Shown: piece after piece, positions 1-64,000 of the stretch
Layout of the letters: each line of letters begins with the position of its first letter
Numbering within the stretch: position 1 is the stretch's first letter
DNA from: Allomuricauda sp. M10
GTDB taxonomy: Bacteria; Bacteroidota; Bacteroidia; Flavobacteriales; Flavobacteriaceae
NCBI RefSeq assembly: GCF_020782875.1
Contig: NZ_JAJGBN010000009.1
Coordinates: forward strand, 1 to 64,000
Length of the DNA stretch: 64,000 nt
Reading direction: 5' to 3'
Made by a program: the position numbers and the translations under genes
Notes under the pieces: model-generated
Databases searched by the model: none
Told to the model about the DNA's origin: nothing
The model's input: only the letters and a program-made list of their open reading frames with translations

Positions 1-1080
1 CCCTGCACTGGGGTCCAGGGCTATGACATCTGCAAGGTCCTGTGCCTCCGTTGCCGTGACCACATATGGCGTTCCTGCGGAACCGTCACCTGTCACAACG
101 TTTATCCCTGCGCCTGTCACGATTGTTTCCGTTCCGTCCGCTGCGTTATTGGTTATCTGGGTGTCCACATAGTTCTTGGTCGCGGCGTCCGTTGCCACGG
201 CGGGTTCGTCGACGTTGATCAATTTGTTAAGGCCCAAATCAACATCTGCAACTGCAGCATCAAATCCACTAAGTGAAATATTGCTTTTGTCCAGTTTGTC
301 ATTGGTCACATTACCGTTCAATATTTTATCGGTGGTAACGGCATCGTTGGCCAACTCTAAACTGGTTATCCCATTGTCTGCAACGTCTAATGTGTAAGGA
401 ATGTCAATTCCGTTTCCATCACGCCTAAGGGTCGAATCAAAAGGACCAATTACTTCGTTGCCTACAATACTGTCTTTTTCGGTAATCGTCAAAGCCGTTT
501 CATTGGTCAAGGTCCATTGGCTACCATTCCATCTAAAAATTTCCCCAATGTTGTTTCCGTCCTCAAATTTGGCCGTAGATACAGATTTCGCGGCCAAAAG
601 GCGACCTGTTACGGATGCGGCCTGTATCTTGGTGTCCGCGTTTATGGAAGAGTTCACAATGTTGGCCCCTGTAATTTGGTTTACCTCAAAATTGTAGTTC
701 GTACTGCCATCAAGGTTGGTGGTAGGGGTAATCACCACAGTACTGTCCAACGCGTTGGGATTCAGCTGGCTCAGATAGTCTGCCCTGGTACTTACCGTAA
801 ACGTGTTGTCAAATTCTTCGCAGATGTTGATCCATTGGGATCCATCGTAATAATGGATGCAATCATGATCGGTGTTGTATACCAACGCTCCCCGTAAGGG
901 TGAAATGGAATTCATTTCGGCATCGGAGACCCTGGTAATGACCAGTACACGGGAACTGCTCTCCAGTTCCAAAATCGATGCGGCATTCAGGTTTTGTGGG
1001 TTGTCGCCAATCTTTACCTGCCCAATAAGGGTATTGATCATGAGTAGGACAACGACCAAGGTTGCAATGTAAGTTCTCAC
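1..1080 (-). CDS. Secreted repetitive surface protein, N-terminal part (3' end outside window)
   Basis: An open frame of about 360 codons runs off the left edge on the minus strand. It starts at a GTG at 1078-1080; the frame upstream holds no ATG before a stop. The first 20 residues form a hydrophobic signal peptide (RTYIATLVVVLLMINTLIGQ). Next come a segment typical of Bacteroidota surface proteins (ASILELESSSRVLVI, then YYDGSQWINIC) and Asn/Thr/Asp-rich repeats. A motif KLINVDEPAVATDAATKNYV resembles phage tail-fibre and flavobacterial adhesin repeats. The function is inferred to be an outer-surface adhesin or matrix protein, and no catalytic domain is visible. The C-terminal sorting domain, if any, lies outside. 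A promoter-like box lies 35 nt upstream of the start. Confidence 0.75.
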   Translation of the reverse strand, partial: MRTYIATLVVVLLMINTLIGQVKIGDNPQNLNAASILELESSSRVLVITRVSDAEMNSISPLRGALVYNTDHDCIHYYDGSQWINICEEFDNTFTVSTRADYLSQLNPNALDSTVVITPTTNLDGSTNYNFEVNQITGANIVNSSINADTKIQAASVTGRLLAAKSVSTAKFEDGNNIGEIFRWNGSQWTLTNETALTITEKDSIVGNEVIGPFDSTLRRDGNGIDIPYTLDVADNGITSLELANDAVTTDKILNGNVTNDKLDKSNISLSGFDAAVADVDLGLNKLINVDEPAVATDAATKNYVDTQITNNAADGTETIVTGAGINVVTGDGSAGTPYVVTATEAQDLADVIALDPSAG

Positions 1081-1115
1081 AGTGTTTGTTATTTGAGGTT
1101 TCCAAACGGAAACAA

Positions 1116-1123
1116 CAAATCTA
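1116..1123 (-). promoter_or_regulatory. -7 promoter box for the surface protein gene
   Basis: TAGATTTG on the minus strand matches the Bacteroidota -7 consensus TAnnTTTG, 35 nt upstream of the GTG start. I see no convincing -33 TTG at the right distance. Confidence 0.4.
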
Positions 1124-1198
1124 AGGTTATGCTTCCATATTCATATGAATTTCCGTCAAAACACGAAATTCAAGGGTGAACGGGAAAATCCCTTTGGG

Positions 1199-1206
1199 TA
1201 TATTTG
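1199..1206 (+). promoter_or_regulatory. -7 promoter box for the 1294-2825 operon
   Basis: TATATTTG matches TAnnTTTG exactly and would leave a leader of about 85 nt before the ATG at 1294. The intergenic space is divergent, so this box and the minus-strand box at 1116-1123 face away from each other. Confidence 0.45.
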
Positions 1207-1293
1207 TAGGTAGAATTAACAAAAGTTTAGAACCCCTTCGCTTTTATATATGGGCACCATGGACTTTCTTTAACGTGTGCTAAACACTTTATT

Positions 1294-2034
1294 ATGAAAA
1301 AAATTATCTTGATCTTGTTCTCGTTGCTGGTATCGGGTTGGTCCCTTGCACAGGATGGCCGCCAACTGCTCAGGGGGAAGGTGTTGTACCGGAGCTCCAA
1401 TGTGCCCAATGAGAACGTGATCAACTCCACCTCTGGCGAGGCCACCATTACCAATGATAATGGGGAATTTGCCATTGAGGTGAAGACAGGGGATAAGATT
1501 GTGTTCACGGCGGTAAACTACCAATTGGAAGTAGTGACCATTACTCCCGAAATCTTACAGAACAACCGCTTGGTGGTTGAGGTGAACGAGAAGATTCGTG
1601 AGTTGGACGAAGTGGTGGTAACGCCCGAAAACCAGGCCAAATTTTTGGAGGTGAAGAACGAGGATTTCAAGGAATTCGACTACGAAATCGACCGGAATAC
1701 GGAGGTGGTGAACGTTGCTGAATCCAGAACGGTTCGTGGCATGCAGGACGGGCTCAATTTTGTGAATATTTTCAAGGCACTCTTCAAATCCCGACAAGGG
1801 GAAGGTGGCGAGGAAAGGGAACCCCTAAAAGTCAGCGAAGTCCTCCGCCATGTGTACGACGATGAGTTCTTTGTGGTGGATCTTAAATTGCCACAGGATA
1901 AAATCGATGCCTTTTTATTGTATTGCGACGATAAGATTCCATCACAGACCTTGCTCAAAAAAGAAAACGAATTTCAATTGATCGATTTTCTGGTGACCCA
2001 AAGCAAATCCTATTTGGAAACCCTCGAAGAATGA
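1294..2034 (+). CDS. Carboxypeptidase-like regulatory domain protein (paralogue 1)
   Basis: 246 aa with a signal peptide (hydrophobic residues 4-20, SLAQ cleavage context). The next ~80 residues look like the CarboxypepD_reg-like beta-sandwich found at the N-terminus of TonB-dependent receptors: LRGKVLYRSSN, then GEATITNDNGEFAIEV, then IRELDEVVV. Unlike a receptor there is no plug or barrel; a charged C-terminal half follows. It is inferred to be a periplasmic or envelope-associated protein of unknown role. The stop codon overlaps the ATG of the next gene (ATGA), so the two are translationally coupled. Its neighbour has the same architecture, which points to tandem duplication. Confidence 0.8.
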   Translation: MKKIILILFSLLVSGWSLAQDGRQLLRGKVLYRSSNVPNENVINSTSGEATITNDNGEFAIEVKTGDKIVFTAVNYQLEVVTITPEILQNNRLVVEVNEKIRELDEVVVTPENQAKFLEVKNEDFKEFDYEIDRNTEVVNVAESRTVRGMQDGLNFVNIFKALFKSRQGEGGEEREPLKVSEVLRHVYDDEFFVVDLKLPQDKIDAFLLYCDDKIPSQTLLKKENEFQLIDFLVTQSKSYLETLEE

Positions 2035-2825
2035 GAAACTTTTGGGCTTGCACGGCTTTTTTTATGGTGTTTTTGGTCAGCGCCCAAGATGGGGAGGGCA
2101 AAACATTATACGGAAAGGTGGTAAGTGATGATGAGGATGTGGTGGGCGTTGTGGTCCAAAACATCACTGCCGATAAGGCCGTAATCACCGATTTTGAAGG
2201 CAAATTCGCTATCGAGGTACAGGTTAATGATACCTTGGTGTTTTCTGCAGTTCAGTTTGTAAAAAAAGTATTGCCCGTGACCGAGGTGCTCTACCATGCC
2301 AGCTATATTGAAGTGCCGATGGTGGAATTCGTAAACCAACTTAAGGAAGTAGTGGTAAGTCCGTACAACCTTTCCGGGGATTTGACCCAGGATCTTGGTA
2401 AATTAAGTTTGCAAAAAGACGTAAGTGCCGAAGCTTTGAAATTGCCCAATGCACACCAACGGATTCCCACCCAAAGTGAGCGGATGCTGGATCAGGCTAC
2501 CATTGGAAAATTCAATATGGGTATGATCTTGAGCCCGCCCTTGGATCCTTTGATCAATGCCATTACGGGTCGCACCAAAATGTTGAAAAACCGAGTCAAG
2601 GTGGACAATACCTACGCCAGGACCCAACGTGTCCAGGATTTTTATGTGGATTCCCTTTTTGTGGCCACATTAAAGATTCCCATGGAAAAAATTGATGATT
2701 TTATGTATTTCTGCGAGGTGGATGAGGCCTTTCAGTCCACAGTGGACACCCATGACAAACTTAGGATCTGGGATTTTATGCTGGAAAAGAGCAGGGCCTA
2801 CCGGAAAAACAACAACCTGGACTAA
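2031..2825 (+). CDS. Carboxypeptidase-like regulatory domain protein (paralogue 2)
   Basis: 264 aa; starts at the ATGA overlap with the preceding gene. It has a short signal peptide (FWACTAFFMVFLVSAQ) and then the same beta-sandwich pattern as its neighbour (LYGKVVSDDEDVVGVVVQNI, GKFAIEVQVNDTLVFSAVQF, LKEVVVSPYNL). Its C-terminal half also ends with a similar module: VATLKIPMEKIDDFMYFCE here against VVDLKLPQDKIDAFLLYCD in the first copy. The conserved tail suggests a shared function, which I cannot name. It is probably envelope-associated. It lies in a short operon with the preceding gene; the DUF6702 and M1 peptidase genes follow in the same direction. Confidence 0.8.
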   Translation: MRNFWACTAFFMVFLVSAQDGEGKTLYGKVVSDDEDVVGVVVQNITADKAVITDFEGKFAIEVQVNDTLVFSAVQFVKKVLPVTEVLYHASYIEVPMVEFVNQLKEVVVSPYNLSGDLTQDLGKLSLQKDVSAEALKLPNAHQRIPTQSERMLDQATIGKFNMGMILSPPLDPLINAITGRTKMLKNRVKVDNTYARTQRVQDFYVDSLFVATLKIPMEKIDDFMYFCEVDEAFQSTVDTHDKLRIWDFMLEKSRAYRKNNNLD

Positions 2826-2882
2826 GGTTTTTGGCAAGCAAATTGCTGAAAACAGAGTAAATCTGTAACATTGCCTATCCCA

Positions 2883-3419
2883 ATGGAGTCAAAATACAAT
2901 ATGATGAGAATGAAAAAATCAAGAATAATGCTATTGCCATTGGCAATACTGCTTTTTCTGTCCTTCACCTCTGTACACAAATTCTATGTTAGCGTTACCA
3001 ATGTGGTCTATTCCGAAGAAGATAAGGCCATGCAGATCACGAGCCGAATCTTTATAGATGACCTTGATGCCCTGATGGAGGAACGTTATGGTATCAAATC
3101 GCAATTGGCAACCCCAAATGAATCCAAGTTGGCAGACGAGTATCTGGAGAAATATTTTAGGGCCAAGTTTCTGGTAGAGATCAACGGAAAACCCATAAAA
3201 TATAACTTTTTGGGCAAGCGGTACGATAAGGATGTGGCCATTTGTTACTTGGAAATCCCTAATCTGAACCTAAAGGATGTCAAATCCATTTCGGTACAGA
3301 ACGAGATTTTGACCGACCTGTTCGATGAACAGCAAAACGTGGTGCACGTAAAATGGGCCGGACACAAGAAAAGTTTTGTACTCATCAAAGGGAATAATAA
3401 AGGAATGTTAAACTTATAA
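2883..3419 (+). CDS. DUF6702 family protein
   Basis: About 178 aa from the ATG at 2883. An upstream TTG at 2871 and later ATGs at 2901, 2904 and 2910 are alternatives. An N-terminal hydrophobic segment (IMLLPLAILLFLSFTS) looks like a signal peptide or anchor. It is followed by HKFYVSVTNVVYSEEDKAMQ and RIFIDDLDALME, which I recognise as the DUF6702 family, widespread in Bacteroidota and almost always next to an M1-family metallopeptidase, as here. No catalytic motif is visible. A sloppy promoter-like element (TAACATTG) ends 10 nt before the chosen start. The function is unknown; a periplasmic partner of the following peptidase is plausible from context only. Confidence 0.75.
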   Translation: MESKYNMMRMKKSRIMLLPLAILLFLSFTSVHKFYVSVTNVVYSEEDKAMQITSRIFIDDLDALMEERYGIKSQLATPNESKLADEYLEKYFRAKFLVEINGKPIKYNFLGKRYDKDVAICYLEIPNLNLKDVKSISVQNEILTDLFDEQQNVVHVKWAGHKKSFVLIKGNNKGMLNL

Positions 3420-3479
3420 CGTAACGTTAACAATTGGTTAAAATGCGTTATTTTTCACCGTTTTAAAATCAAATAGAAA

Positions 3480-5795
3480 ATGAACAAAGTCAAGTATTGC
3501 ATGGCTTCTGTGTTGTTCCTAATGGGAGCACTGGTAATGGCACAGGAAGAAGGCGACGTAAAAACCGAAAGGGAACCTGGACACTATAACCAAAGCAGGT
3601 TTAAACAAATGTACGAGGAGTTTGCCACTCCAAACACCTATCGCTCCGCTTCTGGGGCCCCAGGACCTGATTACTATCAACAACAGGCAGATTATGTGAT
3701 CAATGTACAGTTGGATGATAAAAATGCCAAGATCAATGGTGAGGAAACCATCACCTATCATAATAATTCACCGGACGATCTAGAGTTCCTTTGGGTACAG
3801 TTGGACCAGAACGTCCGTGCCAAGGATTCCAAATCCCCTTTGCGTGACGGTAACGGCGTGAACATCGCCTACACGGCTGGCAATTTTGCGGAAACGTTCA
3901 TCAGCGAACCTTTTGATGGGGGTTTCAATATTGAATGGGTGAAGGATGCCAGTGGAAAACCATTGACCTATACCATCAACCAGACCATGATGCGTGTGAA
4001 CATTCCACAACCGTTGAAGAGCGGTGAGAAGTTGTCCTTCTCCGTAAAATGGTGGTACAACATTCCTGATCACACGGTGAACAGGGCCCGTTCCGGCTAC
4101 GAATATTTTGAAAAGGATGGTAACCGTGCCTATGTGATCGCACAGTTCTTCCCAAGAATGGCTGTGTACAGCGATGTGGAAGGATGGCAGAACCATCAGT
4201 TCTGGGGAAGCGGTGAGTTTGCCCTTCCATTTGGAAATTATGATGTGAGCATTACCGTTCCTGCCGACCACGTGTTGGACGGAACCGGTGTTTTACAAAA
4301 TAGGGAGGAAGTATTCTCCAAAGACATGATGAAGCGCTACAAGGAAGCGTTGAAATCTTATGACAAGCCAGTGATCATCGTGAACCAACAAGAGGCCGAA
4401 GCTGCTGAAAAAGGATTCGCGACCAATACCAAAACATGGAAGTTTAAGGCTACCAATGTTAGGGATTACGCTTTTGCCACTTCCCGTAAGTTCATTTGGG
4501 ATATGCAGGCCGTTAAGATCGGTGGTAAAGATGTAATGGCCGTGTCCTTATATCCAAAAGAAGGAAACCCGCTTTGGGAGGATTTGTCTACCAAAGCCGT
4601 GGCTCAAACTTTGAAAACGTACTCAGAGCATACTTTTGATTACCCATACCATAAGGCCATTTCGGTTCACGCCAAAAACCAAGGTATGGAGTACCCCATG
4701 ATCTGTTGGAACTACGGTCGTCCTAATGAGGATGGTACCATTTCCGATAGGGTTAAATACGGTATGATCAGTGTGATCATCCACGAGGTGGGCCACAACT
4801 TTTTCCCAATGATCGTAAACTCCGATGAGCGTCAATGGGGATGGATGGATGAAGGTCTTGATACCTTTATGCAGTATTTGGCCGAGCAGGATTTTGGAAC
4901 CAACAATCCGGATGTAATCGCTCCGAACGACAAATATCCTTCAAGAAGGGGTAACCCAGCGGACATCGTTCCCTACATGGCCGGAGATCAAAAATACATT
5001 TCTCCCATCATGTCCAACCCAGAAAATGTATACCAATTGGGACCAAATGCCTATGCCAAGCCAGCAACGGCACTTAACATCCTAAGGGAAACCGTTATGG
5101 GCAAAGAGCTTTTTGACCATGCCTTCAAAACCTACGCACAACGTTGGATGTTCAAGCACCCAACCCCTGAGGATTTCTTCCGTACCATGGAAGATGCTTC
5201 GGCAGTGGATTTGGACTGGTTCTGGAGGGCTTGGTTCTACACTACCGATTATGTGGATATAGGCGTGAAAGGTGTTAAAAAATACTACGTGTCCAGCAAG
5301 CCTACCAAGGAAATGGAAAAATATATGGCAGATAGGAACCTAACCGAGGCCGATCTTCCTCCATTGGTTTATTTGGCAGAAGAGGAAAGCGAAGACTTTA
5401 TGCCCGAGTTAAAAGGAAAATCCCCAACGGAGACTTCCAAAAACTTGAAGGAGTTTATGATGGACAACATGACCGAAGCCGAAAGGACTAAGGTGAAGGA
5501 GCCCAAATATTTCTACGAGATTACTTTTGATAAACCAGGAGGTGTTCCCATGCCATTGATCGTAGAATATACCTATGCCGATGGAACCAAGGAAAACATC
5601 ACCTACCCACCAGAGATTTGGAGAAAGAACGATGATGAGGTAAAAAGAGTGATTTCTTCCCAAAAGGAATTGGTTGGAATCGTGGTAGATCCCAAATTGG
5701 AGACTGCAGATATCGATACGACCAACAACTCTTGGCCTAAAAAAGAAGAGAAATCAGACTTTGATAAGTTCAAGGAGAACATCAAAGGAAAATAA
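3480..5795 (+). CDS. M1 family metallopeptidase (secreted)
   Basis: 771 aa with an N-terminal signal peptide (VLFLMGALVMAQ). The zinc-binding motif HEVGH is at residues 435-439, followed after exactly 18 residues by the third ligand Glu 458 in WMDEGLDTF, which is the M1 pattern HExxH-x18-E. A GxMEN-like substrate loop appears as GMEYP. The N-terminal beta domain (VINVQLDDKNAKINGEETI) fits the aminopeptidase N fold. It is expected to remove N-terminal residues from peptides in the periplasm or outside the cell. The gene follows the DUF6702 gene with a 60-nt gap and ends in a rho-independent terminator, so it is the last gene of this group. Confidence 0.9.
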   Translation: MNKVKYCMASVLFLMGALVMAQEEGDVKTEREPGHYNQSRFKQMYEEFATPNTYRSASGAPGPDYYQQQADYVINVQLDDKNAKINGEETITYHNNSPDDLEFLWVQLDQNVRAKDSKSPLRDGNGVNIAYTAGNFAETFISEPFDGGFNIEWVKDASGKPLTYTINQTMMRVNIPQPLKSGEKLSFSVKWWYNIPDHTVNRARSGYEYFEKDGNRAYVIAQFFPRMAVYSDVEGWQNHQFWGSGEFALPFGNYDVSITVPADHVLDGTGVLQNREEVFSKDMMKRYKEALKSYDKPVIIVNQQEAEAAEKGFATNTKTWKFKATNVRDYAFATSRKFIWDMQAVKIGGKDVMAVSLYPKEGNPLWEDLSTKAVAQTLKTYSEHTFDYPYHKAISVHAKNQGMEYPMICWNYGRPNEDGTISDRVKYGMISVIIHEVGHNFFPMIVNSDERQWGWMDEGLDTFMQYLAEQDFGTNNPDVIAPNDKYPSRRGNPADIVPYMAGDQKYISPIMSNPENVYQLGPNAYAKPATALNILRETVMGKELFDHAFKTYAQRWMFKHPTPEDFFRTMEDASAVDLDWFWRAWFYTTDYVDIGVKGVKKYYVSSKPTKEMEKYMADRNLTEADLPPLVYLAEEESEDFMPELKGKSPTETSKNLKEFMMDNMTEAERTKVKEPKYFYEITFDKPGGVPMPLIVEYTYADGTKENITYPPEIWRKNDDEVKRVISSQKELVGIVVDPKLETADIDTTNNSWPKKEEKSDFDKFKENIKGK

Positions 5796-5815
5796 TCAAA
5801 AAAAGACTGTTAAAG

Positions 5816-5843
5816 AGCCTCGTGATTTCACGGGGCTTTTTTT
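5816..5843 (+). terminator. Rho-independent terminator after the M1 peptidase
   Basis: A 9-bp stem (AGCCTCGTG with CACGGGGCT, one G-U pair), a 4-nt loop and a T7 tail lie 20 nt after the stop codon. Confidence 0.85.
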
Positions 5844-5864
5844 ATTTTGCTAATAAGTTCTGAT

Positions 5865-5872
5865 TATATTTG
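5865..5872 (+). promoter_or_regulatory. -7 promoter box for tatA
   Basis: TATATTTG ends only 4 nt before the ATG at 5877. If used, transcription would begin at or near the start codon, giving a leaderless or nearly leaderless mRNA. A TTG lies 15 nt upstream of the box, slightly closer than usual. Confidence 0.45.
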
Positions 5873-5876
5873 TTGT

Positions 5877-6146
5877 ATGCATTTTCTATTCATTAGCGGA
5901 GCGGAAATTTTCTTCATCCTATTTATTGTGGTGATGGTGTTTGGGGCGGACAAGATACCTGGTATTGCCAAAGGTTTGGGCAAAGGTATGCGCCAGCTGA
6001 AGGATGCCACGGATGATATTAAGCGCGAAATCCAAAAAAGCGCGGATGTCGACACAGACTTTACCAAAGAGATCCGCAAGGAACTCAATGAGGTGAAGAA
6101 AAATGTGGACGAGGTTACCGGCTCCATCAAAAGGGACATTAAGTAA
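5877..6146 (+). CDS. tatA: Sec-independent translocase component TatA/TatE family
   Basis: 89 aa from the ATG at 5877; a TTG at 5847 in the same frame falls in the terminator/promoter region and is unlikely. It has the classic TatA build: a short N-terminus, one transmembrane helix (IFFILFIVVMVFG), the FGADKIPGIAKGLGKGM hinge with amphipathic helix, then a charged tail. TatA subunits oligomerise to form the pore that exports folded, twin-arginine proteins across the inner membrane. tatC is not in this window. The next gene starts 3 nt after the stop, so they form an operon. Confidence 0.88.
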   Translation: MHFLFISGAEIFFILFIVVMVFGADKIPGIAKGLGKGMRQLKDATDDIKREIQKSADVDTDFTKEIRKELNEVKKNVDEVTGSIKRDIK

Positions 6147-6149
6147 TAC

Positions 6150-6722
6150 ATGTGGGAAGATTTGCTCAAATGGGACCGGGATACGTTTGTGTATCTCAAC
6201 AGTTTGGGCATAGAACGGTATGATGGATTTTGGTCTACCGTTACCAATATAACCACTTGGATTCCTCTTTTCTTATTATTTCTGTACCTGTTGTTTCAAA
6301 AGTTTGACAGGAAGGAAGCCCTTTTCAAGTTTTTTACCATTATGGGGTTGGTGATCTTTATCACCATCATTACCCATTGGACCAAAATTTCCGTGGCACG
6401 ACTACGTCCCAATAACACAGAAGAAATCAATACGATTATTCGAATATTGAAAAGCCCGACGGATTACAGTTTCTTTTCGGGCCATGCCTCCAGTTCGTTT
6501 TCCATTACCACCTTGGTGTTTTTATTTTTAAGGAAGCAGGTGAAATGGGCGTTCCTGTTTTTTCTTTGGCCGCTTTTGTTCTGTATGAGCCGCATTTATG
6601 TGGGGGTACATTTTCCCATCGACATTATAGTGGGGTCTGTAGTTGGGATTTTATCAGGAATGTTGTTCTATGGGCTGTACAACCGGTTTATAGCACCCGG
6701 CTTAAGGTCAGTCCGTCCCTGA
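6150..6722 (+). CDS. PAP2 family phosphatase (membrane)
   Basis: 190 aa integral membrane protein with all three phosphatase signatures in order: K-x6-RP (KISVARLRP), SGH (FFSGHASSS) and SR-x5-H-x3-D (SRIYVGVHFPID). Such enzymes dephosphorylate undecaprenyl diphosphate, phosphatidic acid or lipid A phosphates at the membrane; the substrate cannot be told from sequence. Hydrophobic segments are near residues 30-47, 60-75, 118-150 and 155-180. It is transcribed with tatA (3-nt gap). Its last 35 nt overlap the 3' end of the convergent O-methyltransferase gene. Confidence 0.87.
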   Translation: MWEDLLKWDRDTFVYLNSLGIERYDGFWSTVTNITTWIPLFLLFLYLLFQKFDRKEALFKFFTIMGLVIFITIITHWTKISVARLRPNNTEEINTIIRILKSPTDYSFFSGHASSSFSITTLVFLFLRKQVKWAFLFFLWPLLFCMSRIYVGVHFPIDIIVGSVVGILSGMLFYGLYNRFIAPGLRSVRP

Positions 6723-7329
6723 TGGGTAGAAGGACCGTCTCCACTCTGGGGTCGGTTTTCAATTTTTCATTATAGGCGAGTAATGCTTCCGTGGCCTTGT
6801 CCCCTTTTTGTAATGGCTCTACCACCTTTCCGGACCATAATACGTTGTCAGACAGAATGATGCTCCCAGGTCTGGTCTTGGTGATCGCGGCTTCAAAATA
6901 GGCGTCATAGTTCACTTTTTGCGCATCGATAAAAACCAGGTCAAAGGTCTTGTCCAAGTTGGGAATGATATCCAAGGCATCACCCGTATGTTGAAAAATC
7001 TGGTCTCCAAAATCACTTCTGTCAAAATATTTTCGCTGAAGCTGATACAGCTCCTCGTTCACTTCAATGGTGTGCAGTTCACCATTTTTCTGAAGACCTT
7101 CTGCCAAACAAAGGGCAGAATAGCCGGTGTAGGTACCTATTTCCAAAATATAGGCAGGGTTGATGATCTTGGAGAGCATGCTCAATACCCTTCCTTGAAA
7201 ATGTCCTGTGATCATGCGTGGTTGCACCACCTTTAAATGGGTTTCACGGGTCAGTTCCGTAAGTAGCAGAGGTTCAGGTTCCGAGTGGTTGGCTATATAA
7301 CTTTCCAATAAGGGTGATAGGAAATGCAT
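6688..7329 (-). CDS. SAM-dependent O-methyltransferase
   Basis: 213 aa from the ATG at 7327-7329. The SAM-binding glycine loop is EIGTYTGYSALCLAEGL, with the acidic ribose ligand in HTIEVNEE and the metal/catalytic region in LVFIDAQKVNYDAYFE and SDNVLWSGKV. This is the metal-dependent small-molecule O-methyltransferase family 3 (catechol/caffeoyl-CoA type). The substrate is unknown. The gene overlaps the PAP2 gene tail to tail. A minus-strand TATTTTTG box lies 13 nt upstream. Confidence 0.85.
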   Translation of the reverse strand: MHFLSPLLESYIANHSEPEPLLLTELTRETHLKVVQPRMITGHFQGRVLSMLSKIINPAYILEIGTYTGYSALCLAEGLQKNGELHTIEVNEELYQLQRKYFDRSDFGDQIFQHTGDALDIIPNLDKTFDLVFIDAQKVNYDAYFEAAITKTRPGSIILSDNVLWSGKVVEPLQKGDKATEALLAYNEKLKTDPRVETVLLPIRDGLTLSRVL

Positions 7330-7342
7330 GTACAAGTTTTCG

Positions 7343-7350
7343 CAAAAATA
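7343..7350 (-). promoter_or_regulatory. -7 promoter box for the O-methyltransferase
   Basis: TATTTTTG on the minus strand, 13 nt before the ATG at 7329. It matches TAnnTTTG; no clear -33 element is visible. Confidence 0.45.
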
Positions 7351-7393
7351 TAGAAAAGAACTACATTGGAATAGTTAATCAACCAAGTGAACC

Positions 7394-7861
7394 ATGTCCT
7401 CAACTGAAATACAAATACGCCGCGCTACCCTACAAGACTTACCTATTCTGTTGGATTTTGAACAAGGCATTGTTGAAGCCGAACGCCCTTTTGATGTGAC
7501 CATAAGGCAGGGTAAAGTGAGTTATTACGATCTGGAAAAAATGGTTCAGGATCCCAAATCCTGTGTGGTCGTTGCCGAAGTCGATGGTAAAATTGTATCC
7601 TCTGGCTATGCCATTTCCAAGCCAGCTAGGCATTATTTGGACCACGAGTTCTATGCCTATTTGGGTTTTATGTACACAGATGGGGCCTATCGAGGTCGCG
7701 GCATCAATGCCATGGTTGTGGATGCCCTTAAAAAATGGTCACAGGAGCAAGGTTTCAAGGAAATACGGTTGACCGTTTACAATGACAATGTGGGCGCCAT
7801 CAAAGCATATGAAAAAGTAGGTTTCAAAAAGCATATCATCGAAATGCGGCTGGAACAATAA
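7394..7861 (+). CDS. GNAT family N-acetyltransferase
   Basis: 155 aa. The acetyl-CoA-binding motif A region is FMYTDGAYRGRGINAMVVDA (R/Q-x-x-G-x-G/A as RGRGIN), followed by the NDNVGAIKAYEKVGFKK motif B typical of the family. The predicted reaction is acetylation of an amino group; the substrate is unknown. It begins a plus-strand run with kynU (40-nt gap) and may or may not share its transcript, since kynU has its own promoter-like box. Confidence 0.85.
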   Translation: MSSTEIQIRRATLQDLPILLDFEQGIVEAERPFDVTIRQGKVSYYDLEKMVQDPKSCVVVAEVDGKIVSSGYAISKPARHYLDHEFYAYLGFMYTDGAYRGRGINAMVVDALKKWSQEQGFKEIRLTVYNDNVGAIKAYEKVGFKKHIIEMRLEQ

Positions 7862-7877
7862 TTACCATCACAAATTG

Positions 7878-7885
7878 TATTTTTG
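7878..7885 (+). promoter_or_regulatory. -7 promoter box for kynU
   Basis: TATTTTTG, 16 nt before the kynU ATG; exact TAnnTTTG match. Confidence 0.45.
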
Positions 7886-7901
7886 AAGCAAACCTTAGCA
7901 T

Positions 7902-9170
7902 ATGACCTTTCAAAATACGCTTGAATTTGCACAACAATTGGATGCTGCCGATGCCTTGGCCAAATACCGAGATGAGTTTTATTTTCCGAAGGTAAACGGT
8001 AAGGATGTGATCTATTTTACGGGCAACTCCCTTGGATTACAGCCCAAGCGTACCCAAAGTTTTGTTGATGAGGTGATGAAGGATTGGAAGGAACTGGCTG
8101 TGGAGGGTCATTTTTATGCCGATAAACCTTGGTGGGACTATCATGAACGATTGGCTACCGGACTAGGCAAAGTGGTAGGGGCAAAGCCCAAGGAAATTTC
8201 TGTAATGAACACCTTAACGGTTAACCTTCATTTATTGATGGTTTCCTTTTATCGACCTACAGCAAAACGATTCAAGATTTTGTGTGAGGAAAAGGCATTT
8301 CCTTCCGATCAGTATATGTTGCAGAGCCAGGTTAGGTTTCATGGTTTTGATCCGAAGGATGCCATTGTTGAGGTAAAGAAACGAGATGGGGAACATGCTT
8401 GGCGTACAGAGGATATCATCCAAAAAATCAATGAGGTGGGCGATGAGCTCGCCCTGATATTGATGGGTGGTGTGAATTATTACAATGGCCAGGTTTTGGA
8501 TATGGAAGCCATTACCAAAGCTGGTAAATCCGCTGGAGCTTTTGTGGGATGGGACTTGGCCCACGCCGTAGGAAATGTGGAACTGTCACTACACGATTGG
8601 GATGCCGATTTTGCGGCTTGGTGCAGTTACAAATACATGAACAGCGGACCAGGGAACGCCTCTGGAATCTTTGTGCATGAAAAACATTTGGGCAAGTCGG
8701 ATATTCCCCGTTTTGAAGGTTGGTGGGGAACCAAAAAAGAGACCCGTTTTCTGATGAAACCGGAATTTGATCCAACAGAAAACGCCGATGCCTGGCAACT
8801 GAGCAATCCGTCCATACTTTCGTTGGCACCTTATTTGGCCTCTTTGGAACTTTTTGAAGAAGTGGGCATGGAAGCTCTCATCAAAAAACAGAAGCAAATC
8901 GTTGCCTATTTGGAGTTTGTGTTGCATGATATTGATAAACAGGTGGATAGCACTTTTGAAATCATCACTCCAAAGGATAGGGGGTGCCAATTATCCGTGC
9001 TGTTGCATGGTGAAGGTAGGTCACTGTTCGATTATTTGATGAAACAGGGCGTGATCACCGATTGGCGGGAACCCAATGTGATCCGATTGGCCCCGGCTCC
9101 CTTTTATTGTTCTTATGAGGACATGTACAGGTTTGGCCAGATTTTGAAAGCAGGAATCCTTCAAAAATAA
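7902..9170 (+). CDS. kynU: Kynureninase
   Basis: 422 aa, normal length. This PLP enzyme cleaves kynurenine to anthranilate and alanine, or 3-hydroxykynurenine to 3-hydroxyanthranilate. The N-terminal FTGNSLGLQPK, the VMNTLTVNLH region, the Asp of GWDLAHAVGN and the PLP lysine in SYKYMNSGPG (about Lys 244) are all as in the family. The C-terminus has the expected VIRLAPAPFY. Kynurenine 3-monooxygenase lies 7 kb downstream, and an MFS transporter follows immediately (44-nt gap). Together these suggest a kynurenine/tryptophan degradation or quinolinate route. The other genes (kynA, kynB, haaO) are not in the window. Confidence 0.95.
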   Translation: MTFQNTLEFAQQLDAADALAKYRDEFYFPKVNGKDVIYFTGNSLGLQPKRTQSFVDEVMKDWKELAVEGHFYADKPWWDYHERLATGLGKVVGAKPKEISVMNTLTVNLHLLMVSFYRPTAKRFKILCEEKAFPSDQYMLQSQVRFHGFDPKDAIVEVKKRDGEHAWRTEDIIQKINEVGDELALILMGGVNYYNGQVLDMEAITKAGKSAGAFVGWDLAHAVGNVELSLHDWDADFAAWCSYKYMNSGPGNASGIFVHEKHLGKSDIPRFEGWWGTKKETRFLMKPEFDPTENADAWQLSNPSILSLAPYLASLELFEEVGMEALIKKQKQIVAYLEFVLHDIDKQVDSTFEIITPKDRGCQLSVLLHGEGRSLFDYLMKQGVITDWREPNVIRLAPAPFYCSYEDMYRFGQILKAGILQK

Positions 9171-9214
9171 TCTATCACCAACCATTAGATAATCTTTCCA
9201 CTCCAGTATCGCCT

Positions 9215-10363
9215 ATGAAATCACTTCGACTTATTTTGTCCAATCCACGGTATTTTGCCCCGGCATGGGTGTTCACCAGCCTCAACATTTGGTTCGGAAC
9301 ATGGGCAATCTATATTCCGTTAGTAAAAGATAAACTTGGGATCAATAAGGCGGATTTGGGTATTGCCTTGTTCTGCTTGTCGTTGGGGGTGTTTACCATA
9401 TTTCCGGTGGCTTCCAAGATTGTAAACCGATTAGGGGTGGGCAAAGCTACATGGACTGGGGTTTGTTGTAATTCGGTAGCGGCTTTGCTACCCTTGATGG
9501 CGCCGAATTATTATTCATTGATGGCAAGTCTATTTTTAATGGGGGCCTGTAATGGACTAACTGACATTGCCATGAATACTTTGGTCACCGAGATTGAAAA
9601 GGAGGACAAACAAAACTTTATGTCGGCTGCCCATGGGTTTTTCAGTTTGGGTGGAATTTTGGTCGGGTTCAGTAGCTTTCTGATTCCCATTATCGGCAAT
9701 CCACCTTTGCATATGGCAATTGTGGTGGTGTTGGTGTTGATACTCAATTTAATGTTGAGAAAACATTATTATCACATTGTGGCCGCTCCTGTGGAAAAGG
9801 AACCCTTTAGTTTCAAGGTTTTCAAGCCTTTATTGTTGTTGGGAATCATTGGTTTTGTATCCATGGGGAGTGAAGGAGCCATCATTGATTGGAGCGGATT
9901 GTACTTAAAAGAAGTGGCTTTGGCCCCAGAAGTTCTGATTGGTTCTGGATTTTTGGCTTTTTCTACAACAATGACCTTGGGCCGGTTTTTAGGTGATGGC
10001 ATCAGTGCAAAGATCGGATCCATCAAAATTGTGGCATTTGGTGCTTTGATCGCTATTTTGGGGTATGCCATGGTACTTTCGCAACATACCGTTTTGGCCA
10101 TTGCCGGCTTTGCTTTTTGCGGACTAGGGTTTTCCGTAATGGTCCCTGAATTGTTCCGGATCGGAGGCAATGTGAAGGGGGTGGATTCTTCACAAGGGGT
10201 TGCCTTTATTGCGGGAACGGGATACTCAGGGTTTTTGTTGGGCCCCGTAATTTTGGGGTTTTTGGCAGAGCGCGCCTCGTTGATCTATAGTTTTGTGTTG
10301 CTGTTGAGTTGTGCTATTCTCGTTTTTGGGATTACCTTTTTCTTGAGGAGAAAGGGTAGATAA
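9215..10363 (+). CDS. MFS transporter
   Basis: 382 aa with about 12 hydrophobic segments in two halves and the fold's small-residue-rich helices (GVFTIFPVASKIVNRLGVGK; GFCGL-like AFCGLGFSVMVPELF). The ITDIAMNT-like motif (GLTDIAMNTLVTEIE) resembles fucose/glucose permease-type or YbjJ-type MFS proteins. The substrate is not determinable. Its position directly after kynU makes uptake of a kynurenine-pathway compound a possibility, from context only. It ends 56 nt before the convergent response regulator with no obvious terminator. Confidence 0.82.
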   Translation: MKSLRLILSNPRYFAPAWVFTSLNIWFGTWAIYIPLVKDKLGINKADLGIALFCLSLGVFTIFPVASKIVNRLGVGKATWTGVCCNSVAALLPLMAPNYYSLMASLFLMGACNGLTDIAMNTLVTEIEKEDKQNFMSAAHGFFSLGGILVGFSSFLIPIIGNPPLHMAIVVVLVLILNLMLRKHYYHIVAAPVEKEPFSFKVFKPLLLLGIIGFVSMGSEGAIIDWSGLYLKEVALAPEVLIGSGFLAFSTTMTLGRFLGDGISAKIGSIKIVAFGALIAILGYAMVLSQHTVLAIAGFAFCGLGFSVMVPELFRIGGNVKGVDSSQGVAFIAGTGYSGFLLGPVILGFLAERASLIYSFVLLLSCAILVFGITFFLRRKGR

Positions 10364-10419
10364 GAGTGGCGGAAGAGTCAAATTCTATCAATCTTTATCC
10401 ATGTAAAATAGTGCTAACG

Positions 10420-10836
10420 CTATAAGGAATTGATCAATCCCATTTCTTCCAGAACTTTGGTCAATTGGTTTTCATCGATTGGTTTTATGATATAGTCGCT
10501 CACAACTTCGTAGTTTTTTGCTTTTTCTTGGTCTGAAGGGTTGATAGAGGAACTTACAACATAAACAACCACTTTTTCTCTGTTTTGATGAGGGATTTTA
10601 ACGAAATCGTCGAGGAATCCCCAACCGTCCTTAATAGGCATATTAAGATCCAGAAAGATGATGGATGGCAATTTTTTTCCTTTGTCCATCAACCGTATTA
10701 GTGCGTCCAAGGCTTCCTGTCCATTGTGGAAAACCAAGACTTCATTGGAAAACTTAACTTTTTTCAACAATACTTTCATTCCAAATTGGTGAATGGGGTC
10801 ATCATCTACGATGAATGCGATATCCGAAGAATTCAT
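10420..10836 (-). CDS. Single-domain response regulator (CheY-like), partner of the PAS kinase
   Basis: 138 aa, receiver domain only. It has the acidic pocket DDDP near residue 11, the phospho-acceptor Asp 63 in FLDLNMPIKDGW, the switch Ser in VVSSSINPSD and the conserved Lys in YIIKPI. With no output domain it should act by protein contact or as a phosphorelay intermediate. Its ATG overlaps the stop of the kinase gene (ATGA), so the two are co-translated. A close relative with the same spacing (Asp 63) lies at 44822-45235 beside a similar kinase. Confidence 0.9.
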   Translation of the reverse strand: MNSSDIAFIVDDDPIHQFGMKVLLKKVKFSNEVLVFHNGQEALDALIRLMDKGKKLPSIIFLDLNMPIKDGWGFLDDFVKIPHQNREKVVVYVVSSSINPSDQEKAKNYEVVSDYIIKPIDENQLTKVLEEMGLINSL

Positions 10837-12650
10837 GATTGTTGGTTTTTAAGTAATGTGACTTCAAAAGTTGTTCCTACCCCGGGCTGGCTGCTCACAG
10901 TAATTCTTCCTCCCATGGATTCTATTTGGTTCTTGGTGATAAAAAGTCCAATACCACGGGCATCTTCATTGCCGTGGAATGTTTTGTACATTCCGAAAAG
11001 TTTTTCGCCAAATTTATCCAAATCAATGCCAAGACCGTTGTCAGATACGGAAAGAACAACGGTTTCATCTTTCTCCACGGCCTTGATGGATACCAATGAG
11101 GTTTTTTTATTCAAATCCTTGTATTTGATGGCATTGGTAACCAAATTCAGGATGATGCTTTCAAGGTATGCCATGACACCCCTAACTTGTATGTTTTCGG
11201 GCACATCGGTATCAATGATTACCTTGTTTTCCTCAATCAAGGCTTGAATATCTACCAAAACTTTATGGACCAAGGGACGTAGCTGAACAGATTTTAGCTT
11301 TTGGTCCGTTTCAAGTTTTACCTGCACCACTTCATTAAGATGGGAAATGGTATCGTTCAATCCTTGGGAGGCCTTGCCCAACATCACCAAGCTATCCTTC
11401 CGTATATCCTCATCCAAAGATTCATCTGTTAGAAACTCACTGATCATGGTCAAATTGGCCGCATGCGATCTTAGATTATGCGAAACAATGTGGGCAAAAT
11501 TCATTAAACTGTTATTTTGGTTGGTGGTGAGTTCCAAAAGACCTTTTAACTTTTTCTCGGCCTTGATCCTGGAAGAGATATCGACAATTTGGGAAATGAA
11601 ATGGGAAATTTCCCCATCTATGTTCCGCGCAGCGGTAACCGTTAGGATTACGTAGACCAATTGTTGGTCTTTGTTGAAATATCTTTTTTCAATTTGGTAG
11701 GTGCTCCTTTTTCCTTTAATAAGCTCGCTTAGAAGACGAAGGTCAATTTCAAGGTCTTCAGGATGTGTGATATCCTGAAAAGTTAGACTTAACAATTTAT
11801 CCTTTGTATATCCGAGACTGTTGCACAGACTTGTGTTAACATCCATGAACTTGCCGTTCCGGGCCACCAAGGCCATTCCTATGGAAGAGTTTTCCAAGGT
11901 ACCTTTTAACGACTCCTCGGTATTCAAAAGTTGAAGTTGTGCCTTTTTACGTTTGTCTATATCTTGAAAAGTGCCAACAATCCTTACGCATTTACCGTTC
12001 AACATTTCAGGTTCCCCAATGGCCCTGACCCAAAGGATGTTCCCTTTGGCAGTGACAATCTGCAATTCGGTGTCCCATTTATTGCCCAGCTCAATGCCTT
12101 CGTTTACCAACTGGGTAATGGTGTCCCTGCTGTATCCTTCTTTGTAAAAGGAAATACCGGTCTCCAGTTGGGGAACATATTCCCGGGGAACCTCATGGAT
12201 TTCCTTCGTCATGTTAGACCAATAAATGGTATTCTTGATCAGGTCTATTTCCCAACCGCCAATTCTTGCCACTTGCTGCGATTTCTCCAAGAGATGTTCC
12301 TCACGTCTTTTATGCGTTACATCTTCCAAAATTATAAGGGCATTTGGGGCAATGTTCTGATCGTCGTTCAACAGACTTACCTTCCAATCATACCAAACGG
12401 CATTCCCATTTTCTTGTACAATTCTTTTGGAATCCGAGCGATGCTTGATGCCCTCTAGACAATAGTTGATGTCTAATTTTAGCTCTTCGGGCAGTTCTGG
12501 CATGGAATCAAAAAAGTTTTGACCGATAATGGACGCATCTAAACCAAACGTGTTCAACCATTGCTTTGAAAAATCCACAAAGGATTTTTCTTGGTCAATT
12601 ACGGCAAAAGGAATAGAAGTGTGATGAAAGAGGGATTTTTCAGTATTCAT
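10833..12650 (-). CDS. PAS-domain sensor histidine kinase (paralogue 1)
   Basis: 605 aa, no transmembrane segment and no signal peptide, so cytoplasmic. Three PAS-like domains are at roughly residues 10-118, 130-235 and 245-365; GGWEID, YSRDTITQL and VGTFQDIDKR are typical PAS/PAC blocks. The phospho-accepting His 391 lies in the variant H-box FAHIVSHNLRSHAAN. The ATPase domain carries N (LVTNAIKY), G1 (SVSDNGLGID) and G2 (ARGIGLFITKNQIESMGG) boxes. The gene is upstream of and coupled to the response regulator. Domain order and H-box match the kinase at 45219-47048, so the pair is duplicated. The signal is unknown. Confidence 0.9.
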   Translation of the reverse strand: MNTEKSLFHHTSIPFAVIDQEKSFVDFSKQWLNTFGLDASIIGQNFFDSMPELPEELKLDINYCLEGIKHRSDSKRIVQENGNAVWYDWKVSLLNDDQNIAPNALIILEDVTHKRREEHLLEKSQQVARIGGWEIDLIKNTIYWSNMTKEIHEVPREYVPQLETGISFYKEGYSRDTITQLVNEGIELGNKWDTELQIVTAKGNILWVRAIGEPEMLNGKCVRIVGTFQDIDKRKKAQLQLLNTEESLKGTLENSSIGMALVARNGKFMDVNTSLCNSLGYTKDKLLSLTFQDITHPEDLEIDLRLLSELIKGKRSTYQIEKRYFNKDQQLVYVILTVTAARNIDGEISHFISQIVDISSRIKAEKKLKGLLELTTNQNNSLMNFAHIVSHNLRSHAANLTMISEFLTDESLDEDIRKDSLVMLGKASQGLNDTISHLNEVVQVKLETDQKLKSVQLRPLVHKVLVDIQALIEENKVIIDTDVPENIQVRGVMAYLESIILNLVTNAIKYKDLNKKTSLVSIKAVEKDETVVLSVSDNGLGIDLDKFGEKLFGMYKTFHGNEDARGIGLFITKNQIESMGGRITVSSQPGVGTTFEVTLLKNQQS

Positions 12651-12917
12651 TGGGGATGTTTGAATCTTAAAGTTAGGGCAACAAGATTAATCCTACAATA
12701 AATCATATAAATTCATCCATCAAATACAGGGTGTATGTAGGGTAAAATCCTTGTTTTGAGGGTGTTTAAAAGAATCAATTTTTATTGATTCAATCTGAAA
12801 ATTTTTCCAAACTATCCTTTTCCTTGACAAACATTGGGCAATGAAGAAATATTGCCTATTCAAAACCTCATAGAAAGAATGGACAATGTTACTGAAAACA
12901 ACAAGCTGATTTTTGTT
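12651..12917. other. Intergenic region with two small hairpins, no gene seen
   Basis: 267 nt between the kinase and DUF6503 genes, both on the minus strand. It holds a perfect 8-bp hairpin (12772-12779 with 12784-12791, TTTT loop) and a 6-bp one (12837-12842 with 12851-12856). Neither has a T tail in the minus direction. I see no coding frame or clear promoter consensus. The kinase promoter should be here. Confidence 0.5.
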
Positions 12918-13598
12918 TTACTCAACCTTCACACTCAAACCCGTAAAATAAAGATTTGCGTTGCTGTCCGGTCTGTTGCGCTTAGTGGCCAATTGTAACC
13001 CGCCCATGGTGGAGTAGTCTTCCCAAGTTGAGGACAAGGAAGGTTCCGGTTGGTTAGATTTTCGGTATGTCCATTCCCGGATAATATGGTCATCCTTAAA
13101 ATAGAAATCGTAGGCATCTCCCGGGGTATATCCACCTTCGTTTTTGTACACAATGGTCAGTTTTTGCATGGTCTCGTTGCTAATCGGGGAGGTGGCTTCC
13201 GCTGCGTGTTCAAAAGTATAGCTGTCGGCGTCCCACATCAAATTAAAAGGGGCCAACAACCAATACCGGTCGTTTATGAACCCTGAATTGGTTTTGTAGG
13301 CCACACTATCCATGTTGGCCTTGTTGTAGGTAAGGGAATCCGCCCCGGATTTAAAGGTGATCTCGTTCAATTTGGGTTTCCAGTCCCAATGTCTCTCAAA
13401 ATGCATGGAATCACGATCCACATTAAAGGTAAAGGTAATCTCCTCCACGTTTTTCCAATTTTGGTATCCATGGGCATCCGCAACCATTTCAGGTACGGTT
13501 TTTTCGGGTTCGGGCTGCTCTTCAGCTTGTTTGGGTTCTGTTTTGCAACTGGCCAAAACGAAAAGGGCACACATTCCAACGAGGTAATAGGTCTTCAT
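12918..13598 (-). CDS. DUF6503 family lipoprotein
   Basis: 226 aa. The signal peptide ends in a lipobox (LASC, Cys 18), so it is a predicted lipoprotein of the periplasm or outer membrane. The blocks HGYQNWKNVEEITFTFN, HFERHWDWKP and EYTYRKS-type strands resemble the DUF6503 family of Bacteroidota, which databases sometimes mislabel as deoxyribose-phosphate aldolase. No aldolase Schiff-base lysine motif is visible. The fold may be LolA/LppX-like (curved beta sheet), inferred from the EITFTF and FYFKDDHIIREW strand pattern. The function is unknown. A minus-strand TATATTTG box is 14 nt upstream. Confidence 0.75.
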   Translation of the reverse strand: MKTYYLVGMCALFVLASCKTEPKQAEEQPEPEKTVPEMVADAHGYQNWKNVEEITFTFNVDRDSMHFERHWDWKPKLNEITFKSGADSLTYNKANMDSVAYKTNSGFINDRYWLLAPFNLMWDADSYTFEHAAEATSPISNETMQKLTIVYKNEGGYTPGDAYDFYFKDDHIIREWTYRKSNQPEPSLSSTWEDYSTMGGLQLATKRNRPDSNANLYFTGLSVKVE

Positions 13599-13612
13599 AT
13601 CTGGTTTTTAAC

Positions 13613-13620
13613 CAAATATA
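13613..13620 (-). promoter_or_regulatory. -7 promoter box for the DUF6503 lipoprotein
   Basis: TATATTTG on the minus strand, 14 nt before the ATG; exact TAnnTTTG match. Confidence 0.45.
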
Positions 13621-13683
13621 ACATGAAATTGACTTATTTTGCGCCCCATTTTGGAAAAGCCTCCAAATTAATTCGGCATATAA

Positions 13684-14313
13684 GTGACTTTTTTTAAAAA
13701 GCTGTTTCTAATCCTGATAAGTAACCCCGACCAAAAGTTTTTGGAAACAGAAGACCTTCATGCCCATCTGTCGGATGAGGAATTAGTGGAACAGATAGTA
13801 GCGAACAACGACCCCCTTTTGTTCGGGAAGTTGTATGATCGATATGCCAAAATGGTCTATAACAAGTGTTTTGGCTTTGCCAAATCCGAGGATGAGGCCG
13901 AGGATTTGACACAGGATGTATTTCTGCAACTGTTCATCAAACTGAGAACGTTCAAAGGGCGTTCCAAGTTTTCTACCTGGCTTTATTCTTTCACCTATAA
14001 TTTTTGTGTGAACTATGTCAACCGGAACAAGCAGCTCAAAATGCGCGATCAATCTGTTCAGGTTGATGAAACCGATCAAAAGTTTACCGAAGAAGTACCT
14101 GATGAAAGTCTTTTTGAGATGAAGGCCGATAAGCTTAAAAAAGCATTGGAACTGATCTCTGCCGAAGACAAGTCCCTTTTATTGTTGAAATACCAGGATG
14201 GCGCAAGCATAAAAGAACTGGTTGAACTTTTGGAACTTGGGGACAGTGCAGTAAAAATGAGGCTGAAAAGAGCCAAAGAAAGACTAGTCGAAATCTATAA
14301 CACCCTACCATAG
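13684..14313 (+). CDS. RNA polymerase ECF sigma factor
   Basis: 209 aa from a GTG at 13684 (no upstream ATG in frame). Region 2 is clear: LVEQIVANNDPLLFGKLYDR, then DEAEDLTQDVFLQLF and KFSTWLYSFTYNFCVNYVNR. Region 4 helix-turn-helix follows near residues 145-200 (DKSLLLLKYQDGASIKELVE, GDSAVKMRLKRAKERL). It should direct RNA polymerase to a small stress or envelope regulon. The next gene starts at the base after its stop codon, so the 62-aa protein is its likely regulatory partner. Start choice is moderately uncertain. Confidence 0.88.
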   Translation: MTFFKKLFLILISNPDQKFLETEDLHAHLSDEELVEQIVANNDPLLFGKLYDRYAKMVYNKCFGFAKSEDEAEDLTQDVFLQLFIKLRTFKGRSKFSTWLYSFTYNFCVNYVNRNKQLKMRDQSVQVDETDQKFTEEVPDESLFEMKADKLKKALELISAEDKSLLLLKYQDGASIKELVELLELGDSAVKMRLKRAKERLVEIYNTLP

Positions 14314-14502
14314 ATGGCAAACCAACACAAAAACCCGTTCAAAGAATTGGAGGCCTCCCTTCTGGAAGCCCCGCCCGGCATGAAAAAAAAGGTAATGGAC
14401 GACATTGCCGCTGCCAGGTTGATCCTGGATATGGCTTCCCTGTTTTCCATCAATATGGGAAGTGCCTTGCGCAAACTGTTCAGGACATTGGGAGAGCATT
14501 AA
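14314..14502 (+). CDS. Small protein immediately downstream of the ECF sigma factor
   Basis: 62 aa, ATG directly after the sigma stop codon with no gap, which implies translational coupling. The sequence is helical and mixed charge: KNPFKELEASLLEAPPGMKK, then DDIAAARLILDMASLFSINM, ending in RKLFRTLGEH. The central segment could form an amphipathic or weakly hydrophobic helix. I do not recognise a family. Position and size suggest an anti-sigma or anti-anti-sigma-like binding partner of the sigma factor. That is inference from context only. Confidence 0.65.
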   Translation: MANQHKNPFKELEASLLEAPPGMKKKVMDDIAAARLILDMASLFSINMGSALRKLFRTLGEH

Positions 14503-14534
14503 AAAACATACAGCAACACTATAAATAAACAACA

Positions 14535-15371
14535 ATGGAAACAATCAACAATTGGAAGGTTATCACCATGGATTCCCTTTCGGGTATGGGCAAGGAAATA
14601 GCACAGGTAATCCCAAAGATCATCGGGGCCATTCTGGTGCTGGTAGTTGGCTGGCTTGTCATCAAAATTATCCTGTTCTTGCTTGGGAAAATCCTAAAAT
14701 TGGCCAAAATAGACATCTTAAACGATAAGATCAACGGAATGGTCGTTACAGGGAAGGGCGGTTTCACCATTGATGTGGTCAAGATCATCCTAGGATTTGT
14801 AAAATGGCTATTGATATTGGCCTTTTTGATTGTAGCTGCGGATATTCTCAATTGGCAGATCATTTCAGTTGAAATAGGGAACCTACTTCATTATCTTCCG
14901 CGTTTCTTCAGTGCTCTGGCTTTATTGATGCTCGGTTTTTACATCGGCAATTTTGTAAAGAATACGGTAAAACGACTGTTCAATTCATTTGAATTTGGAG
15001 GTTCCAATTTGGTCAGCAATCTGTTGTTTTATGTGATCGTGGTGTTTATGTCCATTACGGCATTGAACCAAGCGGGGGTTGATACCACCATTATCACCAA
15101 TAACATCACCATGATTTTGGGTTCTTTTCTACTGGCTTTTTCTTTGGGAATAGGACTGGGTTCAAGGGAAATGGTTGCAGATCTTTTGCGATCCTTCAAC
15201 ACCCGAAAAAATTATGCGATTGGGGATAAGATTGTAATGGGGGAAGATGTTGGGGTAGTGGAAGCCATCGAAAACAACAGTTTAACGCTTGCCACCAAAA
15301 CAGGAAAATTCATCATCCCGATCAAGGATGTAGTGTCCCAAAAAGTGGAAGTGATTTCCCAAACAAGGTAA
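14535..15371 (+). CDS. Small-conductance mechanosensitive channel (MscS family)
   Basis: 278 aa. It has hydrophobic segments near residues 17-50, 75-105, 115-140 and 155-205, then a soluble beta domain (NYAIGDKIVMGEDVGVVEAI, ENNSLTLATKTGKFIIPIKD) matching the MscS middle domain. The glycine-rich pore-lining helix is ILGSFLLAFSLGIGLGSREM. It is predicted to open under membrane tension during hypo-osmotic shock. It is short, lacking the large C-terminal alpha-beta domain of E. coli MscS. It follows the sigma gene pair by 32 nt and may share its transcript, which would place it in an envelope-stress regulon. Confidence 0.85.
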   Translation: METINNWKVITMDSLSGMGKEIAQVIPKIIGAILVLVVGWLVIKIILFLLGKILKLAKIDILNDKINGMVVTGKGGFTIDVVKIILGFVKWLLILAFLIVAADILNWQIISVEIGNLLHYLPRFFSALALLMLGFYIGNFVKNTVKRLFNSFEFGGSNLVSNLLFYVIVVFMSITALNQAGVDTTIITNNITMILGSFLLAFSLGIGLGSREMVADLLRSFNTRKNYAIGDKIVMGEDVGVVEAIENNSLTLATKTGKFIIPIKDVVSQKVEVISQTR

Positions 15372-15409
15372 AGTAGGCAAGTAGTGCAAAAACTTCCTTG
15401 GATTTTGAT

Positions 15410-15417
15410 TATTTTTG
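15410..15417 (+). promoter_or_regulatory. -7 promoter box for clpP
   Basis: TATTTTTG, 20 nt before the ATG at 15438; exact TAnnTTTG match. A TTG lies only 9 nt upstream, too near to be a standard -33. Confidence 0.45.
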
Positions 15418-15437
15418 ATGCTCACAACAAGTAAAAA

Positions 15438-15986
15438 ATGAGTTCAAAAAAAGGAAAGGTTCAGGATTTGATCCAAGAAAAATTGCTCGAAGAGCGAAAA
15501 GTGTTTTTATGGGGCATGGTAGATGATGATTCTGCCAAGCATGTCATAGATCACTTGTTTTATCTGGATTCCCTTAACCATAAAGAGATTCAATTGATCA
15601 TCAATAGCCCAGGAGGATATGTTACTTCCGGCTTTGCGATTTACGATACCATTAAACAGATCAAGAGCCCGGTTTCTACGGTATGTTCAGGATTGGCCGC
15701 CTCCATGGGGTCCATTTTGTTGTCCGTTGGTGAAAAAGGGAGAAGGTTCATTCAGCCCCATGCCAGAGTCATGATCCACCAGCCAAGTGGCGGTGCAAGG
15801 GGTCAGGCGTCCAATATTGAGATCCAGGCCAAGGAAATTATCAAGACCAAGGAGTTAGGCGCCCAAATTTTGGCTGACAACTGTGGTCAGTCCTTTGAAA
15901 AGGTCATGAGGGATTTTGATAGGGATTATTGGATGGGTGCCGAAGAATCCGTGGAATACGGTATTGTGGACGGTATCATAAAGTAA
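15438..15986 (+). CDS. clpP: ClpP-type serine protease subunit
   Basis: 182 aa. The catalytic triad is visible: Ser 89 in GLAASMGSILLS, His 114 in VMIHQPSGG and probably Asp 163 in FDRDYWM. The INSPGGYVTSGFAIYD strand and VEYGIVDGII C-terminus are typical. It is shorter than E. coli ClpP and lacks a long propeptide. ClpP forms a tetradecameric chamber fed by ClpX or ClpA/C. Neither trigger factor nor clpX is adjacent, so this may be a second paralogue rather than the main clpP-clpX pair. It has its own promoter-like box and terminator, so it is probably monocistronic. Confidence 0.88.
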   Translation: MSSKKGKVQDLIQEKLLEERKVFLWGMVDDDSAKHVIDHLFYLDSLNHKEIQLIINSPGGYVTSGFAIYDTIKQIKSPVSTVCSGLAASMGSILLSVGEKGRRFIQPHARVMIHQPSGGARGQASNIEIQAKEIIKTKELGAQILADNCGQSFEKVMRDFDRDYWMGAEESVEYGIVDGIIK

Positions 15987-16010
15987 AAAAGGAATACCCT
16001 AAAAGGGGAA

Positions 16011-16045
16011 AAAGTCCTTCTCAAGTTTTTGGGAAGGACTTTTTG
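16011..16045 (+). terminator. Rho-independent terminator after clpP
   Basis: An 8-bp stem (AGTCCTTC with GAAGGACT) is followed by a T run, 26 nt after the clpP stop. Confidence 0.85.
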
Positions 16046-16221
16046 CATATATATGGACGCCGAAGCGGAATATTTTATTTAATAGATATACGGCAAGATT
16101 CAGGCCCAAGGTTGACAGCTGTCTGTTAAAAAATCTTAAAACCTGTCTTTTTATATAAATTTTGTAGTGATTGTGCATGTTGGCCTTGTGTTACTGGTCT
16201 TCCACAAAAGTTAAATTTCCG

Positions 16222-16229
16222 TACTTTTG
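16222..16229 (+). promoter_or_regulatory. -7 promoter box for kmo
   Basis: TACTTTTG, 32 nt before the kmo ATG; exact TAnnTTTG match. The upstream stretch 16046-16221 has no gene. It contains a 10-bp perfect palindrome (GACAGCTGTC, 16114-16123) that could be an operator but is too far upstream to be sure. Confidence 0.4.
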
Positions 16230-16261
16230 AAGCTTAACCGTAAAAGGCCCAGAAGGCATTT

Positions 16262-17614
16262 ATGAAACAGACCCCAAAAAATATTGCCATCATCGGTTCT
16301 GGATTGGTGGGCTCCCTTTTAGCAATCTACCTTAGAAAATTTGGACATTCGGTAACGGTTTTTGACCGAAGACCGGATATCCGTACCATTAAATTTTCTG
16401 GCCGATCTATCAATTTGGCGATGAGTAATAGGGGCTGGCGGTCCTTGGAAAAAGTGGGTCTGGCGGAAAAAATCAGGGAGATCGCCATTCCTATGGACAA
16501 GCGTGCCATGCACGTGAACGATACCCCCGTCTACTATCAAAAATATGGCAAGGAAGGGGAGGCCATTTGGTCCATTTCCCGTGGAATTCTTAACAAGCGG
16601 ATGATCGATTTGGCCGAAGCCGAAGGAACCGAATTCCGTTTTGATGAAAAAGTATGGGATGTAGATCTTCCAGGAGCAAAAATATATACCGGTGAATCGG
16701 AGAAAAGCGAGTGGAAGGAATATCAGTACGATATTATTTTTGGCTGCGATGGTGCCTTTTCCCGCGTCCGGCACAAAATGCAACGTCGCAGCAGGTTTGA
16801 TTATTCCCAGGATTTTATTGATGTGGGGTATAAGGAACTTACCATTCCACCCAATGAGGACGGTACCCATAAATTAGATAAAAACTCGTTTCATATTTGG
16901 CCCCGAGGTGCATTTATGTTGATTGCCATGCCCAATGTGGATGGCAGTTTTACCTGTACGCTATTTTTACCCTTTGAAGGAGAGGTTTCTTTTGAAAGCA
17001 TCGCCACGGAGAGTCAGGCTAGGGCATTTTTCGAAAAGTATTTTCCCAATGTTAGGAAGGAAATTGAAAACCTGACCAAGGATTTCTTCCAGAACCCTAC
17101 CAGTGCCATGGTGACCATGAAATGTTATCCGTGGACCTATTGGGACAAGGTGGCCTTGGTAGGCGATTCGGCCCATGCCATTGTTCCTTTTTATGGACAA
17201 GGAATGAATGCAGGTTTTGAAGATATTTATGTGCTTCACGAATTGATGGAGCAATATGGGGATGATTGGGAAACCATTTTTTCGGTGTATCAAAAGGAAA
17301 GAAAGCCCAATGCGGATGCTATTGCGGAACTCAGTTACCGGAATTTTGTTGAAATGAGCAGCAAAACTGCTGATCCCAAATTTTTGTTGCAAAAGAAGAT
17401 TGAAAAACATTTTGCAGCCAAACACCCGGATAAGTGGATACCTATTTACAGTAGAGTCACATTTTCGGATAGACCCTATGCCGAAGCACTTGCCATTGGC
17501 GATCAACAAGAAGCCATCATGAAGAAGATCATGAAGCTTCCCAATATTGCCGATAAGTGGGATTCCAAAGAGGTGGAGGATAAGATGTTAAAGTTGTTGA
17601 AGGCTAGTAAGTAA
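16262..17614 (+). CDS. kmo: Kynurenine 3-monooxygenase
   Basis: 450 aa FAD-dependent aromatic hydroxylase that converts kynurenine to 3-hydroxykynurenine with NADPH and O2. The dinucleotide-binding loop GSGLVG is at residues 12-17, the FDRRPDIR and GRSINLAMSNRGW blocks are characteristic of KMO, the DG motif appears as FGCDGAFSRVRHKMQ, and the GD motif is at residues 301-302 (VALVGDSAHAIVPFYGQGMN). The family's C-terminal segment is present, though no clear transmembrane helix is seen at the end. It works together with the kynureninase gene at 7902-9170. A long nested inverted repeat starts 2 nt after the stop codon. Confidence 0.95.
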   Translation: MKQTPKNIAIIGSGLVGSLLAIYLRKFGHSVTVFDRRPDIRTIKFSGRSINLAMSNRGWRSLEKVGLAEKIREIAIPMDKRAMHVNDTPVYYQKYGKEGEAIWSISRGILNKRMIDLAEAEGTEFRFDEKVWDVDLPGAKIYTGESEKSEWKEYQYDIIFGCDGAFSRVRHKMQRRSRFDYSQDFIDVGYKELTIPPNEDGTHKLDKNSFHIWPRGAFMLIAMPNVDGSFTCTLFLPFEGEVSFESIATESQARAFFEKYFPNVRKEIENLTKDFFQNPTSAMVTMKCYPWTYWDKVALVGDSAHAIVPFYGQGMNAGFEDIYVLHELMEQYGDDWETIFSVYQKERKPNADAIAELSYRNFVEMSSKTADPKFLLQKKIEKHFAAKHPDKWIPIYSRVTFSDRPYAEALAIGDQQEAIMKKIMKLPNIADKWDSKEVEDKMLKLLKASK

Positions 17615-17616
17615 CT

Positions 17617-17730
17617 TGTCAATTCGAGTGATTTTTAGATTGTAATGATGAAAATTGTATCGAGAATTGGGCTATTGTCACTTTCTATTTAGTTCTCGAT
17701 ACTTTTCCTTTGGAAAAACTCGAACTGACA
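17617..17730. repeat. Nested inverted repeat directly after kmo (TGTCA...TGACA element)
   Basis: 114 nt bounded by TGTCAATTCGAGT (17617-17629) and ACTCGAACTGACA (17718-17730), which pair at 12 of 13 positions. Inside is a perfect 10-bp inverted pair, GTATCGAGAA (17657-17666) with TTCTCGATAC (17693-17702). The outer ends begin 2 nt after the kmo stop. It shares the TGTCA/TGACA termini with the repeats of the trp region, but the interior differs. It probably folds as a long RNA hairpin in the kmo 3' region. Confidence 0.85.
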
Positions 17731-17762
17731 TTTTTAATTAATAATTTCCTCGGGCACATAAC

Positions 17763-17791
17763 AAAAAAGCCACCTTTTAGGTGGCTTTTTT
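17763..17791. terminator. Bidirectional terminator between kmo and the coiled-coil gene
   Basis: A perfect palindrome: A6, stem GCCACCT with AGGTGGC, and T6. It has T tails on both strands and sits between convergent genes. Confidence 0.9.
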
Positions 17792-17808
17792 AATTTTATT
17801 GGAAGCAA

Positions 17809-18588
17809 TTAGATTTTGGCAAAAAGCTCTTGCATTTTGTCATGTTCTTCCTCGGCCAATAGTGGATCTACCAAAATACGGCCACTATGCTCATCGGTAA
17901 TGATTTTTTTACGGGAAGCGATCTCTACCTGAACCTGTGGGGGAATGGTAAAGAAAGAACCTCCAGAAGCACCACGTTCCACAGCAACAACGGCCAAGCC
18001 GTTCTTCACGTTGGTACGGATTCTTTTGTAAGCTTGGATCAATCGGTCTTCGATTTTCTCTTCAAACTCCTCTGATTTTTTCAAAAGGGCCTTTTCCTCT
18101 TTTTCGGTTTCGGCTAGGATAGCATCCAATTCCCCTTTTTTGTGCTTAAGGTGACCTTCACGCTCAGTCAATTTTTCCTTGGTCTGGGTGATTACGTCTT
18201 TTTTCTGCTCGATCTGGGCCTTGAACTCTTTAATGTTCTTTTCGGCCAATTGGATCTCCAATTCTTGGAACTCAACTTCCTTGGTCAAAGAGTTGAACTC
18301 ACGGCTGTTCCTTACGTTTTTCTGCTGCTCACTGTATTTTTTGATGAGTGCTTTGGATTCGTCGATAAGGTTTTTCTTGGCAGTGATTTCAAAATTGACG
18401 GTTTCCACGTCCGTTTTCAATTTGTCCAACCTGGTTTTAAGTCCAAGTACCTCGTCTTCCAAATCTTGTACCTCCAAGGGTAGTTCGCCTCTAACGTTGC
18501 GGATTTCATCCACCCTGGAATCGATAAGCTGTAGATCGTACAGTGCTCTCAATTTTTCTTCCACGGTGCTTTCTTTCTTGTTCGCCAT
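17809..18588 (-). CDS. Coiled-coil protein of the C4-type zinc-ribbon family, cysteines absent
   Basis: 259 aa. Residues ~10-180 are heptad-rich coiled coil (Lys/Glu/Leu). The last 70 residues align by eye with the zinc-ribbon domain of the widespread family sometimes called DksA-like/C4-type zinc ribbon (IPPQVQVEIASRKKIITDEH, then SGRILVDP). In canonical members CxxC pairs stand where this protein has SGGS and DEHSG, so all four zinc ligands are missing. I recall the same loss in other Flavobacteriaceae. The function is unknown. It is followed upstream by a Nif3-like gene only 6 nt away, a conserved pairing in bacteria. Confidence 0.85.
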   Translation of the reverse strand: MANKKESTVEEKLRALYDLQLIDSRVDEIRNVRGELPLEVQDLEDEVLGLKTRLDKLKTDVETVNFEITAKKNLIDESKALIKKYSEQQKNVRNSREFNSLTKEVEFQELEIQLAEKNIKEFKAQIEQKKDVITQTKEKLTEREGHLKHKKGELDAILAETEKEEKALLKKSEEFEEKIEDRLIQAYKRIRTNVKNGLAVVAVERGASGGSFFTIPPQVQVEIASRKKIITDEHSGRILVDPLLAEEEHDKMQELFAKI

Positions 18589-18594
18589 ATATGT

Positions 18595-19689
18595 TTATAA
18601 ATACTTGATGGGATTCGTTATACTCTCCGATAAAGAGACTGCAAAATTAGGAATTTTTTTTGTAAGATGATCAACCAATAAATCTTTTGTAAACTGCTCA
18701 GTTTCAAAGTGCCCGATATCGGCAATTACGAGTTGGTTTTCGGCTTCGTAAAACTGATGGTATTTTATGTCGGAGGTAATGAAAACATCCGCATTCGCCC
18801 TTTTGGCGGCTGAAATAGCAAAAGCGCCACTTCCACCCAAAACGGCTACCTTTTTTACCTTTTTGTTCAAGAGTTGGGAGTGGCGAACTACGCTGGCCTT
18901 CATTTTTGACTTGACTTGGAGCAAAAATTCCGTTTCGTCCATTTCCATTTCCAGCGTTCCGATCATCCCCATTCCAATATCTTGATAGGTGTTTTCCAAA
19001 GTCACCACTTCATAGGCCACTTCTTCATAGGGATGTGCATTGAAAAGGGCTTGAAGTATGCTTTTTTCCTTCTCAAAGGTAAAGATGACATTGATCTGGG
19101 ATTCTTTTTCAAAATGGACTTGCCCAATTTCACCTTTGGTGGGGTTGGCCAAGTTTCCTGCTTTAAAGCTTCCAATACCTTCCAAACTATAGCTGCAATC
19201 ACTGTAATTGCCAATATCCCCGGCGCCCGCTTCAAAAAGTGCGGTTTTTACCTTATCGGCATCTGCCAATGGGGCATAGGTGACCAATTTTTTAATGGTA
19301 CCTTTTTTGGGTATCAAAATTTCCGGATTCTTTAGTCCCAGCACTTCACATATTTTGGCATTCACACCCATTTTGCTATTGTCCAGTGCGGTGTGCATGC
19401 TATAAATGGCAATGTTATGCCTGATGGCTCTTAGAACCACGCGTTCCACATAGGTGCTCCCCGTGATTTTTTTCAAACCTGAAAAAATGATAGGGTGAAA
19501 ACTTACGATAAAGTTACTTTTTTTGGTAATGGCTTCGTCCACTACATTTTCCAGCGTATCCAAGGTTACCAGTACTCCGGTTACTGCCATGTTGGGGTCA
19601 CCGACCAATAATCCTACGTTGTCAAAATCTTCGGCATGTGCCAATGGGGCCAATTCTTCCAAAGTTTTTGTGATGTCCTTTACCGTCAT
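18595..19689 (-). CDS. Nif3-like dinuclear metal-centre protein (GTP cyclohydrolase I type 2 homologue)
   Basis: 364 aa. Conserved metal-binding blocks are present at both ends: SFHPIIFSGLKKITGS, YSMHTALDNSKMGVN near the N-terminus, and DIGHFETEQF near the C-terminus. The central insertion (PII-like domain, ~residues 130-230) has KVKTALFEAGAGDIGNYSDC and AHPYEEVAYEVV, usual for the long form of the family. It forms a hexameric toroid with two metals per subunit; the biochemical role remains uncertain. It is co-transcribed with the downstream coiled-coil gene. Confidence 0.9.
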   Translation of the reverse strand: MTVKDITKTLEELAPLAHAEDFDNVGLLVGDPNMAVTGVLVTLDTLENVVDEAITKKSNFIVSFHPIIFSGLKKITGSTYVERVVLRAIRHNIAIYSMHTALDNSKMGVNAKICEVLGLKNPEILIPKKGTIKKLVTYAPLADADKVKTALFEAGAGDIGNYSDCSYSLEGIGSFKAGNLANPTKGEIGQVHFEKESQINVIFTFEKEKSILQALFNAHPYEEVAYEVVTLENTYQDIGMGMIGTLEMEMDETEFLLQVKSKMKASVVRHSQLLNKKVKKVAVLGGSGAFAISAAKRANADVFITSDIKYHQFYEAENQLVIADIGHFETEQFTKDLLVDHLTKKIPNFAVSLSESITNPIKYL

Positions 19690-19736
19690 GCTTAAAATGT
19701 TAATGTGCTAAAGATAAAATATTATATTTTCGTCCT

Positions 19737-20735
19737 ATGCTGCAATTGCTCCGCAAAATAGCGTTTCCCTTTTCTTTGATCTATGGATTGGTAGTCCATG
19801 TTCGTAATTTTTTATACTATAAAGGTGTTTTTGCCTCTCAAACTTATGAAACTCCCACTATTTGTGTGGGCAATCTTAGTGTTGGGGGAACCGGCAAGAC
19901 CCCTATGACCGAATATCTGTTGCGAATGTTGAAAGATGAACGTGTAGCAGTATTGAGCAGGGGATACAAACGGAAATCTGAGGGCTTTGTTTTGGCTTCC
20001 CGCAAAAGTACTGTTTTGGATTTAGGCGATGAGCCCTTTCAATTGCACCGAAAATTTCCTGATGTTGCCATTGCTGTGGACGCCGATAGAAGAAATGGCA
20101 TGGAACAATTGGAAACCTTGGTGAAACCTAATGTGGTTGTTTTGGACGATGCCTTTCAACATAGAAAGGTAAAGCCAACTTTTTCTTTGTTATTGACGGC
20201 GTTCGATAATTTGTATGTGGACGATTGGTACCTGCCTACTGGAAATTTACGTGATGCTAAAAATCAGGCTGATCGTGCCAACCTTATTATTGTCACCAAA
20301 TGTCCGGCCGGGTTGACGGCTTCGGAACGTGATGCCATCGGAAGTAAACTTCAACCCAAATCCCATCAAAAAGTATTGTTTGCCAGTCTGAATTATGCGG
20401 ATTCGGTCGCTGATGGAAAAGGCCAAACCTTACCTCTGGATTCCTTAAAGAGCAAAGAAATTGCTTTGGTCACAGGAATTGCTTCACCAAAACCCTTATT
20501 GCAGTTTTTGAGTGTCAATGGAATTCAATACAAACATTACGAATTTGGGGACCATCACCATTTTTCAGCAAAGGATATTGAAAGTTTTCAAGGGCACCAA
20601 CTGGTGTTGACCACCGAAAAGGATTTTGTTCGCTTGGAAGGTAAGATCGATGGACTTTATTATTTGGAAGTGGCGCACCATTTTTCAGAAAGTGACCATG
20701 CCATTTTAAAAAAATCCATTGAAAGGTTGTTCTAA
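19737..20735 (+). CDS. lpxK: Tetraacyldisaccharide 4'-kinase (lipid A synthesis)
   Basis: 332 aa. It phosphorylates the 4' position of the lipid A disaccharide at the inner membrane. The N-terminus has a membrane-associating segment (IAFPFSLIYGLVVHVRNF). The P-loop is VGNLSVGGTGKTPMTEYL, with RGYKRKSEGF and DEPFQLHRKFP following, and the Walker B-like VVVLDDAFQHRKV. The length is normal. It is divergent from the Nif3-like gene (47-nt gap). Its stop TAA overlaps the stop of the convergent hybrid kinase, so the two genes share four bases. Confidence 0.92.
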   Translation: MLQLLRKIAFPFSLIYGLVVHVRNFLYYKGVFASQTYETPTICVGNLSVGGTGKTPMTEYLLRMLKDERVAVLSRGYKRKSEGFVLASRKSTVLDLGDEPFQLHRKFPDVAIAVDADRRNGMEQLETLVKPNVVVLDDAFQHRKVKPTFSLLLTAFDNLYVDDWYLPTGNLRDAKNQADRANLIIVTKCPAGLTASERDAIGSKLQPKSHQKVLFASLNYADSVADGKGQTLPLDSLKSKEIALVTGIASPKPLLQFLSVNGIQYKHYEFGDHHHFSAKDIESFQGHQLVLTTEKDFVRLEGKIDGLYYLEVAHHFSESDHAILKKSIERLF

Positions 20736-22954
20736 ACGGAACCTTGCATTTTGCTTCTAAGTACGTTCTCGCCAATTTTTTGGTAGAACACCTCCGGTTT
20801 GAAGGGTTTGGTGACCACATCATTACAGCCAGCGGCGTAGAAACTGTCCAAACTATCATCCAATGAAATGGCGGTCAAGGCAATGATCGGAATATCCTGG
20901 TTGAACTTGCGTATCTGTCTGGTGGCCTCTTCCCCGCTAATGCCCGGCATGTGAATGTCCATTAAAATGGCATCATAGGTATTGCTCTTGGCCAAATCGA
21001 TGGCTTCATTGCCATTGTTGGCAATATCGCAGGTAATTTCTTTCTTGGTGAGCATTTTTTTGGTGATCACCTGATTGATCTTGTTGTCCTCCACAATTAA
21101 AATGTGCAAGCCCTTGAATTGGAATTCTTCAGGATCCAACTGAAAGGAAATCTCATCCAGTCCCTTGTTGTCACATTTAAGGTCCATTTCAAAAAAGAAC
21201 GAACTACCTTGGTCCAACTCACTTTCCAATTGAATGGTACTTCCGAATAATCCCAATAAACTCTTCACAATGGTAAGTCCAAGACCTGTGCCGCCATATT
21301 CGCGGTTGATCTGAATGGAACCTTGCTCAAAACTGTCAAAAATGTGTTTTTGCTGTTCCTCAGAAATTCCGATACCGGTATCCCTTACTTCAAAATACAG
21401 TTTTACCTGATCTTCGTCTTTCTTCAACATTTTGGCAATGACCTCCACCTTTCCATTTTTTGTGAACTTGAGGGCGTTGCCCACAAGGTTCATGAAGATT
21501 TGTGAAAGTTTAATCGGGTCGCCCAATAATTGTTGTGGTATGTTGGAATCGTAGTCCAAGATCAGTTTGGTCTTGTTTTCCTTGGCATTGGGTTGAAGGG
21601 AATCCACAACATCGTTCAAGATCTTGTGCAATTTGAACTCAATGCTCAACGGTTCCAGTTTGTCCGCATCAATTTTATTGATCTGAAGGATATCGTTGAT
21701 GAAATTCAAAAGATATTCCCCTGAGAATTTCAATGACTTTAAATGTTCTTTTTGGTGTTCCGCTGGGTTTTCCTCCAAAAGCAAATGGGTGAGTCCGGTC
21801 ACCGCATACAGAGGCGTTCGCAGCTCGTGGGTAACGGTGGACAAGAAATTGGTCTTGGCCTCCATGGCCAATACTGCAGCATCCCTGGCAAGTTCCAATT
21901 CCTTGTTTTTGGTGTACAATAGGTCGTTGGTCTTTAACTTGATCTGGTTGTTCCTAAAGAGGGAGACAGCCAAAAGCGAAATAATGGTCAAGAAAGCCGA
22001 AGTCAAGATCGCAGTGATCTCGGACCGGTTTTTCGATTCGCTCAATTCCTCGATCTTGGCTTGCTGCTTGTTCAGTTCGTTGGTTAGGTGGTCATACCGA
22101 AGATCTTCTGCCGTTTTGGACTCTAATTTTGCCTTTTCAACATTGAAGATGGAGTCCTTTATTTGGGCCAATCCTTTGTTGAAAATGAGGGCCTGTTGAA
22201 AATTCCCCGTCTTCTCATAAATGTCGGATAGTTCCTCGTTGGCATTCTTTATGATTTTGGCGAACCCATGTTTTTGGGAAAGTTCAAGTGCTGCTTTGGA
22301 ATGGATGATACCTTCTTCGTAATCGTTTAGCTTTACACTGATAACGGCCAGTTGCAGATTGGCTTTGGCCGCTAAATAGGCTCTTTCCTTGTCGTCTGAA
22401 TTTACAATGAGCGCATGCAGGTTTTTGATTGCATCGTCATATTTTTCTATGTTGGTGAAAATATAAGCCTCCAGCAACAGGATGTTATTGCTCAGGTTTC
22501 TATTGTTACTGATTTTTCTGGCTTCATCCAATAATTTCAGGGCTTGAAAATTGTTGCCCTCGTCATATCTCAGTGCGGCATCCAGGTACAATTGAAAAGC
22601 TTGTGCATAGGCATAGGATTGGTCCTTGAGGTAAATGCTGGCCCTGTCCCAGTACTGAAGGGCGGTTTCCCTATCTCCCTCTTCCAAAAAAATACGGGCG
22701 TATTGCTGATACGTATCCAACAAGAGTTTGGTGTCCTCATTGCTTTCGGCAATGTTGGCGGCCTCATCTAACGTTTCCATGGCCTGGGCCACCTTATTTT
22801 GGTGGCGATATTCCATGAATTGATCAAAAATGGCCTGGACTTTTGCCGTTGAACTTGCATCATTTTGGGCAAGCATAGCTTGGGTGCATAAGAAAATGCA
22901 CAATAGAAGTAGCGTTTTAACGCCTATCCAACTGTGTATCAAGCGCAAAATCAA
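20732..22954 (-). CDS. TPR-containing hybrid sensor histidine kinase/response regulator
   Basis: About 740 aa. An N-terminal signal peptide (LLLLCIFLCTQAMLAQ) is followed by TPR repeats to ~residue 300, a transmembrane helix (ITAILTSAFLTIISLLAVSLF), a linker coiled coil and the kinase: HisKA with phospho-His in FLSTVTHELRTPLYAV; ATPase boxes FMNLVGNALKFTKNG, DTGIGISEEQQ and GGTGLGLTIV. It ends with a receiver domain (LIVEDNKINQ; Asp in AILMDIHMPGISG; KPF). A periplasmic TPR sensor is usual in Bacteroidota. The called start is a TTG overlapping the gap stop (TTGA). A promoter-like TACATTTG covers that TTG, so a slightly later TTG is possible. Confidence 0.88.
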   Translation of the reverse strand: MILRLIHSWIGVKTLLLLCIFLCTQAMLAQNDASSTAKVQAIFDQFMEYRHQNKVAQAMETLDEAANIAESNEDTKLLLDTYQQYARIFLEEGDRETALQYWDRASIYLKDQSYAYAQAFQLYLDAALRYDEGNNFQALKLLDEARKISNNRNLSNNILLLEAYIFTNIEKYDDAIKNLHALIVNSDDKERAYLAAKANLQLAVISVKLNDYEEGIIHSKAALELSQKHGFAKIIKNANEELSDIYEKTGNFQQALIFNKGLAQIKDSIFNVEKAKLESKTAEDLRYDHLTNELNKQQAKIEELSESKNRSEITAILTSAFLTIISLLAVSLFRNNQIKLKTNDLLYTKNKELELARDAAVLAMEAKTNFLSTVTHELRTPLYAVTGLTHLLLEENPAEHQKEHLKSLKFSGEYLLNFINDILQINKIDADKLEPLSIEFKLHKILNDVVDSLQPNAKENKTKLILDYDSNIPQQLLGDPIKLSQIFMNLVGNALKFTKNGKVEVIAKMLKKDEDQVKLYFEVRDTGIGISEEQQKHIFDSFEQGSIQINREYGGTGLGLTIVKSLLGLFGSTIQLESELDQGSSFFFEMDLKCDNKGLDEISFQLDPEEFQFKGLHILIVEDNKINQVITKKMLTKKEITCDIANNGNEAIDLAKSNTYDAILMDIHMPGISGEEATRQIRKFNQDIPIIALTAISLDDSLDSFYAAGCNDVVTKPFKPEVFYQKIGENVLRSKMQGSV

Positions 22955-23961
22955 ATGTAATTTTTCTTTATAAGCAAAGCTATTAAATCAATAATTCTGG
23001 AACAATACCCAGTTTCATTGTCATACCATCCAATAATTTTCACCATTTTTCCAATTACGGAGGTCATCAAAGAATCAAACGTACAAGAATGACAACTATT
23101 GTTTATGTCGATGGAAACAATTGGATCTTCTGTGTAATGAAGAATTTGTTTCAATTCATGCTCGGCGTACTTCTTAAAGGTAGCATTTATTTCTTCAATG
23201 GAGGTTTCTCGGGCCACATTGAAAGTAATGTCCGTCAACGACCCGTTCGGAACCGGAACACGAATGCCACATCCACCGATAACATTGGACAATTCTGGAA
23301 AAATTCGTGTCAGTGCCTTTGCTGCCCCAGTTGTGGTGGGAATGATGGATTGCCCAGCAGCACGTGACCTTCGTAAATCCCGATGCGGGGCATCATGAAG
23401 GTTTTGGTCCGAAGTATAGGAATGGATTGTGGTAATATAAGCTTGTTCAATGCCGCAAAGTTCGTTGATGACCTTGATCATGGGGGCGGCATTGTTTGTG
23501 GTGCACGATGCATTGGAGATAATTTCATCATCAGCCTTGATGATTTCTTCGTTTACTCCCAAAACCACCATTTTAATGGAATCCTCTTCGGGCGGAACCG
23601 AAAGGATTACCTTTTTTGCTCCATTTTTTATATGAAATTGAAGCTGCTCTTCCTTCTTAAACTTTCCTGTCGCTTCTACAACAAGGTCTACTTGATGGGA
23701 AGCCCAATCGATATCCTTGGGATGACTATGGTTGAGAATGAACACTTTGTTCCCGTTGACGACCATTACATTTTCATGTACCTGAATATCGGCATCCAAG
23801 GTGCCATGGATGCTATCGTATTTTAGTAAATGCGCCAAAGTTTTGGTATCTGCCAAATCGTTGATGGCCACCACATGTATGTTCGGGTGTTTTTGTAATA
23901 ACCTGAAAAGGGTCCTGCCGATACGTCCAAAGCCGTTTATGCCTATTCTGATGTCTTTCAT
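22951..23961 (-). CDS. gap: Glyceraldehyde-3-phosphate dehydrogenase
   Basis: 336 aa. The NAD-binding motif is INGFGRIGR, with Asp 35 in VAINDLAD favouring NAD. The catalytic Cys 153 is in SNASCTTNNAAP, the catalytic His in TTIHSYTSDQ and the phosphate-binding block in RRSRAAGQSIIPTTTGAAKA. The C-terminal WYDNETGYCSRI is typical. It oxidises glyceraldehyde 3-phosphate in glycolysis, or the reverse in gluconeogenesis. The gene lies 14 nt downstream of lipA and overlaps the hybrid kinase start, so the three may be transcribed together. Flavobacteria often carry more than one gap gene, so this may not be the main glycolytic copy. Confidence 0.93.
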   Translation of the reverse strand: MKDIRIGINGFGRIGRTLFRLLQKHPNIHVVAINDLADTKTLAHLLKYDSIHGTLDADIQVHENVMVVNGNKVFILNHSHPKDIDWASHQVDLVVEATGKFKKEEQLQFHIKNGAKKVILSVPPEEDSIKMVVLGVNEEIIKADDEIISNASCTTNNAAPMIKVINELCGIEQAYITTIHSYTSDQNLHDAPHRDLRRSRAAGQSIIPTTTGAAKALTRIFPELSNVIGGCGIRVPVPNGSLTDITFNVARETSIEEINATFKKYAEHELKQILHYTEDPIVSIDINNSCHSCTFDSLMTSVIGKMVKIIGWYDNETGYCSRIIDLIALLIKKNYI

Positions 23962-23975
23962 GACAAGGGGAGGAA

Positions 23976-24851
23976 CTATTGAATGTGCTTGTGCGCTTTA
24001 TAGGAAGAACGGACCAAGGCACCGCTTTCTACATGTCTGAAGCCCATTTCAAGACCAATTTCCTCGTATTTTTTGAACTGCTCCGGTAAAATGAATTGTT
24101 TTACGGGAAGGTGTTTTTTAGAAGGTTGCAGGTATTGTCCGATCGTGACCACATCCACATCAGCCTTTCTCAAGTCTTCCATAGTGGCAATGACCTCATG
24201 TTCTTCCTCGCCCAAACCAAGCATGATACCAGATTTGGTGCGGTTGGCTCCATTTTTCTTCAAGTAGTCCAAAACTTCAAGACTACGCTCATATTTGGCT
24301 TGGATACGTACTTCACGGGTCAACCTTTTTACGGTTTCCATATTGTGTGAGATCACTTCTGGTGCAACGGCCAAAATCCTGTCCAGGTGGGTTGAGATTC
24401 CTTGAAAATCTGGGATAAGGGTCTCTAAGGTAGTTTCTGGGTTCATCCTTCTCACGGCTTTGACCGTTTCGGCCCAAATAATGGATCCCATATCCTTCAA
24501 GTCATCACGGTCTACGGAGGTAAGCACGGCATGTTTAATATTCATGATCTTGATGGATCGCGCCACTTTTTCGGGTTCTGCCCAATCCACACTTTCCGGT
24601 CTTCCGGTCTTTACGCCACAAAATCCGCAGGAACGTGTACAGATATTTCCCAAAATCATAAAAGTAGCGGTACCTTCTCCCCAACATTCTCCCATGTTTG
24701 GGCAACTGCCCGAGGTGCAAATGGTGTGTAGGTCATATTTGTCCACAAGGCCACGCAACTGGGTATATTTTTGACCTGTAGGTAGTTTTACCCGAAGCCA
24801 TTTTGGTTTTCCTTTGGGTGGTATTACGCTTTCTGCCACGTTTGTGCTCAT
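23976..24851 (-). CDS. lipA: Lipoyl synthase
   Basis: 291 aa radical-SAM enzyme that inserts two sulfurs into octanoyl-protein to make the lipoyl cofactor. The auxiliary Fe-S cysteines are Cys 45, 50 and 56 ([13 protein letters not shown]) and the radical-SAM cluster is C71-x3-C75-x2-C78 (CTRSCGFC). The C-terminal Ser ligand region is [14 protein letters not shown]. The length is normal. lipB is not adjacent. A minus-strand promoter box lies 18 nt upstream. Confidence 0.95.
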
Positions 24852-24869
24852 ACAACGGAATTTGATTTA

Positions 24870-24877
24870 CAAAGATA
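24870..24877 (-). promoter_or_regulatory. -7 promoter box for lipA
   Basis: TATCTTTG on the minus strand, 18 nt before the lipA ATG; exact TAnnTTTG match. Confidence 0.45.
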
Positions 24878-24913
24878 CGAAACTGGGAAGGAAAGTTTAC
24901 CCTGAGAATTGGG

Positions 24914-25474
24914 TCACTTTTTTTTGATGATCTCTGCCAACAACTTTTTGGCACGAAGTAATTTTACCTTGATGTTGTTCACAGGTTCATTGAGTTCAAC
25001 GGCAATGTCCGCATAGCTCATTTCGTTGAAATACCGAAGGTTGATGACCTTTTGGTAATGGGGTTTCAATTTTTTGATGTCTTGCAACAGATTGGCAAGG
25101 TTTTGTTCAATGATCAATTGGTCTTCCACGGATGGGGATTCGTCCAAGACTTTTTTGACTTCCTCGCCCCTTGGATCCACATCATCCAATAAAGTCCTTT
25201 TTCTTTTACGGATGAGGTCTACATGCAAGTTTTTGGAAATGGTGATAAGCCAAGTCTTGAACTCGTAGGCTGAATCATAGGTTTCGAGACGATCAAATGC
25301 TCGCGAAAAGGTCCTGATGGTGATGTCCTCCGCATCATTTTCATTCTTGGTACGCTGCAACTGAAAACCATACACATCGTTCCAAAAAGTATCCAAGAGT
25401 GTGCTGAAGGCAATTTGGTTTCCGGCTTTTGCCCTGCGAATGGTCTCTTGTATGGAATTATCGGTTTTCTCCAA
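24914..25474 (-). CDS. RNA polymerase ECF sigma factor
   Basis: 186 aa. Region 2: AFSTLLDTFWNDVYGFQLQR, DAEDITIRTFSRAFDRLETY, FKTWLITISKNLHVDLIRKR. Region 4: LKPHYQKVINLRYFNEMSYA, then NEPVNNIKVKLLRAKKLLAE. It closely resembles the conserved flavobacterial ECF factor encoded near lipA. The only in-frame start is TTG at 25474, which coincides with the TTTG of a TATTTTTG box at 25472-25479. Either a non-ATG start with almost no leader is used, or transcription starts further upstream. It lies 63 nt upstream of lipA, which has its own promoter box. Confidence 0.87.
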   Translation of the reverse strand: MEKTDNSIQETIRRAKAGNQIAFSTLLDTFWNDVYGFQLQRTKNENDAEDITIRTFSRAFDRLETYDSAYEFKTWLITISKNLHVDLIRKRKRTLLDDVDPRGEEVKKVLDESPSVEDQLIIEQNLANLLQDIKKLKPHYQKVINLRYFNEMSYADIAVELNEPVNNIKVKLLRAKKLLAEIIKKK

Positions 25475-25505
25475 AAATAAAGGTGTCCTTAATGATTGTA
25501 ATGGA

Positions 25506-25715
25506 TCAGTTCAACTCGGGCAACGAGTCTTTTTTACATTCCTGCTCATGAGGCAATTTGCCGCAAAAACCACAGGCTTCGCCACTCTTGTTCAAAAAGG
25601 GGCTTTGACTTGCACAGGTTCCGGCAAACTTCCCATCTTTTTTACTCCAAATTTTAATTGCGATTCCAGCAAATGCAAGTGCTAACAGGCCAATGGTCAA
25701 TAGTGCTAACTTCAT
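25506..25715 (-). CDS. Small Cys-rich membrane or secreted peptide
   Basis: 69 aa from the ATG at 25715; an apparent upstream TTG falls inside a promoter box. One N-terminal transmembrane helix (LALLTIGLLALAFAGIAI) is followed by a short exposed tail with four cysteines spaced C-x13-C-x2-C-x8-C (GTCAS, GEACGFCGKL, QECKK). I recall this as a small flavobacterial family annotated only as membrane or secreted protein, usually near lipA and the ECF sigma gene. The cysteines could bind a metal or form disulfides. The function is unknown. Confidence 0.75.
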   Translation of the reverse strand: MKLALLTIGLLALAFAGIAIKIWSKKDGKFAGTCASQSPFLNKSGEACGFCGKLPHEQECKKDSLPELN

Positions 25716-25730
25716 AATCCAACTTTTGTA

Positions 25731-25738
25731 CAAAGGTA
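25731..25738 (-). promoter_or_regulatory. -7 promoter box for the Cys-rich peptide
   Basis: TACCTTTG on the minus strand, 15 nt before the ATG at 25715; exact TAnnTTTG match. It explains why a longer TTG-start frame is spurious. Confidence 0.5.
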
Positions 25739-25787
25739 CAAAATACCCTTGTAAAGCAAGGGCAGGTTTACCTTTACTTTAGGATTA

Positions 25788-26546
25788 TTAATAGGCGATG
25801 TTAGCGACAATATTGTCCACAGAAGGAGCGGCATTGCCACCTTTTGGTTCAATGGTGATGTAGCCTACGGCATTGTCAGCATAGGGTAGGGCCAAAAGTT
25901 TGTCCTTTTCGTCCAATTGCTTGATAACACCCAAGTTTACCAATTCGCCGTTCACTTCGGCCCACATTTGGAAACATTTGTCTTCTGGCAATTGTGGAAC
26001 ATTGCTCACATTGATGTAAGACAATTTTTTGACCGGGTTGATATAGGCGATGGCTTTCAACTCTTTTCCTTCACGCTTACCGTTGACCTCATATTTTTTG
26101 GTCGCAGGGTTGTTCAGGACGATGAACTGGTTCCTCATGTCTTCCAACTGGTCCTTCATGTTGTCTTCCAAATATTTGATCTTGTTGGAAACCAAGGTAT
26201 TTTCCTCTTGAAGGTTTTTGTTTTGGTTCCAGAAGAATAGGGAAGACCCGGCGAAAACCAAAATGGCGACACTGGCAGCAACGGCGTAACGGTAGAACCT
26301 TTTGCTCACCATTTTTTCCTTTTTGGCACTGGCAAGGATGATTTCCTTCAGACCTTCAGGGGTGTTTTTGGCGTACATTTTGGCAAAGGTCTCCAAGTTT
26401 TTTTGAAGCTCGTCATACGTTTCCCTCACCTCGGGATACATGGCGATATACCTTTCCGCTTGTTGGGATTCTTCTTTAGAAGCATCACCAATAAGATATT
26501 TTTCCAATATGTCGGATTCCAGAAATATTTTTACTTTTTCCTTCAT
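25788..26546 (-). CDS. Anti-sigma factor (RskA-like)
   Basis: 252 aa. The cytoplasmic N-terminal ~90 residues carry the sigma-binding type helices (LEKYLIGDASKEESQQAERY). A single transmembrane helix follows (YAVAASVAILVFAGSSLFFW), then a periplasmic coiled coil and the RskA C-terminal domain (KCFQMWAEVNGELVNLGVI, VGYITIEPKGG). It should hold the sigma factor encoded just upstream at the membrane until a signal triggers release, usually by regulated proteolysis. Its ATG overlaps the sigma stop codon, so the pair is co-translated. Confidence 0.92.
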   Translation of the reverse strand: MKEKVKIFLESDILEKYLIGDASKEESQQAERYIAMYPEVRETYDELQKNLETFAKMYAKNTPEGLKEIILASAKKEKMVSKRFYRYAVAASVAILVFAGSSLFFWNQNKNLQEENTLVSNKIKYLEDNMKDQLEDMRNQFIVLNNPATKKYEVNGKREGKELKAIAYINPVKKLSYINVSNVPQLPEDKCFQMWAEVNGELVNLGVIKQLDEKDKLLALPYADNAVGYITIEPKGGNAAPSVDNIVANIAY

Positions 26547-27109
26547 GACAGTAAGTTTAAGATTAAGAGCAAGGACATTGTTGTGCCATAGATTTTTCCA
26601 AGTTCCCTAAGTCCTATTTTTAGTCTTGATTTTATTGTTCCCAGCGGAATGTCCAGTTCTTCACTTGCCTCTTGTTGAGTCATTCCATCAAAAAACAGGG
26701 CCTCCAATACTATGCGGTACTTCGGGTCGATCTTATCCAAATTATCTTGGATATCCATATGGTCGGGCACAATACCCTTAACTCCAACTTTATATACGTT
26801 GGAAACATCGATTTGGACTTCCTTATCCGCTTTATTATTTATACTTCTTAATTTATCGATGGCCGTGTTCCTTGTTATGCGGAACAACCAGGTAAAAAGT
26901 TTGGCTTTGGAGGCGTCATAGGAATCCGCTTTTTTCCAAATTTTAATGAAACTTTCCTGCAATACATCCTGGGCCAGATCTTCATCTTTTACCACCTTAA
27001 AAGCGACACCGTAGAGCGTTTCACTGTAGTTTTCATAGAGCAGTGAAATGGCCCTATCGTCCTTTTCTGCCAGTAGTGAAACAATATGTCTTTCAATCAA
27101 TGTGCTCAT
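26543..27109 (-). CDS. RNA polymerase ECF sigma factor, paired with the RskA-like anti-sigma
   Basis: 188 aa. Region 2: ISLLYENYSETLYGVAFKVV, EDLAQDVLQESFIKIWKKAD, FTWLFRITRNTAIDKLR. Region 4: DPKYRIVLEALFFDGMTQQE, ASEELDIPLGTIKSRLKIGL. It is closest to the SigK type that pairs with RskA. A short hydrophobic tail (TMSLLLILNLLS) follows the helix-turn-helix and is unusual for a sigma factor. The gene is directly upstream of and overlaps the anti-sigma gene. The upstream 202 nt (27110-27311) has no gene. Confidence 0.92.
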   Translation of the reverse strand: MSTLIERHIVSLLAEKDDRAISLLYENYSETLYGVAFKVVKDEDLAQDVLQESFIKIWKKADSYDASKAKLFTWLFRITRNTAIDKLRSINNKADKEVQIDVSNVYKVGVKGIVPDHMDIQDNLDKIDPKYRIVLEALFFDGMTQQEASEELDIPLGTIKSRLKIGLRELGKIYGTTMSLLLILNLLS

Positions 27110-27280
27110 GTATGACGCTTTTGGTAATTTTTTTTGGGGACAAAAATCTAAAATAGGGTTTATCTCGTATATAGAACAAAGCTAAGGCAGAAAAAGGATT
27201 ATCTACTTAGCCATTTGAAAAGAATTTAGAGGGTTTGAATGCCCTGACTGCATACATAAATTTGGTTAGTTTGGTTTGGT

Positions 27281-27315
27281 ATAACCCCCGTTTCTGTTCT
27301 AAGTGCGGGGGTTAT
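27281..27315. terminator. Hairpin at the 3' end of murB
   Basis: A perfect 10-bp stem (ATAACCCCCG with CGGGGGTTAT) and a 15-nt loop overlap the murB TAA stop. There is no long T tail on either side, so terminator function is likely but not certain. Confidence 0.55.
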
Positions 27316-28328
27316 TTTATGATGTTCACCTCGGGTTGGATTTTAATCCCGAAAGTATCATAAACCTCTTTCATGACTTTTTCGGATAGGGCAAGTATCT
27401 CTGCACCAGTAGCATTCCCATAATTGACCAATACCAAAGCCTGCTTATCGTGTACACCTGCGTCACCAAATCTTTTTCCCTTAAATCCACATTGCTCAAT
27501 AAGCCAACCGGCAGGGATTTTTATTTGGTCATCATCAGTTTCATAATGGGGTGCTTGCGGATTTTTTTTGATGAACTTTTCAAAAGCCTTTCTTGAAATT
27601 ACCGGGTTTTTAAAAAAGCTACCACTGTTTCCCAGTTCTTTTGGGTCGGGCAATTTGCTTCTTCGGATGGTAATCACGGCGTTTGAAATATCCTGAATGG
27701 TTGGATAAATGACATCATTTTTCTGCAGTTCGGCCTCAATGGCGCCATATCCGGTATGCAGGGCATGGTCATGTTTGGTAAGCCTTAAATTTACCGATGT
27801 GATGATATATTTGTCCTTAGCTTCGTTCTTGAAAATGGATTCCCGATAACCAAATTTGCATTCCTCATTATCAAAGGAAATCAATTCACCTGTTGCCATT
27901 TCCATAGCCGTGCAACTCACAAAAACATCTTTCAGCTCAACACCGTACGCACCAATATTCTGTATGGGTGCAGTTCCCACATTTCCGGGGATTAACGAAA
28001 GGTTTTCAATGCCACCGAAATCCTTTTCAAGGCACCACATGACCAAACCGTGCCAATTTTCGCCGGCCATGGCCTTGATTTCAACAGTGTCCTCATTTTC
28101 TTCCACAATGCTGATACCCTCCAGATTGATATGCATCACAAGGGCGTCTATATCTTTGGTAAGCAACATATTGCTTCCACCACTGATGATGAATTTTTTG
28201 GGATATGCCTTAAGCTCCAAGACTTTCTGTAGTTGGGCAAGTCCTGTGATATCAACAAAAAAACGTGCCTTGGCATCGATACCAAAGGTATTATACGGTT
28301 TTAAGGATATGTTTTCAAGAATATTCAC
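27312..28328 (-). CDS. murB: UDP-N-acetylenolpyruvoylglucosamine reductase
   Basis: 338 aa FAD enzyme that reduces UDP-GlcNAc-enolpyruvate to UDP-MurNAc in peptidoglycan synthesis. The N-terminal NTFGIDAKARFFVDI, the FAD-binding IPGNVGTAPIQNIGAYG and the proton-donor serine in LGNSGSFFKNP are all present. The architecture matches the type I enzyme (long form). It starts with GTG overlapping the stop of the aminotransferase gene (GTGA), so translation is coupled. Confidence 0.94.
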   Translation of the reverse strand: MNILENISLKPYNTFGIDAKARFFVDITGLAQLQKVLELKAYPKKFIISGGSNMLLTKDIDALVMHINLEGISIVEENEDTVEIKAMAGENWHGLVMWCLEKDFGGIENLSLIPGNVGTAPIQNIGAYGVELKDVFVSCTAMEMATGELISFDNEECKFGYRESIFKNEAKDKYIITSVNLRLTKHDHALHTGYGAIEAELQKNDVIYPTIQDISNAVITIRRSKLPDPKELGNSGSFFKNPVISRKAFEKFIKKNPQAPHYETDDDQIKIPAGWLIEQCGFKGKRFGDAGVHDKQALVLVNYGNATGAEILALSEKVMKEVYDTFGIKIQPEVNIIK

Positions 28329-29518
28329 CGGGCGTTGTACTTGGTTAAGGCCTTGCCCAAAATCTGGACCGCCTTTACAAGTTGCTCTTTTTCGAGCACA
28401 TAAGCAATTCTTATCTGATTTTTTCCAAGTCCGGGAGTGGCATAAAAACCGGCGGCAGGGGCAACCATCACGGTATTGCCATCCACTTCAAAATGCTCCA
28501 GCAACCATTGGGCAAAATCATCGGCATCTTCCACAGGTAATTCCACCACACAGTAAAAGGCGCCTTGTGGAACCGCTACTTTTACACCTTCCAACTTCTG
28601 GAGTTCGGAAATCAGGATGTTCCTTCGGGAAACGTATTCCTCGATCACGGCATCAAAATATTCCTGGGGCGTTTCCAAGGCAGCCTCACTGGCAATTTGT
28701 GCAAAAGTGGGGGGTGACAATCGGGCCTGTGCAAATTTCAAGGCCGTTTGGATCACTTCCTTGTTTTTGGAAACCAAACATCCGATTCGGGCACCGCACA
28801 TACTGTATCTTTTAGAAACGGAATCCACCACAATGGCATGTTCCTCCAAACCTTCCACCTGTAGAATGGAATAATGGGTCCTTCCTTCATAGGTGAATTC
28901 ACGGTACACTTCATCAGCGATCAAGAACAGATTATGTTTTTTCACCATTTCCGCCAACTGCATGATTTCTTCCTTACTATATAGGTAGCCAGTTGGGTTA
29001 CCGGGATTGCAGATTAGGATGGCCTTGGTTTTTGGGGTGATGAGTTTTTCAAACTCCGAAATGGGAGGGAGGGCAAAATTGGTATCGATGCTGGAAACGA
29101 TCGGAACCACATTCACGCCTGCAGCAGTGGCAAATCCATTGTAATTGGCGTAAAATGGCTCCGGTATAATGATTTCATCCTCGGCATCCATAATGGTGCC
29201 CATGGCAAAACTCAACGCTTCCGAACCCCCTGTGGTCACAATAATGTCCTTTGCGTTTACATATATGTCCTTTTTGGCATAATAGGCCGCAATTTTTTCC
29301 CTGTATTGTTCGGAGCCCTCCGTCATACTGTAGGCTAAAACCTCAATGGTGTGGTTGCGAACCGCATCCAATGCCACTTTTGGGGTCTTGATATCGGGTT
29401 GCCCAATATTGAGGTGAATTACATGGGTGCCACGCTTTTTTGCAGCCTCGGCATAGGGGACCAATTTACGGATGGGAGAGGCGGGCATGTGCCTCCCTTT
29501 GTTAGAGATACTGGGCAT
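28325..29518 (-). CDS. PLP-dependent aminotransferase, class I/II
   Basis: 397 aa from the ATG at 29518; the frame extends 12 codons further upstream but the aligned family start is here (PASPIRKLVPYAEAAKKRG). PLP-binding features are GGSEALSFAMG, ICNPGNPTGYLY, and the Schiff-base lysine in VDSVSKRYSMCGARIG. The fold is that of aspartate/aromatic aminotransferases. The amino donor is not determinable; aspartate or a branched/aromatic amino acid is likely. It forms an operon with murB, with a four-base overlap. Confidence 0.88.
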   Translation of the reverse strand: MPSISNKGRHMPASPIRKLVPYAEAAKKRGTHVIHLNIGQPDIKTPKVALDAVRNHTIEVLAYSMTEGSEQYREKIAAYYAKKDIYVNAKDIIVTTGGSEALSFAMGTIMDAEDEIIIPEPFYANYNGFATAAGVNVVPIVSSIDTNFALPPISEFEKLITPKTKAILICNPGNPTGYLYSKEEIMQLAEMVKKHNLFLIADEVYREFTYEGRTHYSILQVEGLEEHAIVVDSVSKRYSMCGARIGCLVSKNKEVIQTALKFAQARLSPPTFAQIASEAALETPQEYFDAVIEEYVSRRNILISELQKLEGVKVAVPQGAFYCVVELPVEDADDFAQWLLEHFEVDGNTVMVAPAAGFYATPGLGKNQIRIAYVLEKEQLVKAVQILGKALTKYNAR

Positions 29519-29664
29519 TTCCAAATTTTTACGCAAAAATGGGAAAACCAACACTTGAAAACAACATATTGCGCAATATTTGTTCGCCGATCAAAATGTT
29601 AAATTCAGTGGAGGCATTCTTTGAATTTTGTATATTTAGTAAACATAACCTTATAAAAGTGAGT

Positions 29665-31002
29665 ATGTTAAAAAAAATGCTATATTTTTTTATACTTCTT
29701 TTAATTGTGCCGATAACTGTTTTGGCGCAGGGATATGGTTTGCCCAATGGGCAGAAATTCGAAAAAATCAGGTTTGAACTCATCAATAACCTGATGATTG
29801 TACCTATAGAGATCAATGGGGCCGAATTGACTTTCATTTTGGATTCAGGCGTGAGCAAGCCCATTTTATTTAATCTTTCCGAATCGGATTCTGTACCCAT
29901 CAACAATGTTTCCGAGGTAACCATTCGGGGATTGGGTGATGGAGAACCCATGAAAGCATTGAGTTCCAAAGGGAATGTTTTTAAACTTGGCAATGCCAGG
30001 AATTTTTCTCAGGACCTTTATGTAGTATTGGATCGGGATATCAATCTATCCACATCGTTGGGAATTCCTGTGCATGGTATCATGGGATATGATCTGTTCC
30101 GCGATTTTGTGGTAGAAGTCAATTATGGTTCCAAGAACATTAAACTACACGACCCTAACATATACGAATACCGACAAAAGAAGAACGATCAGACCATTCC
30201 TTTGGTAGTGGAAAGGAAAAAGGCCTATGTTGAGGGTACCGTTCTAATGCGGGATACAGCAAACATTAAGGTAAAATTGTTGGTGGATACAGGAAGTAGC
30301 GATGCCTTATGGCTTTTTCATGAACCTGAACGCGGATTGGAGGTGCCCGACAAAAATTATGAAGACCATCTGGGCAGGGGATTGAGTGGTGATATTTTTG
30401 GAAAGCGTTCCAAGATCAGAGGTGTCCGTATCGGGGATTTTGAACTGAAGGACGCCAAGGTGGCCTTTCCTTACCGAGAATTTTTCGGAGGGTTTGAAAA
30501 CTTGGGTGATCGAAATGGAAGTGTTGGTGGTGAAGTGTTGAAACGTTTCAATATGGTGTTCGATTATTCCCGTGGCCAGGTAACGCTCCGCAAAAATGGC
30601 AACTTCAAGGAGCCTTTCCAATACAATTTGGCCGGTATAGAACTTCAACATAACGGATTACGCTACATCGCTGAAAGTATTGCCGATAACAACGGAATTG
30701 TAAAGGATGATGATTCTTCCTTCGGAAACGTCAAGATTTTGATAGAGAACCGAACAAAGCTTAGCTTGGTCCCTGAAATAGTCGTATCCAGTATCAGGGC
30801 CGGTAGTCCTGCTGCTGAAGCTGGCCTTCGAGAAGGGGACGTGATCTTGGCCATCAATGGAAAGGGAGTGCATCGATATAAGATCCAGGAAATCCTAAAA
30901 ATGTTGAATGAGAAGGAAGGAAAACGCGTTAAAGTTTTGATTGAACGCTACAACAAAGACCTTCTGTTTTCTTTTGTATTGAAGAAAGTGTTCGACGACT
31001 AG
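29665..31002 (+). CDS. Retropepsin-like aspartic protease with C-terminal PDZ domain (secreted)
   Basis: 445 aa from the ATG at 29665, which opens a proper signal peptide (FFILLLIVPITVLAQ); the frame extends upstream but into an AT-rich non-coding stretch. Two aspartic-protease motifs are present, Asp 60 (TFILDSGVSKPILF) and Asp 208 (KLLVDTGSSDALWLF), suggesting a bilobal protease in one chain. A PDZ domain occupies about residues 370-440 (SIRAGSPAAEAGLREGDVIL, INGKGVHRYKI). It is predicted to be periplasmic. A C-terminal PDZ often recognises unfolded substrates, so a quality-control role is plausible. Confidence 0.85.
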   Translation: MLKKMLYFFILLLIVPITVLAQGYGLPNGQKFEKIRFELINNLMIVPIEINGAELTFILDSGVSKPILFNLSESDSVPINNVSEVTIRGLGDGEPMKALSSKGNVFKLGNARNFSQDLYVVLDRDINLSTSLGIPVHGIMGYDLFRDFVVEVNYGSKNIKLHDPNIYEYRQKKNDQTIPLVVERKKAYVEGTVLMRDTANIKVKLLVDTGSSDALWLFHEPERGLEVPDKNYEDHLGRGLSGDIFGKRSKIRGVRIGDFELKDAKVAFPYREFFGGFENLGDRNGSVGGEVLKRFNMVFDYSRGQVTLRKNGNFKEPFQYNLAGIELQHNGLRYIAESIADNNGIVKDDDSSFGNVKILIENRTKLSLVPEIVVSSIRAGSPAAEAGLREGDVILAINGKGVHRYKIQEILKMLNEKEGKRVKVLIERYNKDLLFSFVLKKVFDD

Positions 31003-31010
31003 AAATAAAA

Positions 31011-31037
31011 AGCCCCGGAAACAAAGTTTCCAGGGCT
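31011..31037 (-). terminator. Terminator between the aspartic protease and DUF1573 genes
   Basis: A 12-bp stem with one mismatch (AGCCCCGGAAAC with GTTTCCAGGGCT). Only the minus strand has a T run after it (GGCTTTTTATTT), so it mainly serves DUF1573. Confidence 0.85.
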
Positions 31038-31058
31038 CCTATTAAAATAATTTTCTTT

Positions 31059-31448
31059 TTACTTACTGGCACCAGGTCCTTTAACCTCTCCTTTGATTTT
31101 TAAAACCTTCGTAGGGGTATCAGAATTGGAGGTCACGGTAATGGCCTTTCTAATTGGGCCAACCCTGTTGGTGTCATATTTCACTTCGATTTTACCTGTT
31201 TTACCTGGCATGATCGGTTCTTCCGGTTTTTTAGGGATGGTACATCCACAGCTGGATCTAACATCACTGATTACCAAAGGAGCAGTTCCTGTATTAGTGA
31301 ATTCAAATACACGAACTCCATCGCTTCCTTTTTCAATTTCACCGTAATCGATGGTCTCACTTTTAAATTCAATTTTAGCCGTAGCTTCTTGCGCATAGAT
31401 CCCTAGGGAAATAAGCCCTAAAAATAGCACGAGTACAGTTTTTTTCAT
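31059..31448 (-). CDS. DUF1573 domain protein (secreted)
   Basis: 129 aa from the ATG at 31448; an upstream TTG at 31475 lies inside a promoter box. It has a signal peptide (KKTVLVLFLGLISLGIYAQ) and then one DUF1573 beta-sandwich domain with the family's KIEFKSETIDYGEIEKGSDG, FTNTGTAPLVISDVRSSCGC and KVLKIKGEV. The conserved SSCGCT has two cysteines that may bind copper or form a disulfide. The family is abundant in Bacteroidota and resembles a small ASPM-SPD-2-Hydin domain. It is probably periplasmic; the function is unknown. Confidence 0.9.
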   Translation of the reverse strand: MKKTVLVLFLGLISLGIYAQEATAKIEFKSETIDYGEIEKGSDGVRVFEFTNTGTAPLVISDVRSSCGCTIPKKPEEPIMPGKTGKIEVKYDTNRVGPIRKAITVTSNSDTPTKVLKIKGEVKGPGASK

Positions 31449-31472
31449 CATTTTTGGTTTTTGGGTGAATTT

Positions 31473-31480
31473 CAAAAGTA
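31473..31480 (-). promoter_or_regulatory. -7 promoter box for the DUF1573 gene
   Basis: TACTTTTG on the minus strand, 24 nt before the ATG at 31448; exact TAnnTTTG match. Confidence 0.45.
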
Positions 31481-31510
31481 GATGTTTTCACACCTGCGTC
31501 CAAAATTCTT

Positions 31511-31539
31511 TTGTTATGTAATAACGTTACTTATTTTTG
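31511..31539 (+). promoter_or_regulatory. Promoter for valS (-33 TTG, -7 TATTTTTG)
   Basis: TTG at 31511-31513 and TATTTTTG at 31532-31539 are separated by 18 nt, the best full match to the Bacteroidota promoter in this window. It leaves a leader of about 105 nt before the valS ATG. A long leader could carry regulation, but I cannot identify a T-box or other known motif in it. Confidence 0.6.
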
Positions 31540-31649
31540 TTTCGTATTTCTGAATCGGAATCTATCCGAAGAATAGCTATTGATAAACATTGCGCTTTCC
31601 CTTCAAAAATTCGATTCAAACCCATATGTAACAAAAACTGTACCGAAAA

Positions 31650-34274
31650 ATGGAAATTCCATCAAAATATGAGCCCAAAAGGGTTGAAGAGCGCTGGTAT
31701 AACTACTGGATGGAGCATGATTATTTTAGCTCAACCCCTGATGAAAGGGAGCCTTACACCATTGTGATTCCCCCACCAAACGTGACAGGGGTGCTCCATA
31801 TGGGCCATATGCTCAACAATACCATTCAAGATGTGCTCATACGTCGTGCCCGACTATTGGGAAAAAATGCCTGTTGGGTGCCTGGTACGGATCACGCTTC
31901 CATTGCTACGGAAGCCAAAGTGGTGGCCAAATTAAAGGAACAAGGGATTGATAAGGCCAACTTGTCCCGGGAGGATTTTTTAAAGCACGCTTGGGACTGG
32001 ACCCACGAATATGGTGGTGTCATCCTTCAACAATTGAAAAAACTGGGCTGCTCCTGTGATTGGAACCGGACCAAATTCACCATGGATGATGATATGTCCG
32101 CTTCAGTGATCAAGGTTTTTGTGGATTTGTACAATAAGGGATTGATTTACAGGGGTTATCGAATGGTGAACTGGGATCCTGAAGCCAAAACTACCTTGTC
32201 CGATGAAGAAGTAATCTATGAAGAAAGACAGGGCAATCTGTATTATTTGGCCTATGATATTGAAGGTTCAGACGAAAAGGTAACCATTGCAACCACCCGT
32301 CCCGAGACCATTTTGGGAGATACTGCCATCTGTATCAACCCAACTGATGAAAGATACCATCATCTTCGCGGTAAAAAGGCCATTGTGCCCATATGTGGTA
32401 GGGTTATCCCGATCATTGAAGATGAATATGTGGATGTGGAGTTCGGTACCGGTTGCTTAAAAGTGACCCCGGCCCACGATGAGAACGATAAGAATCTTGG
32501 GGAAAAGCACAATCTGGAGGTTATTGACATCTTCAATGAGGATGCTACTTTGAATTCCTTCGGATTGCATTACCAAGGTAAAGATCGATTTGTGGTCCGC
32601 AAGGAAATCGCCAAGGAATTGGAAGAAAAGGGATTTTTGGTGAAAACGGAACAGCATATCAACAAGGTGGGGACTTCCGAAAGAACCAAGGCCGTTATTG
32701 AACCCCGATTGTCCGATCAGTGGTTCCTGAAAATGGAAACTTTGGCCAAACCTGCTTTGGATGCGGTTTTAAATACGCATGATGTTAAGTTGTATCCTTC
32801 CAAATTCGATAATACCTATCGCCATTGGATGGAAAACATCCGCGATTGGAACATATCCCGTCAGTTGTGGTGGGGACAACAGATTCCAGCTTATTATTAT
32901 GGTGATGGCAAAGAGGATTTTGTAGTGGCCGAAACCCCTGAGCAAGCTTTGGAATTGGTTAAATCTAAAAATCCGGCAATCCAACAATCCGATTTACGTC
33001 AAGATCCGGATGTTTTGGACACTTGGTTTTCTTCCTGGTTATGGCCCATCAGTGTTTTTGGTGGAATCATGGAGCCGGACAATAAGGACGTGAATTATTA
33101 TTATCCCACCAGTGATTTGGTTACCGGTCCCGATATTTTGTTCTTCTGGGTGGCCAGAATGATCATTTCCGGGTACGAGTACAGAGGGGAAAGACCTTTT
33201 GAAAATGTGTATCTGACAGGTTTGGTTCGCGATAAACAGCGTCGGAAAATGTCCAAATCCTTAGGGAATTCCCCTGATGCACTCCAATTGATAGAGGATT
33301 TTGGTGCCGATGGGGTTCGTGTTGGGTTATTATTGAGTTCCGCTGCGGGTAACGACTTGTTGTTTGATGAGGCCCTTTGTCAGCAGGGATCCAATTTTGC
33401 CAATAAGATCTGGAACGCTTTCCGATTGGTGAAAGGTTGGGAAGTTGCTGATATCCCTCAACCTGAAGCTGCTAAAACAGGAATTGACTGGTACAGGGCC
33501 AAGCTGAGTCAGACGTTGGTCGAAATTGAAGACCATTTTTCAAAATATCGCATTTCCGATGCCTTGATGGCCATTTACAAATTGGTTTGGGACGATTTCT
33601 GTTCTTGGTTGTTGGAAATTGTAAAACCAGCCTATCAACAACCAATAGACCGAACTTCTTTTGAGGCGGTAATCCAATTGTTTGAAGAAAATTTGAAACT
33701 GTTACATCCTTTCATGCCGTTCTTGACCGAGGAGATTTGGCAACACATTGCCAAACGTACCCCTGAGGATGCCCTGATTGTGGCCCAATGGCCCAAAGCT
33801 GAAAAAGTGAACGCCAAATTGATTGCCGATTTTGATTTCGCTGCCGAGGTCATTTCAGGTATCCGAACCATTAGAAAAGAAAAGAGCATTCCTCAAAAGG
33901 ATGCTTTGGAACTTTTTATGCTCAATGCGGAGGGAGTAGGTGATAATATGGACGCTATCATCCTAAAGGTGGCCAATGTTTCCAAATTGGAAACCATTGA
34001 TGCAGGATTGGACGGGGCTTTGAGTTATCGAGTGAAGAGTAACGAATATTTTATCCCGATCAGTGGGGCCATAGACGTTGAAGAAGAGATCAAAAAGATC
34101 AAGGAAGAGCTTCAATATACCAAAGGTTTCCTAAAATCGGTACAAGGTAAATTGAGCAACGAACGCTTTGTGAACAATGCACCGGAACAAGTAGTGGCCA
34201 TTGAACGCAAAAAAGCAGCTGATGCCGAAGCCAAGATTGAAACCTTGGAAAAAAGCCTGGCCAGTTTGCAATAG
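31650..34274 (+). CDS. valS: Valyl-tRNA synthetase
   Basis: 874 aa class Ia synthetase. The HIGH-type motif is LHMGHML (residues 49-55) and the KMSKS loop is [12 protein letters not shown] (near residue 533). The editing domain ([14 protein letters not shown]) and the tRNA-binding C-terminal coiled coil (residues ~800-874, [20 protein letters not shown]) are intact. It charges tRNA-Val and hydrolyses mischarged Thr-tRNA. It is monocistronic, with its own promoter and a terminator about 30 nt after the stop. Confidence 0.97.
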
Positions 34275-34303
34275 CCTTTCGTTATATCGCTAAATAATTT
34301 GTG

Positions 34304-34329
34304 AAAAGGGAAGGGGACTTCCCTTTTTT
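34304..34329 (+). terminator. Rho-independent terminator after valS
   Basis: An 8-bp stem (AAGGGAAG with CTTCCCTT), a 4-nt loop and a T run lie 30 nt after the stop. The following ~200 nt up to 34536 has no gene I can support. Confidence 0.85.
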
Positions 34330-34536
34330 CTTGTTCAAATGCTTCGAGTGTTAATGCGATAATAGAAATACGAGTTTGGTTGTTAGGCAAGGTGGAGATT
34401 TCTTCCCAAATGAAAAGAAGTTCGCAGTCCAGTTCGAATATCACTTACGCAAACGATATAGATTTATTTAAAAATTTGAAGTAAATTCATGACGCATTAC
34501 CCCGTACCTGCGTTGGTTAAACTTTAAATTTTACAG

Positions 34537-35805
34537 ATGGAATCGTATGCGACGGCATTGCTTTATGCCACTCCTTTCTTCATCGGGTTGGTCTTGGTGG
34601 AGGTGCTCTATGGCAGATTTGCAAAAAATCAGAAACACAATGTAATGGATACCGTGAGCAGCCTGAGCTCCGGATTGACCAATGTGGTGAAAGACTCACT
34701 TGGACTTGGTATCATTTTGATCAGCTATCCTTTTTTATTGGAGCATTTGGCCCTTATCGAAATCAAATCCACTTGGTTGGTTTGGGTAGTGGCGTTTATC
34801 GCTTTGGATTTTGCCGGGTATTGGAACCATAGGTTGAGTCATCATATCAATTTCTTTTGGAACCAACATGTGATCCATCACAGCAGTGAGGAATTTAATT
34901 TGGCCTGTGCCCTGCGTCAGCCTATTTCCAACCTATTGGGGTATTATGCCTTGTTGTTGATTCCTGCTGCGCTTTTGGGAGTTCCCAATACGGTCATCGC
35001 TGTTTTGGCCCCGATTCATTTGTTCGCGCAGTTTTGGTACCATACCCAACATATCGGAAAAATGGGGTGGTTAGAGTATGTGATCGTGACGCCTTCGCAA
35101 CATCGGGTGCACCACGCCATCAACCAACAATATATCGATAAAAACCTAGGACAGATTTTCTGCATTTGGGATCGCATGTTCGGTACTTTTCAAGAAGAGC
35201 TGGAGGAGGTGCCGCCTCAATATGGTGTTTTGAAACCTGCCCACACTTGGAACCCCATCATCATCAACTTTCAACATTTATGGCGATTGATGCAAGACGC
35301 TTGGAGGACTAAGAATTATTGGGACAAATTCCGTATTTGGTTCATGCCAACTGGATGGAGACCTAAAGATGTAAAGGATAAATACCCAGTTGAGATTATT
35401 GAGGATGTGTACCATTTTAAAAAGTACCAACCGGAATCTTCCATGGCGTTAAAGGGTTATTCGCTTTTTCAGTTGATCGTGACCACAGTGTTGATGCTTT
35501 TTATGTTCTACAATTACTCAGAAATCGGTTTTGAAGGGTTGTTGTTGTTCGGTGCCTTTGTTTTTTTAGGAGTTTATGGATACACCACTTTAATGGACCG
35601 TGCCCCTTACGCCGTTTGGATAGAGCTGTTCAGGGGCTTGGCAGGCTTGGTTCTGATTTATTGGACCAATGATTGGTTCGGTATCAATGCATTTTTACCG
35701 ATGGGAAGCTATCTTGTAGGGTTGTATTTTGTAGTCACCATTTTTGGGGCCATCTACTTCACGTATTTTGAAAAGACCTTGGCAACCCCAGATTTGGTTT
35801 CTTAA
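34537..35805 (+). CDS. Sterol desaturase / fatty acid hydroxylase superfamily protein
   Basis: 422 aa integral membrane protein. The di-iron histidine boxes are in order: HRLSHH, HVIHHS and HRVHHA (~residues 107, 118 and 189), with HTQH between. This is the superfamily that hydroxylates or desaturates lipids at an Fe-O-Fe centre. Extra C-terminal transmembrane segments after residue ~305 are typical of the bacterial long subgroup. The substrate is unknown: ceramide, sphingolipid or carotenoid-type lipids are possible in Bacteroidota. Its stop codon overlaps the stop of the convergent acyl-CoA-binding protein gene. Confidence 0.88.
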   Translation: MESYATALLYATPFFIGLVLVEVLYGRFAKNQKHNVMDTVSSLSSGLTNVVKDSLGLGIILISYPFLLEHLALIEIKSTWLVWVVAFIALDFAGYWNHRLSHHINFFWNQHVIHHSSEEFNLACALRQPISNLLGYYALLLIPAALLGVPNTVIAVLAPIHLFAQFWYHTQHIGKMGWLEYVIVTPSQHRVHHAINQQYIDKNLGQIFCIWDRMFGTFQEELEEVPPQYGVLKPAHTWNPIIINFQHLWRLMQDAWRTKNYWDKFRIWFMPTGWRPKDVKDKYPVEIIEDVYHFKKYQPESSMALKGYSLFQLIVTTVLMLFMFYNYSEIGFEGLLLFGAFVFLGVYGYTTLMDRAPYAVWIELFRGLAGLVLIYWTNDWFGINAFLPMGSYLVGLYFVVTIFGAIYFTYFEKTLATPDLVS

Positions 35806-36065
35806 CGAAAGTTCAATTCTTTTTCTACAAGCTCGATATATTTTTCCATGGCCTCTTTGGGGCCAATGTTCTGTGCTTGAAAAAGGGCATTTGCCTTAAA
35901 GGCGTTGATTAATGGCGTTCTACTGCCAGGGTTGTCGTAATTTCTATTGGCTATTTTGAAATAGGCATATAATCGGAGCAAAAAATCCGCAGGTAATGGT
36001 TCTGTATAACTGTTTACAAAAGCCACTGCCTCATTGAACTTTTTATGTAGCTCTTCATCATTCAT
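35802..36065 (-). CDS. Acyl-CoA-binding protein
   Basis: 87 aa from the ATG at 36065, which overlaps the psd stop (ATGAATGA). It has the ACBP four-helix pattern: EELHKKFNEAVAFVNS, LLRLYAYFKIANRNYD and PKEAMEKYIELVEKEL, the last matching the family's KEEAM-x-KYI block. Most key ligand-site residues (YAYFK) are visible, though the usual tryptophans are missing. It would carry long-chain acyl-CoA in the cytosol. Co-transcription with psd and cdsA points to phospholipid synthesis. ACBPs are mainly eukaryotic but recur in Bacteroidota. Confidence 0.85.
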   Translation of the reverse strand: MNDEELHKKFNEAVAFVNSYTEPLPADFLLRLYAYFKIANRNYDNPGSRTPLINAFKANALFQAQNIGPKEAMEKYIELVEKELNFR

Positions 36066-36726
36066 CGTCCTCAGGTCTGAAGGAAGCAATACAGGTTTTG
36101 GCGCCGACCACTTTTTGGTTCAACTTAACGGTAATGTTACAGTTCAAGGGCAATAAAAGGTCTACCCTGGATCCAAATTTGATGAAACCGGCATCTTGTC
36201 CTTGCGTAACCTGTTCCCCTTCTTCGGCATAGTTTACAATGCGACGGGCCAAGGCTCCGGCAATCTGTCTATATCCAATTTCTCCAAACTTGGGAGTGTG
36301 CAACACTACTGTGGTGCGCTCGTTTTCGGTACTCGATTTAGGATGCCATGCCACCAAATATTTTCCTGGGTGGTATTTGGAATAGGTGACCGTTCCACTG
36401 GCCGGGTAGCGCGTAACGTGCACATTCACCGGTGACATGAATATGGAAACCTGTCTTCTTCGTTCCTTAAAATATTCGGTTTCTTCCACTTCTTCAATGA
36501 CCACTACCTTACCGTCAACTGGGGCCAAAATTTCATTAAAATTGGGGGTAACGGGACGTTTGGGGTTCCTGAAAAACTGCAGGATGAGTATCAAAAGGAT
36601 CAATGCGGTAATCTGTATCGCATATCTGGCCCATTCCAATTGCATATAGAATTCGGCGGCTAGAATGGCGGCGACCACTATAAAAAATGTAGTAATAATT
36701 ATTTTTTGACCCTCTTTATGAAACAT
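36058..36726 (-). CDS. psd: Phosphatidylserine decarboxylase (short form)
   Basis: 222 aa, matching the short bacterial class. One or two N-terminal transmembrane segments (IIITTFFIVVAAILAAEFYM and the next stretch) are followed by the catalytic domain. The self-cleaving serine that becomes the pyruvoyl group is in KFGSRVDLLLP (GS), with the usual upstream ILAPVDGKVVVIEEVEE, SIFMSPVNVHVTRYPASG and HPKSSTENERTT. It makes phosphatidylethanolamine. The gene overlaps cdsA upstream by 11 nt and ACBP downstream by 8 nt. Confidence 0.93.
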   Translation of the reverse strand: MFHKEGQKIIITTFFIVVAAILAAEFYMQLEWARYAIQITALILLILILQFFRNPKRPVTPNFNEILAPVDGKVVVIEEVEETEYFKERRRQVSIFMSPVNVHVTRYPASGTVTYSKYHPGKYLVAWHPKSSTENERTTVVLHTPKFGEIGYRQIAGALARRIVNYAEEGEQVTQGQDAGFIKFGSRVDLLLPLNCNITVKLNQKVVGAKTCIASFRPEDDE

Positions 36727-37519
36727 AGGAGAATAAGTTTAGTATCAAATAGGCAAACGGTGCCGCAAAGACCAAGCTGTCCAATCGGTCCCAAATTCCA
36801 CCATGACCTGGCAATATGGCACCACTGTCCTTAACACCAGCCATTCGCTTGAATTTGGATTCCAATAGATCGCCCAAACTACCGGCAACCACTATTAATG
36901 TAGCCATTGCCATCCATTGGGTCACGGTCAGTTTTGTCTCATACCACGATAAAATGTAGGCGGCTACGAGTGCAAAAATAAGACCTCCGATAGAACCTTC
37001 AATAGTTTTTTTGGGAGAAACTGATGGAAAAAGTTTGGTGCGCCCCAAAGTCCTTCCCACCAAATAGGCAAAAGTGTCGTTTACCCAAATCAATATAAAG
37101 ATGCCCATAATTAAAAATTGGGCAAAATCTTCCTCTTTATATGGAATCATTGTCAAAAAGATGCATCCTCCACCTATATAGAAAACCGCAATCACGAATT
37201 TTTGAAAATCGGTAAATTTTGCTGGCTTATCAGAAAAAAGGAACATGAGTAACGCCAAATCTACCGTTATGGTCAGTAGCATAAGCACAGTAATGGCTGC
37301 ACTATCTTTTACCAAGTAAATGTAGGCCCACCAAAGTGCCAAATAGGCCACAAAGATGTAATATCCCTTGATCCGTACTATTTTTTTGAACTCGTACAAA
37401 CAGGTAAGCCCAAAGGCCATAAAAAGAAAGTCAAAGGCATCCGAACTCAAAAAAACAGTCCCCAAGAGAAGCACAACATAGATGACCCCGGTAATGGAGC
37501 GTCGTAAAATTTCCCTCAT
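36716..37519 (-). CDS. cdsA: Phosphatidate cytidylyltransferase
   Basis: 267 aa with about eight transmembrane helices. The CDP-diglyceride synthetase signature is at the C-terminus (GSLGDLLESKFKRMAGVKDS, PGHGGIWDRLDS). It makes CDP-diacylglycerol from phosphatidic acid and CTP. It is followed by psd with an 11-nt overlap, placing two enzymes of phospholipid head-group synthesis on one transcript, with the LUD gene starting 4 nt upstream of cdsA. Confidence 0.93.
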   Translation of the reverse strand: MREILRRSITGVIYVVLLLGTVFLSSDAFDFLFMAFGLTCLYEFKKIVRIKGYYIFVAYLALWWAYIYLVKDSAAITVLMLLTITVDLALLMFLFSDKPAKFTDFQKFVIAVFYIGGGCIFLTMIPYKEEDFAQFLIMGIFILIWVNDTFAYLVGRTLGRTKLFPSVSPKKTIEGSIGGLIFALVAAYILSWYETKLTVTQWMAMATLIVVAGSLGDLLESKFKRMAGVKDSGAILPGHGGIWDRLDSLVFAAPFAYLILNLFSYVS

Positions 37520-37523
37520 GAAA

Positions 37524-38132
37524 TCAGTAGTCTTCTAGGAGTAAAAGATAGACATTTTTTGAGGCACTCCCATAGGAAAGGAAATCATCCTTGTTTTCCT
37601 GGGTAAGTTGAAAGTGCTTTAAAGTTGTAATGTTATTGGGAATATTCTTTTGGTAGCGTTCCTTGATGATCTTGAGTCCTTCGCTGATAGAGTCCACCAA
37701 TTGACTGGTGGTCGCAAATACGATCAGGTTGGAAGGAAGCTCATCCAACTTTTTTTCCTTAATCTGGTTGGAGCACACTAGGATGGAACCATTGTGGGCC
37801 ACCAAGTGCTCGCAAGTCGTAAAAAAGATATCGCTTTCCTGTCTGTCGTTAGTGAATTTCAGGTTCTCCGAAGAAAACTTGGTCTCCAATCTAGGATCGA
37901 GGGTATAGAGCAAATGGTTCTGCCAATCGTTCTCCGAGATAATGTTTTTCAAGGCATCTGAAACTTCTGAAAAATCTTCACAGTAAATGAATTTGCCCCC
38001 ATTTTTTTTGAAATAGATGGTGAATTTTTCATCCACGGGAATTTTTAGATCGGGCATGTGCTCTCCACGGGTTTCCGCTGTTTCTTTGGAAACCTTTTTT
38101 CCTCCTCCAAAAAGTTTTTTGAAAACTCCCAT
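37524..38132 (-). CDS. LUD domain protein (LutC/YkgG-like)
   Basis: 202 aa. An N-terminal basic stretch (FKKLFGGGKKVSKE) precedes a single LUD domain, with GKFIYCEDFSEVSDALKNII, CEHLVAHNGSILVCSNQIKE and LIVFATTSQLVDSISEGLK. LutC homologues take part in lactate utilisation with LutA and LutB. Those are not here, and this protein sits between ftsH and cdsA, an arrangement I recall as conserved in Flavobacteria. The role is unknown. Lys/Gly-rich residues at the start could associate with nucleotides or membrane. Confidence 0.75.
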   Translation of the reverse strand: MGVFKKLFGGGKKVSKETAETRGEHMPDLKIPVDEKFTIYFKKNGGKFIYCEDFSEVSDALKNIISENDWQNHLLYTLDPRLETKFSSENLKFTNDRQESDIFFTTCEHLVAHNGSILVCSNQIKEKKLDELPSNLIVFATTSQLVDSISEGLKIIKERYQKNIPNNITTLKHFQLTQENKDDFLSYGSASKNVYLLLLEDY

Positions 38133-38182
38133 CTATTGTATCAGGTGCATATTCAATATAAATTCAATCCAAGATTTTTAGC

Positions 38183-40129
38183 TTATTTGGCAGGTTCTAG
38201 CTCTTCATGTTTTTCAAAAGGCCTTCTACCAAAGATTTTCTCCAAATCGTCCTTAAAGATAACTTCTTTTTCTAACAGCCTATCTGCCAATTCTGTTAGC
38301 TTGTCCTTGTTATCGGCCAATAGTTTAATGGCTCTTTGGTATTGCTCTTCAATGATTTTTGAAATCTCTTGATCAATTTTCTGTGCAGTCTCCTCGCTGT
38401 ACGGTTTGGTGAAACCATATTCGTTTTGTCCGGTTGAATCGTAATAGGTAATGTTACCCAATTCATCATTAAGACCATAAATAGTTACCATGGCACGAGC
38501 TTGTTTGGTCACTTTTTCCAAATCGCTCAAAGCACCTGTCGAAATTTTATCGAACATTACCTTTTCTGCCGCACGACCTCCCATGGTGGCACACATTTCA
38601 TCCAACATTTGTTCGGTTCGGACGATTAGGCGTTCTTCTGGTAAGTACCATGCAGCACCCAAAGATTGTCCCCTAGGAACGATGGTGACCTTCACCAAAG
38701 GTGCGGCGTGTTCCAACATCCAACTAACAGTGGCGTGGCCAGCCTCATGGTAGGCAATAGTCTTTTTCTCTTCTGGGGTGATGATTTTGTTCTTCTTTTC
38801 CAAACCACCAACGATTCTATCCACGGCATCAAGAAAATCTTGCTTGGTCACCGCTTTTTTCTCTTTACGGGCGGCGATAAGGGCGGCCTCGTTACATACG
38901 TTGGCGATATCCGCACCTGAGAATCCAGGGGTTTGCTTCGCCAAAAAGTCAAGATCCAAGGTCTCGGCGGTTTTGATTGGGCGCAAATGCACCTCAAAAA
39001 TTTCTTTTCTTTCGTTCAAATCTGGAAGGTCCACATAGATCTGACGGTCAAAACGACCGGCACGCATCAAGGCTTTATCCAGTACATCAGCACGGTTGGT
39101 AGCGGCCAATACGATTACGTTGGTATTGGTTCCAAAACCGTCCATCTCGGTCAACAATTGGTTCAGGGTGTTTTCCCTTTCGTCATTGGAACCTGTGAAG
39201 TTGTTTTTCCCCCTAGCACGACCAATCGCATCGATCTCATCAATAAAGATGATGGCAGGTGACTTATCCTTTGCCTGTTTGAAAAGGTCACGTACCCTAG
39301 AGGCACCAACCCCAACGAACATTTCAACAAAGTCAGAACCTGAAAGGGAAAAGAAAGGAACTTTTGCTTCCCCGGCAACGGCCTTGGCCAAAAGGGTCTT
39401 ACCTGTTCCCGGAGGGCCTACCAAAAGGGCCCCTTTCGGGATTTTACCTCCCAGTGAAGTGTATTTATCAGGGTTTTTAAGGAATTCCACAATCTCTTGT
39501 ACTTCTTCCTTGGCACCCTCCAAACCAGCAACATCTTTAAAAGAAGTGCGGGTATCGGTTTTCTCGTCGAACAATTTGGCCTTTGATTTTCCGATGTTGA
39601 AAATCTGACCACCTGCACCGCCTCCTGCGCCACCGGACATTCTTCGCATCAAATAGATCCAAATACCAATGATCAACACAAACGGCAACAAGGAAAGTAA
39701 CAATTCCCCGATTACGTTGGATTCCGTATCGAACTCAACAATGGTGTCGAGGTTGTTTTCTTTTTTGATCTCGGAGATTTCGTTCTGAAAAATCTGAAGA
39801 TCTCCATAATCCAACACATATTGAGGCAATAAACTGCTGGAAGGGAACAATGGTTTTTTGGCCACTCCCTTATGAACGTCCTTCTTTAAGGCTTCTTCGG
39901 TAAGGTAAACCTTTGCCTGTCTGGTATTGGTAATGATGACGATTTTGGATATATCGCCATTACGCAAAAATTCCTGCAACTCGGAAGTTGTGGTCTTTTC
40001 GGTACTTGAAAAACTACTTCCACCAAAAAACTGGAAACCAATGATCAATGCGATTACTACGCCATAAATCCACCACGAACTAAAACGCGGCCTCTTTGGG
40101 GGGGTATTTGAATTGTTCTCTTTTGCCAT
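38183..40129 (-). CDS. ftsH: ATP-dependent zinc metalloprotease FtsH
   Basis: 648 aa. Two transmembrane helices (residues ~20-36 and 143-162) flank a periplasmic domain. The AAA module has Walker A GPPGTGKT (238-245), Walker B FIDEID (295-300) and the second region of homology ([20 protein letters not shown]). The protease motif HEAGH is at 461-465. It degrades misfolded or regulated membrane and cytosolic proteins such as LpxC in other bacteria. The gene is 6 nt downstream of rsfS. Confidence 0.96.
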
Positions 40130-40135
40130 TTTGTT

Positions 40136-40513
40136 TTAAGAATTGTAGCTGCTCTCCACCATGGTTACTTTGGCGTCACCCCAAAGTCCCTCAATGTCGT
40201 AGAATTCCCTAATGTGTTTTTGAAATACATGTACCACTACATTTACATAGTCCATCAATACCCATTCGGCGTTCTCAGAACCTTCAATGTGCCAAGGTTT
40301 GTCCTTTGAGGCTTTACTCACTGTTTTCTGGATCGAGGATACAATTGCGTTTACATGCGTGTTGGAAGTACCATTGCAGATGATGAAGTAGTCGCAAACA
40401 GTATTTTCGATTTCCCTCAGGTCCAGTAGATTAATGTCGACTCCTTTAACGTCTTCTATCCCTTCTAAGATCAAGGCAATCAGTTCATCTGCGCTAGCTT
40501 TTGTTTTCTGCAT
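40136..40513 (-). CDS. rsfS: Ribosome silencing factor
   Basis: 125 aa DUF143/RsfS protein: LIALILEGIEDVKGVDINLL, DLREIENTVCDYFIICNGTS, WVLMDYVNVVVHVFQKHIRE, FYDIEGLWGDA. It binds ribosomal protein L14 (uL14) and blocks subunit joining when nutrients are low. In flavobacteria it is often followed by ftsH, as here (6-nt gap). A minus-strand TAAATTTG box lies 19 nt upstream, and the biotin ligase gene diverges from it. Confidence 0.93.
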   Translation of the reverse strand: MQKTKASADELIALILEGIEDVKGVDINLLDLREIENTVCDYFIICNGTSNTHVNAIVSSIQKTVSKASKDKPWHIEGSENAEWVLMDYVNVVVHVFQKHIREFYDIEGLWGDAKVTMVESSYNS

Positions 40514-40532
40514 TCAAAAAATTTAGTTTCTA

Positions 40533-40540
40533 CAAATTTA
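40533..40540 (-). promoter_or_regulatory. -7 promoter box for rsfS-ftsH
   Basis: TAAATTTG on the minus strand, 19 nt before the rsfS ATG; exact TAnnTTTG match. It would drive rsfS, ftsH and possibly the LUD-cdsA-psd-ACBP genes downstream. Confidence 0.45.
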
Positions 40541-40595
40541 GGTATTTTTTGTTTTCTTAGCCTTAGTTTTTAACAAATCGATAAGGCGCACCACT

Positions 40596-41339
40596 TTGGG
40601 AGAACAAACTCAAATAATCAAACTTGATGCCACGGATTCCACAAATCTGTATTTGAAGGAACTTCTGCAGGCCACAACTTTGTTGGACTATACGGTTGTG
40701 GTCACCAAAAAACAGCTAAAGGGGAGGGGGCAAATGGGAACTGTTTGGCAATCTGAAGAAGGTAAAAACTTAACTTTCAGTGTGTTGAAAAATTTTGATG
40801 CGTTACACGTAGAGCATCAATTTTTGTTGAACATGGGTGTTTCCATGGCCGTGGTAGATGTGCTCAAAGAGTTGGCGGTGCCAGATGTCAGCGTGAAATG
40901 GCCCAACGACATTATGTCAGGTACTTTTAAGATTTGTGGTATTTTGATTGAAAATGTTTTGAAGGGCACTTTCGTCAGTCAGGCCATCATCGGTATTGGT
41001 CTGAACGTAAACCAAGCCCATTTTGAAAATCTGGACAAGGCATCGTCCCTAAAAATGATAACTGGAACCTTTTTCGATTTAGATGAACTTATGCATCGGA
41101 TTTTGGAAAGGCTACAGTATCATTTGGAGTTTTTGGAAAGCAAAACGGTAGCCCAATTGCTCCCATCCTATGAAAAATTGTTATTCAGAAAAGACAAACC
41201 ATCCACCTTTACCAATGGCCAAGGGGAAATGTTCATGGGGTTTATTAGAAGCGTTTCTCCCACAGGAAAATTGGTCCTGGAACTGGAGGACCACATTTTG
41301 AAGGAATACGATCTTAAGGAAGTGACCTTGCTTTATTGA
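40596..41339 (+). CDS. birA: Biotin-[acetyl-CoA-carboxylase] ligase (no repressor domain)
   Basis: 247 aa. It attaches biotin to the carboxyl-carrier protein of acetyl-CoA carboxylase. The biotin/ATP-binding region has KLDATDSTNLYLKELL, KGRGQMGTVWQSEEGKNLTF and VKWPNDIMSGTFKICGILIE, then a short C-terminal domain. It lacks the N-terminal DNA-binding domain of E. coli BirA, so it should not repress biotin genes. The only plausible start is a TTG at 40596; there is no ATG in frame before the conserved N-terminus. Its last 7 nt overlap the convergent SRPBCC gene. Confidence 0.9.
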   Translation: MGEQTQIIKLDATDSTNLYLKELLQATTLLDYTVVVTKKQLKGRGQMGTVWQSEEGKNLTFSVLKNFDALHVEHQFLLNMGVSMAVVDVLKELAVPDVSVKWPNDIMSGTFKICGILIENVLKGTFVSQAIIGIGLNVNQAHFENLDKASSLKMITGTFFDLDELMHRILERLQYHLEFLESKTVAQLLPSYEKLLFRKDKPSTFTNGQGEMFMGFIRSVSPTGKLVLELEDHILKEYDLKEVTLLY

Positions 41340-41731
41340 CCAATCTTGTCCATGTTGGTGGACAGGGTTTCCATGAAATTGGTAATCGGGGATTTGATCA
41401 TCATGGCCATCATGGCGTTGAACTGGCCTTCAAAACTCAAACCTACCTCACTTTCATTTTCACCCAAAGCCGTAATATCTGCAGTTAAGGTAAAGGGCAA
41501 TTTATCACTGGCGGCACCAAGCACCACTTTGTCATTTGGGTTTTGTTCCTTCAGCCTCAAGATAATTTCGGGCATGCCCTTAAGGGCAAATTTGAAGGTG
41601 TTCTCATCCAACACCTCAAACTTGTCAATATTGTCAGGCATCAAGGTTTCAAAGTTTTTGATGTCTGTCAAGAAATCAAAAACTTCTTTGTCGCTCTTTG
41701 CGATTTTCTTTTTGGAAGCTTCTATGTGCAT
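41333..41731 (-). CDS. SRPBCC family protein
   Basis: 132 aa with a Bet v 1/START-like pattern: DKEVFDFLTDIKNFETLMPD, IILRLKEQNPNDKVVLGA and a long C-terminal helix (MMAMMIKSPITNFMETLSTN). Such domains bind small hydrophobic ligands. The function is unknown. It sits 9 nt downstream of pyrE on the same strand, so the two are likely co-transcribed, a pairing I recall in Flavobacteria. Confidence 0.83.
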   Translation of the reverse strand: MHIEASKKKIAKSDKEVFDFLTDIKNFETLMPDNIDKFEVLDENTFKFALKGMPEIILRLKEQNPNDKVVLGAASDKLPFTLTADITALGENESEVGLSFEGQFNAMMAMMIKSPITNFMETLSTNMDKIGQ

Positions 41732-41740
41732 TGTTGCTAT

Positions 41741-42379
41741 TTATTTCCATTCCTGCGGATTGGATCTCCATTCCAACAGGGTTTTTAGTTGTGAATCTTT
41801 AATATAGTGGGTTTCCGAAGCCTGTTCGATCAAATGTTCGTAATCGGAAAGGGTGTGGAGTTCCACACCTTCTGCTTCAAAATTGGCACTTGCCACTGGA
41901 AAACCGTAAGTGAAAATGGCGATCATGCCTTTAACCTTGGCATTTTGGTCCTTTAGTGCACGAACGGCATTAAGGCTGCTTTTGCCTGTACTGATCAGGT
42001 CTTCGATGACCACCACAGTCTGACCGGATTCAAAATAACCTTCAATTTGGTTCTGTCTACCGTGCGATTTTGGTTCGGGCCTAACATAAACGAATGGAAG
42101 CCCCAAGGCTTCGGCCACCAGAATACCGATGCCGATGGCGCCGGTGGCCACTCCGGCGATCACATCCGGCTTGCCGTAAAGTCTTTCAACCTGCTTGGCC
42201 ATTTCCTCCCTTACAAAATTCCGAATTTCAGGGTAGGAGAGCATTACCCTGTTATCGCAATATATTGGCGATTTCCAACCCGAAGCCCATGTAAATGGAT
42301 TTTCGGGTTCCAACTTTATTGCATTAATTTGCAGCAGAAGCTCAGCTGTTTTTTTTGCTATTCCCTTATCTAAAACCAT
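41741..42379 (-). CDS. pyrE: Orotate phosphoribosyltransferase
   Basis: 212 aa from the ATG at 42379. The frame stays open 39 codons upstream, but that part overlaps the divergent NUDIX gene and does not look like PyrE. The PRPP-binding motif is [15 protein letters not shown], with substrate contacts in [16 protein letters not shown] and [18 protein letters not shown]. It catalyses orotate plus PRPP to OMP in pyrimidine synthesis. The divergent NUDIX start codon is only 7 nt away, and a -7 box overlaps that start codon. Confidence 0.94.
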
Positions 42380-42383
42380 TGCG

Positions 42384-42391
42384 CAAATGTA
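42384..42391 (-). promoter_or_regulatory. -7 promoter box for pyrE, overlapping the NUDIX start codon
   Basis: TACATTTG on the minus strand ends 4 nt before the pyrE ATG and contains the complement of the NUDIX ATG (42387-42389). It matches TAnnTTTG exactly. If used, pyrE mRNA would be leaderless or nearly so. Confidence 0.45.
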
Positions 42392-42983
42392 TGAAGTTTT
42401 TGTTAATGAGTCCCCACTGATTTTAACAAACGAGCGCCCGGAACATACCAACGGAAACCTATTCTTGTTGGATGGTGATTCTATAATGGAGGCCATTCAT
42501 TTGCTATCCAAGAAGAAACTGAAAAAGGCATACTTGTACCATCCGGATAAGGATAAGATCCTGAAAATTTTCATGCACAAGATACCAGTGATCGTTGCCG
42601 GAGGCGGTTTTGTGGTGAATGAAAAGGGCAAGGTGCTCTTCATCAAAAGGAATGGAAAATGGGATTTGCCGAAGGGAAAAGTGGATAAGGGCGAAACCAT
42701 TGAAAGTGCCGCCATACGTGAAGTGGAGGAGGAAACCGGGGTGAAGAACCTAAAAATGGAACGTTTTTTACGCACCACCTACCATGTTTTTAAACGCAAT
42801 GGTGCCTATTGGTTGAAACAGACGCATTGGTTTTTAATGTCTACTGACTATACCGGAAAATTAATTGCCGAAAAAGCCGAAGGCATTGAAAAGGTAAAAT
42901 GGAAAGGTCCTGAAAAAACCCAAAAAGCCATCAAAAATTCCTATAAAAACATAGCTATTTTGTTCAAGCAAGTGGCTACCTAG
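42387..42983 (+). CDS. NUDIX hydrolase
   Basis: 198 aa. The NUDIX box G-x5-E-x7-REVEEETG is in the central domain, with [10 protein letters not shown] then [12 protein letters not shown]. An N-terminal extension of ~60 residues ([19 protein letters not shown]) precedes it. The family cleaves nucleoside diphosphates linked to another group; the substrate is unknown. It diverges from pyrE with 7 nt between start codons, so its own promoter must lie inside pyrE. Its last 8 nt overlap the convergent M14 peptidase gene. Confidence 0.87.
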
Positions 42984-44748
42984 CCAAAATGCCCGAAGCT
43001 TTACTTTCCTTGGCAATCCTGTAAATGGGATAGGCCAGATAGGCATCCTCCAAATATTTGGAACGTTGGAAAATCCAATCCAATTGGGCGTACCAATTGT
43101 TCGCGAAATTGAGGTCCAGATTTTTCTTGGCTTCAAAGTTCTGCCTCAAAATGGAGTCCTGTTGTAACATTTCCAAGGCGATATCCTCAAAAACATAGGG
43201 TGAAAAGCCTTCTTTCTGCTGAAGTACGGTATCGAAGAAATTCCAGTTGAAAAAGGAATCCACCGCATGGGGTTCCAATGTCTCCAACAAATACCGAATA
43301 CCGGGTTGACGGGTCGGTACCACATAATCACCTGCCCTAAAACGGACTTTCTTGGTGCTTTTTTCCACTTTGGTGTTGGAGTGGGGATAATGGCCTTCGT
43401 AAGGGGAATTTCGAGTGTCGTAATCCAAAATTTTATAGGCTTCCACTGTTAATGTGGTATCCTTGTCCAGTTTGAAATACTGGATTTTGTTGACATCCAA
43501 CCGTTCAATTACCTTTTGCCAACTTTGTTTCACTACATAGGCATCTGGTACCGAAACGGTGTCCAAGGGATAAAAATAATCTTGGTAAACCGTTTCTTTT
43601 ACAAAAGGTCTGCTTCGGTCGTATTTTAATCTGGGTAGTCCGGTAACCTCGCTGGTGGGTCGGTCAGCTTCAAACCCCTTGAATTGTAAAATGGAACTTT
43701 TGGTGGTGTCTACTGCCCAATTGAAGTAATATTCGGAAAGATCTACGTTTTTTTCCAACGTCTCTTTTCGCAAGGATTTAATTGTCTTATGTTCTTTTTC
43801 CACCACGTCCAAAAGACTTTCCATGAGCACATAGGTTCCCTCCACTCGTTGGTCATAGGGTTTTAGCATGTGTGTTTCCACCATGAGGCCCAGTGTACTC
43901 CATAGGGTAGTATAACCGGTGGAATATCTGGGATGGTCCATAAATTGGCTAAAGCCAAGTTCAGGCGGCATGTTGAACACGTTCACATAAGGGGTAATGT
44001 CCCATTCCTTCTCCAACAACGATTTTTCAATTTTGGGCATAAAGGAATCATGCAAGTATTCGCCCATTTTGCCACCAAGCTTGTTGTGTTGGGTGAACAG
44101 ATGGGTGAGGGTATATTGGTAATCGGCACCATTACTCACATGGTTATCTATAAATACATCGGGTTTCACCGAATGGAAAATGTCTGCAAAGGTCCTTGCG
44201 TTCTTGGTGTCCATTTTGATAAAATCCCGGTTCAGGTCATAATTGAGTGCATTGCCGCGGAAACCATATTCCAACGGACCATTTTGATTGGCACGTGTAG
44301 TGGAATTCCGGTTCAACGATCCACCAACGTTATAAATGGGGATGGTGACCAAGACGGTCTTCTTGGGAGTGGGAATCTTACCTGTGGCCAAATCCCTATA
44401 GAGCATCATGGTGGCGTCAATACCATCGCTTTCACCTGGATGGATGCCATTATTGATCAAAATGATGGATTTTTCCTTTCGGATGTTCTCAAAATTGAAA
44501 TCCCCTTCCGGATTAAAGGTAACCATGTGCAGAGGAAATCCACTGTCCGTTTTGCCTATGGTGTGTACATTGATCTGAGGAAAATCCCGTGCCAAGGAAA
44601 TATAAAAATCAATGGTCTGTTGATATGTGGCCGTTTCCTTGCCTCCAGAGATTTCGAAATGAGTTAGGAAAGAGTTGACCTTGTCCTGCTTTTCTGTTTC
44701 GCAGGACAAAAGGAGAACAAGGGTCGCAAAAAAAACTAAATGTTTCAA
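42976..44748 (-). CDS. M14 family metallopeptidase lipoprotein
   Basis: 590 aa. The signal peptide ends in a lipobox (LLLSC, Cys 16). Zinc-ligand residues are His 103 and Glu 106 in [18 protein letters not shown], with [14 protein letters not shown] following as the third-ligand region. The N-terminal ~370 residues form the M14 carboxypeptidase-like domain; the C-terminal ~200 residues look like a separate beta-rich region. It is probably an outer-membrane carboxypeptidase. The start is a TTG; a TACTTTTG box 27 nt upstream supports a start near here. Confidence 0.85.
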
Positions 44749-44775
44749 GGTGCTGGGGTACTTTGTTAGTTATAC

Positions 44776-44783
44776 CAAAAGTA
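44776..44783 (-). promoter_or_regulatory. -7 promoter box for the M14 peptidase
   Basis: TACTTTTG on the minus strand, 27 nt before the TTG start; exact TAnnTTTG match. Confidence 0.45.
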
Positions 44784-44821
44784 ACTTTTTTCGGTGGCCC
44801 CAAAAATACGGAATATTATGA

Positions 44822-45235
44822 TTATGAGGCCATATGGAAACCTTCCAAATCGGAAACCTCTATTTTGAAAATGGGTTTGTTCTTAAAATTGAGTTGATGC
44901 GGGCATTTCTCCTTAAAATCGTTCCAACGTTGGTAATCGGATGGATCAATGGACGAAGTGATCATGTTGATGATGATCCGGTCGTGTATGTCAAGTCCGA
45001 TCAATTCTTCCAAAAAATCCCAGCCATCCATTATGGGCATGTTGATATCTAAAAATATTACTTCCGGGATATCCTGTTCCAAGGTAAGCCTTTCGGCCAA
45101 AGCATCGAATGCCTCCTTTCCATTTTGAAAAATTTGGATGTCGTCACAGATAGCCACTGGTTTCAACATTTTTTTTATGCCGAATACGGTTATGGGATCA
45201 TCGTCCACAATAAAAATACTACTTAATTTCTTCAT
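44822..45235 (-). CDS. Single-domain response regulator (CheY-like), paralogue 2
   Basis: 137 aa from the ATG at 45235. Receiver domain only: acidic pocket DDDP, phospho-acceptor Asp 63 in FLDINMPIMDGW and switch residues in MITSSIDPSD. The conserved lysine region is KNKPIFK. Length and Asp position match the regulator at 10420-10836. The start lies 17 nt inside the end of the kinase gene. It should receive phosphate from the adjacent PAS kinase and act without a DNA-binding domain. Confidence 0.88.
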   Translation of the reverse strand: MKKLSSIFIVDDDPITVFGIKKMLKPVAICDDIQIFQNGKEAFDALAERLTLEQDIPEVIFLDINMPIMDGWDFLEELIGLDIHDRIIINMITSSIDPSDYQRWNDFKEKCPHQLNFKNKPIFKIEVSDLEGFHMAS

Positions 45236-47048
45236 TAAAATATACGTTGAAGGTAGTTCCCTTGTCCACTTCACTGTTCACGGTAATCTTTCCGCCCATG
45301 GCCTCGATTTGGTTGCGTACCAAGTACAATCCGAATCCTTTGGCGTCCTTGTTATTATGGAATGTCTTATACATGCCGAATATTTTGTCGCCATACCTTT
45401 CAAGGTCAATTCCCAATCCATTGTCTGCAATGGACAGGATGATCTTGTTGTCGAGCTTTTTGGTGGTTAGGGTAATGATAGGTTTTCTTTCAGGACTTCT
45501 GTATTTTACGGCATTGGTCAACAAGTTCAAAATAATACTGTCCATATAGGCCGGAATACTTTTTACAACATGTTTTTGGTCCACTTCGTTGTTGATCAAT
45601 ACTTGGTTTTTATCCAAGAAGGCGGTCAAACTATGTTGTACCTTAATAATGTGGTCATAAATGTTGATGGGTTCCTTTTTAAGGTTGATGTTGGTATTGA
45701 TGTCCACCACTTGGTTCAGGTTTTCCAAGGTTTCCAGCAAATTGTCCGAAGCCTGGGTCAACATGGTGATGATATGTTCCCTTTCCTTTTCATTTTCCTC
45801 CGATTTTAAAAATTGCAGCAACATGGAAAAGTTGGCCGAGTGGGATCGAAGGTTGTGGGAAACAATATGGGCGAAATTGATCAGTTTCTTGTTCTGGATG
45901 GAAGTCAGGTTGATCAGATTGCGCAGCTGATCTTCTTTCTTTTTAATGGCCGAGATATCCATGCTTATGCCAATCAAACCGCTTACCTTACTGTTAAGGT
46001 CGAACAATGGAATCTTGGAGGTCAGGAAATTGGTGGCCTGCCCATTCTTTTTGATGCTAATGGTCTCTTTGCCCAAAATGGGTTTCAAGGTTTTGAGGAC
46101 TTCAAGGTCTTCTTCCCTCGATATTTTGGCAACTTCCTCATCATAAAGGTCAAAATCGGTTTTACCTAGTAATTCTTTGGGACTTTTTTCCAGGTATTCG
46201 CACTCCGATTTGTTCACTAGGATTTTTTTGGAATCCAGGTCTTTTACAAAAACGTTCAATGGTAGGTTGTCGATCAAGGCAGTGAGCAATTGTTGATTTT
46301 CCATAACCTTGGTCTCGGTCATCACTTGCTCGTGAATGTCTTGGAAGGTGCCAAATACCTTAACAACTTCTCCGTTTTTTTCAATGGCCTTTCCGGCAGA
46401 TTGTATCCATCGTTCCTCGCCGTTGTGGGTAATGATCATCAATCTTTCATTGAAAGGAGTACGTTCATGGATGGCTTTGTGGAATAACATGGAAATCTTG
46501 TTCCTGCTATATCCGGGTTTGTAAAATTCAATGGCCTCATTCACGTTTGGGACGAAAGACAGGGGGACTTGGTGTATTTTCTTGGTTTCTTCACACCAAT
46601 AAAGTTTTTCGGTCTGGACATCAAATTCCCAGCAGCCTACTTGGGCCACTTCGGATTTGGTCTTTAATATGGCATTGATTCGCTCAATTTCCAGTTCATT
46701 TTTTACTTCCCTGGAAATATCACTGGTCTGGACAATGGACCCTATAATATTCTCCTTTTCATCATACCAAGGTGTAAAGCTGGTTTCTAACCATCTTGCC
46801 TCCCTGTCATTGACCATTTCATGGCGAATGGAAAAGGTTTTTTGGATGCTTAGTTTTTCATTGAGGTTGTCAACATTTTCCAACAAATTGCAAATGTTGA
46901 CCTCTATGATGCTCTTGGGAGGCAATCCAAATATTACGAACCATGAGTCTGAAGCGTCTACAACCATACCGTCCAAACCGACCAAAGCGGTGGCTTGCGG
47001 TAGCTGTTTGAGTAGATAGTGCTGCTCGATTCTCTCAACTGCTTTCAA
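45219..47048 (-). CDS. PAS-domain sensor histidine kinase (paralogue 2)
   Basis: 609 aa, cytoplasmic, three PAS domains (~residues 10-115, 135-240 and 250-370; YSRNKISMLF and VFGTFQDIHE mark the second). The phospho-His 398 is in the variant H-box FAHIVSHNLRSHSAN, the same variant as in the kinase at 10833-12650. ATPase boxes are LLTNAVKY, IADNGLGIDL and AKGFGLYLVRNQIEAMGG. The frame has only a TTG start (47048), because a stop codon lies 18 nt upstream. The gene is coupled to the response regulator at its 3' end. The signal is unknown. Confidence 0.88.
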   Translation of the reverse strand: MKAVERIEQHYLLKQLPQATALVGLDGMVVDASDSWFVIFGLPPKSIIEVNICNLLENVDNLNEKLSIQKTFSIRHEMVNDREARWLETSFTPWYDEKENIIGSIVQTSDISREVKNELEIERINAILKTKSEVAQVGCWEFDVQTEKLYWCEETKKIHQVPLSFVPNVNEAIEFYKPGYSRNKISMLFHKAIHERTPFNERLMIITHNGEERWIQSAGKAIEKNGEVVKVFGTFQDIHEQVMTETKVMENQQLLTALIDNLPLNVFVKDLDSKKILVNKSECEYLEKSPKELLGKTDFDLYDEEVAKISREEDLEVLKTLKPILGKETISIKKNGQATNFLTSKIPLFDLNSKVSGLIGISMDISAIKKKEDQLRNLINLTSIQNKKLINFAHIVSHNLRSHSANFSMLLQFLKSEENEKEREHIITMLTQASDNLLETLENLNQVVDINTNINLKKEPINIYDHIIKVQHSLTAFLDKNQVLINNEVDQKHVVKSIPAYMDSIILNLLTNAVKYRSPERKPIITLTTKKLDNKIILSIADNGLGIDLERYGDKIFGMYKTFHNNKDAKGFGLYLVRNQIEAMGGKITVNSEVDKGTTFNVYFNEEIK

Positions 47049-47238
47049 AGTACGGGGGTTTTACAATTAAGAAATTTCTGACCAATGTATAAGTATTGGG
47101 TAAGCTAACTTATTTAATGTTGTGAAAGGGATAAAAATTGTGGTCTCTTTGAAAAATGCCTGTGTTTGTATAATTTAAGAGAGGCAGATTTAACCTACAA
47201 TTGAACTGGAATAACCTTCTTAAACGTGCAGGGGAGGA

Positions 47239-47697
47239 TTAGCGATTGACCACGACGGTATCGGGAACAAGTCCGGTATAATCGCCACCATTTCGGATAA
47301 CGTCCCGCACAATGGAAGAGCTAATGAACGACTTTCCTGAAGAAGTCAATAAGAAGACGGTTTCTATTTCCGAAAGCTTTCTGTTGGTGTGGGCGATGGC
47401 TTTTTCAAACTCAAAATCTGCAGGGTTACGCAATCCCCTTAAAATAAATTCCGCACCGATTTCCTTGCAAAAATCCACCGTCATTCCTTGGTAGGTGACC
47501 ACCTTGATCTTGGGCTCATCTTTAAAGGCATCTGCAATGAACTTGGTCCTTTCTTCCAAAGTGAACATGTATTTTTTGTCGGCATTGATCCCGATGGCGA
47601 TGACCAATTCATCAAAAAGCGTAATACCCCTTTTGATGATGTCGTAGTGGCCAAGGGTTAGGGGGTCAAAGGAACCGGGGAACAATGCGCGTCTCAT
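47239..47697 (-). CDS. coaD: Phosphopantetheine adenylyltransferase
   Basis: 152 aa. It makes dephospho-CoA from 4'-phosphopantetheine and ATP. The nucleotidyltransferase motif TLGHYD appears in PGSFDPLTLGHYDIIKRG near the start, and ISSSIVRDVIRNGGD near the end is the ISSTxxR-type motif. The length is normal. Ddl follows upstream on the same strand (37-nt gap), a frequent pairing in Flavobacteria. The 190-nt gap 47049-47238 downstream holds no gene. Confidence 0.96.
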   Translation of the reverse strand: MRRALFPGSFDPLTLGHYDIIKRGITLFDELVIAIGINADKKYMFTLEERTKFIADAFKDEPKIKVVTYQGMTVDFCKEIGAEFILRGLRNPADFEFEKAIAHTNRKLSEIETVFLLTSSGKSFISSSIVRDVIRNGGDYTGLVPDTVVVNR

Positions 47698-47734
47698 ATA
47701 GTGGAAAAGAAAGTTTGTTTAAAAATACGCTTTT

Positions 47735-48709
47735 CTAGGCTAATGCTTCCGTTATGGCACTATCAAAAAGTTCTTCCAAGCTAATGCCTGCCGTTCTTGC
47801 CTGTTGTGGCAAAAGGCTTTCTTCCGTCAATCCAGGAGTGGTGTTTACTTCCAACAAATGGGGCACATCACCAATAAAAATAAACTCGCTTCGGGTATAA
47901 CCTTTCAATCCAAGTGTCTTGTAGATGAACTCGGCCCACTTGCGAACATTTTTTTCCTGATTCTCATTGATCCTAGCAGGGGTGATTTCCTGTGACTTGC
48001 CTTGGTACTTCGCTTCAAAATCAAAAAAATCGTTTTCCGAAATAATTTCGGTTATCGGCAATACCATCACCTCGCCTTTATATGTAATCACACCTACGGA
48101 CACCTCGGTCCCTTCCAAAAAGGATTCGATGATCACTTGGTCATCTTCTTTGAACGCGCTATCGATGGCCTTTTGAAGTTCGTTTTTTTGGTACACTTTG
48201 GACACTCCATAACTACTGCCTGCTCTATTGGCCTTCACAAAACAGGGTAGTCCCACTTTTTTAATGATGCCCTCCTCATCTACCTCCTGACCTTTGTTCA
48301 GGTGATATGAAATGGCACATGGGATTGCATAAGGCTTTAACGTGCTCAAAAGATCCCGTTTATTGAAGGTTAGCGCAGATTCGTAATGGTTGCAAGAGGT
48401 GTGGGGAATGCCCAAAAGCTCAAAATAGGCCTGCATGAGTCCGTCTTCACCCGGTGTGCCGTGAATGGCATTGAAAACACAATCAAAATGTATTTTTTGC
48501 CCATTTACATTGATGCTGAAATCGCCTCTATCAACCGGATATTCGTTGTCGCCCTTATCCAGATAAAACCATTTCTCTTTGGAGATGATAATGCGGTATG
48601 CATTGTATTTTTCAGGGTTCAGGTATTTGTTCACAACGTTCCCACTTTTTATGGAAATACCGTACTCACTGGAGTAACCTCCCATGATGATGGCAATGTT
48701 CTTTTTCAT
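47735..48709 (-). CDS. ddl: D-alanine-D-alanine ligase
   Basis: 324 aa ATP-grasp enzyme for peptidoglycan precursor synthesis. It has IIMGGYSSEYGISIKSG at the N-terminus, VFNAIHGTPGEDGLMQAYFE, LPCFVKANRAGSSYGVSKV, and the C-terminal FIFIGDVPHLLEVNTTPGLT with LPQQARTAGISLEELF. The length is normal. It forms a probable operon with coaD. Confidence 0.95.
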   Translation of the reverse strand: MKKNIAIIMGGYSSEYGISIKSGNVVNKYLNPEKYNAYRIIISKEKWFYLDKGDNEYPVDRGDFSINVNGQKIHFDCVFNAIHGTPGEDGLMQAYFELLGIPHTSCNHYESALTFNKRDLLSTLKPYAIPCAISYHLNKGQEVDEEGIIKKVGLPCFVKANRAGSSYGVSKVYQKNELQKAIDSAFKEDDQVIIESFLEGTEVSVGVITYKGEVMVLPITEIISENDFFDFEAKYQGKSQEITPARINENQEKNVRKWAEFIYKTLGLKGYTRSEFIFIGDVPHLLEVNTTPGLTEESLLPQQARTAGISLEELFDSAITEALA

Positions 48710-48761
48710 CGGCTTTCTAAATATCGCAAGGCCAAAATAAAGAAAAAAGGGCTGGCTTTCC

Positions 48762-48769
48762 TATATTTG
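48762..48769 (+). promoter_or_regulatory. -7 promoter box for the PASTA-rluD operon
   Basis: TATATTTG, 19 nt before the ATG at 48789; exact TAnnTTTG match. Confidence 0.45.
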
Positions 48770-48788
48770 TTCCGATAAGGTTTAGTGC

Positions 48789-49382
48789 ATGAAAAATTTT
48801 TTGAACTTTTTGAAAAGCAAGACTTTTCTCATCCAACTTGGTCTGGCCATTGTGGCCGTTATAGTCTTGGTCTTCTTGGCCATGCAATGGCTTAAGGGGA
48901 CCACCAACCACGGTGAGTTTGTAGAGGTACCGGATTTTTCCAAAATGTCGGTATCGGAAATGCGAAAGACAGTGGAAGAGGCTGGGTTGCGCTATCAAGT
49001 TTTGGATTCCTCCAACTATAATCCCGATTACCCACGATTTTCCATTTTGGATCAGAATCCACCGGCCGGTAATAAGGTAAAGGCCAACCGTAAAATTTAT
49101 TTTACGGTAAATCCATCTGGGTATAAAAAGGTAAGTGTGCCCGATATCATTCAGGTGACGCAGCGAAATGCCGCTTCCATGTTACGTGCTGTAGGCCTTG
49201 ATGTGGAGCGTGTCACCTATATTGACGAATTGGGTAAGGACATGGTCTACAACATCAAGTTCAAGGGTAAATATGTAAAGCCCGGCGACAAGTTGCCCAA
49301 GACCTCCAAGATCGAGTTGATTTGCGGTAACGGTACCATTCCGGGTAGCGCAAAGGTTAAGGCCGAATCTGATTCCGAATAA
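48789..49382 (+). CDS. PASTA domain membrane protein
   Basis: 197 aa. A short cytoplasmic start and one transmembrane helix (FLIQLGLAIVAVIVLVFLAM) precede two PASTA domains facing the periplasm (VEVPDFSKMSVSEMRKTV and VSVPDIIQVTQRNAASMLRA). PASTA domains bind peptidoglycan or beta-lactam-like ligands in other proteins. This one has no kinase or transpeptidase domain. It is followed by a pseudouridine synthase gene 2 nt after the stop. This PASTA-rluD pairing, with ddl diverging from it, is a common layout in Bacteroidota. Confidence 0.9.
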   Translation: MKNFLNFLKSKTFLIQLGLAIVAVIVLVFLAMQWLKGTTNHGEFVEVPDFSKMSVSEMRKTVEEAGLRYQVLDSSNYNPDYPRFSILDQNPPAGNKVKANRKIYFTVNPSGYKKVSVPDIIQVTQRNAASMLRAVGLDVERVTYIDELGKDMVYNIKFKGKYVKPGDKLPKTSKIELICGNGTIPGSAKVKAESDSE

Positions 49383-49384
49383 CC

Positions 49385-50413
49385 ATGGATTTTACCGACC
49401 AAAATGAGCTGTCTCCTGACGAGCTTTTTGAACACCATAAGTTTGTAGCCTCCAAAGGTCAAGAGCCTTTGCGGGTGGATAAATTCTTGATGAATTTTAT
49501 TGAAAATGCCACCCGTAACAAGATTCAACAAGCGGCCAAAAATGGCCATATTTGGGTGAATGGTGCTACAGTAAAACAAAATTACAAGGTAAAGGCCGGG
49601 GATGAGGTGAAGGTGCTCTTTGAGCATCCACCCTACGAATTTTTGTTGACTCCCGAGAATATCCCATTGGACATTGTGTATGAGGACGATTCCCTTTTAG
49701 TGGTGAACAAACCTGCCGGAATGGTAGTGCATCCCGGGCATGGAAATTATTCCGGTACGCTCATCAACGCCTTGGTGTACCATTTTGAAAATTTGCCCAA
49801 CAACAGTTCCAATAGGCCTGGGTTGGTGCATAGGATCGATAAGGATACTTCCGGACTTTTGGTGATTGCCAAAACAGAATTGGCCATGACCCATTTGGCA
49901 CAGCAATTTTTTGAGAAAAGTAGTGAACGGGAATATGTGGCTCTTGTTTGGGGTAATGTTGAAGAAGATGAAGGCACTGTGGAGGGAAACATTGGTAGAC
50001 ATCCGAAGAACCGTTTGCAGATGACCGTTTATCCGGATGGGGAAGATGGAAAAGAAGCCATCACCCACTACAAGGTTTTGGAAAGGTTGGGGTACGTGAC
50101 CTTGATTTCCTGCCGATTGGAAACGGGCCGAACCCATCAGATTAGGGTGCACATGAAATACATTGGGCATACGCTTTTCAATGACGAGCGCTATGGTGGG
50201 GATGCCATTTTGAAAGGAACCACCTTTACCAAATACAAACAGTTTGTGGATAATGCCTTCAAGGTGTTGCCGCGTCAGGCGTTACATGCCAAAACTCTGG
50301 GGTTTGAGCATCCGGTGACCGGAAAATTCATGCGTTTTGATACCGAATTGCCAGAGGATATGGTCCAATGCATTGAAAAATGGCGCAATTATTCCAAACA
50401 CGTGGAACAATAG
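49385..50413 (+). CDS. rluD: Pseudouridine synthase, RluD family
   Basis: 342 aa. An N-terminal S4 RNA-binding domain (LRVDKFLMNFIENATRNKIQ, GHIWVNG) is followed by the catalytic core with Asp in HRIDKDTSGLLVIAK, and GRTHQIRVHMKYIGHTLFND. It isomerises uridines in large-subunit rRNA, most likely at helix 69 positions as for RluD, although the exact site cannot be read from sequence. Operon with the PASTA gene. Confidence 0.92.
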   Translation: MDFTDQNELSPDELFEHHKFVASKGQEPLRVDKFLMNFIENATRNKIQQAAKNGHIWVNGATVKQNYKVKAGDEVKVLFEHPPYEFLLTPENIPLDIVYEDDSLLVVNKPAGMVVHPGHGNYSGTLINALVYHFENLPNNSSNRPGLVHRIDKDTSGLLVIAKTELAMTHLAQQFFEKSSEREYVALVWGNVEEDEGTVEGNIGRHPKNRLQMTVYPDGEDGKEAITHYKVLERLGYVTLISCRLETGRTHQIRVHMKYIGHTLFNDERYGGDAILKGTTFTKYKQFVDNAFKVLPRQALHAKTLGFEHPVTGKFMRFDTELPEDMVQCIEKWRNYSKHVEQ

Positions 50414-50477
50414 TTTTCATCAATCGTAGGATTGAAAACCTCATTGACGATCTTTTTCCAAAATTGAAAATCCTCAG

Positions 50478-50485
50478 TATTTTTG
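50478..50485 (+). promoter_or_regulatory. -7 promoter box for yaaA
   Basis: TATTTTTG, 17 nt before the ATG at 50503; exact TAnnTTTG match. A TTG lies 11 nt upstream, too near for a standard -33. Confidence 0.45.
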
Positions 50486-50502
50486 AACTAAAGAAGCACT
50501 GA

Positions 50503-51264
50503 ATGAAAATTGTCATATCTCCGGCCAAGTCTCTCGATTTTGAATCGGAAATCCCAACATCAACCTATAGCCAACCCCTTTTTTTGGAGGAAGCGCAGAA
50601 ACTGAACGCCATCCTGAAAAAGAAAAGACCAAAGGCATTATCGCAATTGATGTCCATTTCCGATAGTTTGGCACAATTGAACTGGGAACGTAACCAACAA
50701 TTTTCAGTTCCTTTCAGTCCCGAAAATGCTCGTCCTGCCGTGTATGCTTTTAACGGTGATGTATACCAAGGCTTGGACGCACAAACGATTCCATTGGAGA
50801 AACTGGACAAGTTGCAGGATACGCTTCGGATTTTATCCGGACTGTATGGCATCTTGAAACCTTTGGACCTGATGCAGCCCTACCGTTTGGAAATGGGCAC
50901 CCAATTAAAGGTGGGCCGAAAAAAGAACCTGCACGAATTTTGGAAAAAACAACTGACCGACCATTTGAACCAAGAACTGGTGGATGGGGAACTTTTTGTG
51001 AACTTGGCCAGTAACGAATATTTTGGTGCCGTTGATGAAAAGAAACTCAAGGTTCCGGTAATCACCCCCATTTTTAAGGATTGGAAAAACGATCAATTGA
51101 AGATCATCAGTTTCTTCGCCAAAAAGGCAAGGGGCTCTATGGTTCGTTATATCCTCGATACAGATGCCAAGACCTTGGAAGACATTAAAGGTTTTGATTA
51201 TGACGGATATCTTTTCAGTCAGGAACATACCCTAAAGGCCAATGAGCCTGTTTTCATTCGCTAA
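50503..51264 (+). CDS. yaaA: YaaA family peroxide-stress protein
   Basis: 253 aa DUF328/YaaA protein: [74 protein letters not shown]. In E. coli YaaA lowers free intracellular iron and protects DNA under hydrogen peroxide; DNA binding has been reported. The length is normal. The gene is monocistronic between the rluD operon and ppc. Confidence 0.92.
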
Positions 51265-51434
51265 ATCTTTGGCAAAGACCTAAGGATTTAGTATGTTTTA
51301 GTGTTCATTGAATCGTGTTATGATTGGAGGGCACTGGTCCTAAATTGTGATACGCATAAATTTAATCCCAAGGTTTCAGTTTAATCACGACCTTTGGGTG
51401 TACACTCATTTAAAACGATAACACCAAATAATCC

Positions 51435-53981
51435 ATGCAGCATTCCAGACGGTTAGAAGAATTTAAAAAATCGGTAACCAACAAGTTCAATATCTACAAT
51501 AGTTTGTTTTTGAGCTTGCCCTATAAAAATGTGGAAAACGTGGGCATTTTGATTCCCCTTTTGCTCGATCAGTGTGAAAAGGGACTCAAAGCAGGGAAAG
51601 AGCCGCAGGAAATTTTAGAGGTGTTCTTTTCCAATTTTGTCAACATCAAGGACGAAAGGGAACGCTTGGATTTCATGTTCAAGATCATTCAATATGTGGA
51701 AAGGCAAGTGGTGCTTTATGATAGTGTGGAAGATGCTGCTTTCCCAAAACTGCAAAAATACAGCAACTCCTTGACCATCAAGGATTATTTTGAATTGGTG
51801 AACCGAACCAAAAACTGGGACAAAGTATCCAAAAAACTGTCTACATTTAGTGCACGGATCGTACTAACGGCCCACCCGACCCAGTTTTACACTCCGGCCG
51901 TTTTGGACATTATTGCGGAGCTTCGGTCGTTGATCGATCATGATCAGATCTATGATATTGATGTGACCTTGCAACAGTTGGGTCTTACCTCTTTGATCAA
52001 TGCCAAAAAACCAACCCCTTTGGATGAGGCCAAGAACATCATTTATATTCTCAGGAATACCTACTATGATGCCGTGGGCCAGTTGTACCAATATGTAAAG
52101 CGCAACATCAAAGACGAGCATTTTGAGAATTATAATATCATAAAATTGGGCTTTTGGCCTGGTGGTGACCGAGATGGAAACCCATTCGTGACCGCGGATA
52201 TTACAAGTCAAGTGGCAGATGAACTTCGTTTGACATTGATGAAGTGCTATTACAACGACCTGAAGGAACTGCGCAAAAAACTCACCTTTCAGTCTATGCA
52301 GGAAGACTTGAACCAGTTGAGTGCCAAACTTTATCTGGCCATGTTCAACGCCAAGGCACCGGTACAATACAATGAGATAATCGATCATTTGAAATCCGTT
52401 AGGGAAAAATTGATTGCCGATTATCATGAGCTGTACTTGGATCAGTTGGATAAGTTCATCGACAAGGTCCATATTTTCAAGACCCACTTTGCCTCGTTGG
52501 ACATCCGTCAGGATCACAGCAAGCATAAATTGGTGGTAGAAACCGTGTTGAAACAACAAGGGGCCATCAAGGAAAGTTTGGATGAATTGAAGGAAAAAGA
52601 TTTGGTAAAATGGTTGTTGCAGAAAGATTTCAAACTAGATCCATCGGATTATGACGATGAAATCGTGAAGGATACCATTACCAATATCCAACAACTAAAG
52701 GCAATTCAGGAGCGAAATGGGGAAGATGGATGCAACCGTTACATCATCAGTAATTCCGAAGATATCTTTTCGGTATTGTTCGTTTTTGGATTGTTCAGAT
52801 GGTGTGGTTGGGACGATAAGGAAATCACTTTCGACATCATTCCACTCTTCGAGACTATGAAGGGTATGGAAGTTTCCGAAGAAGTGATGCAGACCTTGTT
52901 CGATATTCCAAAATACCGCAAGCATCTGGAACGCCGAAATGAAACGCATACCATCATGCTTGGTTTTTCCGATGGTACCAAGGATGGTGGCTATCTAAAG
53001 GCCAACTGGTCTATCTTGAAGACCAAGGAAACCTTGAGTAAAGTCTGTAAAAAGAACGGCATCAAGGCCATTTTCTTTGACGGTAGGGGAGGCCCACCAG
53101 CACGTGGCGGAGGTAAGACCCATAGGTTCTACGCGGCCCAGACCAAGGATGTGGCCAACCATGAGATTCAATTGACCATACAAGGCCAGACCATTACCAG
53201 TACCTATGGTACAAAGGAACAGTTCATGCACAATTCGGAGCAATTGCTCACCGCAGGACTGAGCAACAATATTTTCGGTAAGGAATTGGTGTTGACATCG
53301 GCCCAACGAAAATTGATGGAAGAACTGTCGGACCTTAGTTTTGATAAGTACGATGCCCTAAAACAGCATGAAAAGTTCATTCCGTATTTGGAACACAGGA
53401 GCACCTTGAAATATTATACCAAGGCCAATATAGGCAGTAGACCAGGCAAGAGGGGTAACAAGAGCCAATTGACCTTGGCTGATCTGCGTGCCATTTCATT
53501 TGTGGGGTCATGGAGCCAGTTGAAACAAAACGTTCCAGGATATTTTGGATTGGGCTCTGCCATTCAGCAATTAAAGGATGAAGGCAGAATGAACGAGGTT
53601 AAAAAATTGTACAAGGAAGTGCCATTCTTCAAGGCATTGATGCTGAATAGTATGATGTCTTTGGCCAAGACCAATTTTGACCTTACCCGTTATATGAAGG
53701 ATGATCCCGAGTTCGGGGAATTCTGGAGTATTTTGCATAATGAGTTCGAACTCTCCAAAAAGATGTTGTTGCAAATCTCTGGATTGAAGATTTTGATGGA
53801 GGACGAAGAGGTTTCGAGGGAATCCGTGAAGATCAGAGAGAAAATTGTATTGCCACTTTTGGTCATCCAACAGAACGCCTTGTACCACATTACCCAAAAA
53901 TCGGAATACTTGGAATTGTACGAAAAAATCGTGACGCGCTCCCTTTATGGTAACATCAACGCCAGTAGAAACTCGGCATAA
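51435..53981 (+). CDS. ppc: Phosphoenolpyruvate carboxylase
   Basis: 848 aa. It fixes bicarbonate on PEP to give oxaloacetate, replenishing the TCA cycle. Catalytic motifs: VLTAHPTQFYTPAVLDII (His), GFWPGGDRDGNPFVTADIT, MLGFSDGTKDGGYLKAN, FFDGRGGPPARGGGKTH and KANIGSRPGKRG. The C-terminus ends with ...NGNINASRNSA-like residues (YGNINASRNSA), as in the family. No promoter consensus is clear in the 170 nt upstream (51265-51434). Confidence 0.95.
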   Translation: MQHSRRLEEFKKSVTNKFNIYNSLFLSLPYKNVENVGILIPLLLDQCEKGLKAGKEPQEILEVFFSNFVNIKDERERLDFMFKIIQYVERQVVLYDSVEDAAFPKLQKYSNSLTIKDYFELVNRTKNWDKVSKKLSTFSARIVLTAHPTQFYTPAVLDIIAELRSLIDHDQIYDIDVTLQQLGLTSLINAKKPTPLDEAKNIIYILRNTYYDAVGQLYQYVKRNIKDEHFENYNIIKLGFWPGGDRDGNPFVTADITSQVADELRLTLMKCYYNDLKELRKKLTFQSMQEDLNQLSAKLYLAMFNAKAPVQYNEIIDHLKSVREKLIADYHELYLDQLDKFIDKVHIFKTHFASLDIRQDHSKHKLVVETVLKQQGAIKESLDELKEKDLVKWLLQKDFKLDPSDYDDEIVKDTITNIQQLKAIQERNGEDGCNRYIISNSEDIFSVLFVFGLFRWCGWDDKEITFDIIPLFETMKGMEVSEEVMQTLFDIPKYRKHLERRNETHTIMLGFSDGTKDGGYLKANWSILKTKETLSKVCKKNGIKAIFFDGRGGPPARGGGKTHRFYAAQTKDVANHEIQLTIQGQTITSTYGTKEQFMHNSEQLLTAGLSNNIFGKELVLTSAQRKLMEELSDLSFDKYDALKQHEKFIPYLEHRSTLKYYTKANIGSRPGKRGNKSQLTLADLRAISFVGSWSQLKQNVPGYFGLGSAIQQLKDEGRMNEVKKLYKEVPFFKALMLNSMMSLAKTNFDLTRYMKDDPEFGEFWSILHNEFELSKKMLLQISGLKILMEDEEVSRESVKIREKIVLPLLVIQQNALYHITQKSEYLELYEKIVTRSLYGNINASRNSA

Positions 53982-54012
53982 CTGTCTTTAAAAATGTTGC
54001 GAATTTGCAGCG

Positions 54013-54042
54013 TTGACTTTTGGCAAATTAATTCTATTTTTA
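54013..54042 (+). promoter_or_regulatory. Probable promoter for the TPR/UDG-like pair (-33 TTG, -7 TATTTTTA)
   Basis: TTG at 54013-54015 and TATTTTTA at 54035-54042 are 19 nt apart, with one mismatch in the last base. The box ends 4 nt before the ATG at 54047, so the transcript would be nearly leaderless. Confidence 0.45.
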
Positions 54043-54046
54043 GGTG

Positions 54047-54772
54047 ATGTATTATTATGTAATAGTTGCCTTACAGGGTTTTTGCGTGTATCACTGTTAT
54101 ACCCACAGAAACAATTATTATTGGATATTTGCAATCATATTTCTTCCTCTGGTAGGTTCGATTCTATATCTTTTAATGAATGTCTTTCAAAAAAGGGACA
54201 TTGAAAAGGTGCAGGAAAGCTTGGTCACCGCTATTAATCCTTCTAAAAAAATTAAAGATTTAGAAAAGAAATTTAAGTTTTCTGAGACCTTTGAAAATCA
54301 AGTATCCCTAGCGGATGCCTATTTGAATGAAGGAATGTATGAAGAGGCCATTAAAAATTATAGGGCATCTTTAAAGGATGTCTTCGTCAATGATTTTTAT
54401 GCGATTTCAAAGTTGGTAGAGGCCTATTATTATGCCGAGGATTATGATAATACTATCCAATATGTGGATAAAATAAAGGACAATCCCTCCTTTAGAAAGT
54501 CGAAAGCATCGTTTTTATATGGATTGGCTTTGGAGAAAACAGGTAATATGGCATCTGCGGAAGAATATTTAAGAGTCTTTGATGCACCGTATTCCAATTT
54601 TAATGAGCGCTTGGAGCTTTCTCGGTTCTTGGTTAGGCAGAATAAGATTGAAGAGGCCAAAGAAGTCCTTCAAGAAATGATTTCTGAGTCAGAGCATATG
54701 TCTAGGCAAAGTTTTAAGACGAATAGGGAAGCCATTGAGAAAGCCAAGGAAGAGTTTGCGTCACTTGCATAA
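54047..54772 (+). CDS. Membrane-anchored TPR protein
   Basis: 241 aa from the ATG at 54047 (a GTG is one codon earlier). Two N-terminal hydrophobic segments (YYYVIVALQGFCVYHCY and WIFAIIFLPLVGSILYLLM) resemble the short PLDc_N-type membrane anchor. A cytoplasmic tail then has tetratricopeptide-like helix pairs (QVSLADAYLNEGMYEEAIKN, AISKLVEAYYYAEDYDNTIQ, FLYGLALEKTGNMASAEEYL). It probably mediates protein contacts at the membrane; no enzyme domain. Base composition looks more AT-rich than the neighbours. The stop overlaps the ATG of the UDG-like gene (TAATG). Confidence 0.75.
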   Translation: MYYYVIVALQGFCVYHCYTHRNNYYWIFAIIFLPLVGSILYLLMNVFQKRDIEKVQESLVTAINPSKKIKDLEKKFKFSETFENQVSLADAYLNEGMYEEAIKNYRASLKDVFVNDFYAISKLVEAYYYAEDYDNTIQYVDKIKDNPSFRKSKASFLYGLALEKTGNMASAEEYLRVFDAPYSNFNERLELSRFLVRQNKIEEAKEVLQEMISESEHMSRQSFKTNREAIEKAKEEFASLA

Positions 54773-55479
54773 TGTTCTTACACCGCCATCCATACGAGCC
54801 ATTTCTATTTCCCGAAGCCACCAAACTTATCGTGGGTACCTTGCCACCGCCCCGTTTTACTACAGGGGAGTTGAAAAAAGAGGATGTGGATTTCTGCTAC
54901 GGGAGCTGCAATGGTATGCTATGGCCCATTTTGGACCGAATCTTTGATCTGGGGTTAAAATATGAGACTACGGCCGAGGCCATTTTTCAAAGAGAACAAT
55001 TTCTGTTGAAACACAAAATTGGTGTCTGTGATATTGTACAAAGCGCGGAACGTTCCAAGATTGATGCTTCCGATTTGGGAATGCAAAACGTTGAACTCCG
55101 TGATATGATTGGTTATTTAAGGCACTTTCCTAAAGTGGATACTCTTCTGTTCACCGGCGGCAATAGTAAGAATGGTCCGGAATATTTCTTTAGAAAACAA
55201 CTAAGGGAATACGACATAAAATTAGAAGTAGTGAATGATGAAGTACCACGAATCCATGAGTTTAAATTGCCTTTGTCTGTTAGTGAAATTGAAAAATTGA
55301 AACCGCTGTCGGTTCGAGCGCAGTCGAGAACTATTAAAACGGTTTCCCTGACCGCTCCTTCCGGTGCCGCCAACCGCGCAGTGGGAAGTCTTGAAGCTTA
55401 CAAAAAGCTAAAAGATAAAGACCCTAATTTCAATACTTTGGATTTTAGGGTGATGCAGTATCGCGAATTTTTCAAATAA
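54772..55479 (+). CDS. Uracil-DNA-glycosylase superfamily protein
   Basis: 235 aa. The early strand and loop LIVGTLPPPRFTTGELKKED, the GSCNGMLWPILDRIF helix and the later LLFTGGNSKNG fit the UDG-like superfamily. The C-terminal SLTAPSGAANRAVGSLEAYK carries the nucleic-acid-binding serine/proline-type loop. A base-excision or nucleobase-binding role is inferred; the substrate is unclear. Residues ~179-187 (LSVRAQSRT) are encoded by a stretch identical over 18 nt to half of a palindromic repeat also found inside trpF. The gene is translationally coupled to the TPR gene. Confidence 0.75.
   Translation: MFLHRHPYEPFLFPEATKLIVGTLPPPRFTTGELKKEDVDFCYGSCNGMLWPILDRIFDLGLKYETTAEAIFQREQFLLKHKIGVCDIVQSAERSKIDASDLGMQNVELRDMIGYLRHFPKVDTLLFTGGNSKNGPEYFFRKQLREYDIKLEVVNDEVPRIHEFKLPLSVSEIEKLKPLSVRAQSRTIKTVSLTAPSGAANRAVGSLEAYKKLKDKDPNFNTLDFRVMQYREFFK
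55307..55331 (+). repeat. Half-copy of the trp-region palindromic element inside the UDG-like gene
   Basis: 55313-55330 reads TTCGAGCGCAGTCGAGAA, identical to one arm of the element inside trpF (59751-59824), and the leading TGTC is also shared. A matching second arm is not clear downstream. The segment encodes LSVRAQSRT in frame. Confidence 0.65.
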
Positions 55480-55582
55480 CACTGTGTCTAGTAGCCTTAG
55501 GAAAGATTTAAAATTTGTTTAAGGCAATTTTAAGACCAGTACTGCGTATATATAACAATCACAAAACCTAAAAATCAAGAAA

Positions 55583-55762
55583 ATGAAATCAATAAATAAA
55601 ATTATCGGAATTTTTTTTGCTGTAACGCTTATGGCCTCGTGTTCAGCAAATTATCATGCCAATAAAAATGGGATTCCCCCAGGCCAGGCCAAAAAAATTA
55701 CGGGGGCACAAAGCGCCAAAGATTATGCCCCTGGTCAACAAAAGAATAAAAACAAGAACTGA
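55583..55762 (+). CDS. Small lipoprotein of the PPGQAKK family
   Basis: 59 aa, too short for common ORF cut-offs. A signal peptide with lipobox (IIGIFFAVTLMASC, Cys 20) is followed by GIPPGQAKKITGAQSAKDYA and PGQQKNKNKN. This matches a small Bacteroidota lipoprotein type (PPGQxKKxTGxxSAKxxAPGQxKK) that databases sometimes label quinol oxidase subunit 4, without evidence I know of. The tail is strongly basic and suited to bind polyanions or peptidoglycan. The gene ends 19 nt before a perfect terminator palindrome, which supports it being real. Confidence 0.8.
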   Translation: MKSINKIIGIFFAVTLMASCSANYHANKNGIPPGQAKKITGAQSAKDYAPGQQKNKNKN

Positions 55763-55781
55763 TTTTGTCAGTTAAAATCAT

Positions 55782-55813
55782 AAAAAAGGCCCCATGATCA
55801 TGGGGCCTTTTTT
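55782..55813. terminator. Bidirectional terminator (perfect palindrome)
   Basis: A6, the 20-nt self-complementary GGCCCCATGATCATGGGGCC and T6 lie between the convergent small lipoprotein and M20 peptidase genes. T tails are on both strands. Confidence 0.92.
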
Positions 55814-55834
55814 ATGATATACTTCTTTTGATCC

Positions 55835-57331
55835 TTATTTTATGGGAGTGGACAATATTCCATAAAAAGCTTTGATCCCATAAGCCAATTGACCAATCTT
55901 TACATTTTCATTCGGACTATGCTGGTTATTGTCAGGATTTACGACTGGAACGATAAAAGCAGGAATCTTCAATTCGTTGATAAAAGGGGCAATGGGAACC
56001 GTTCCACCCATGGTTCTAATTTGGATGACATCCTTGTTAAAAGTATTTTTCATGGTTGCTGTCAAAAACTGACCGTAAGGATTGTTTAGGTCGGTACGAA
56101 ATGCATCGGTTACACTACCTTCCTTCACCATTACAATTTTGTCAAATTGCATCCGCTCTTCTTTAGTGGGTTCATGATCCAACACTTTGAACCCTTGCTT
56201 TGCAATGTGGTCCTTGACCAATTTTTTTAATCGATTACCATCGGATTCCACTACCAATCTTAGGTCCAACTCCGCGGTGGCACTTTCTGGTACAATAGTG
56301 CGGGCCTGTTCGCCAATCCATGCAGAACCCAATCCTCTTATGTTCAAGGAAGGATATTGTAAGGCTTCCTGGTAAAAACTGCCGACCTTTTCAGGGGTCT
56401 TAAATTGAAGTCGCTCTGCAATTTCGGCATCACTGTCCGGAACACTTTTCAAAATAGCTTTTGTGGCTTCATCAATCGTGATTCCATCGTAATATCCAGG
56501 GATAAGTACCCTACCTTCGGAATCTTTCATACTGGCCAGCAATTGGGACAATTGAAAACCAGGGTTTGGGGCATAATTCCCATAATGCCCACTGTGTTGG
56601 GGTTTAATGGGACCATACGTGGTCAAGGAAAGGGTGGTGATACCCCTGCAGCCATAAACCACGGTGGGTTCCCCAGAGGAATGTACGGGACCATCCACGA
56701 TCATCAAAAAGTCGGCTTCCAAAAGCTCGCGATATTGTTTAACGGCTTTAGGAAGTGGCTTGCTGCTTTTTTCCTCTTCACTGTCCAATATCACCTTTAC
56801 GTTGAAGGGTATCTCCTTGCCATCTTGCTTTAAAAGGTCGATGGTGTTCAATAGCATTACGATTGGTGACTTATCATCCGAAGTGGAACGACCGAACAAT
56901 CGCCATTCGTAATTAATGTCGTCATTCAATTCATCAAATGAGACGGTTTTGAAACCATCACCTTCGGGAACCTTCAATACCATTTTATAAGGGTCGGGCT
57001 GGTCCCATTTGCTAGGGTCAACCGATTGGCCATCCAAGTGCATGTAGATCAAAACGGTAGGCTTATCATTGTTCATGGGCAAAGCCGCAAAGAACAAAGG
57101 CAGTCCATCCGTATCCAAAACAGCAGTGTTGAATCCACGTTCCCCAAACTTTCGTTTCAACCACATGATATTTCTGTCAATATCATCAGGGTTCAAGGCA
57201 TCGTTGGGGATGGCTATGAATTCCTGAAGTTCGTTGATGGCATCGGCCACTTGGGATTTTACAGCAACATCATCTTGGGCAAAAAGGGAAAATGAAAGTA
57301 TAAGGGAAAGGAATGAAACAGTTTTTTTCAT
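55835..57331 (-). CDS. M20 family peptidase (secreted)
   Basis: 498 aa with a signal peptide (TVSFLSLILSFSLFAQ). Metal-ligand regions are LIYMHLDGQSVDPSKWDQ (His/Asp), then ILDSEEEKSSKPLPKAV (catalytic Glu), MIVDGPVHSSGEPTV and the later NPDNNQHSPNENV (His). A lid/dimerisation domain sits between. It is similar to extracytoplasmic dipeptidases of the M20 (CPG2/CNDP-like) group. It lies downstream of trpA on the same strand (34 nt) and may share the trp transcript, although its function in the pathway is not obvious. Confidence 0.9.
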   Translation of the reverse strand: MKKTVSFLSLILSFSLFAQDDVAVKSQVADAINELQEFIAIPNDALNPDDIDRNIMWLKRKFGERGFNTAVLDTDGLPLFFAALPMNNDKPTVLIYMHLDGQSVDPSKWDQPDPYKMVLKVPEGDGFKTVSFDELNDDINYEWRLFGRSTSDDKSPIVMLLNTIDLLKQDGKEIPFNVKVILDSEEEKSSKPLPKAVKQYRELLEADFLMIVDGPVHSSGEPTVVYGCRGITTLSLTTYGPIKPQHSGHYGNYAPNPGFQLSQLLASMKDSEGRVLIPGYYDGITIDEATKAILKSVPDSDAEIAERLQFKTPEKVGSFYQEALQYPSLNIRGLGSAWIGEQARTIVPESATAELDLRLVVESDGNRLKKLVKDHIAKQGFKVLDHEPTKEERMQFDKIVMVKEGSVTDAFRTDLNNPYGQFLTATMKNTFNKDVIQIRTMGGTVPIAPFINELKIPAFIVPVVNPDNNQHSPNENVKIGQLAYGIKAFYGILSTPIK

Positions 57332-57365
57332 GGGACAAAATAGGGTTCATTTTAAAACCCGAAAT

Positions 57366-58127
57366 TTAACGAATTTGACCCACAAAACCACTGATTCCGT
57401 CCACCCCATTTTGTGTTAAATGTTTGATGAAGGCCGAACCAATGATGGCTCCCTTCGTTTGTGCTGTTGCCTGCTGAAAGGTCTGAGTATTGCTGATTCC
57501 GAACCCGACAATTTGCGGATTTTTCAAATTCATGGCTGCAATACGTTCAAAATAAGCGGCTTGCTCTGGCCCAAAACCTTCCTTGGTCCCTGTAGTGCTG
57601 GCAGAACTTACCATATAAATAAATCCTTCCGAAGCATCATCAATGGCTTTGATTCGGGTATCACTCGTCTGTGGTGTAATCAAAAACACATTTATCAATC
57701 CGTGTTTTTTAAAAATAGGTTCATATTCTTCCTGATACACATCCAGTGGTAGATCGGGAAGAATGAGCCCGTCAATACCGATTTCCTCACATTTTTGGCA
57801 GAAAGCCTCCACTCCATATTGCAAAACAGGATTGAAATAGCCCATTAAAATCAGAGGAATGGAAACCGTTTTACGGATATTCTTCAATTGCTCGAAGAGT
57901 AACGATGTTGTCATCCCATTTTTAAGGGCGGCAGTGGAACTTGCTTGGATTGTGGGTCCATCGGCCAACGGGTCGCTGAAGGGCAATCCAATTTCGATGA
58001 GGTCCACACCGCTTTTTTCCAAATCTTGGATGATTTTTACTGTGTCATTCAAGGATGGATATCCTGCCGTAAAATATATGGAGAGGATTTTTTTGTCCTC
58101 TTGTAGTTTTTGTTTGATTCTGTTCAT
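57366..58127 (-). CDS. trpA: Tryptophan synthase alpha chain
   Basis: 253 aa TIM barrel. It splits indole-3-glycerol phosphate to indole and glyceraldehyde 3-phosphate; indole passes to TrpB. The catalytic Glu is in DLIEIGLPFSDPLADGPTIQ, the catalytic Asp in IDGLILPDLPLD, and the phosphate-binding loop is VGFGISNTQTF. It is the last trp gene of the operon, separated from trpB by 67 nt that contain a small repeat. Confidence 0.95.
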   Translation of the reverse strand: MNRIKQKLQEDKKILSIYFTAGYPSLNDTVKIIQDLEKSGVDLIEIGLPFSDPLADGPTIQASSTAALKNGMTTSLLFEQLKNIRKTVSIPLILMGYFNPVLQYGVEAFCQKCEEIGIDGLILPDLPLDVYQEEYEPIFKKHGLINVFLITPQTSDTRIKAIDDASEGFIYMVSSASTTGTKEGFGPEQAAYFERIAAMNLKNPQIVGFGISNTQTFQQATAQTKGAIIGSAFIKHLTQNGVDGISGFVGQIR

Positions 58128-58194
58128 AAATAAAGATTTGAGATGTGAGATTTGAGTAATGAGAGTCTAGTGTCTAGCATCCCATATCTAACAT
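58128..58194. repeat. Short imperfect inverted repeat between trpB and trpA
   Basis: The 67-nt gap holds AGATGTGAGATTT at its left part and ATATCTAACATCT at its right end, which are imperfectly complementary, with a TCTAGTGTCTAG core. It lacks the TGTCA/TGACA ends and CGA cores of the other trp-region elements, so it belongs to a different family, possibly the AT-rich palindromes common in flavobacterial genomes. Confidence 0.55.
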
Positions 58195-59376
58195 CTATAA
58201 TTTAAAATAATCAATATAATTCTGTAAATCTTTATCTCCGCGACCGGAAAGGTTCACTACCACCACATCGTCCTCGTTAAATTTTCGGTCTTTAAAGATG
58301 GCCAATGCATGAGAAGACTCAATGGCTGGAATGATGCCTTCCAATTTACAGAGGTCCAGACCAGCTTTCATGGCCTCATCATCGGTAATGGAAATGAATT
58401 CCCCACGACCTGAGGTGTACAAATGTGCATGCAAGGGTCCTACGCCAGGGTAATCTAATCCAGCAGAAATGGAGTAGGGTTCCGTAATCTGGCCATCCGG
58501 GGTCTGCATCAACAAGGTCTTGCTCCCGTGAATAATGCCTACTTTACCCAAAGCAGAGGTTGCTGCACTTTCCCCGGAATGAATGCCTTTTCCTGCCGCT
58601 TCCACCGCAATGATCCCCACCTCGGGAGTGTCCAGAAAATGATAGAAAGCCCCTGCGGCATTGCTACCCCCGCCGACACAGGCCACCACAAAATCTGGAT
58701 TTTCACGGCCTTCTTTTTCAAACAATTGGGATTTGATTTCTTCAGAAATGACCGATTGAAATCGGGCCACCATGTCCGGATAAGGGTGCGGACCTACGAC
58801 CGAGCCGATAATGTAATGCGTATCCACAGGATTGTTGATCCAATCGCGGATGGCTTCGTTGGTGGCATCCTTAAGGGTTTTACTGCCAGAAGTGGCAGGT
58901 CGTACCTCCGCTCCCAACATTTTCATCCGGGCCACATTGGGCGCTTGGCGGGCAATGTCGATCTCGCCCATATACACCACACATTCAATACCCATCAGGG
59001 CACAAACCGTTGCCGTAGCCACACCATGCTGACCTGCGCCGGTTTCGGCAATGATGCGGTGTTTACCCAATCTTTTGGCCATCAAAATCTGACCGATGGT
59101 ATTGTTGACCTTGTGTGCACCGGTATGGCAAAGATCTTCGCGCTTCAGGTAAATCTTGGTGTTATACTTTTTGGATAGGCGTTCCGCATAATATAAAGGT
59201 GTGGGTCGGCCTACATAATCCTTCAGCAATTGATGGAACTCTTCCTGAAAAGAAGGTTCCGCCATGATCTGAAGGTAGTTCTGCCGAAGCTCCTCACAAT
59301 TGGGATACAACATTTCGGGGATGAAAGCTCCTCCAAATTCTCCGTAATAGCCTCGTTCATCAGCGTGATAACTCAT
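58195..59376 (-). CDS. trpB: Tryptophan synthase beta chain
   Basis: 393 aa PLP enzyme joining indole and serine. The PLP lysine is in [17 protein letters not shown], the substrate loop in [17 protein letters not shown], and the phosphate-binding glycines in [12 protein letters not shown]. The length is normal for the type 1 enzyme that pairs with TrpA. It starts 2 nt after the trpF stop. Confidence 0.96.
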
Positions 59377-59378
59377 AA

Positions 59379-60095
59379 TCAGTTGTCAGTTTTAAATTGT
59401 AAATCGTCAGAGAGTGCATTGATAAATGATTTCAATGACGTTATATCTTTTAGTCCTGGCTCGGTCTCGAATTTGCTGTTCACATCTATGGCGAAGCAAT
59501 ATCGTGAGGCCGGACTATTTAAAAATTCCTTTAGTTTATCTACGGATTCCAATCCAATTCCCCCACTTAAAAAGAAGGGTTTGGTGGATGGATAATGTTC
59601 CAAAACGGACCAATCGAAAGTATACCCATTTCCGCCCGGCAATTTTCCCTTGGTATCGAAAAGGAAATAATCGCAAACGGATTCATAATCTTTCAAGACC
59701 GAAAAATCAAAATCATCTTTAATGGAAAACACTTTGAGGATTTCCAAATTTGTCAGGTCGAGCGGAGTCGAGACCTCGTTTTCATCTTCAACTTTCTGGT
59801 TTCTCGACTGCGCTCGAAATGACAGAAAGTTGGATTTTAATTCGGAACAATATGCAACACTTTCCTTCCCATGGAGTTGCACTGCATCCAATCTGTACTG
59901 GCTCACTTTTTCTAAGACCACTTCTAAAGGAGCGTCCACAAATACACCCACTTTTTTAATGGATTTTGACAATTGGGGCATTGCTCCCTTAAAATACCGT
60001 GAGGAAGGTTCCCAGAAAATAAAACCCAGGTAATCGGGGTGCAGTTGTGCCACCTCGTTAGGGTTCTGATTCATGCCGCAGATTTTTAGTTTCAT
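59379..60095 (-). CDS. trpF: Phosphoribosylanthranilate isomerase with a repeat-derived internal insertion
   Basis: 238 aa from the ATG at 60095, about 28 residues longer than usual TrpF (~205-210). An upstream extension to 60134 (RNDKK) is part of a repeat, not the gene. The catalytic Cys is in [10 protein letters not shown] and the Asp in [29 protein letters not shown] and [12 protein letters not shown] are present. Residues ~91-115 ([25 protein letters not shown]) are encoded exactly by a 74-nt inverted repeat. They fall between helix alpha3 (YCSELKS) and strand beta4 (LEILKVFSI), on the non-catalytic side of the barrel. The frame is kept, so a working enzyme is plausible. Confidence 0.93.
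59751..59824. repeat. Complete TGTCA...TGACA inverted-repeat element inside trpF
   Basis: Arms are 59751-59775 and 59798-59824. They pair over most of their length with a central AGTCGAGA core, and the ends are TGTCA and TGACA. The ~22-nt spacer is unpaired. It translates on the minus strand without stops and adds 25 codons to trpF. Confidence 0.92.
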
Positions 60096-60103
60096 GGTTT
60101 TTT

Positions 60104-60161
60104 TGTCATTTCGAACAAATGTGAGAAATCTCAAAATAGATTTCGACTACGCTCAATCTCC
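60104..60161. repeat. Degenerate inverted-repeat element A upstream of trpF
   Basis: Starts TGTCATTTCGA (60104-60114). GAAATCT (60125-60131) pairs with AGATTTC (60138-60144). The right part, CGACTACGCTCAATCTCC, is the uninterrupted version of a segment broken by a GC-rich insertion in element B. Confidence 0.75.
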
Positions 60162-60206
60162 TATTAGGAGTAACATTTTTTAATTCAGTAATACTTTTTC
60201 TTTATT

Positions 60207-60316
60207 TGTCATTCCGAAATAAGCAGCGCGATTGAGGAATCTCTTTTTTAGATTTCTCACTTGGATTTCGACTACCTGCCGGCCGGCCGGCGCTCAATCT
60301 TCATTTCGAAATGACA
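60207..60316. repeat. Inverted-repeat element B abutting the trpC stop codon
   Basis: Left end TGTCATTCCGAAAT, right end ATTTCGAAATGACA ending at 60316; the trpC stop codon begins at 60317. It contains a 16-nt insertion (60276-60291) relative to element A. Element length without the insertion is about 94 nt. Confidence 0.85.
60276..60291. repeat. 16-nt GC-rich insertion within element B
   Basis: CTGCCGGCCGGCCGGC is placed between CGACTAC and GCTCAATC, which are contiguous in element A. The core GCCGGCCGGCCGGC is a perfect 14-nt palindrome, strikingly GC-rich in an AT-rich region. Confidence 0.85.
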
Positions 60317-61102
60317 TTATTTATTTAATTCATCAATAAATTCTTTGGCACTGGCACCAGGATCATCCGTTTTCATGAAATTCTCACCGATCAAAAATCC
60401 TTGGTACCCAAATTCCTTTAATTCCTGAATGGCCCCAATGGAACTGATGCCGCTTTCGGACACTTTTACAAAATCATCCGGTATCTGCGCAGCCAGTGAT
60501 TTGCTGGTATCCAAACTCACTTCGAAGGTTTTCAGGTTTCTGTTGTTCACTCCCAACATATCCAGACTGGGCATGATGGATTTCTGGAGTTCCTCTCTGT
60601 CGTGGACTTCCAACAGAACATCCAAGCCCAAGCTTTTGGCCAATTCCGAAAGCGTCTTGATTTCCTCACGGGACAAAATGGCCGCAATCAACAAAATGAC
60701 ATCGGCACCGTAGGCTTTGGCCTCTACAATTTGATATTCATCTATGATGAATTCTTTTCGCAATAGGGGAATGTTCACGGTGGCCCTAGCCAAAAGCAAG
60801 TCATCCAAAGAGCCACCGAAATACTTTCCATCCGTTAAAACGGACATGCCACAAACTCCTGCATCGGCATAGCCTTTGGCTACATCCTGTACGTTCAGAT
60901 TTTGGTTGATGACCGATTTGGATGGCGATCGTCTTTTGTGTTCGGCAATAATACCCGTACTGCTTTTGCGCAACACTGCCGCTAAAGAAACCGAAGTATG
61001 TTCCATCATCACCGAAGCTTCCAATTGGGGAAGGGTGATCAAGGTTTTTTTCAATTCGACCTCTTTGCGTTTGTCGGCCACTATTTTGTCTAGTATGTTC
61101 AT
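60317..61102 (-). CDS. trpC: Indole-3-glycerol phosphate synthase
   Basis: 261 aa TIM-barrel enzyme. The substrate-binding block is IIAEHKRRSPSKSVI, with VLTDGKYFGGSLDDL, LLRKEFIIDEYQI, MLGVNNRNLKTFEV and SESGISS (phosphate loop). The length is normal and the protein is not fused to TrpF as in E. coli. It is flanked by repeat elements on both sides: element B abuts its stop, and elements D lie between it and trpD. Confidence 0.95.
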   Translation of the reverse strand: MNILDKIVADKRKEVELKKTLITLPQLEASVMMEHTSVSLAAVLRKSSTGIIAEHKRRSPSKSVINQNLNVQDVAKGYADAGVCGMSVLTDGKYFGGSLDDLLLARATVNIPLLRKEFIIDEYQIVEAKAYGADVILLIAAILSREEIKTLSELAKSLGLDVLLEVHDREELQKSIMPSLDMLGVNNRNLKTFEVSLDTSKSLAAQIPDDFVKVSESGISSIGAIQELKEFGYQGFLIGENFMKTDDPGASAKEFIDELNK

Positions 61103-61119
61103 GTATTCTTTATCATAAT

Positions 61120-61150
61120 GAGTTGCTGAAACGAGTTCAGCAAGACGTCT
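61120..61150. repeat. Small hairpin element D1 between trpC and trpD
   Basis: TTGCTGAA (61123-61130) and TTCAGCAA (61136-61143) are perfectly complementary around a 5-nt loop. It resembles a common flavobacterial repeat motif. Confidence 0.7.
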
Positions 61151-61159
61151 TTTTTTACT

Positions 61160-61214
61160 TTCGACTTCGCTTAGGAAACGCCAGCTTAGTCATTCTGAAC
61201 GAAGTGAAGAAACT
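61160..61214. repeat. Element D2 (tandem repeat copy 1)
   Basis: TTCGACTTCGCTTAGGAAAC, then TTAGTCATTCTGA, then AAGTGAAGAAACT. It forms a direct repeat with D3 (61235-61297), the same three blocks in the same order. Confidence 0.8.
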
Positions 61215-61234
61215 CTTTTTGTGTTATATCTTCC

Positions 61235-61329
61235 TTCGACTCCGCTCAGGAAACGTTAGCATCATATTTTAGTCATTCTGAGCAAAGTGAAGAATCTAAT
61301 AAATTCTCACATCTGCCATCGAGATGACA
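61235..61329. repeat. Element D3 (tandem repeat copy 2), ending next to the trpD stop
   Basis: 61235-61297 repeats D2: TTCGACTCCGCTCAGGAAAC, then TTAGTCATTCTGA, then AAGTGAAGAATCT. The remainder ends in CGAGATGACA at 61329, directly before the trpD stop codon at 61330. Confidence 0.8.
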
Positions 61330-62325
61330 CTAATTTCTACTCAATTTTTGCAACTTCCTCAACGCCTCCAATCCTTTTCCGCCTAATAGCGATTCCTTGG
61401 CCAGTTCAAAACCTGCTTTTGGAGTAATACCCTTCACAGTGGCAATAGCTACCCCGGCATTGGCACAGACCACATTGTTCTGGGCCTCGGTTCCCCTTCC
61501 TTGTAGAACCTTCATAAATATTTGGGCCGATTCGGTGATGTCATCACCACCGGTAATTTCTTCTTGGGTTACTTTTTCCACCCCAAAATCGGCTGGGGTC
61601 AACATGGCTTCGGAGTTGTTGGAAATGGTCTTAGTGTCACCTGTTAGCGAGATTTCATCGTAACCGTCCAAGGCGTTCAAAATGGTAAACTTTTTATCGG
61701 TGTTCTGATAGAGATATCCGTACATCCGTGCCAGTTCCAAATTGTACACCCCTACCATTTGGTTCTTTGGAAAGGCAGGGTTAACCATGGGGCCCAACAT
61801 ATTGAAAAAGGTTTTTACGGCCAGTTCCCTTCGGATGGGTCCCACATTTTTCATGGCAGGGTGGAAGAGGGGTGCGTGCAACACGCAAATACCCGCTTCT
61901 TCAATGGAACGCTTTAAAAAATCACGATCGTTACTGAACTTGATTCCCAAAAATTCCATCACATTGCTACTGCCATATTTGGAGGAAACCCCGTAGTTGC
62001 CGTGTTTGGTCACAGGAATTCCTGCCCCGGCCGTTACAAAGGAAGCCAAGGTGGAAATGTTGAAAGTATCCTTACCGTCACCCCCGGTTCCGCAAAGGTC
62101 GATAGGGTCGTAATCCGATAGGTCCACCGCCAGACAAAGGTCCAAAAGGGCATCACGGAAGCCTTCAAGTTCCTCAATGGTGACACTTCGCATCATGTAG
62201 ACAGTAAGGAATGCAGCAATCTGTGATGTATTGTAATCACCTTTGGCAATGTTCACCAATACCTGTTTGGCCTCTTCCTTGGGCAATATTTCGTGATTGA
62301 TCAGTTTGTTTAAAGTCTCTTTCAT
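61330..62325 (-). CDS. trpD: Anthranilate phosphoribosyltransferase
   Basis: 331 aa. The PRPP-binding loop is DLCGTGGDGKDTFNIST, with KHGNYGVSSKYGSSNVME, LFHPAMKNVGPIRRELAVKT and LDGYDEISLTGDTKT. It is separate from trpG, unlike E. coli TrpD. It transfers phosphoribose to anthranilate. Repeats lie immediately downstream (D3 ends at its stop) and upstream (element E). Confidence 0.95.
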   Translation of the reverse strand: MKETLNKLINHEILPKEEAKQVLVNIAKGDYNTSQIAAFLTVYMMRSVTIEELEGFRDALLDLCLAVDLSDYDPIDLCGTGGDGKDTFNISTLASFVTAGAGIPVTKHGNYGVSSKYGSSNVMEFLGIKFSNDRDFLKRSIEEAGICVLHAPLFHPAMKNVGPIRRELAVKTFFNMLGPMVNPAFPKNQMVGVYNLELARMYGYLYQNTDKKFTILNALDGYDEISLTGDTKTISNNSEAMLTPADFGVEKVTQEEITGGDDITESAQIFMKVLQGRGTEAQNNVVCANAGVAIATVKGITPKAGFELAKESLLGGKGLEALRKLQKLSRN

Positions 62326-62349
62326 TTCAGTATATTGTTATTCTACATG

Positions 62350-62442
62350 GATGCTGAGCGGAGTCGAAGCATAATGTGGAATTAGTATGATTTGGTTTCC
62401 TAGTTTCCCTTCGACTACGCTCAGGGTACTGCAAGGATGACA
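62350..62442. repeat. Inverted-repeat element E between trpG and trpD
   Basis: GCTGAGCGGAGTCGAAGC (62353-62370) pairs with CCTTCGACTACGCTCAGG (62408-62425) except at one inner base and the ends. It ends in ATGACA at 62442, 5 nt from the trpG stop codon at 62448. Confidence 0.8.
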
Positions 62443-62447
62443 TATTG

Positions 62448-63014
62448 CTAGCTATCCAGCCAATTTTTAAGCATTTGTTTTCCTTCTGGGGTCAAGACGG
62501 ATTCAGGATGAAACTGTACTGCAGTGACATCATAATCTTTATGTCGAAGTGACATGATCTGCCCGTTTTCATCAACCGAGGTAATTTCCAATACTTCGGG
62601 AACCTTGGGATCCACCACCCAGGAATGATATCTTCCCACCTGAAGGTTTTTCGCCATCCCTTTGAAAATGGGGTCGTCCTTGATGACGGTGATGGTAGTG
62701 GCCACCCCATGATACACCTTGTCCAAATTCACCAACGTGCCGCCAAAAACTTCACCAATGGCCTGCAATCCTAAGCAGACGCCAAAAATACTTTTGGTTG
62801 GAGCGTACGTTTTGATAATTTCCTTCAACAGTCCTGCCTCATCAGGAACACCCGGCCCGGGGGACAACACAATGTATTGGAACGGTTCCACTTCATCCAA
62901 AGTGAGCTGGTCGTTCCGTTTTACGATAACCTCGCAATCCAAATCTTCCAGATAGTGCACCAAATTATAGGTGAAACTATCGTAATTGTCAATCATTAAA
63001 ATCTTCCTTCCCAT
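62448..63014 (-). CDS. trpG: Anthranilate synthase glutaminase component (TrpG/PabA)
   Basis: 188 aa class I glutamine amidotransferase. The catalytic Cys is in FGVCLGLQAIGEVFGG and the His/Glu pair in VQFHPESVLT; the oxyanion loop is SPGPGVPDEAG. It supplies ammonia to TrpE and may also serve p-aminobenzoate synthesis. It starts 2 nt after the trpE stop codon. Confidence 0.95.
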   Translation of the reverse strand: MGRKILMIDNYDSFTYNLVHYLEDLDCEVIVKRNDQLTLDEVEPFQYIVLSPGPGVPDEAGLLKEIIKTYAPTKSIFGVCLGLQAIGEVFGGTLVNLDKVYHGVATTITVIKDDPIFKGMAKNLQVGRYHSWVVDPKVPEVLEITSVDENGQIMSLRHKDYDVTAVQFHPESVLTPEGKQMLKNWLDS

Positions 63015-63016
63015 GG

Positions 63017-64000
63017 TTAGATCGTTTCGGCAATTTCAAGGGCTTTGTTCAAAGCGCCCAATTTATTATAGGTTTCCTGTAGTTCGTCCTCGGCATTGGA
63101 TGCGGCCACCAATCCAGCCCCTGCTTGGTAATGCAGTTCATGATTTTTGCTTAAGAAGGTCCGGATCATGATGGCGTGGTTAAAGTTGCCTTCAAAATCC
63201 ATGAAACCAATTGCACCACCATAATAGGAACGGCTGGTTTTCTCGTATTTTTCAATGAGTTGCATGGCCATGTGTTTGGGAGCGCCACTCAAAGTTCCCG
63301 CAGGGAAAGTATCGGCCACCACTTTCATGGTACTGATGTCCTTCTTTTTGTGTCCGGTAACTTTGGAAACCAAATGGATTACGTGAGAGAAGTATTGTAC
63401 CTCACGATATGTTTCCACGTTCACAGTGTTGCCATTTCGGCTGAGGTCGTTTCGGGCCAGATCCACCAGCATCACATGCTCGCTATTTTCCTTATCGTCT
63501 TGGGCCAGTTTTTTGGCAAGTTCTGCATCCTTTTCATCATTTCCGGTACGTTTGTAGGTGCCGGCAATGGGATGGATCTCTGCCTTACCATCCTTCACGA
63601 TCAATTGTGCTTCGGGTGAACTTCCAAAAATCTTGAAATTCCCGTAATCAAAATAGAATAGGTAAGGGGAGGGGTTGATGGAGCGCAGGGCACGGTACAC
63701 ATTGAATTCATCCCCTTTGAATTTTTGTGTGAACCTTCGGGAAAGTACCAATTGGAAGACATCCCCACGTTGGCAATGCTTTTTGGCGAGTTCCACATGT
63801 TCCTTGTATTCCTCGTCCTTCAAATTAGATTTGGGCTCTCCTTCCTTATTGAAATTATAGGAAGAAAAAGTACGCACATTGAAAAGTTGCTCGATCTCAT
63901 CCACATTACTTTCCGAATCATAACAATGAGCGAACAGGTAAGCTTCGTTTTTAAAATGGTTGATGGCAATGATGTTCTTATAAACTGCATAGTAGATGTC
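63017..64000 (-). CDS. trpE: Anthranilate synthase component I, C-terminal part (5' end outside window)
   Basis: About 327 codons, open to the right edge; the true start lies beyond it. The chorismate-binding domain motifs are KHCQRGDVFQLVLSRRF, DGKAEIHPIAGTYKRTG, VDLARNDLSRNG, DTFPAGTLSGAPKHMAM and the C-terminal YYGGAIGFMDFEGNFN. It converts chorismate and ammonia to anthranilate, with ammonia from TrpG. It is the first gene of trpEGDCFBA as seen here. Feedback-binding residues near the N-terminus and any leader or attenuator are outside the window. Confidence 0.95.
   Translation of the reverse strand, partial: DIYYAVYKNIIAINHFKNEAYLFAHCYDSESNVDEIEQLFNVRTFSSYNFNKEGEPKSNLKDEEYKEHVELAKKHCQRGDVFQLVLSRRFTQKFKGDEFNVYRALRSINPSPYLFYFDYGNFKIFGSSPEAQLIVKDGKAEIHPIAGTYKRTGNDEKDAELAKKLAQDDKENSEHVMLVDLARNDLSRNGNTVNVETYREVQYFSHVIHLVSKVTGHKKKDISTMKVVADTFPAGTLSGAPKHMAMQLIEKYEKTSRSYYGGAIGFMDFEGNFNHAIMIRTFLSKNHELHYQAGAGLVAASNAEDELQETYNKLGALNKALEIAETI

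What the first reader, a model, noticed from the sequence alone, without database searches (positions are those of the whole stretch)
59751..59824. Palindromic repeat inserted in frame inside trpF
A 74-nt inverted repeat with TGTCA and TGACA ends lies wholly inside trpF and adds about 25 codons without a stop or frameshift. The protein is about 28 residues longer than typical TrpF. The extra residues fall in an alpha-to-beta loop on the side of the barrel away from the active site, which is where an insertion should be tolerated. Repeats of this kind are usually reported only between genes, so a copy that became coding sequence in an essential biosynthetic enzyme is unusual. The arm sequence, structure, frame and position are directly visible; the tolerance argument is inference.
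Basis: partly seen in the sequence, partly recalled or inferred. Interest (0 to 1): 0.75.

Follow-up and report, generated by a model that had tools for sequence, protein, structure and literature searches.

The report
Swappable DNA hairpins inside housekeeping genes
In a group of marine bacteria, short self-pairing DNA repeats sit in frame inside ordinary housekeeping genes such as trpF, and closely related species often carry different repeats at the same spot, so these gene positions look like standing docking sites for mobile hairpins.

Summary
In detail: a 74-nt palindrome (59751-59824) lies in frame in trpF of a genome whose relatives are Flagellimonas/Allomuricauda. It is two inverted copies of a ~26-nt hairpin unit ("A", TGTC tag). 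I count 65 A units in 45 places in this genome, at least 9 of them in frame inside Pfam-supported genes (leuS, metG, argS, purL, metH and others).
Of 69 trpF loci in the genus, 59 carry recognisable repeat units in the same alpha3-beta4 loop, 2 are unassigned and 8 are empty. Families differ: A 21, B 22, half A 11, C 2, others 3. Sister species often differ; A and B alone need 13-14 switches on two trees, mostly without a matching switch in flanking DNA. Four other genes checked (30 loci each) show other families (metG, purL, one metH locus), two orientations (argS) or empty sites (metH, purL).
Best reading: REP-like mobile hairpins tolerated in surface loops, with residents replaced, inverted, nested or trimmed in place. 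Intragenic palindromes, and same-site family differences in Rickettsia, are published. New are the phylum, the scale and the sister-species swaps. The mobilising enzyme is unknown; no Y1 transposase was found in this genome.

The parts
59751..59824 (-). A-family inverted dimer, in frame in trpF, encodes about 25 residues ([25 protein letters not shown])
59798..59824 (-). A unit 1 (5' in trpF): TGTCA tag plus hairpin TT-TCGA-GCGCAG-TCGAGA-AA
   Evidence: listed with 65 genomic units; hairpin covariation
59751..59777 (+). A unit 2, opposite orientation: TGTCA tag plus hairpin GG-TCGA-GCGGAG-TCGAGA-CC
59379..60095 (-). trpF, phosphoribosylanthranilate isomerase, 238 aa
   Evidence: PRAI PF00697; AF2 model matches TrpF structures 1dl3, 1nsj, 1v5x
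60096..60316 (.). trpC-trpF spacer made of further GTCA..TGAC palindromes, one with a nested GC-rich palindrome; some sister species carry other families here
61126..61147 (-). B-family unit between trpD and trpC
   Evidence: L248
55309..55329 (+). second A unit found in the window, in frame inside ORF 54772-55479 (encodes LSVRAQSR)

Best explanation
The insert is an inverted pair of REP-like mobile hairpin units. Units of several families (A, B, C, E and others), most of them tagged GTCA/TGAC at the outer ends, are spread through genomes of this group. In coding DNA only copies that keep the frame and fall in permissive loops survive, and those loops (trpF alpha3-beta4, the metG, argS, metH and purL sites) are hit or reused again and again. 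Shown: the repeat family and its hairpin, the in-frame positions, the same-site family differences between sister species, and that most flanking trpF DNA follows the species tree. Inferred: once a hairpin sits at a permissive site it is turned over there (family switch, inversion, nesting, halving, loss) mainly by replication template switching or micro-homology at hairpin ends, not by exchange of flanking homologous DNA; the peptide is tolerated, not selected.
For: Family and hairpin: 65 units; two variable stem positions pair in 55 and 59 of 65 units with three to four Watson-Crick types, shuffle means 22.6 and 18.3, maxima 36 and 28. Same site, different families: 69 genus loci = A 21, B 22, A-half 11, C 2, B-A chimera 1, B+A tandem 1, E-like 1, unassigned 2, none 8. 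A against B needs 13 changes on a trpB+trpC tree and 14 on the trpF-core tree; on the three-gene tree of 101 loci A needs 18 changes, at least 11 forced by starred branches. In three A/B sister pairs the 60-nt windows on either side of the loop are .92-.98 identical, like the rest (L010/L026, L013/L029, L011/L024). In 54 A and B loci, excess same-class similarity is clear only in the 3 codons just left of the insert (z 5.7 and 6.3, 0/500), weak or absent elsewhere (z 1.2, 1.2, 1.5 further left; 0.1 and 1.6 right). Third-codon-position identity in A arms .871 against .521 in core; in half-A loci .879 against .596. Other genes, 30 loci each: metG 29 with units by eye and 1 degenerate, argS 30 by eye, in two orientations; metH 12 with units, 18 empty, relatives L335 occupied and L336/L337 empty; purL 26 with units, 1 degenerate, 3 empty. 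Spacer swap with kept ends: L011 and L024 share CGTCACTTCGA then diverge.
Against: Independent insertion into a small number of permissive loops could give the same pattern without exchange in place. B alleles lack native codons (KxxF) that A alleles keep, so a B-to-A switch needs donor DNA: recombination with close relatives, which the flank test has little power to see, remains possible. Not all pairs have unchanged flanks: L033/L093 .70 right of the loop against .95 downstream, L012/L025 .67 left against .86-.88 around. A spacers of moderately distant pairs are slightly above rotated controls (.41 against .33; most distant third .30) and a few are strikingly alike (L010/L033 12 of 15 nt), which hints at some shared descent of A. 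A is close to randomly spread on the tree (45 of 500 shuffles as low). argS has no empty comparator among the loci read. No transposition or template-switch event was seen directly. Half-A loci fold no better than shuffles (mean z -0.65).
Confidence: 0.7

Rival explanations
1. Independent insertions only: several very mobile hairpin families hit the genome at random, purifying selection leaves them in a few tolerant loops, and old copies are deleted; no exchange between elements at a site.
For: Clean empty/occupied comparisons between relatives exist in metH; 8 of 69 trpF loci are empty; intergenic palindromes beside trpF also turn over; the insert is a low-confidence loop in the model.
Against: Needs many repeat hits on one loop: A/B alone 13-14 changes. 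The 21 genus A alleles have 36-codon loops, apart from two with a nested insert (43), and 15 of 22 B loops are scored as 28 codons, i.e. the junctions recur, which random insertion would not give unless the target is very specific.
Confidence: 0.4
2. Trans-species allele exchange: each allele (A, B) arose once in trpF and is passed among species by short homologous recombination tracts.
For: Recurrent junctions within each class; native KxxF codons present in A and absent from B; same-class similarity in the 3 adjacent codons; some shared A spacers; lower flank identity in L033/L093 and L012/L025; L082 resembles L011 on its left side only (by eye).
Against: No clear same-class signal beyond 3 codons (highest z further out 1.7); the trpF-core tree shows the same discordance as trpB+trpC (14 and 13); B occurs in opposite orientations in the same loop (10 loci one way, 5 the exact reverse: L018, L026, L037, L083, L094).
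Confidence: 0.27
3. RNA-level function: a hairpin in the trp mRNA at this point is selected (stability, processing, pausing), so any palindrome will do.
For: Arms conserved at all codon positions; A and B inserts fold better than shuffles (mean z -3.8 and -3.0; 17 of 21 and 18 of 22 below -2).
Against: 8 of 69 loci have no insert and 11 have only a half unit with mean z -0.65; the same happens in unrelated genes.
Confidence: 0.08
4. The encoded peptide was recruited for a protein function.
For: No stop codon in the loop of any of the 101 loci read.
Against: Different families, frames and orientations give unrelated peptides at the same place; third positions as conserved as first and second.
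Confidence: 0.03

Closest known systems
CGTC-tagged REP elements (Di Nocera et al. 2013, PMC3733652; abstract, sections 6 and 15, first part of 17, and passages read; its Additional file 3 with the list of target ORFs not seen)
   Same: Unpaired CGTC/TGTC-type tag, short hairpin, inverted dimers, mostly between genes, some inside genes including tRNA synthetases; no dedicated transposase known. Bacteroidetes is named among host phyla; different REPs at about the same site of recB in two Xanthomonas are mentioned.
   Different: The A-unit hairpin has a 6-nt loop and a bulged 6-7 bp stem rather than a 4-5 nt loop and 8-9 bp stem; no CCA tail. The main text has no trpF (0 hits), and what I read describes no genus-wide swapping.
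Rickettsia palindromic elements RPE-4/6/7 (PMC3767692; abstract, section 12 and passages read; the Ogata papers recalled only)
   Same: In frame in housekeeping genes, solvent-exposed sites, orthologs carry different RPE groups in the same genes, ATGAC motif. The authors leave open hot spot against one insertion that diverged.
   Different: Different phylum; here sister species whose adjacent 60-nt windows are 92-98% identical (three pairs) carry unrelated families, which one diverging insertion cannot explain.
Wolbachia palindromic elements (PMC4224334, passages only)
   Same: WPE-like sequences in frame in addA, addB, priA, mostly without stops.
   Different: No same-site family switching in the passages seen.
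Template switching at inverted repeats (PMC8604942, abstract)
   Same: Homogenises arms and inverts spacers, also in coding DNA; could explain kept palindromes and flips.
   Different: Yeast; the abstract speaks of no mobile repeat family and no family replacement.
Coding palindromes in Nematomorpha mitochondria (PMC6649704, abstract)
   Same: Inverted repeats inside translated genes.
   Different: Arms encode conserved protein regions; not dispersed inserts.

Membership tests
CGTC-tagged REP superfamily | unpaired CGTC/TGTC tag at one end | tested here: met
   TGTC in 57 of 65 A units; 33 of 35 listed B arm matches begin CGTC or CGTG-like variants of it, most CGTCA
CGTC-tagged REP superfamily | stem of 8-9 bp beginning with A, T; loop 4-5 nt | tested here: not met
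   A unit: two variable pairs plus nearly invariant TCGA/TCGA with a 2-nt bulge, 6-nt loop; first A-T pair only 38 of 65, equal to shuffles
CGTC-tagged REP superfamily | unpaired tail, mostly CCA | tested here: not met
   A units continue with varied bases (list, read by eye)
CGTC-tagged REP superfamily | dimers mostly inverted | tested here: met
   of 45 A elements 19 have 2 or 3 units; 17 of these hold an inverted pair with tags outermost, 2 are direct
RAYT-mobilised (GTAG) REPs | GTAG tag and a Y1 transposase (PF01797) in the genome | tested here: not met
   tag is TGTC; no PF01797 match at E<=0.001 in G000; 13 of 71 genus genomes have one
Rickettsia palindromic elements | palindromic, dispersed, in frame inside genes | tested here: met
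Rickettsia palindromic elements | sequence similarity to RPE families | not tested
   no RPE sequence was compared; treated as analogous, not as a member
TrpF (PRAI) | profile match and TIM-barrel fold | tested here: met

The most novel reading that the evidence does not exclude
There is an active, site-retaining cassette exchange of REP-like hairpins in Flavobacteriaceae: a resident hairpin inside a gene is replaced by another family, or flipped, in place, within a few nucleotides and without exchange of flanking DNA, by a hairpin-directed replication or nuclease/ligase process that does not need a RAYT. Permissive loops of housekeeping enzymes thereby act as long-lived docking sites that keep generating new protein segments.
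Probability: 0.32. Interest if true: 0.85.

Novelty: new variant of a known kind. Interest (0 to 1): 0.65.

Why it matters
The Rickettsia work left open whether different palindromes in orthologous genes are repeat hits on hot spots or one old insertion that diverged (PMC3767692). Here relatives with nearly identical flanks carry unrelated families at the same site in trpF, metG and purL, an occupied or empty site in metH and opposite orientations in argS. That rules out simple divergence of one insertion as the general account and makes the mechanism testable in a free-living genus with many cultured species. It also shows a steady supply of new in-frame peptide segments in tRNA synthetases and biosynthetic enzymes, and warns that such loops mislead alignments.

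Tried and rejected
Rfam scan of 59000-60800 at gathering thresholds: no family. RAYT as mobiliser in this genome: no PF01797 hit; 13 of 71 genus genomes have one, association not tested. Long-tract transfer of trpF: windows and class regression give no clear support beyond 3 codons, with the exceptions told above. Single origin of A from spacer similarity: inconclusive. Tandem B+A ancestor with differential loss: L098 has B then A, but A-only alleles keep native KxxF codons that L098 lacks and its right junction differs, so rejected as a general account. L016 (B-A chimera) starts near the end of a contig of a 79%-complete MAG and may be an assembly join. B elements inside genes in this genome: of 30 B loci read (35 matches in all), only L248 lies in a stop-to-stop frame of at least 150 aa, 14 codons from its 5' end, upstream of the trpC start. 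Regex labels are rough: 12 of 30 argS and 6 of 30 metG loci came out '?' and were read by eye. Literature: nine searches listed no paper on this in Flavobacteriaceae that I recognised; only open-licence PMC papers are held, and supplementary files were not seen.

Full report
Observation. The window lies in a 3.93-Mb genome (G000) whose closest named relatives are Flagellimonas, Allomuricauda or Muricauda. trpF is 59379-60095 on the minus strand, in the order trpD-trpC-trpF-trpB-trpA (neighbour names by their translations, not searched). Its 25-nt arms agree at 20 of 25 positions, and four of the five mismatches are the positions at which each arm pairs with itself. The real unit is therefore the half: TGTCA, two variable bases, TCGA, a 6-nt loop GCGCAG, TCGAGA and two bases complementary to the first two. 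The 74-nt element is an inverted pair of units with a spacer.

The family. A pattern for the unit has 56 matches in the genome at up to two mismatches and none for the reversed control. After reading 46 stretches round these places I count 65 units in 45 elements. The two variable stem pairs are Watson-Crick in 55 and 59 of 65 units, with three and four common pair types, against shuffle means of 22.6 and 18.3 (maxima 36 and 28). So the hairpin has been kept while its letters changed. A second family, B (CGTCA.GCTGAACTTGTTTCAGC), has 35 arm matches at up to three mismatches, control 0.

In frame elsewhere. Stop-to-stop frames and Pfam place A units well inside argS, leuS (two direct units), metG, metH, purL, a methylmalonyl-CoA mutase subunit, a GSCFA protein, a serine hydrolase with a Beta-lactamase-type domain (far below all class C cut-offs shown), and trpF. 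Three more are likely: the N-terminal part of mfd, the N-terminal part of a second mutase subunit, and ORF 54772-55479 in this window, a below-cut-off match to DNA-deoxyinosine glycosylase. That is 9 firm and 3 likely of 45. Different genes use different reading frames of the same unit (RAQSR, SSAVE, STALD).

The trpF loop across the genus. Of 71 genomes searched, 69 have a trpF match; one locus per genome was read. The N-terminal part of TrpF (83 or 84 residues) and the matched TrpB and TrpC keep nearly constant length, apart from two contig-end cuts, but one loop varies from 10 to 47 residues. At DNA level it holds full A (21), B (22), half A (11), C (2), a B-A chimera (1), a B then A tandem (1), an E-like unit (1), two unassigned inserts and no insert (8) (labels by expression and by eye). 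Beyond the genus set, further units lie at the same loop in an uncultured Flavobacteriaceae MAG (A, L156), Maribacter (L173), Pricia (L182), a Winogradskyella MAG (L193) and another Flavobacteriaceae MAG (L194) (assigned by eye, and L173, L182 and L194 do not fold better than shuffles). L169, a MAG labelled Allomuricauda outside the 71-genome set, has a C-like insert. Of the 32 non-genus loci in the tree, 21 were left unassigned and 5 scored empty.

Discordance. Neighbours on the tree often differ: L010 A/L026 B, L013 A/L029 B, L011 A/L024 B, L027 A/L091 B, L033 A/L093 C. Counting only A (half A included) against B, 13 changes are needed on a trpB+trpC tree and 14 on a tree of trpF without the loop; on the three-gene tree of 101 loci A needs 18 changes, 11 forced by starred branches. 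For A the distribution is close to random on the tree (45 of 500 shuffles as low); B and half A are more clustered (0 of 500). The quick trees have many weak forks; the argS tree in particular is poorly resolved.

Flanks mostly do not move with the insert. Twelve pairs were compared. In three close A/B pairs both windows beside the loop are .92-.98 identical. L033/L093 (A/C) drops to .70 on the right and L012/L025 to .67 on the left, so some exchanges may include flank; L009/L018 was out of register on the right and is not usable. A regression of local on overall similarity with a same-class term, in 54 loci, gives a clear signal only in the three codons left of the insert (z 5.7 and 6.3); further out the highest z is 1.7. 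This lowers, but does not exclude, short exchanges with close relatives. B lies in opposite orientations in the same loop: 10 loci one way, 5 (L018, L026, L037, L083, L094) the exact reverse, the other 7 subtypes or mixed.

Conservation. Between 20 A alleles with 36-codon loops (190 pairs, the out-of-genus L156 included) the arms are as conserved at third codon positions (.871) as at first and second (.882), whereas the following 330 nt of trpF show .521 and .843; in the 11 half-A loci the unit shows .879 and .874 against .596 and .908. The peptide is thus not what is conserved. Possible causes are youth of the copies, homogenisation, or selection on the hairpin; the calls do not separate these.

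Other genes. metG: 29 of 30 loci read have units of A, B, C or mixtures at one site and one is degenerate (L285), with near neighbours on the tree differing (L260/L265, L267/L268). argS: all 30 have an A unit by eye, some with substitutions, in either orientation; 28 of 30 have the same loop length, and no empty locus was seen, so insertion as such is not shown there. metH: 9 A units (one nested), 2 A dimers in another frame, 1 other, 18 empty; L335 occupied and L336/L337 empty are close relatives of the window's genome, net change 18 nt. purL: 12 A, 8 E (7 plain, 1 reversed), 5 E with a second palindrome nested in its loop, 1 unrelated palindrome, 1 degenerate, 3 empty. These are the 30 best-matching of 71 genomes per gene, so they lean towards close relatives.

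Spacer beside trpF. The trpC-trpF spacer, read in 12 loci, swaps too; L011 and L024 share CGTCACTTCGA at its start and then carry different elements, and L025 keeps only the two ends; L013/L029 and L033/L093 keep the same spacer element although their inserts differ. This is the clearest hint that ends are kept while contents change.

Structure. The AlphaFold2 model (48 sequences, mean pLDDT 84, pTM 0.82) is a PRAI barrel; the insert is one of three stretches below pLDDT 50 and holds the lowest block (40).

Reading. It works like an intragenic REP/RPE. It is not filed under the published CGTC families because stem, loop and tail differ, nor under RAYT-borne REPs because tag and transposase are absent. 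What is well supported is in-frame palindromic insertion with same-site turnover of families; whether turnover is exchange at an occupied site or repeat insertion into few permissive loops is open.

Noticed in passing
window 55309-55329: Another A unit in frame inside ORF 54772-55479 (below-cut-off DNA-deoxyinosine glycosylase match), encoding LSVRAQSR.
   Followed up: partly
window 60096-60316 and spacers of 11 relatives: trpC-trpF spacer consists of GTCA..TGAC palindromes that differ between some sister species; L025 retains only an 18-nt end-to-end remnant.
   Followed up: partly
L032, L034, L036 (trpF), L264, L266, L271, L274 (metG), L342 (metH), window about 60270: A further small GC-rich palindrome (CCTGCCGG..GGCAGG type) is nested in the hairpin loop of A, B and C units, keeping frame in genes.
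   Followed up: no
L371, L373, L382, L384, L392 (purL): A palindrome nested inside the loop of another palindrome in frame (for example ASTSFDSAQEP..LSH).
   Followed up: no
L388 (purL): Unrelated CCCCTCACCCTTAGGGGGAGG-type palindrome in frame at the same purL linker.
   Followed up: no
L016 / L078 (G055): B-A hybrid insert at a contig start in a 79%-complete MAG; trpF matches on two contigs, possible assembly join.
   Followed up: no
L133 and L134 (A. taeanensis, G068): Two trpF loci with the same match score and the same loop on different contigs of one assembly with 6% contamination.
   Followed up: no
L059/L099 (G054:C159): The trpF match lies in an open frame of 658 residues without a stop, possibly a trpF-trpB fusion or a frameshift at the end of trpF.
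   Followed up: no
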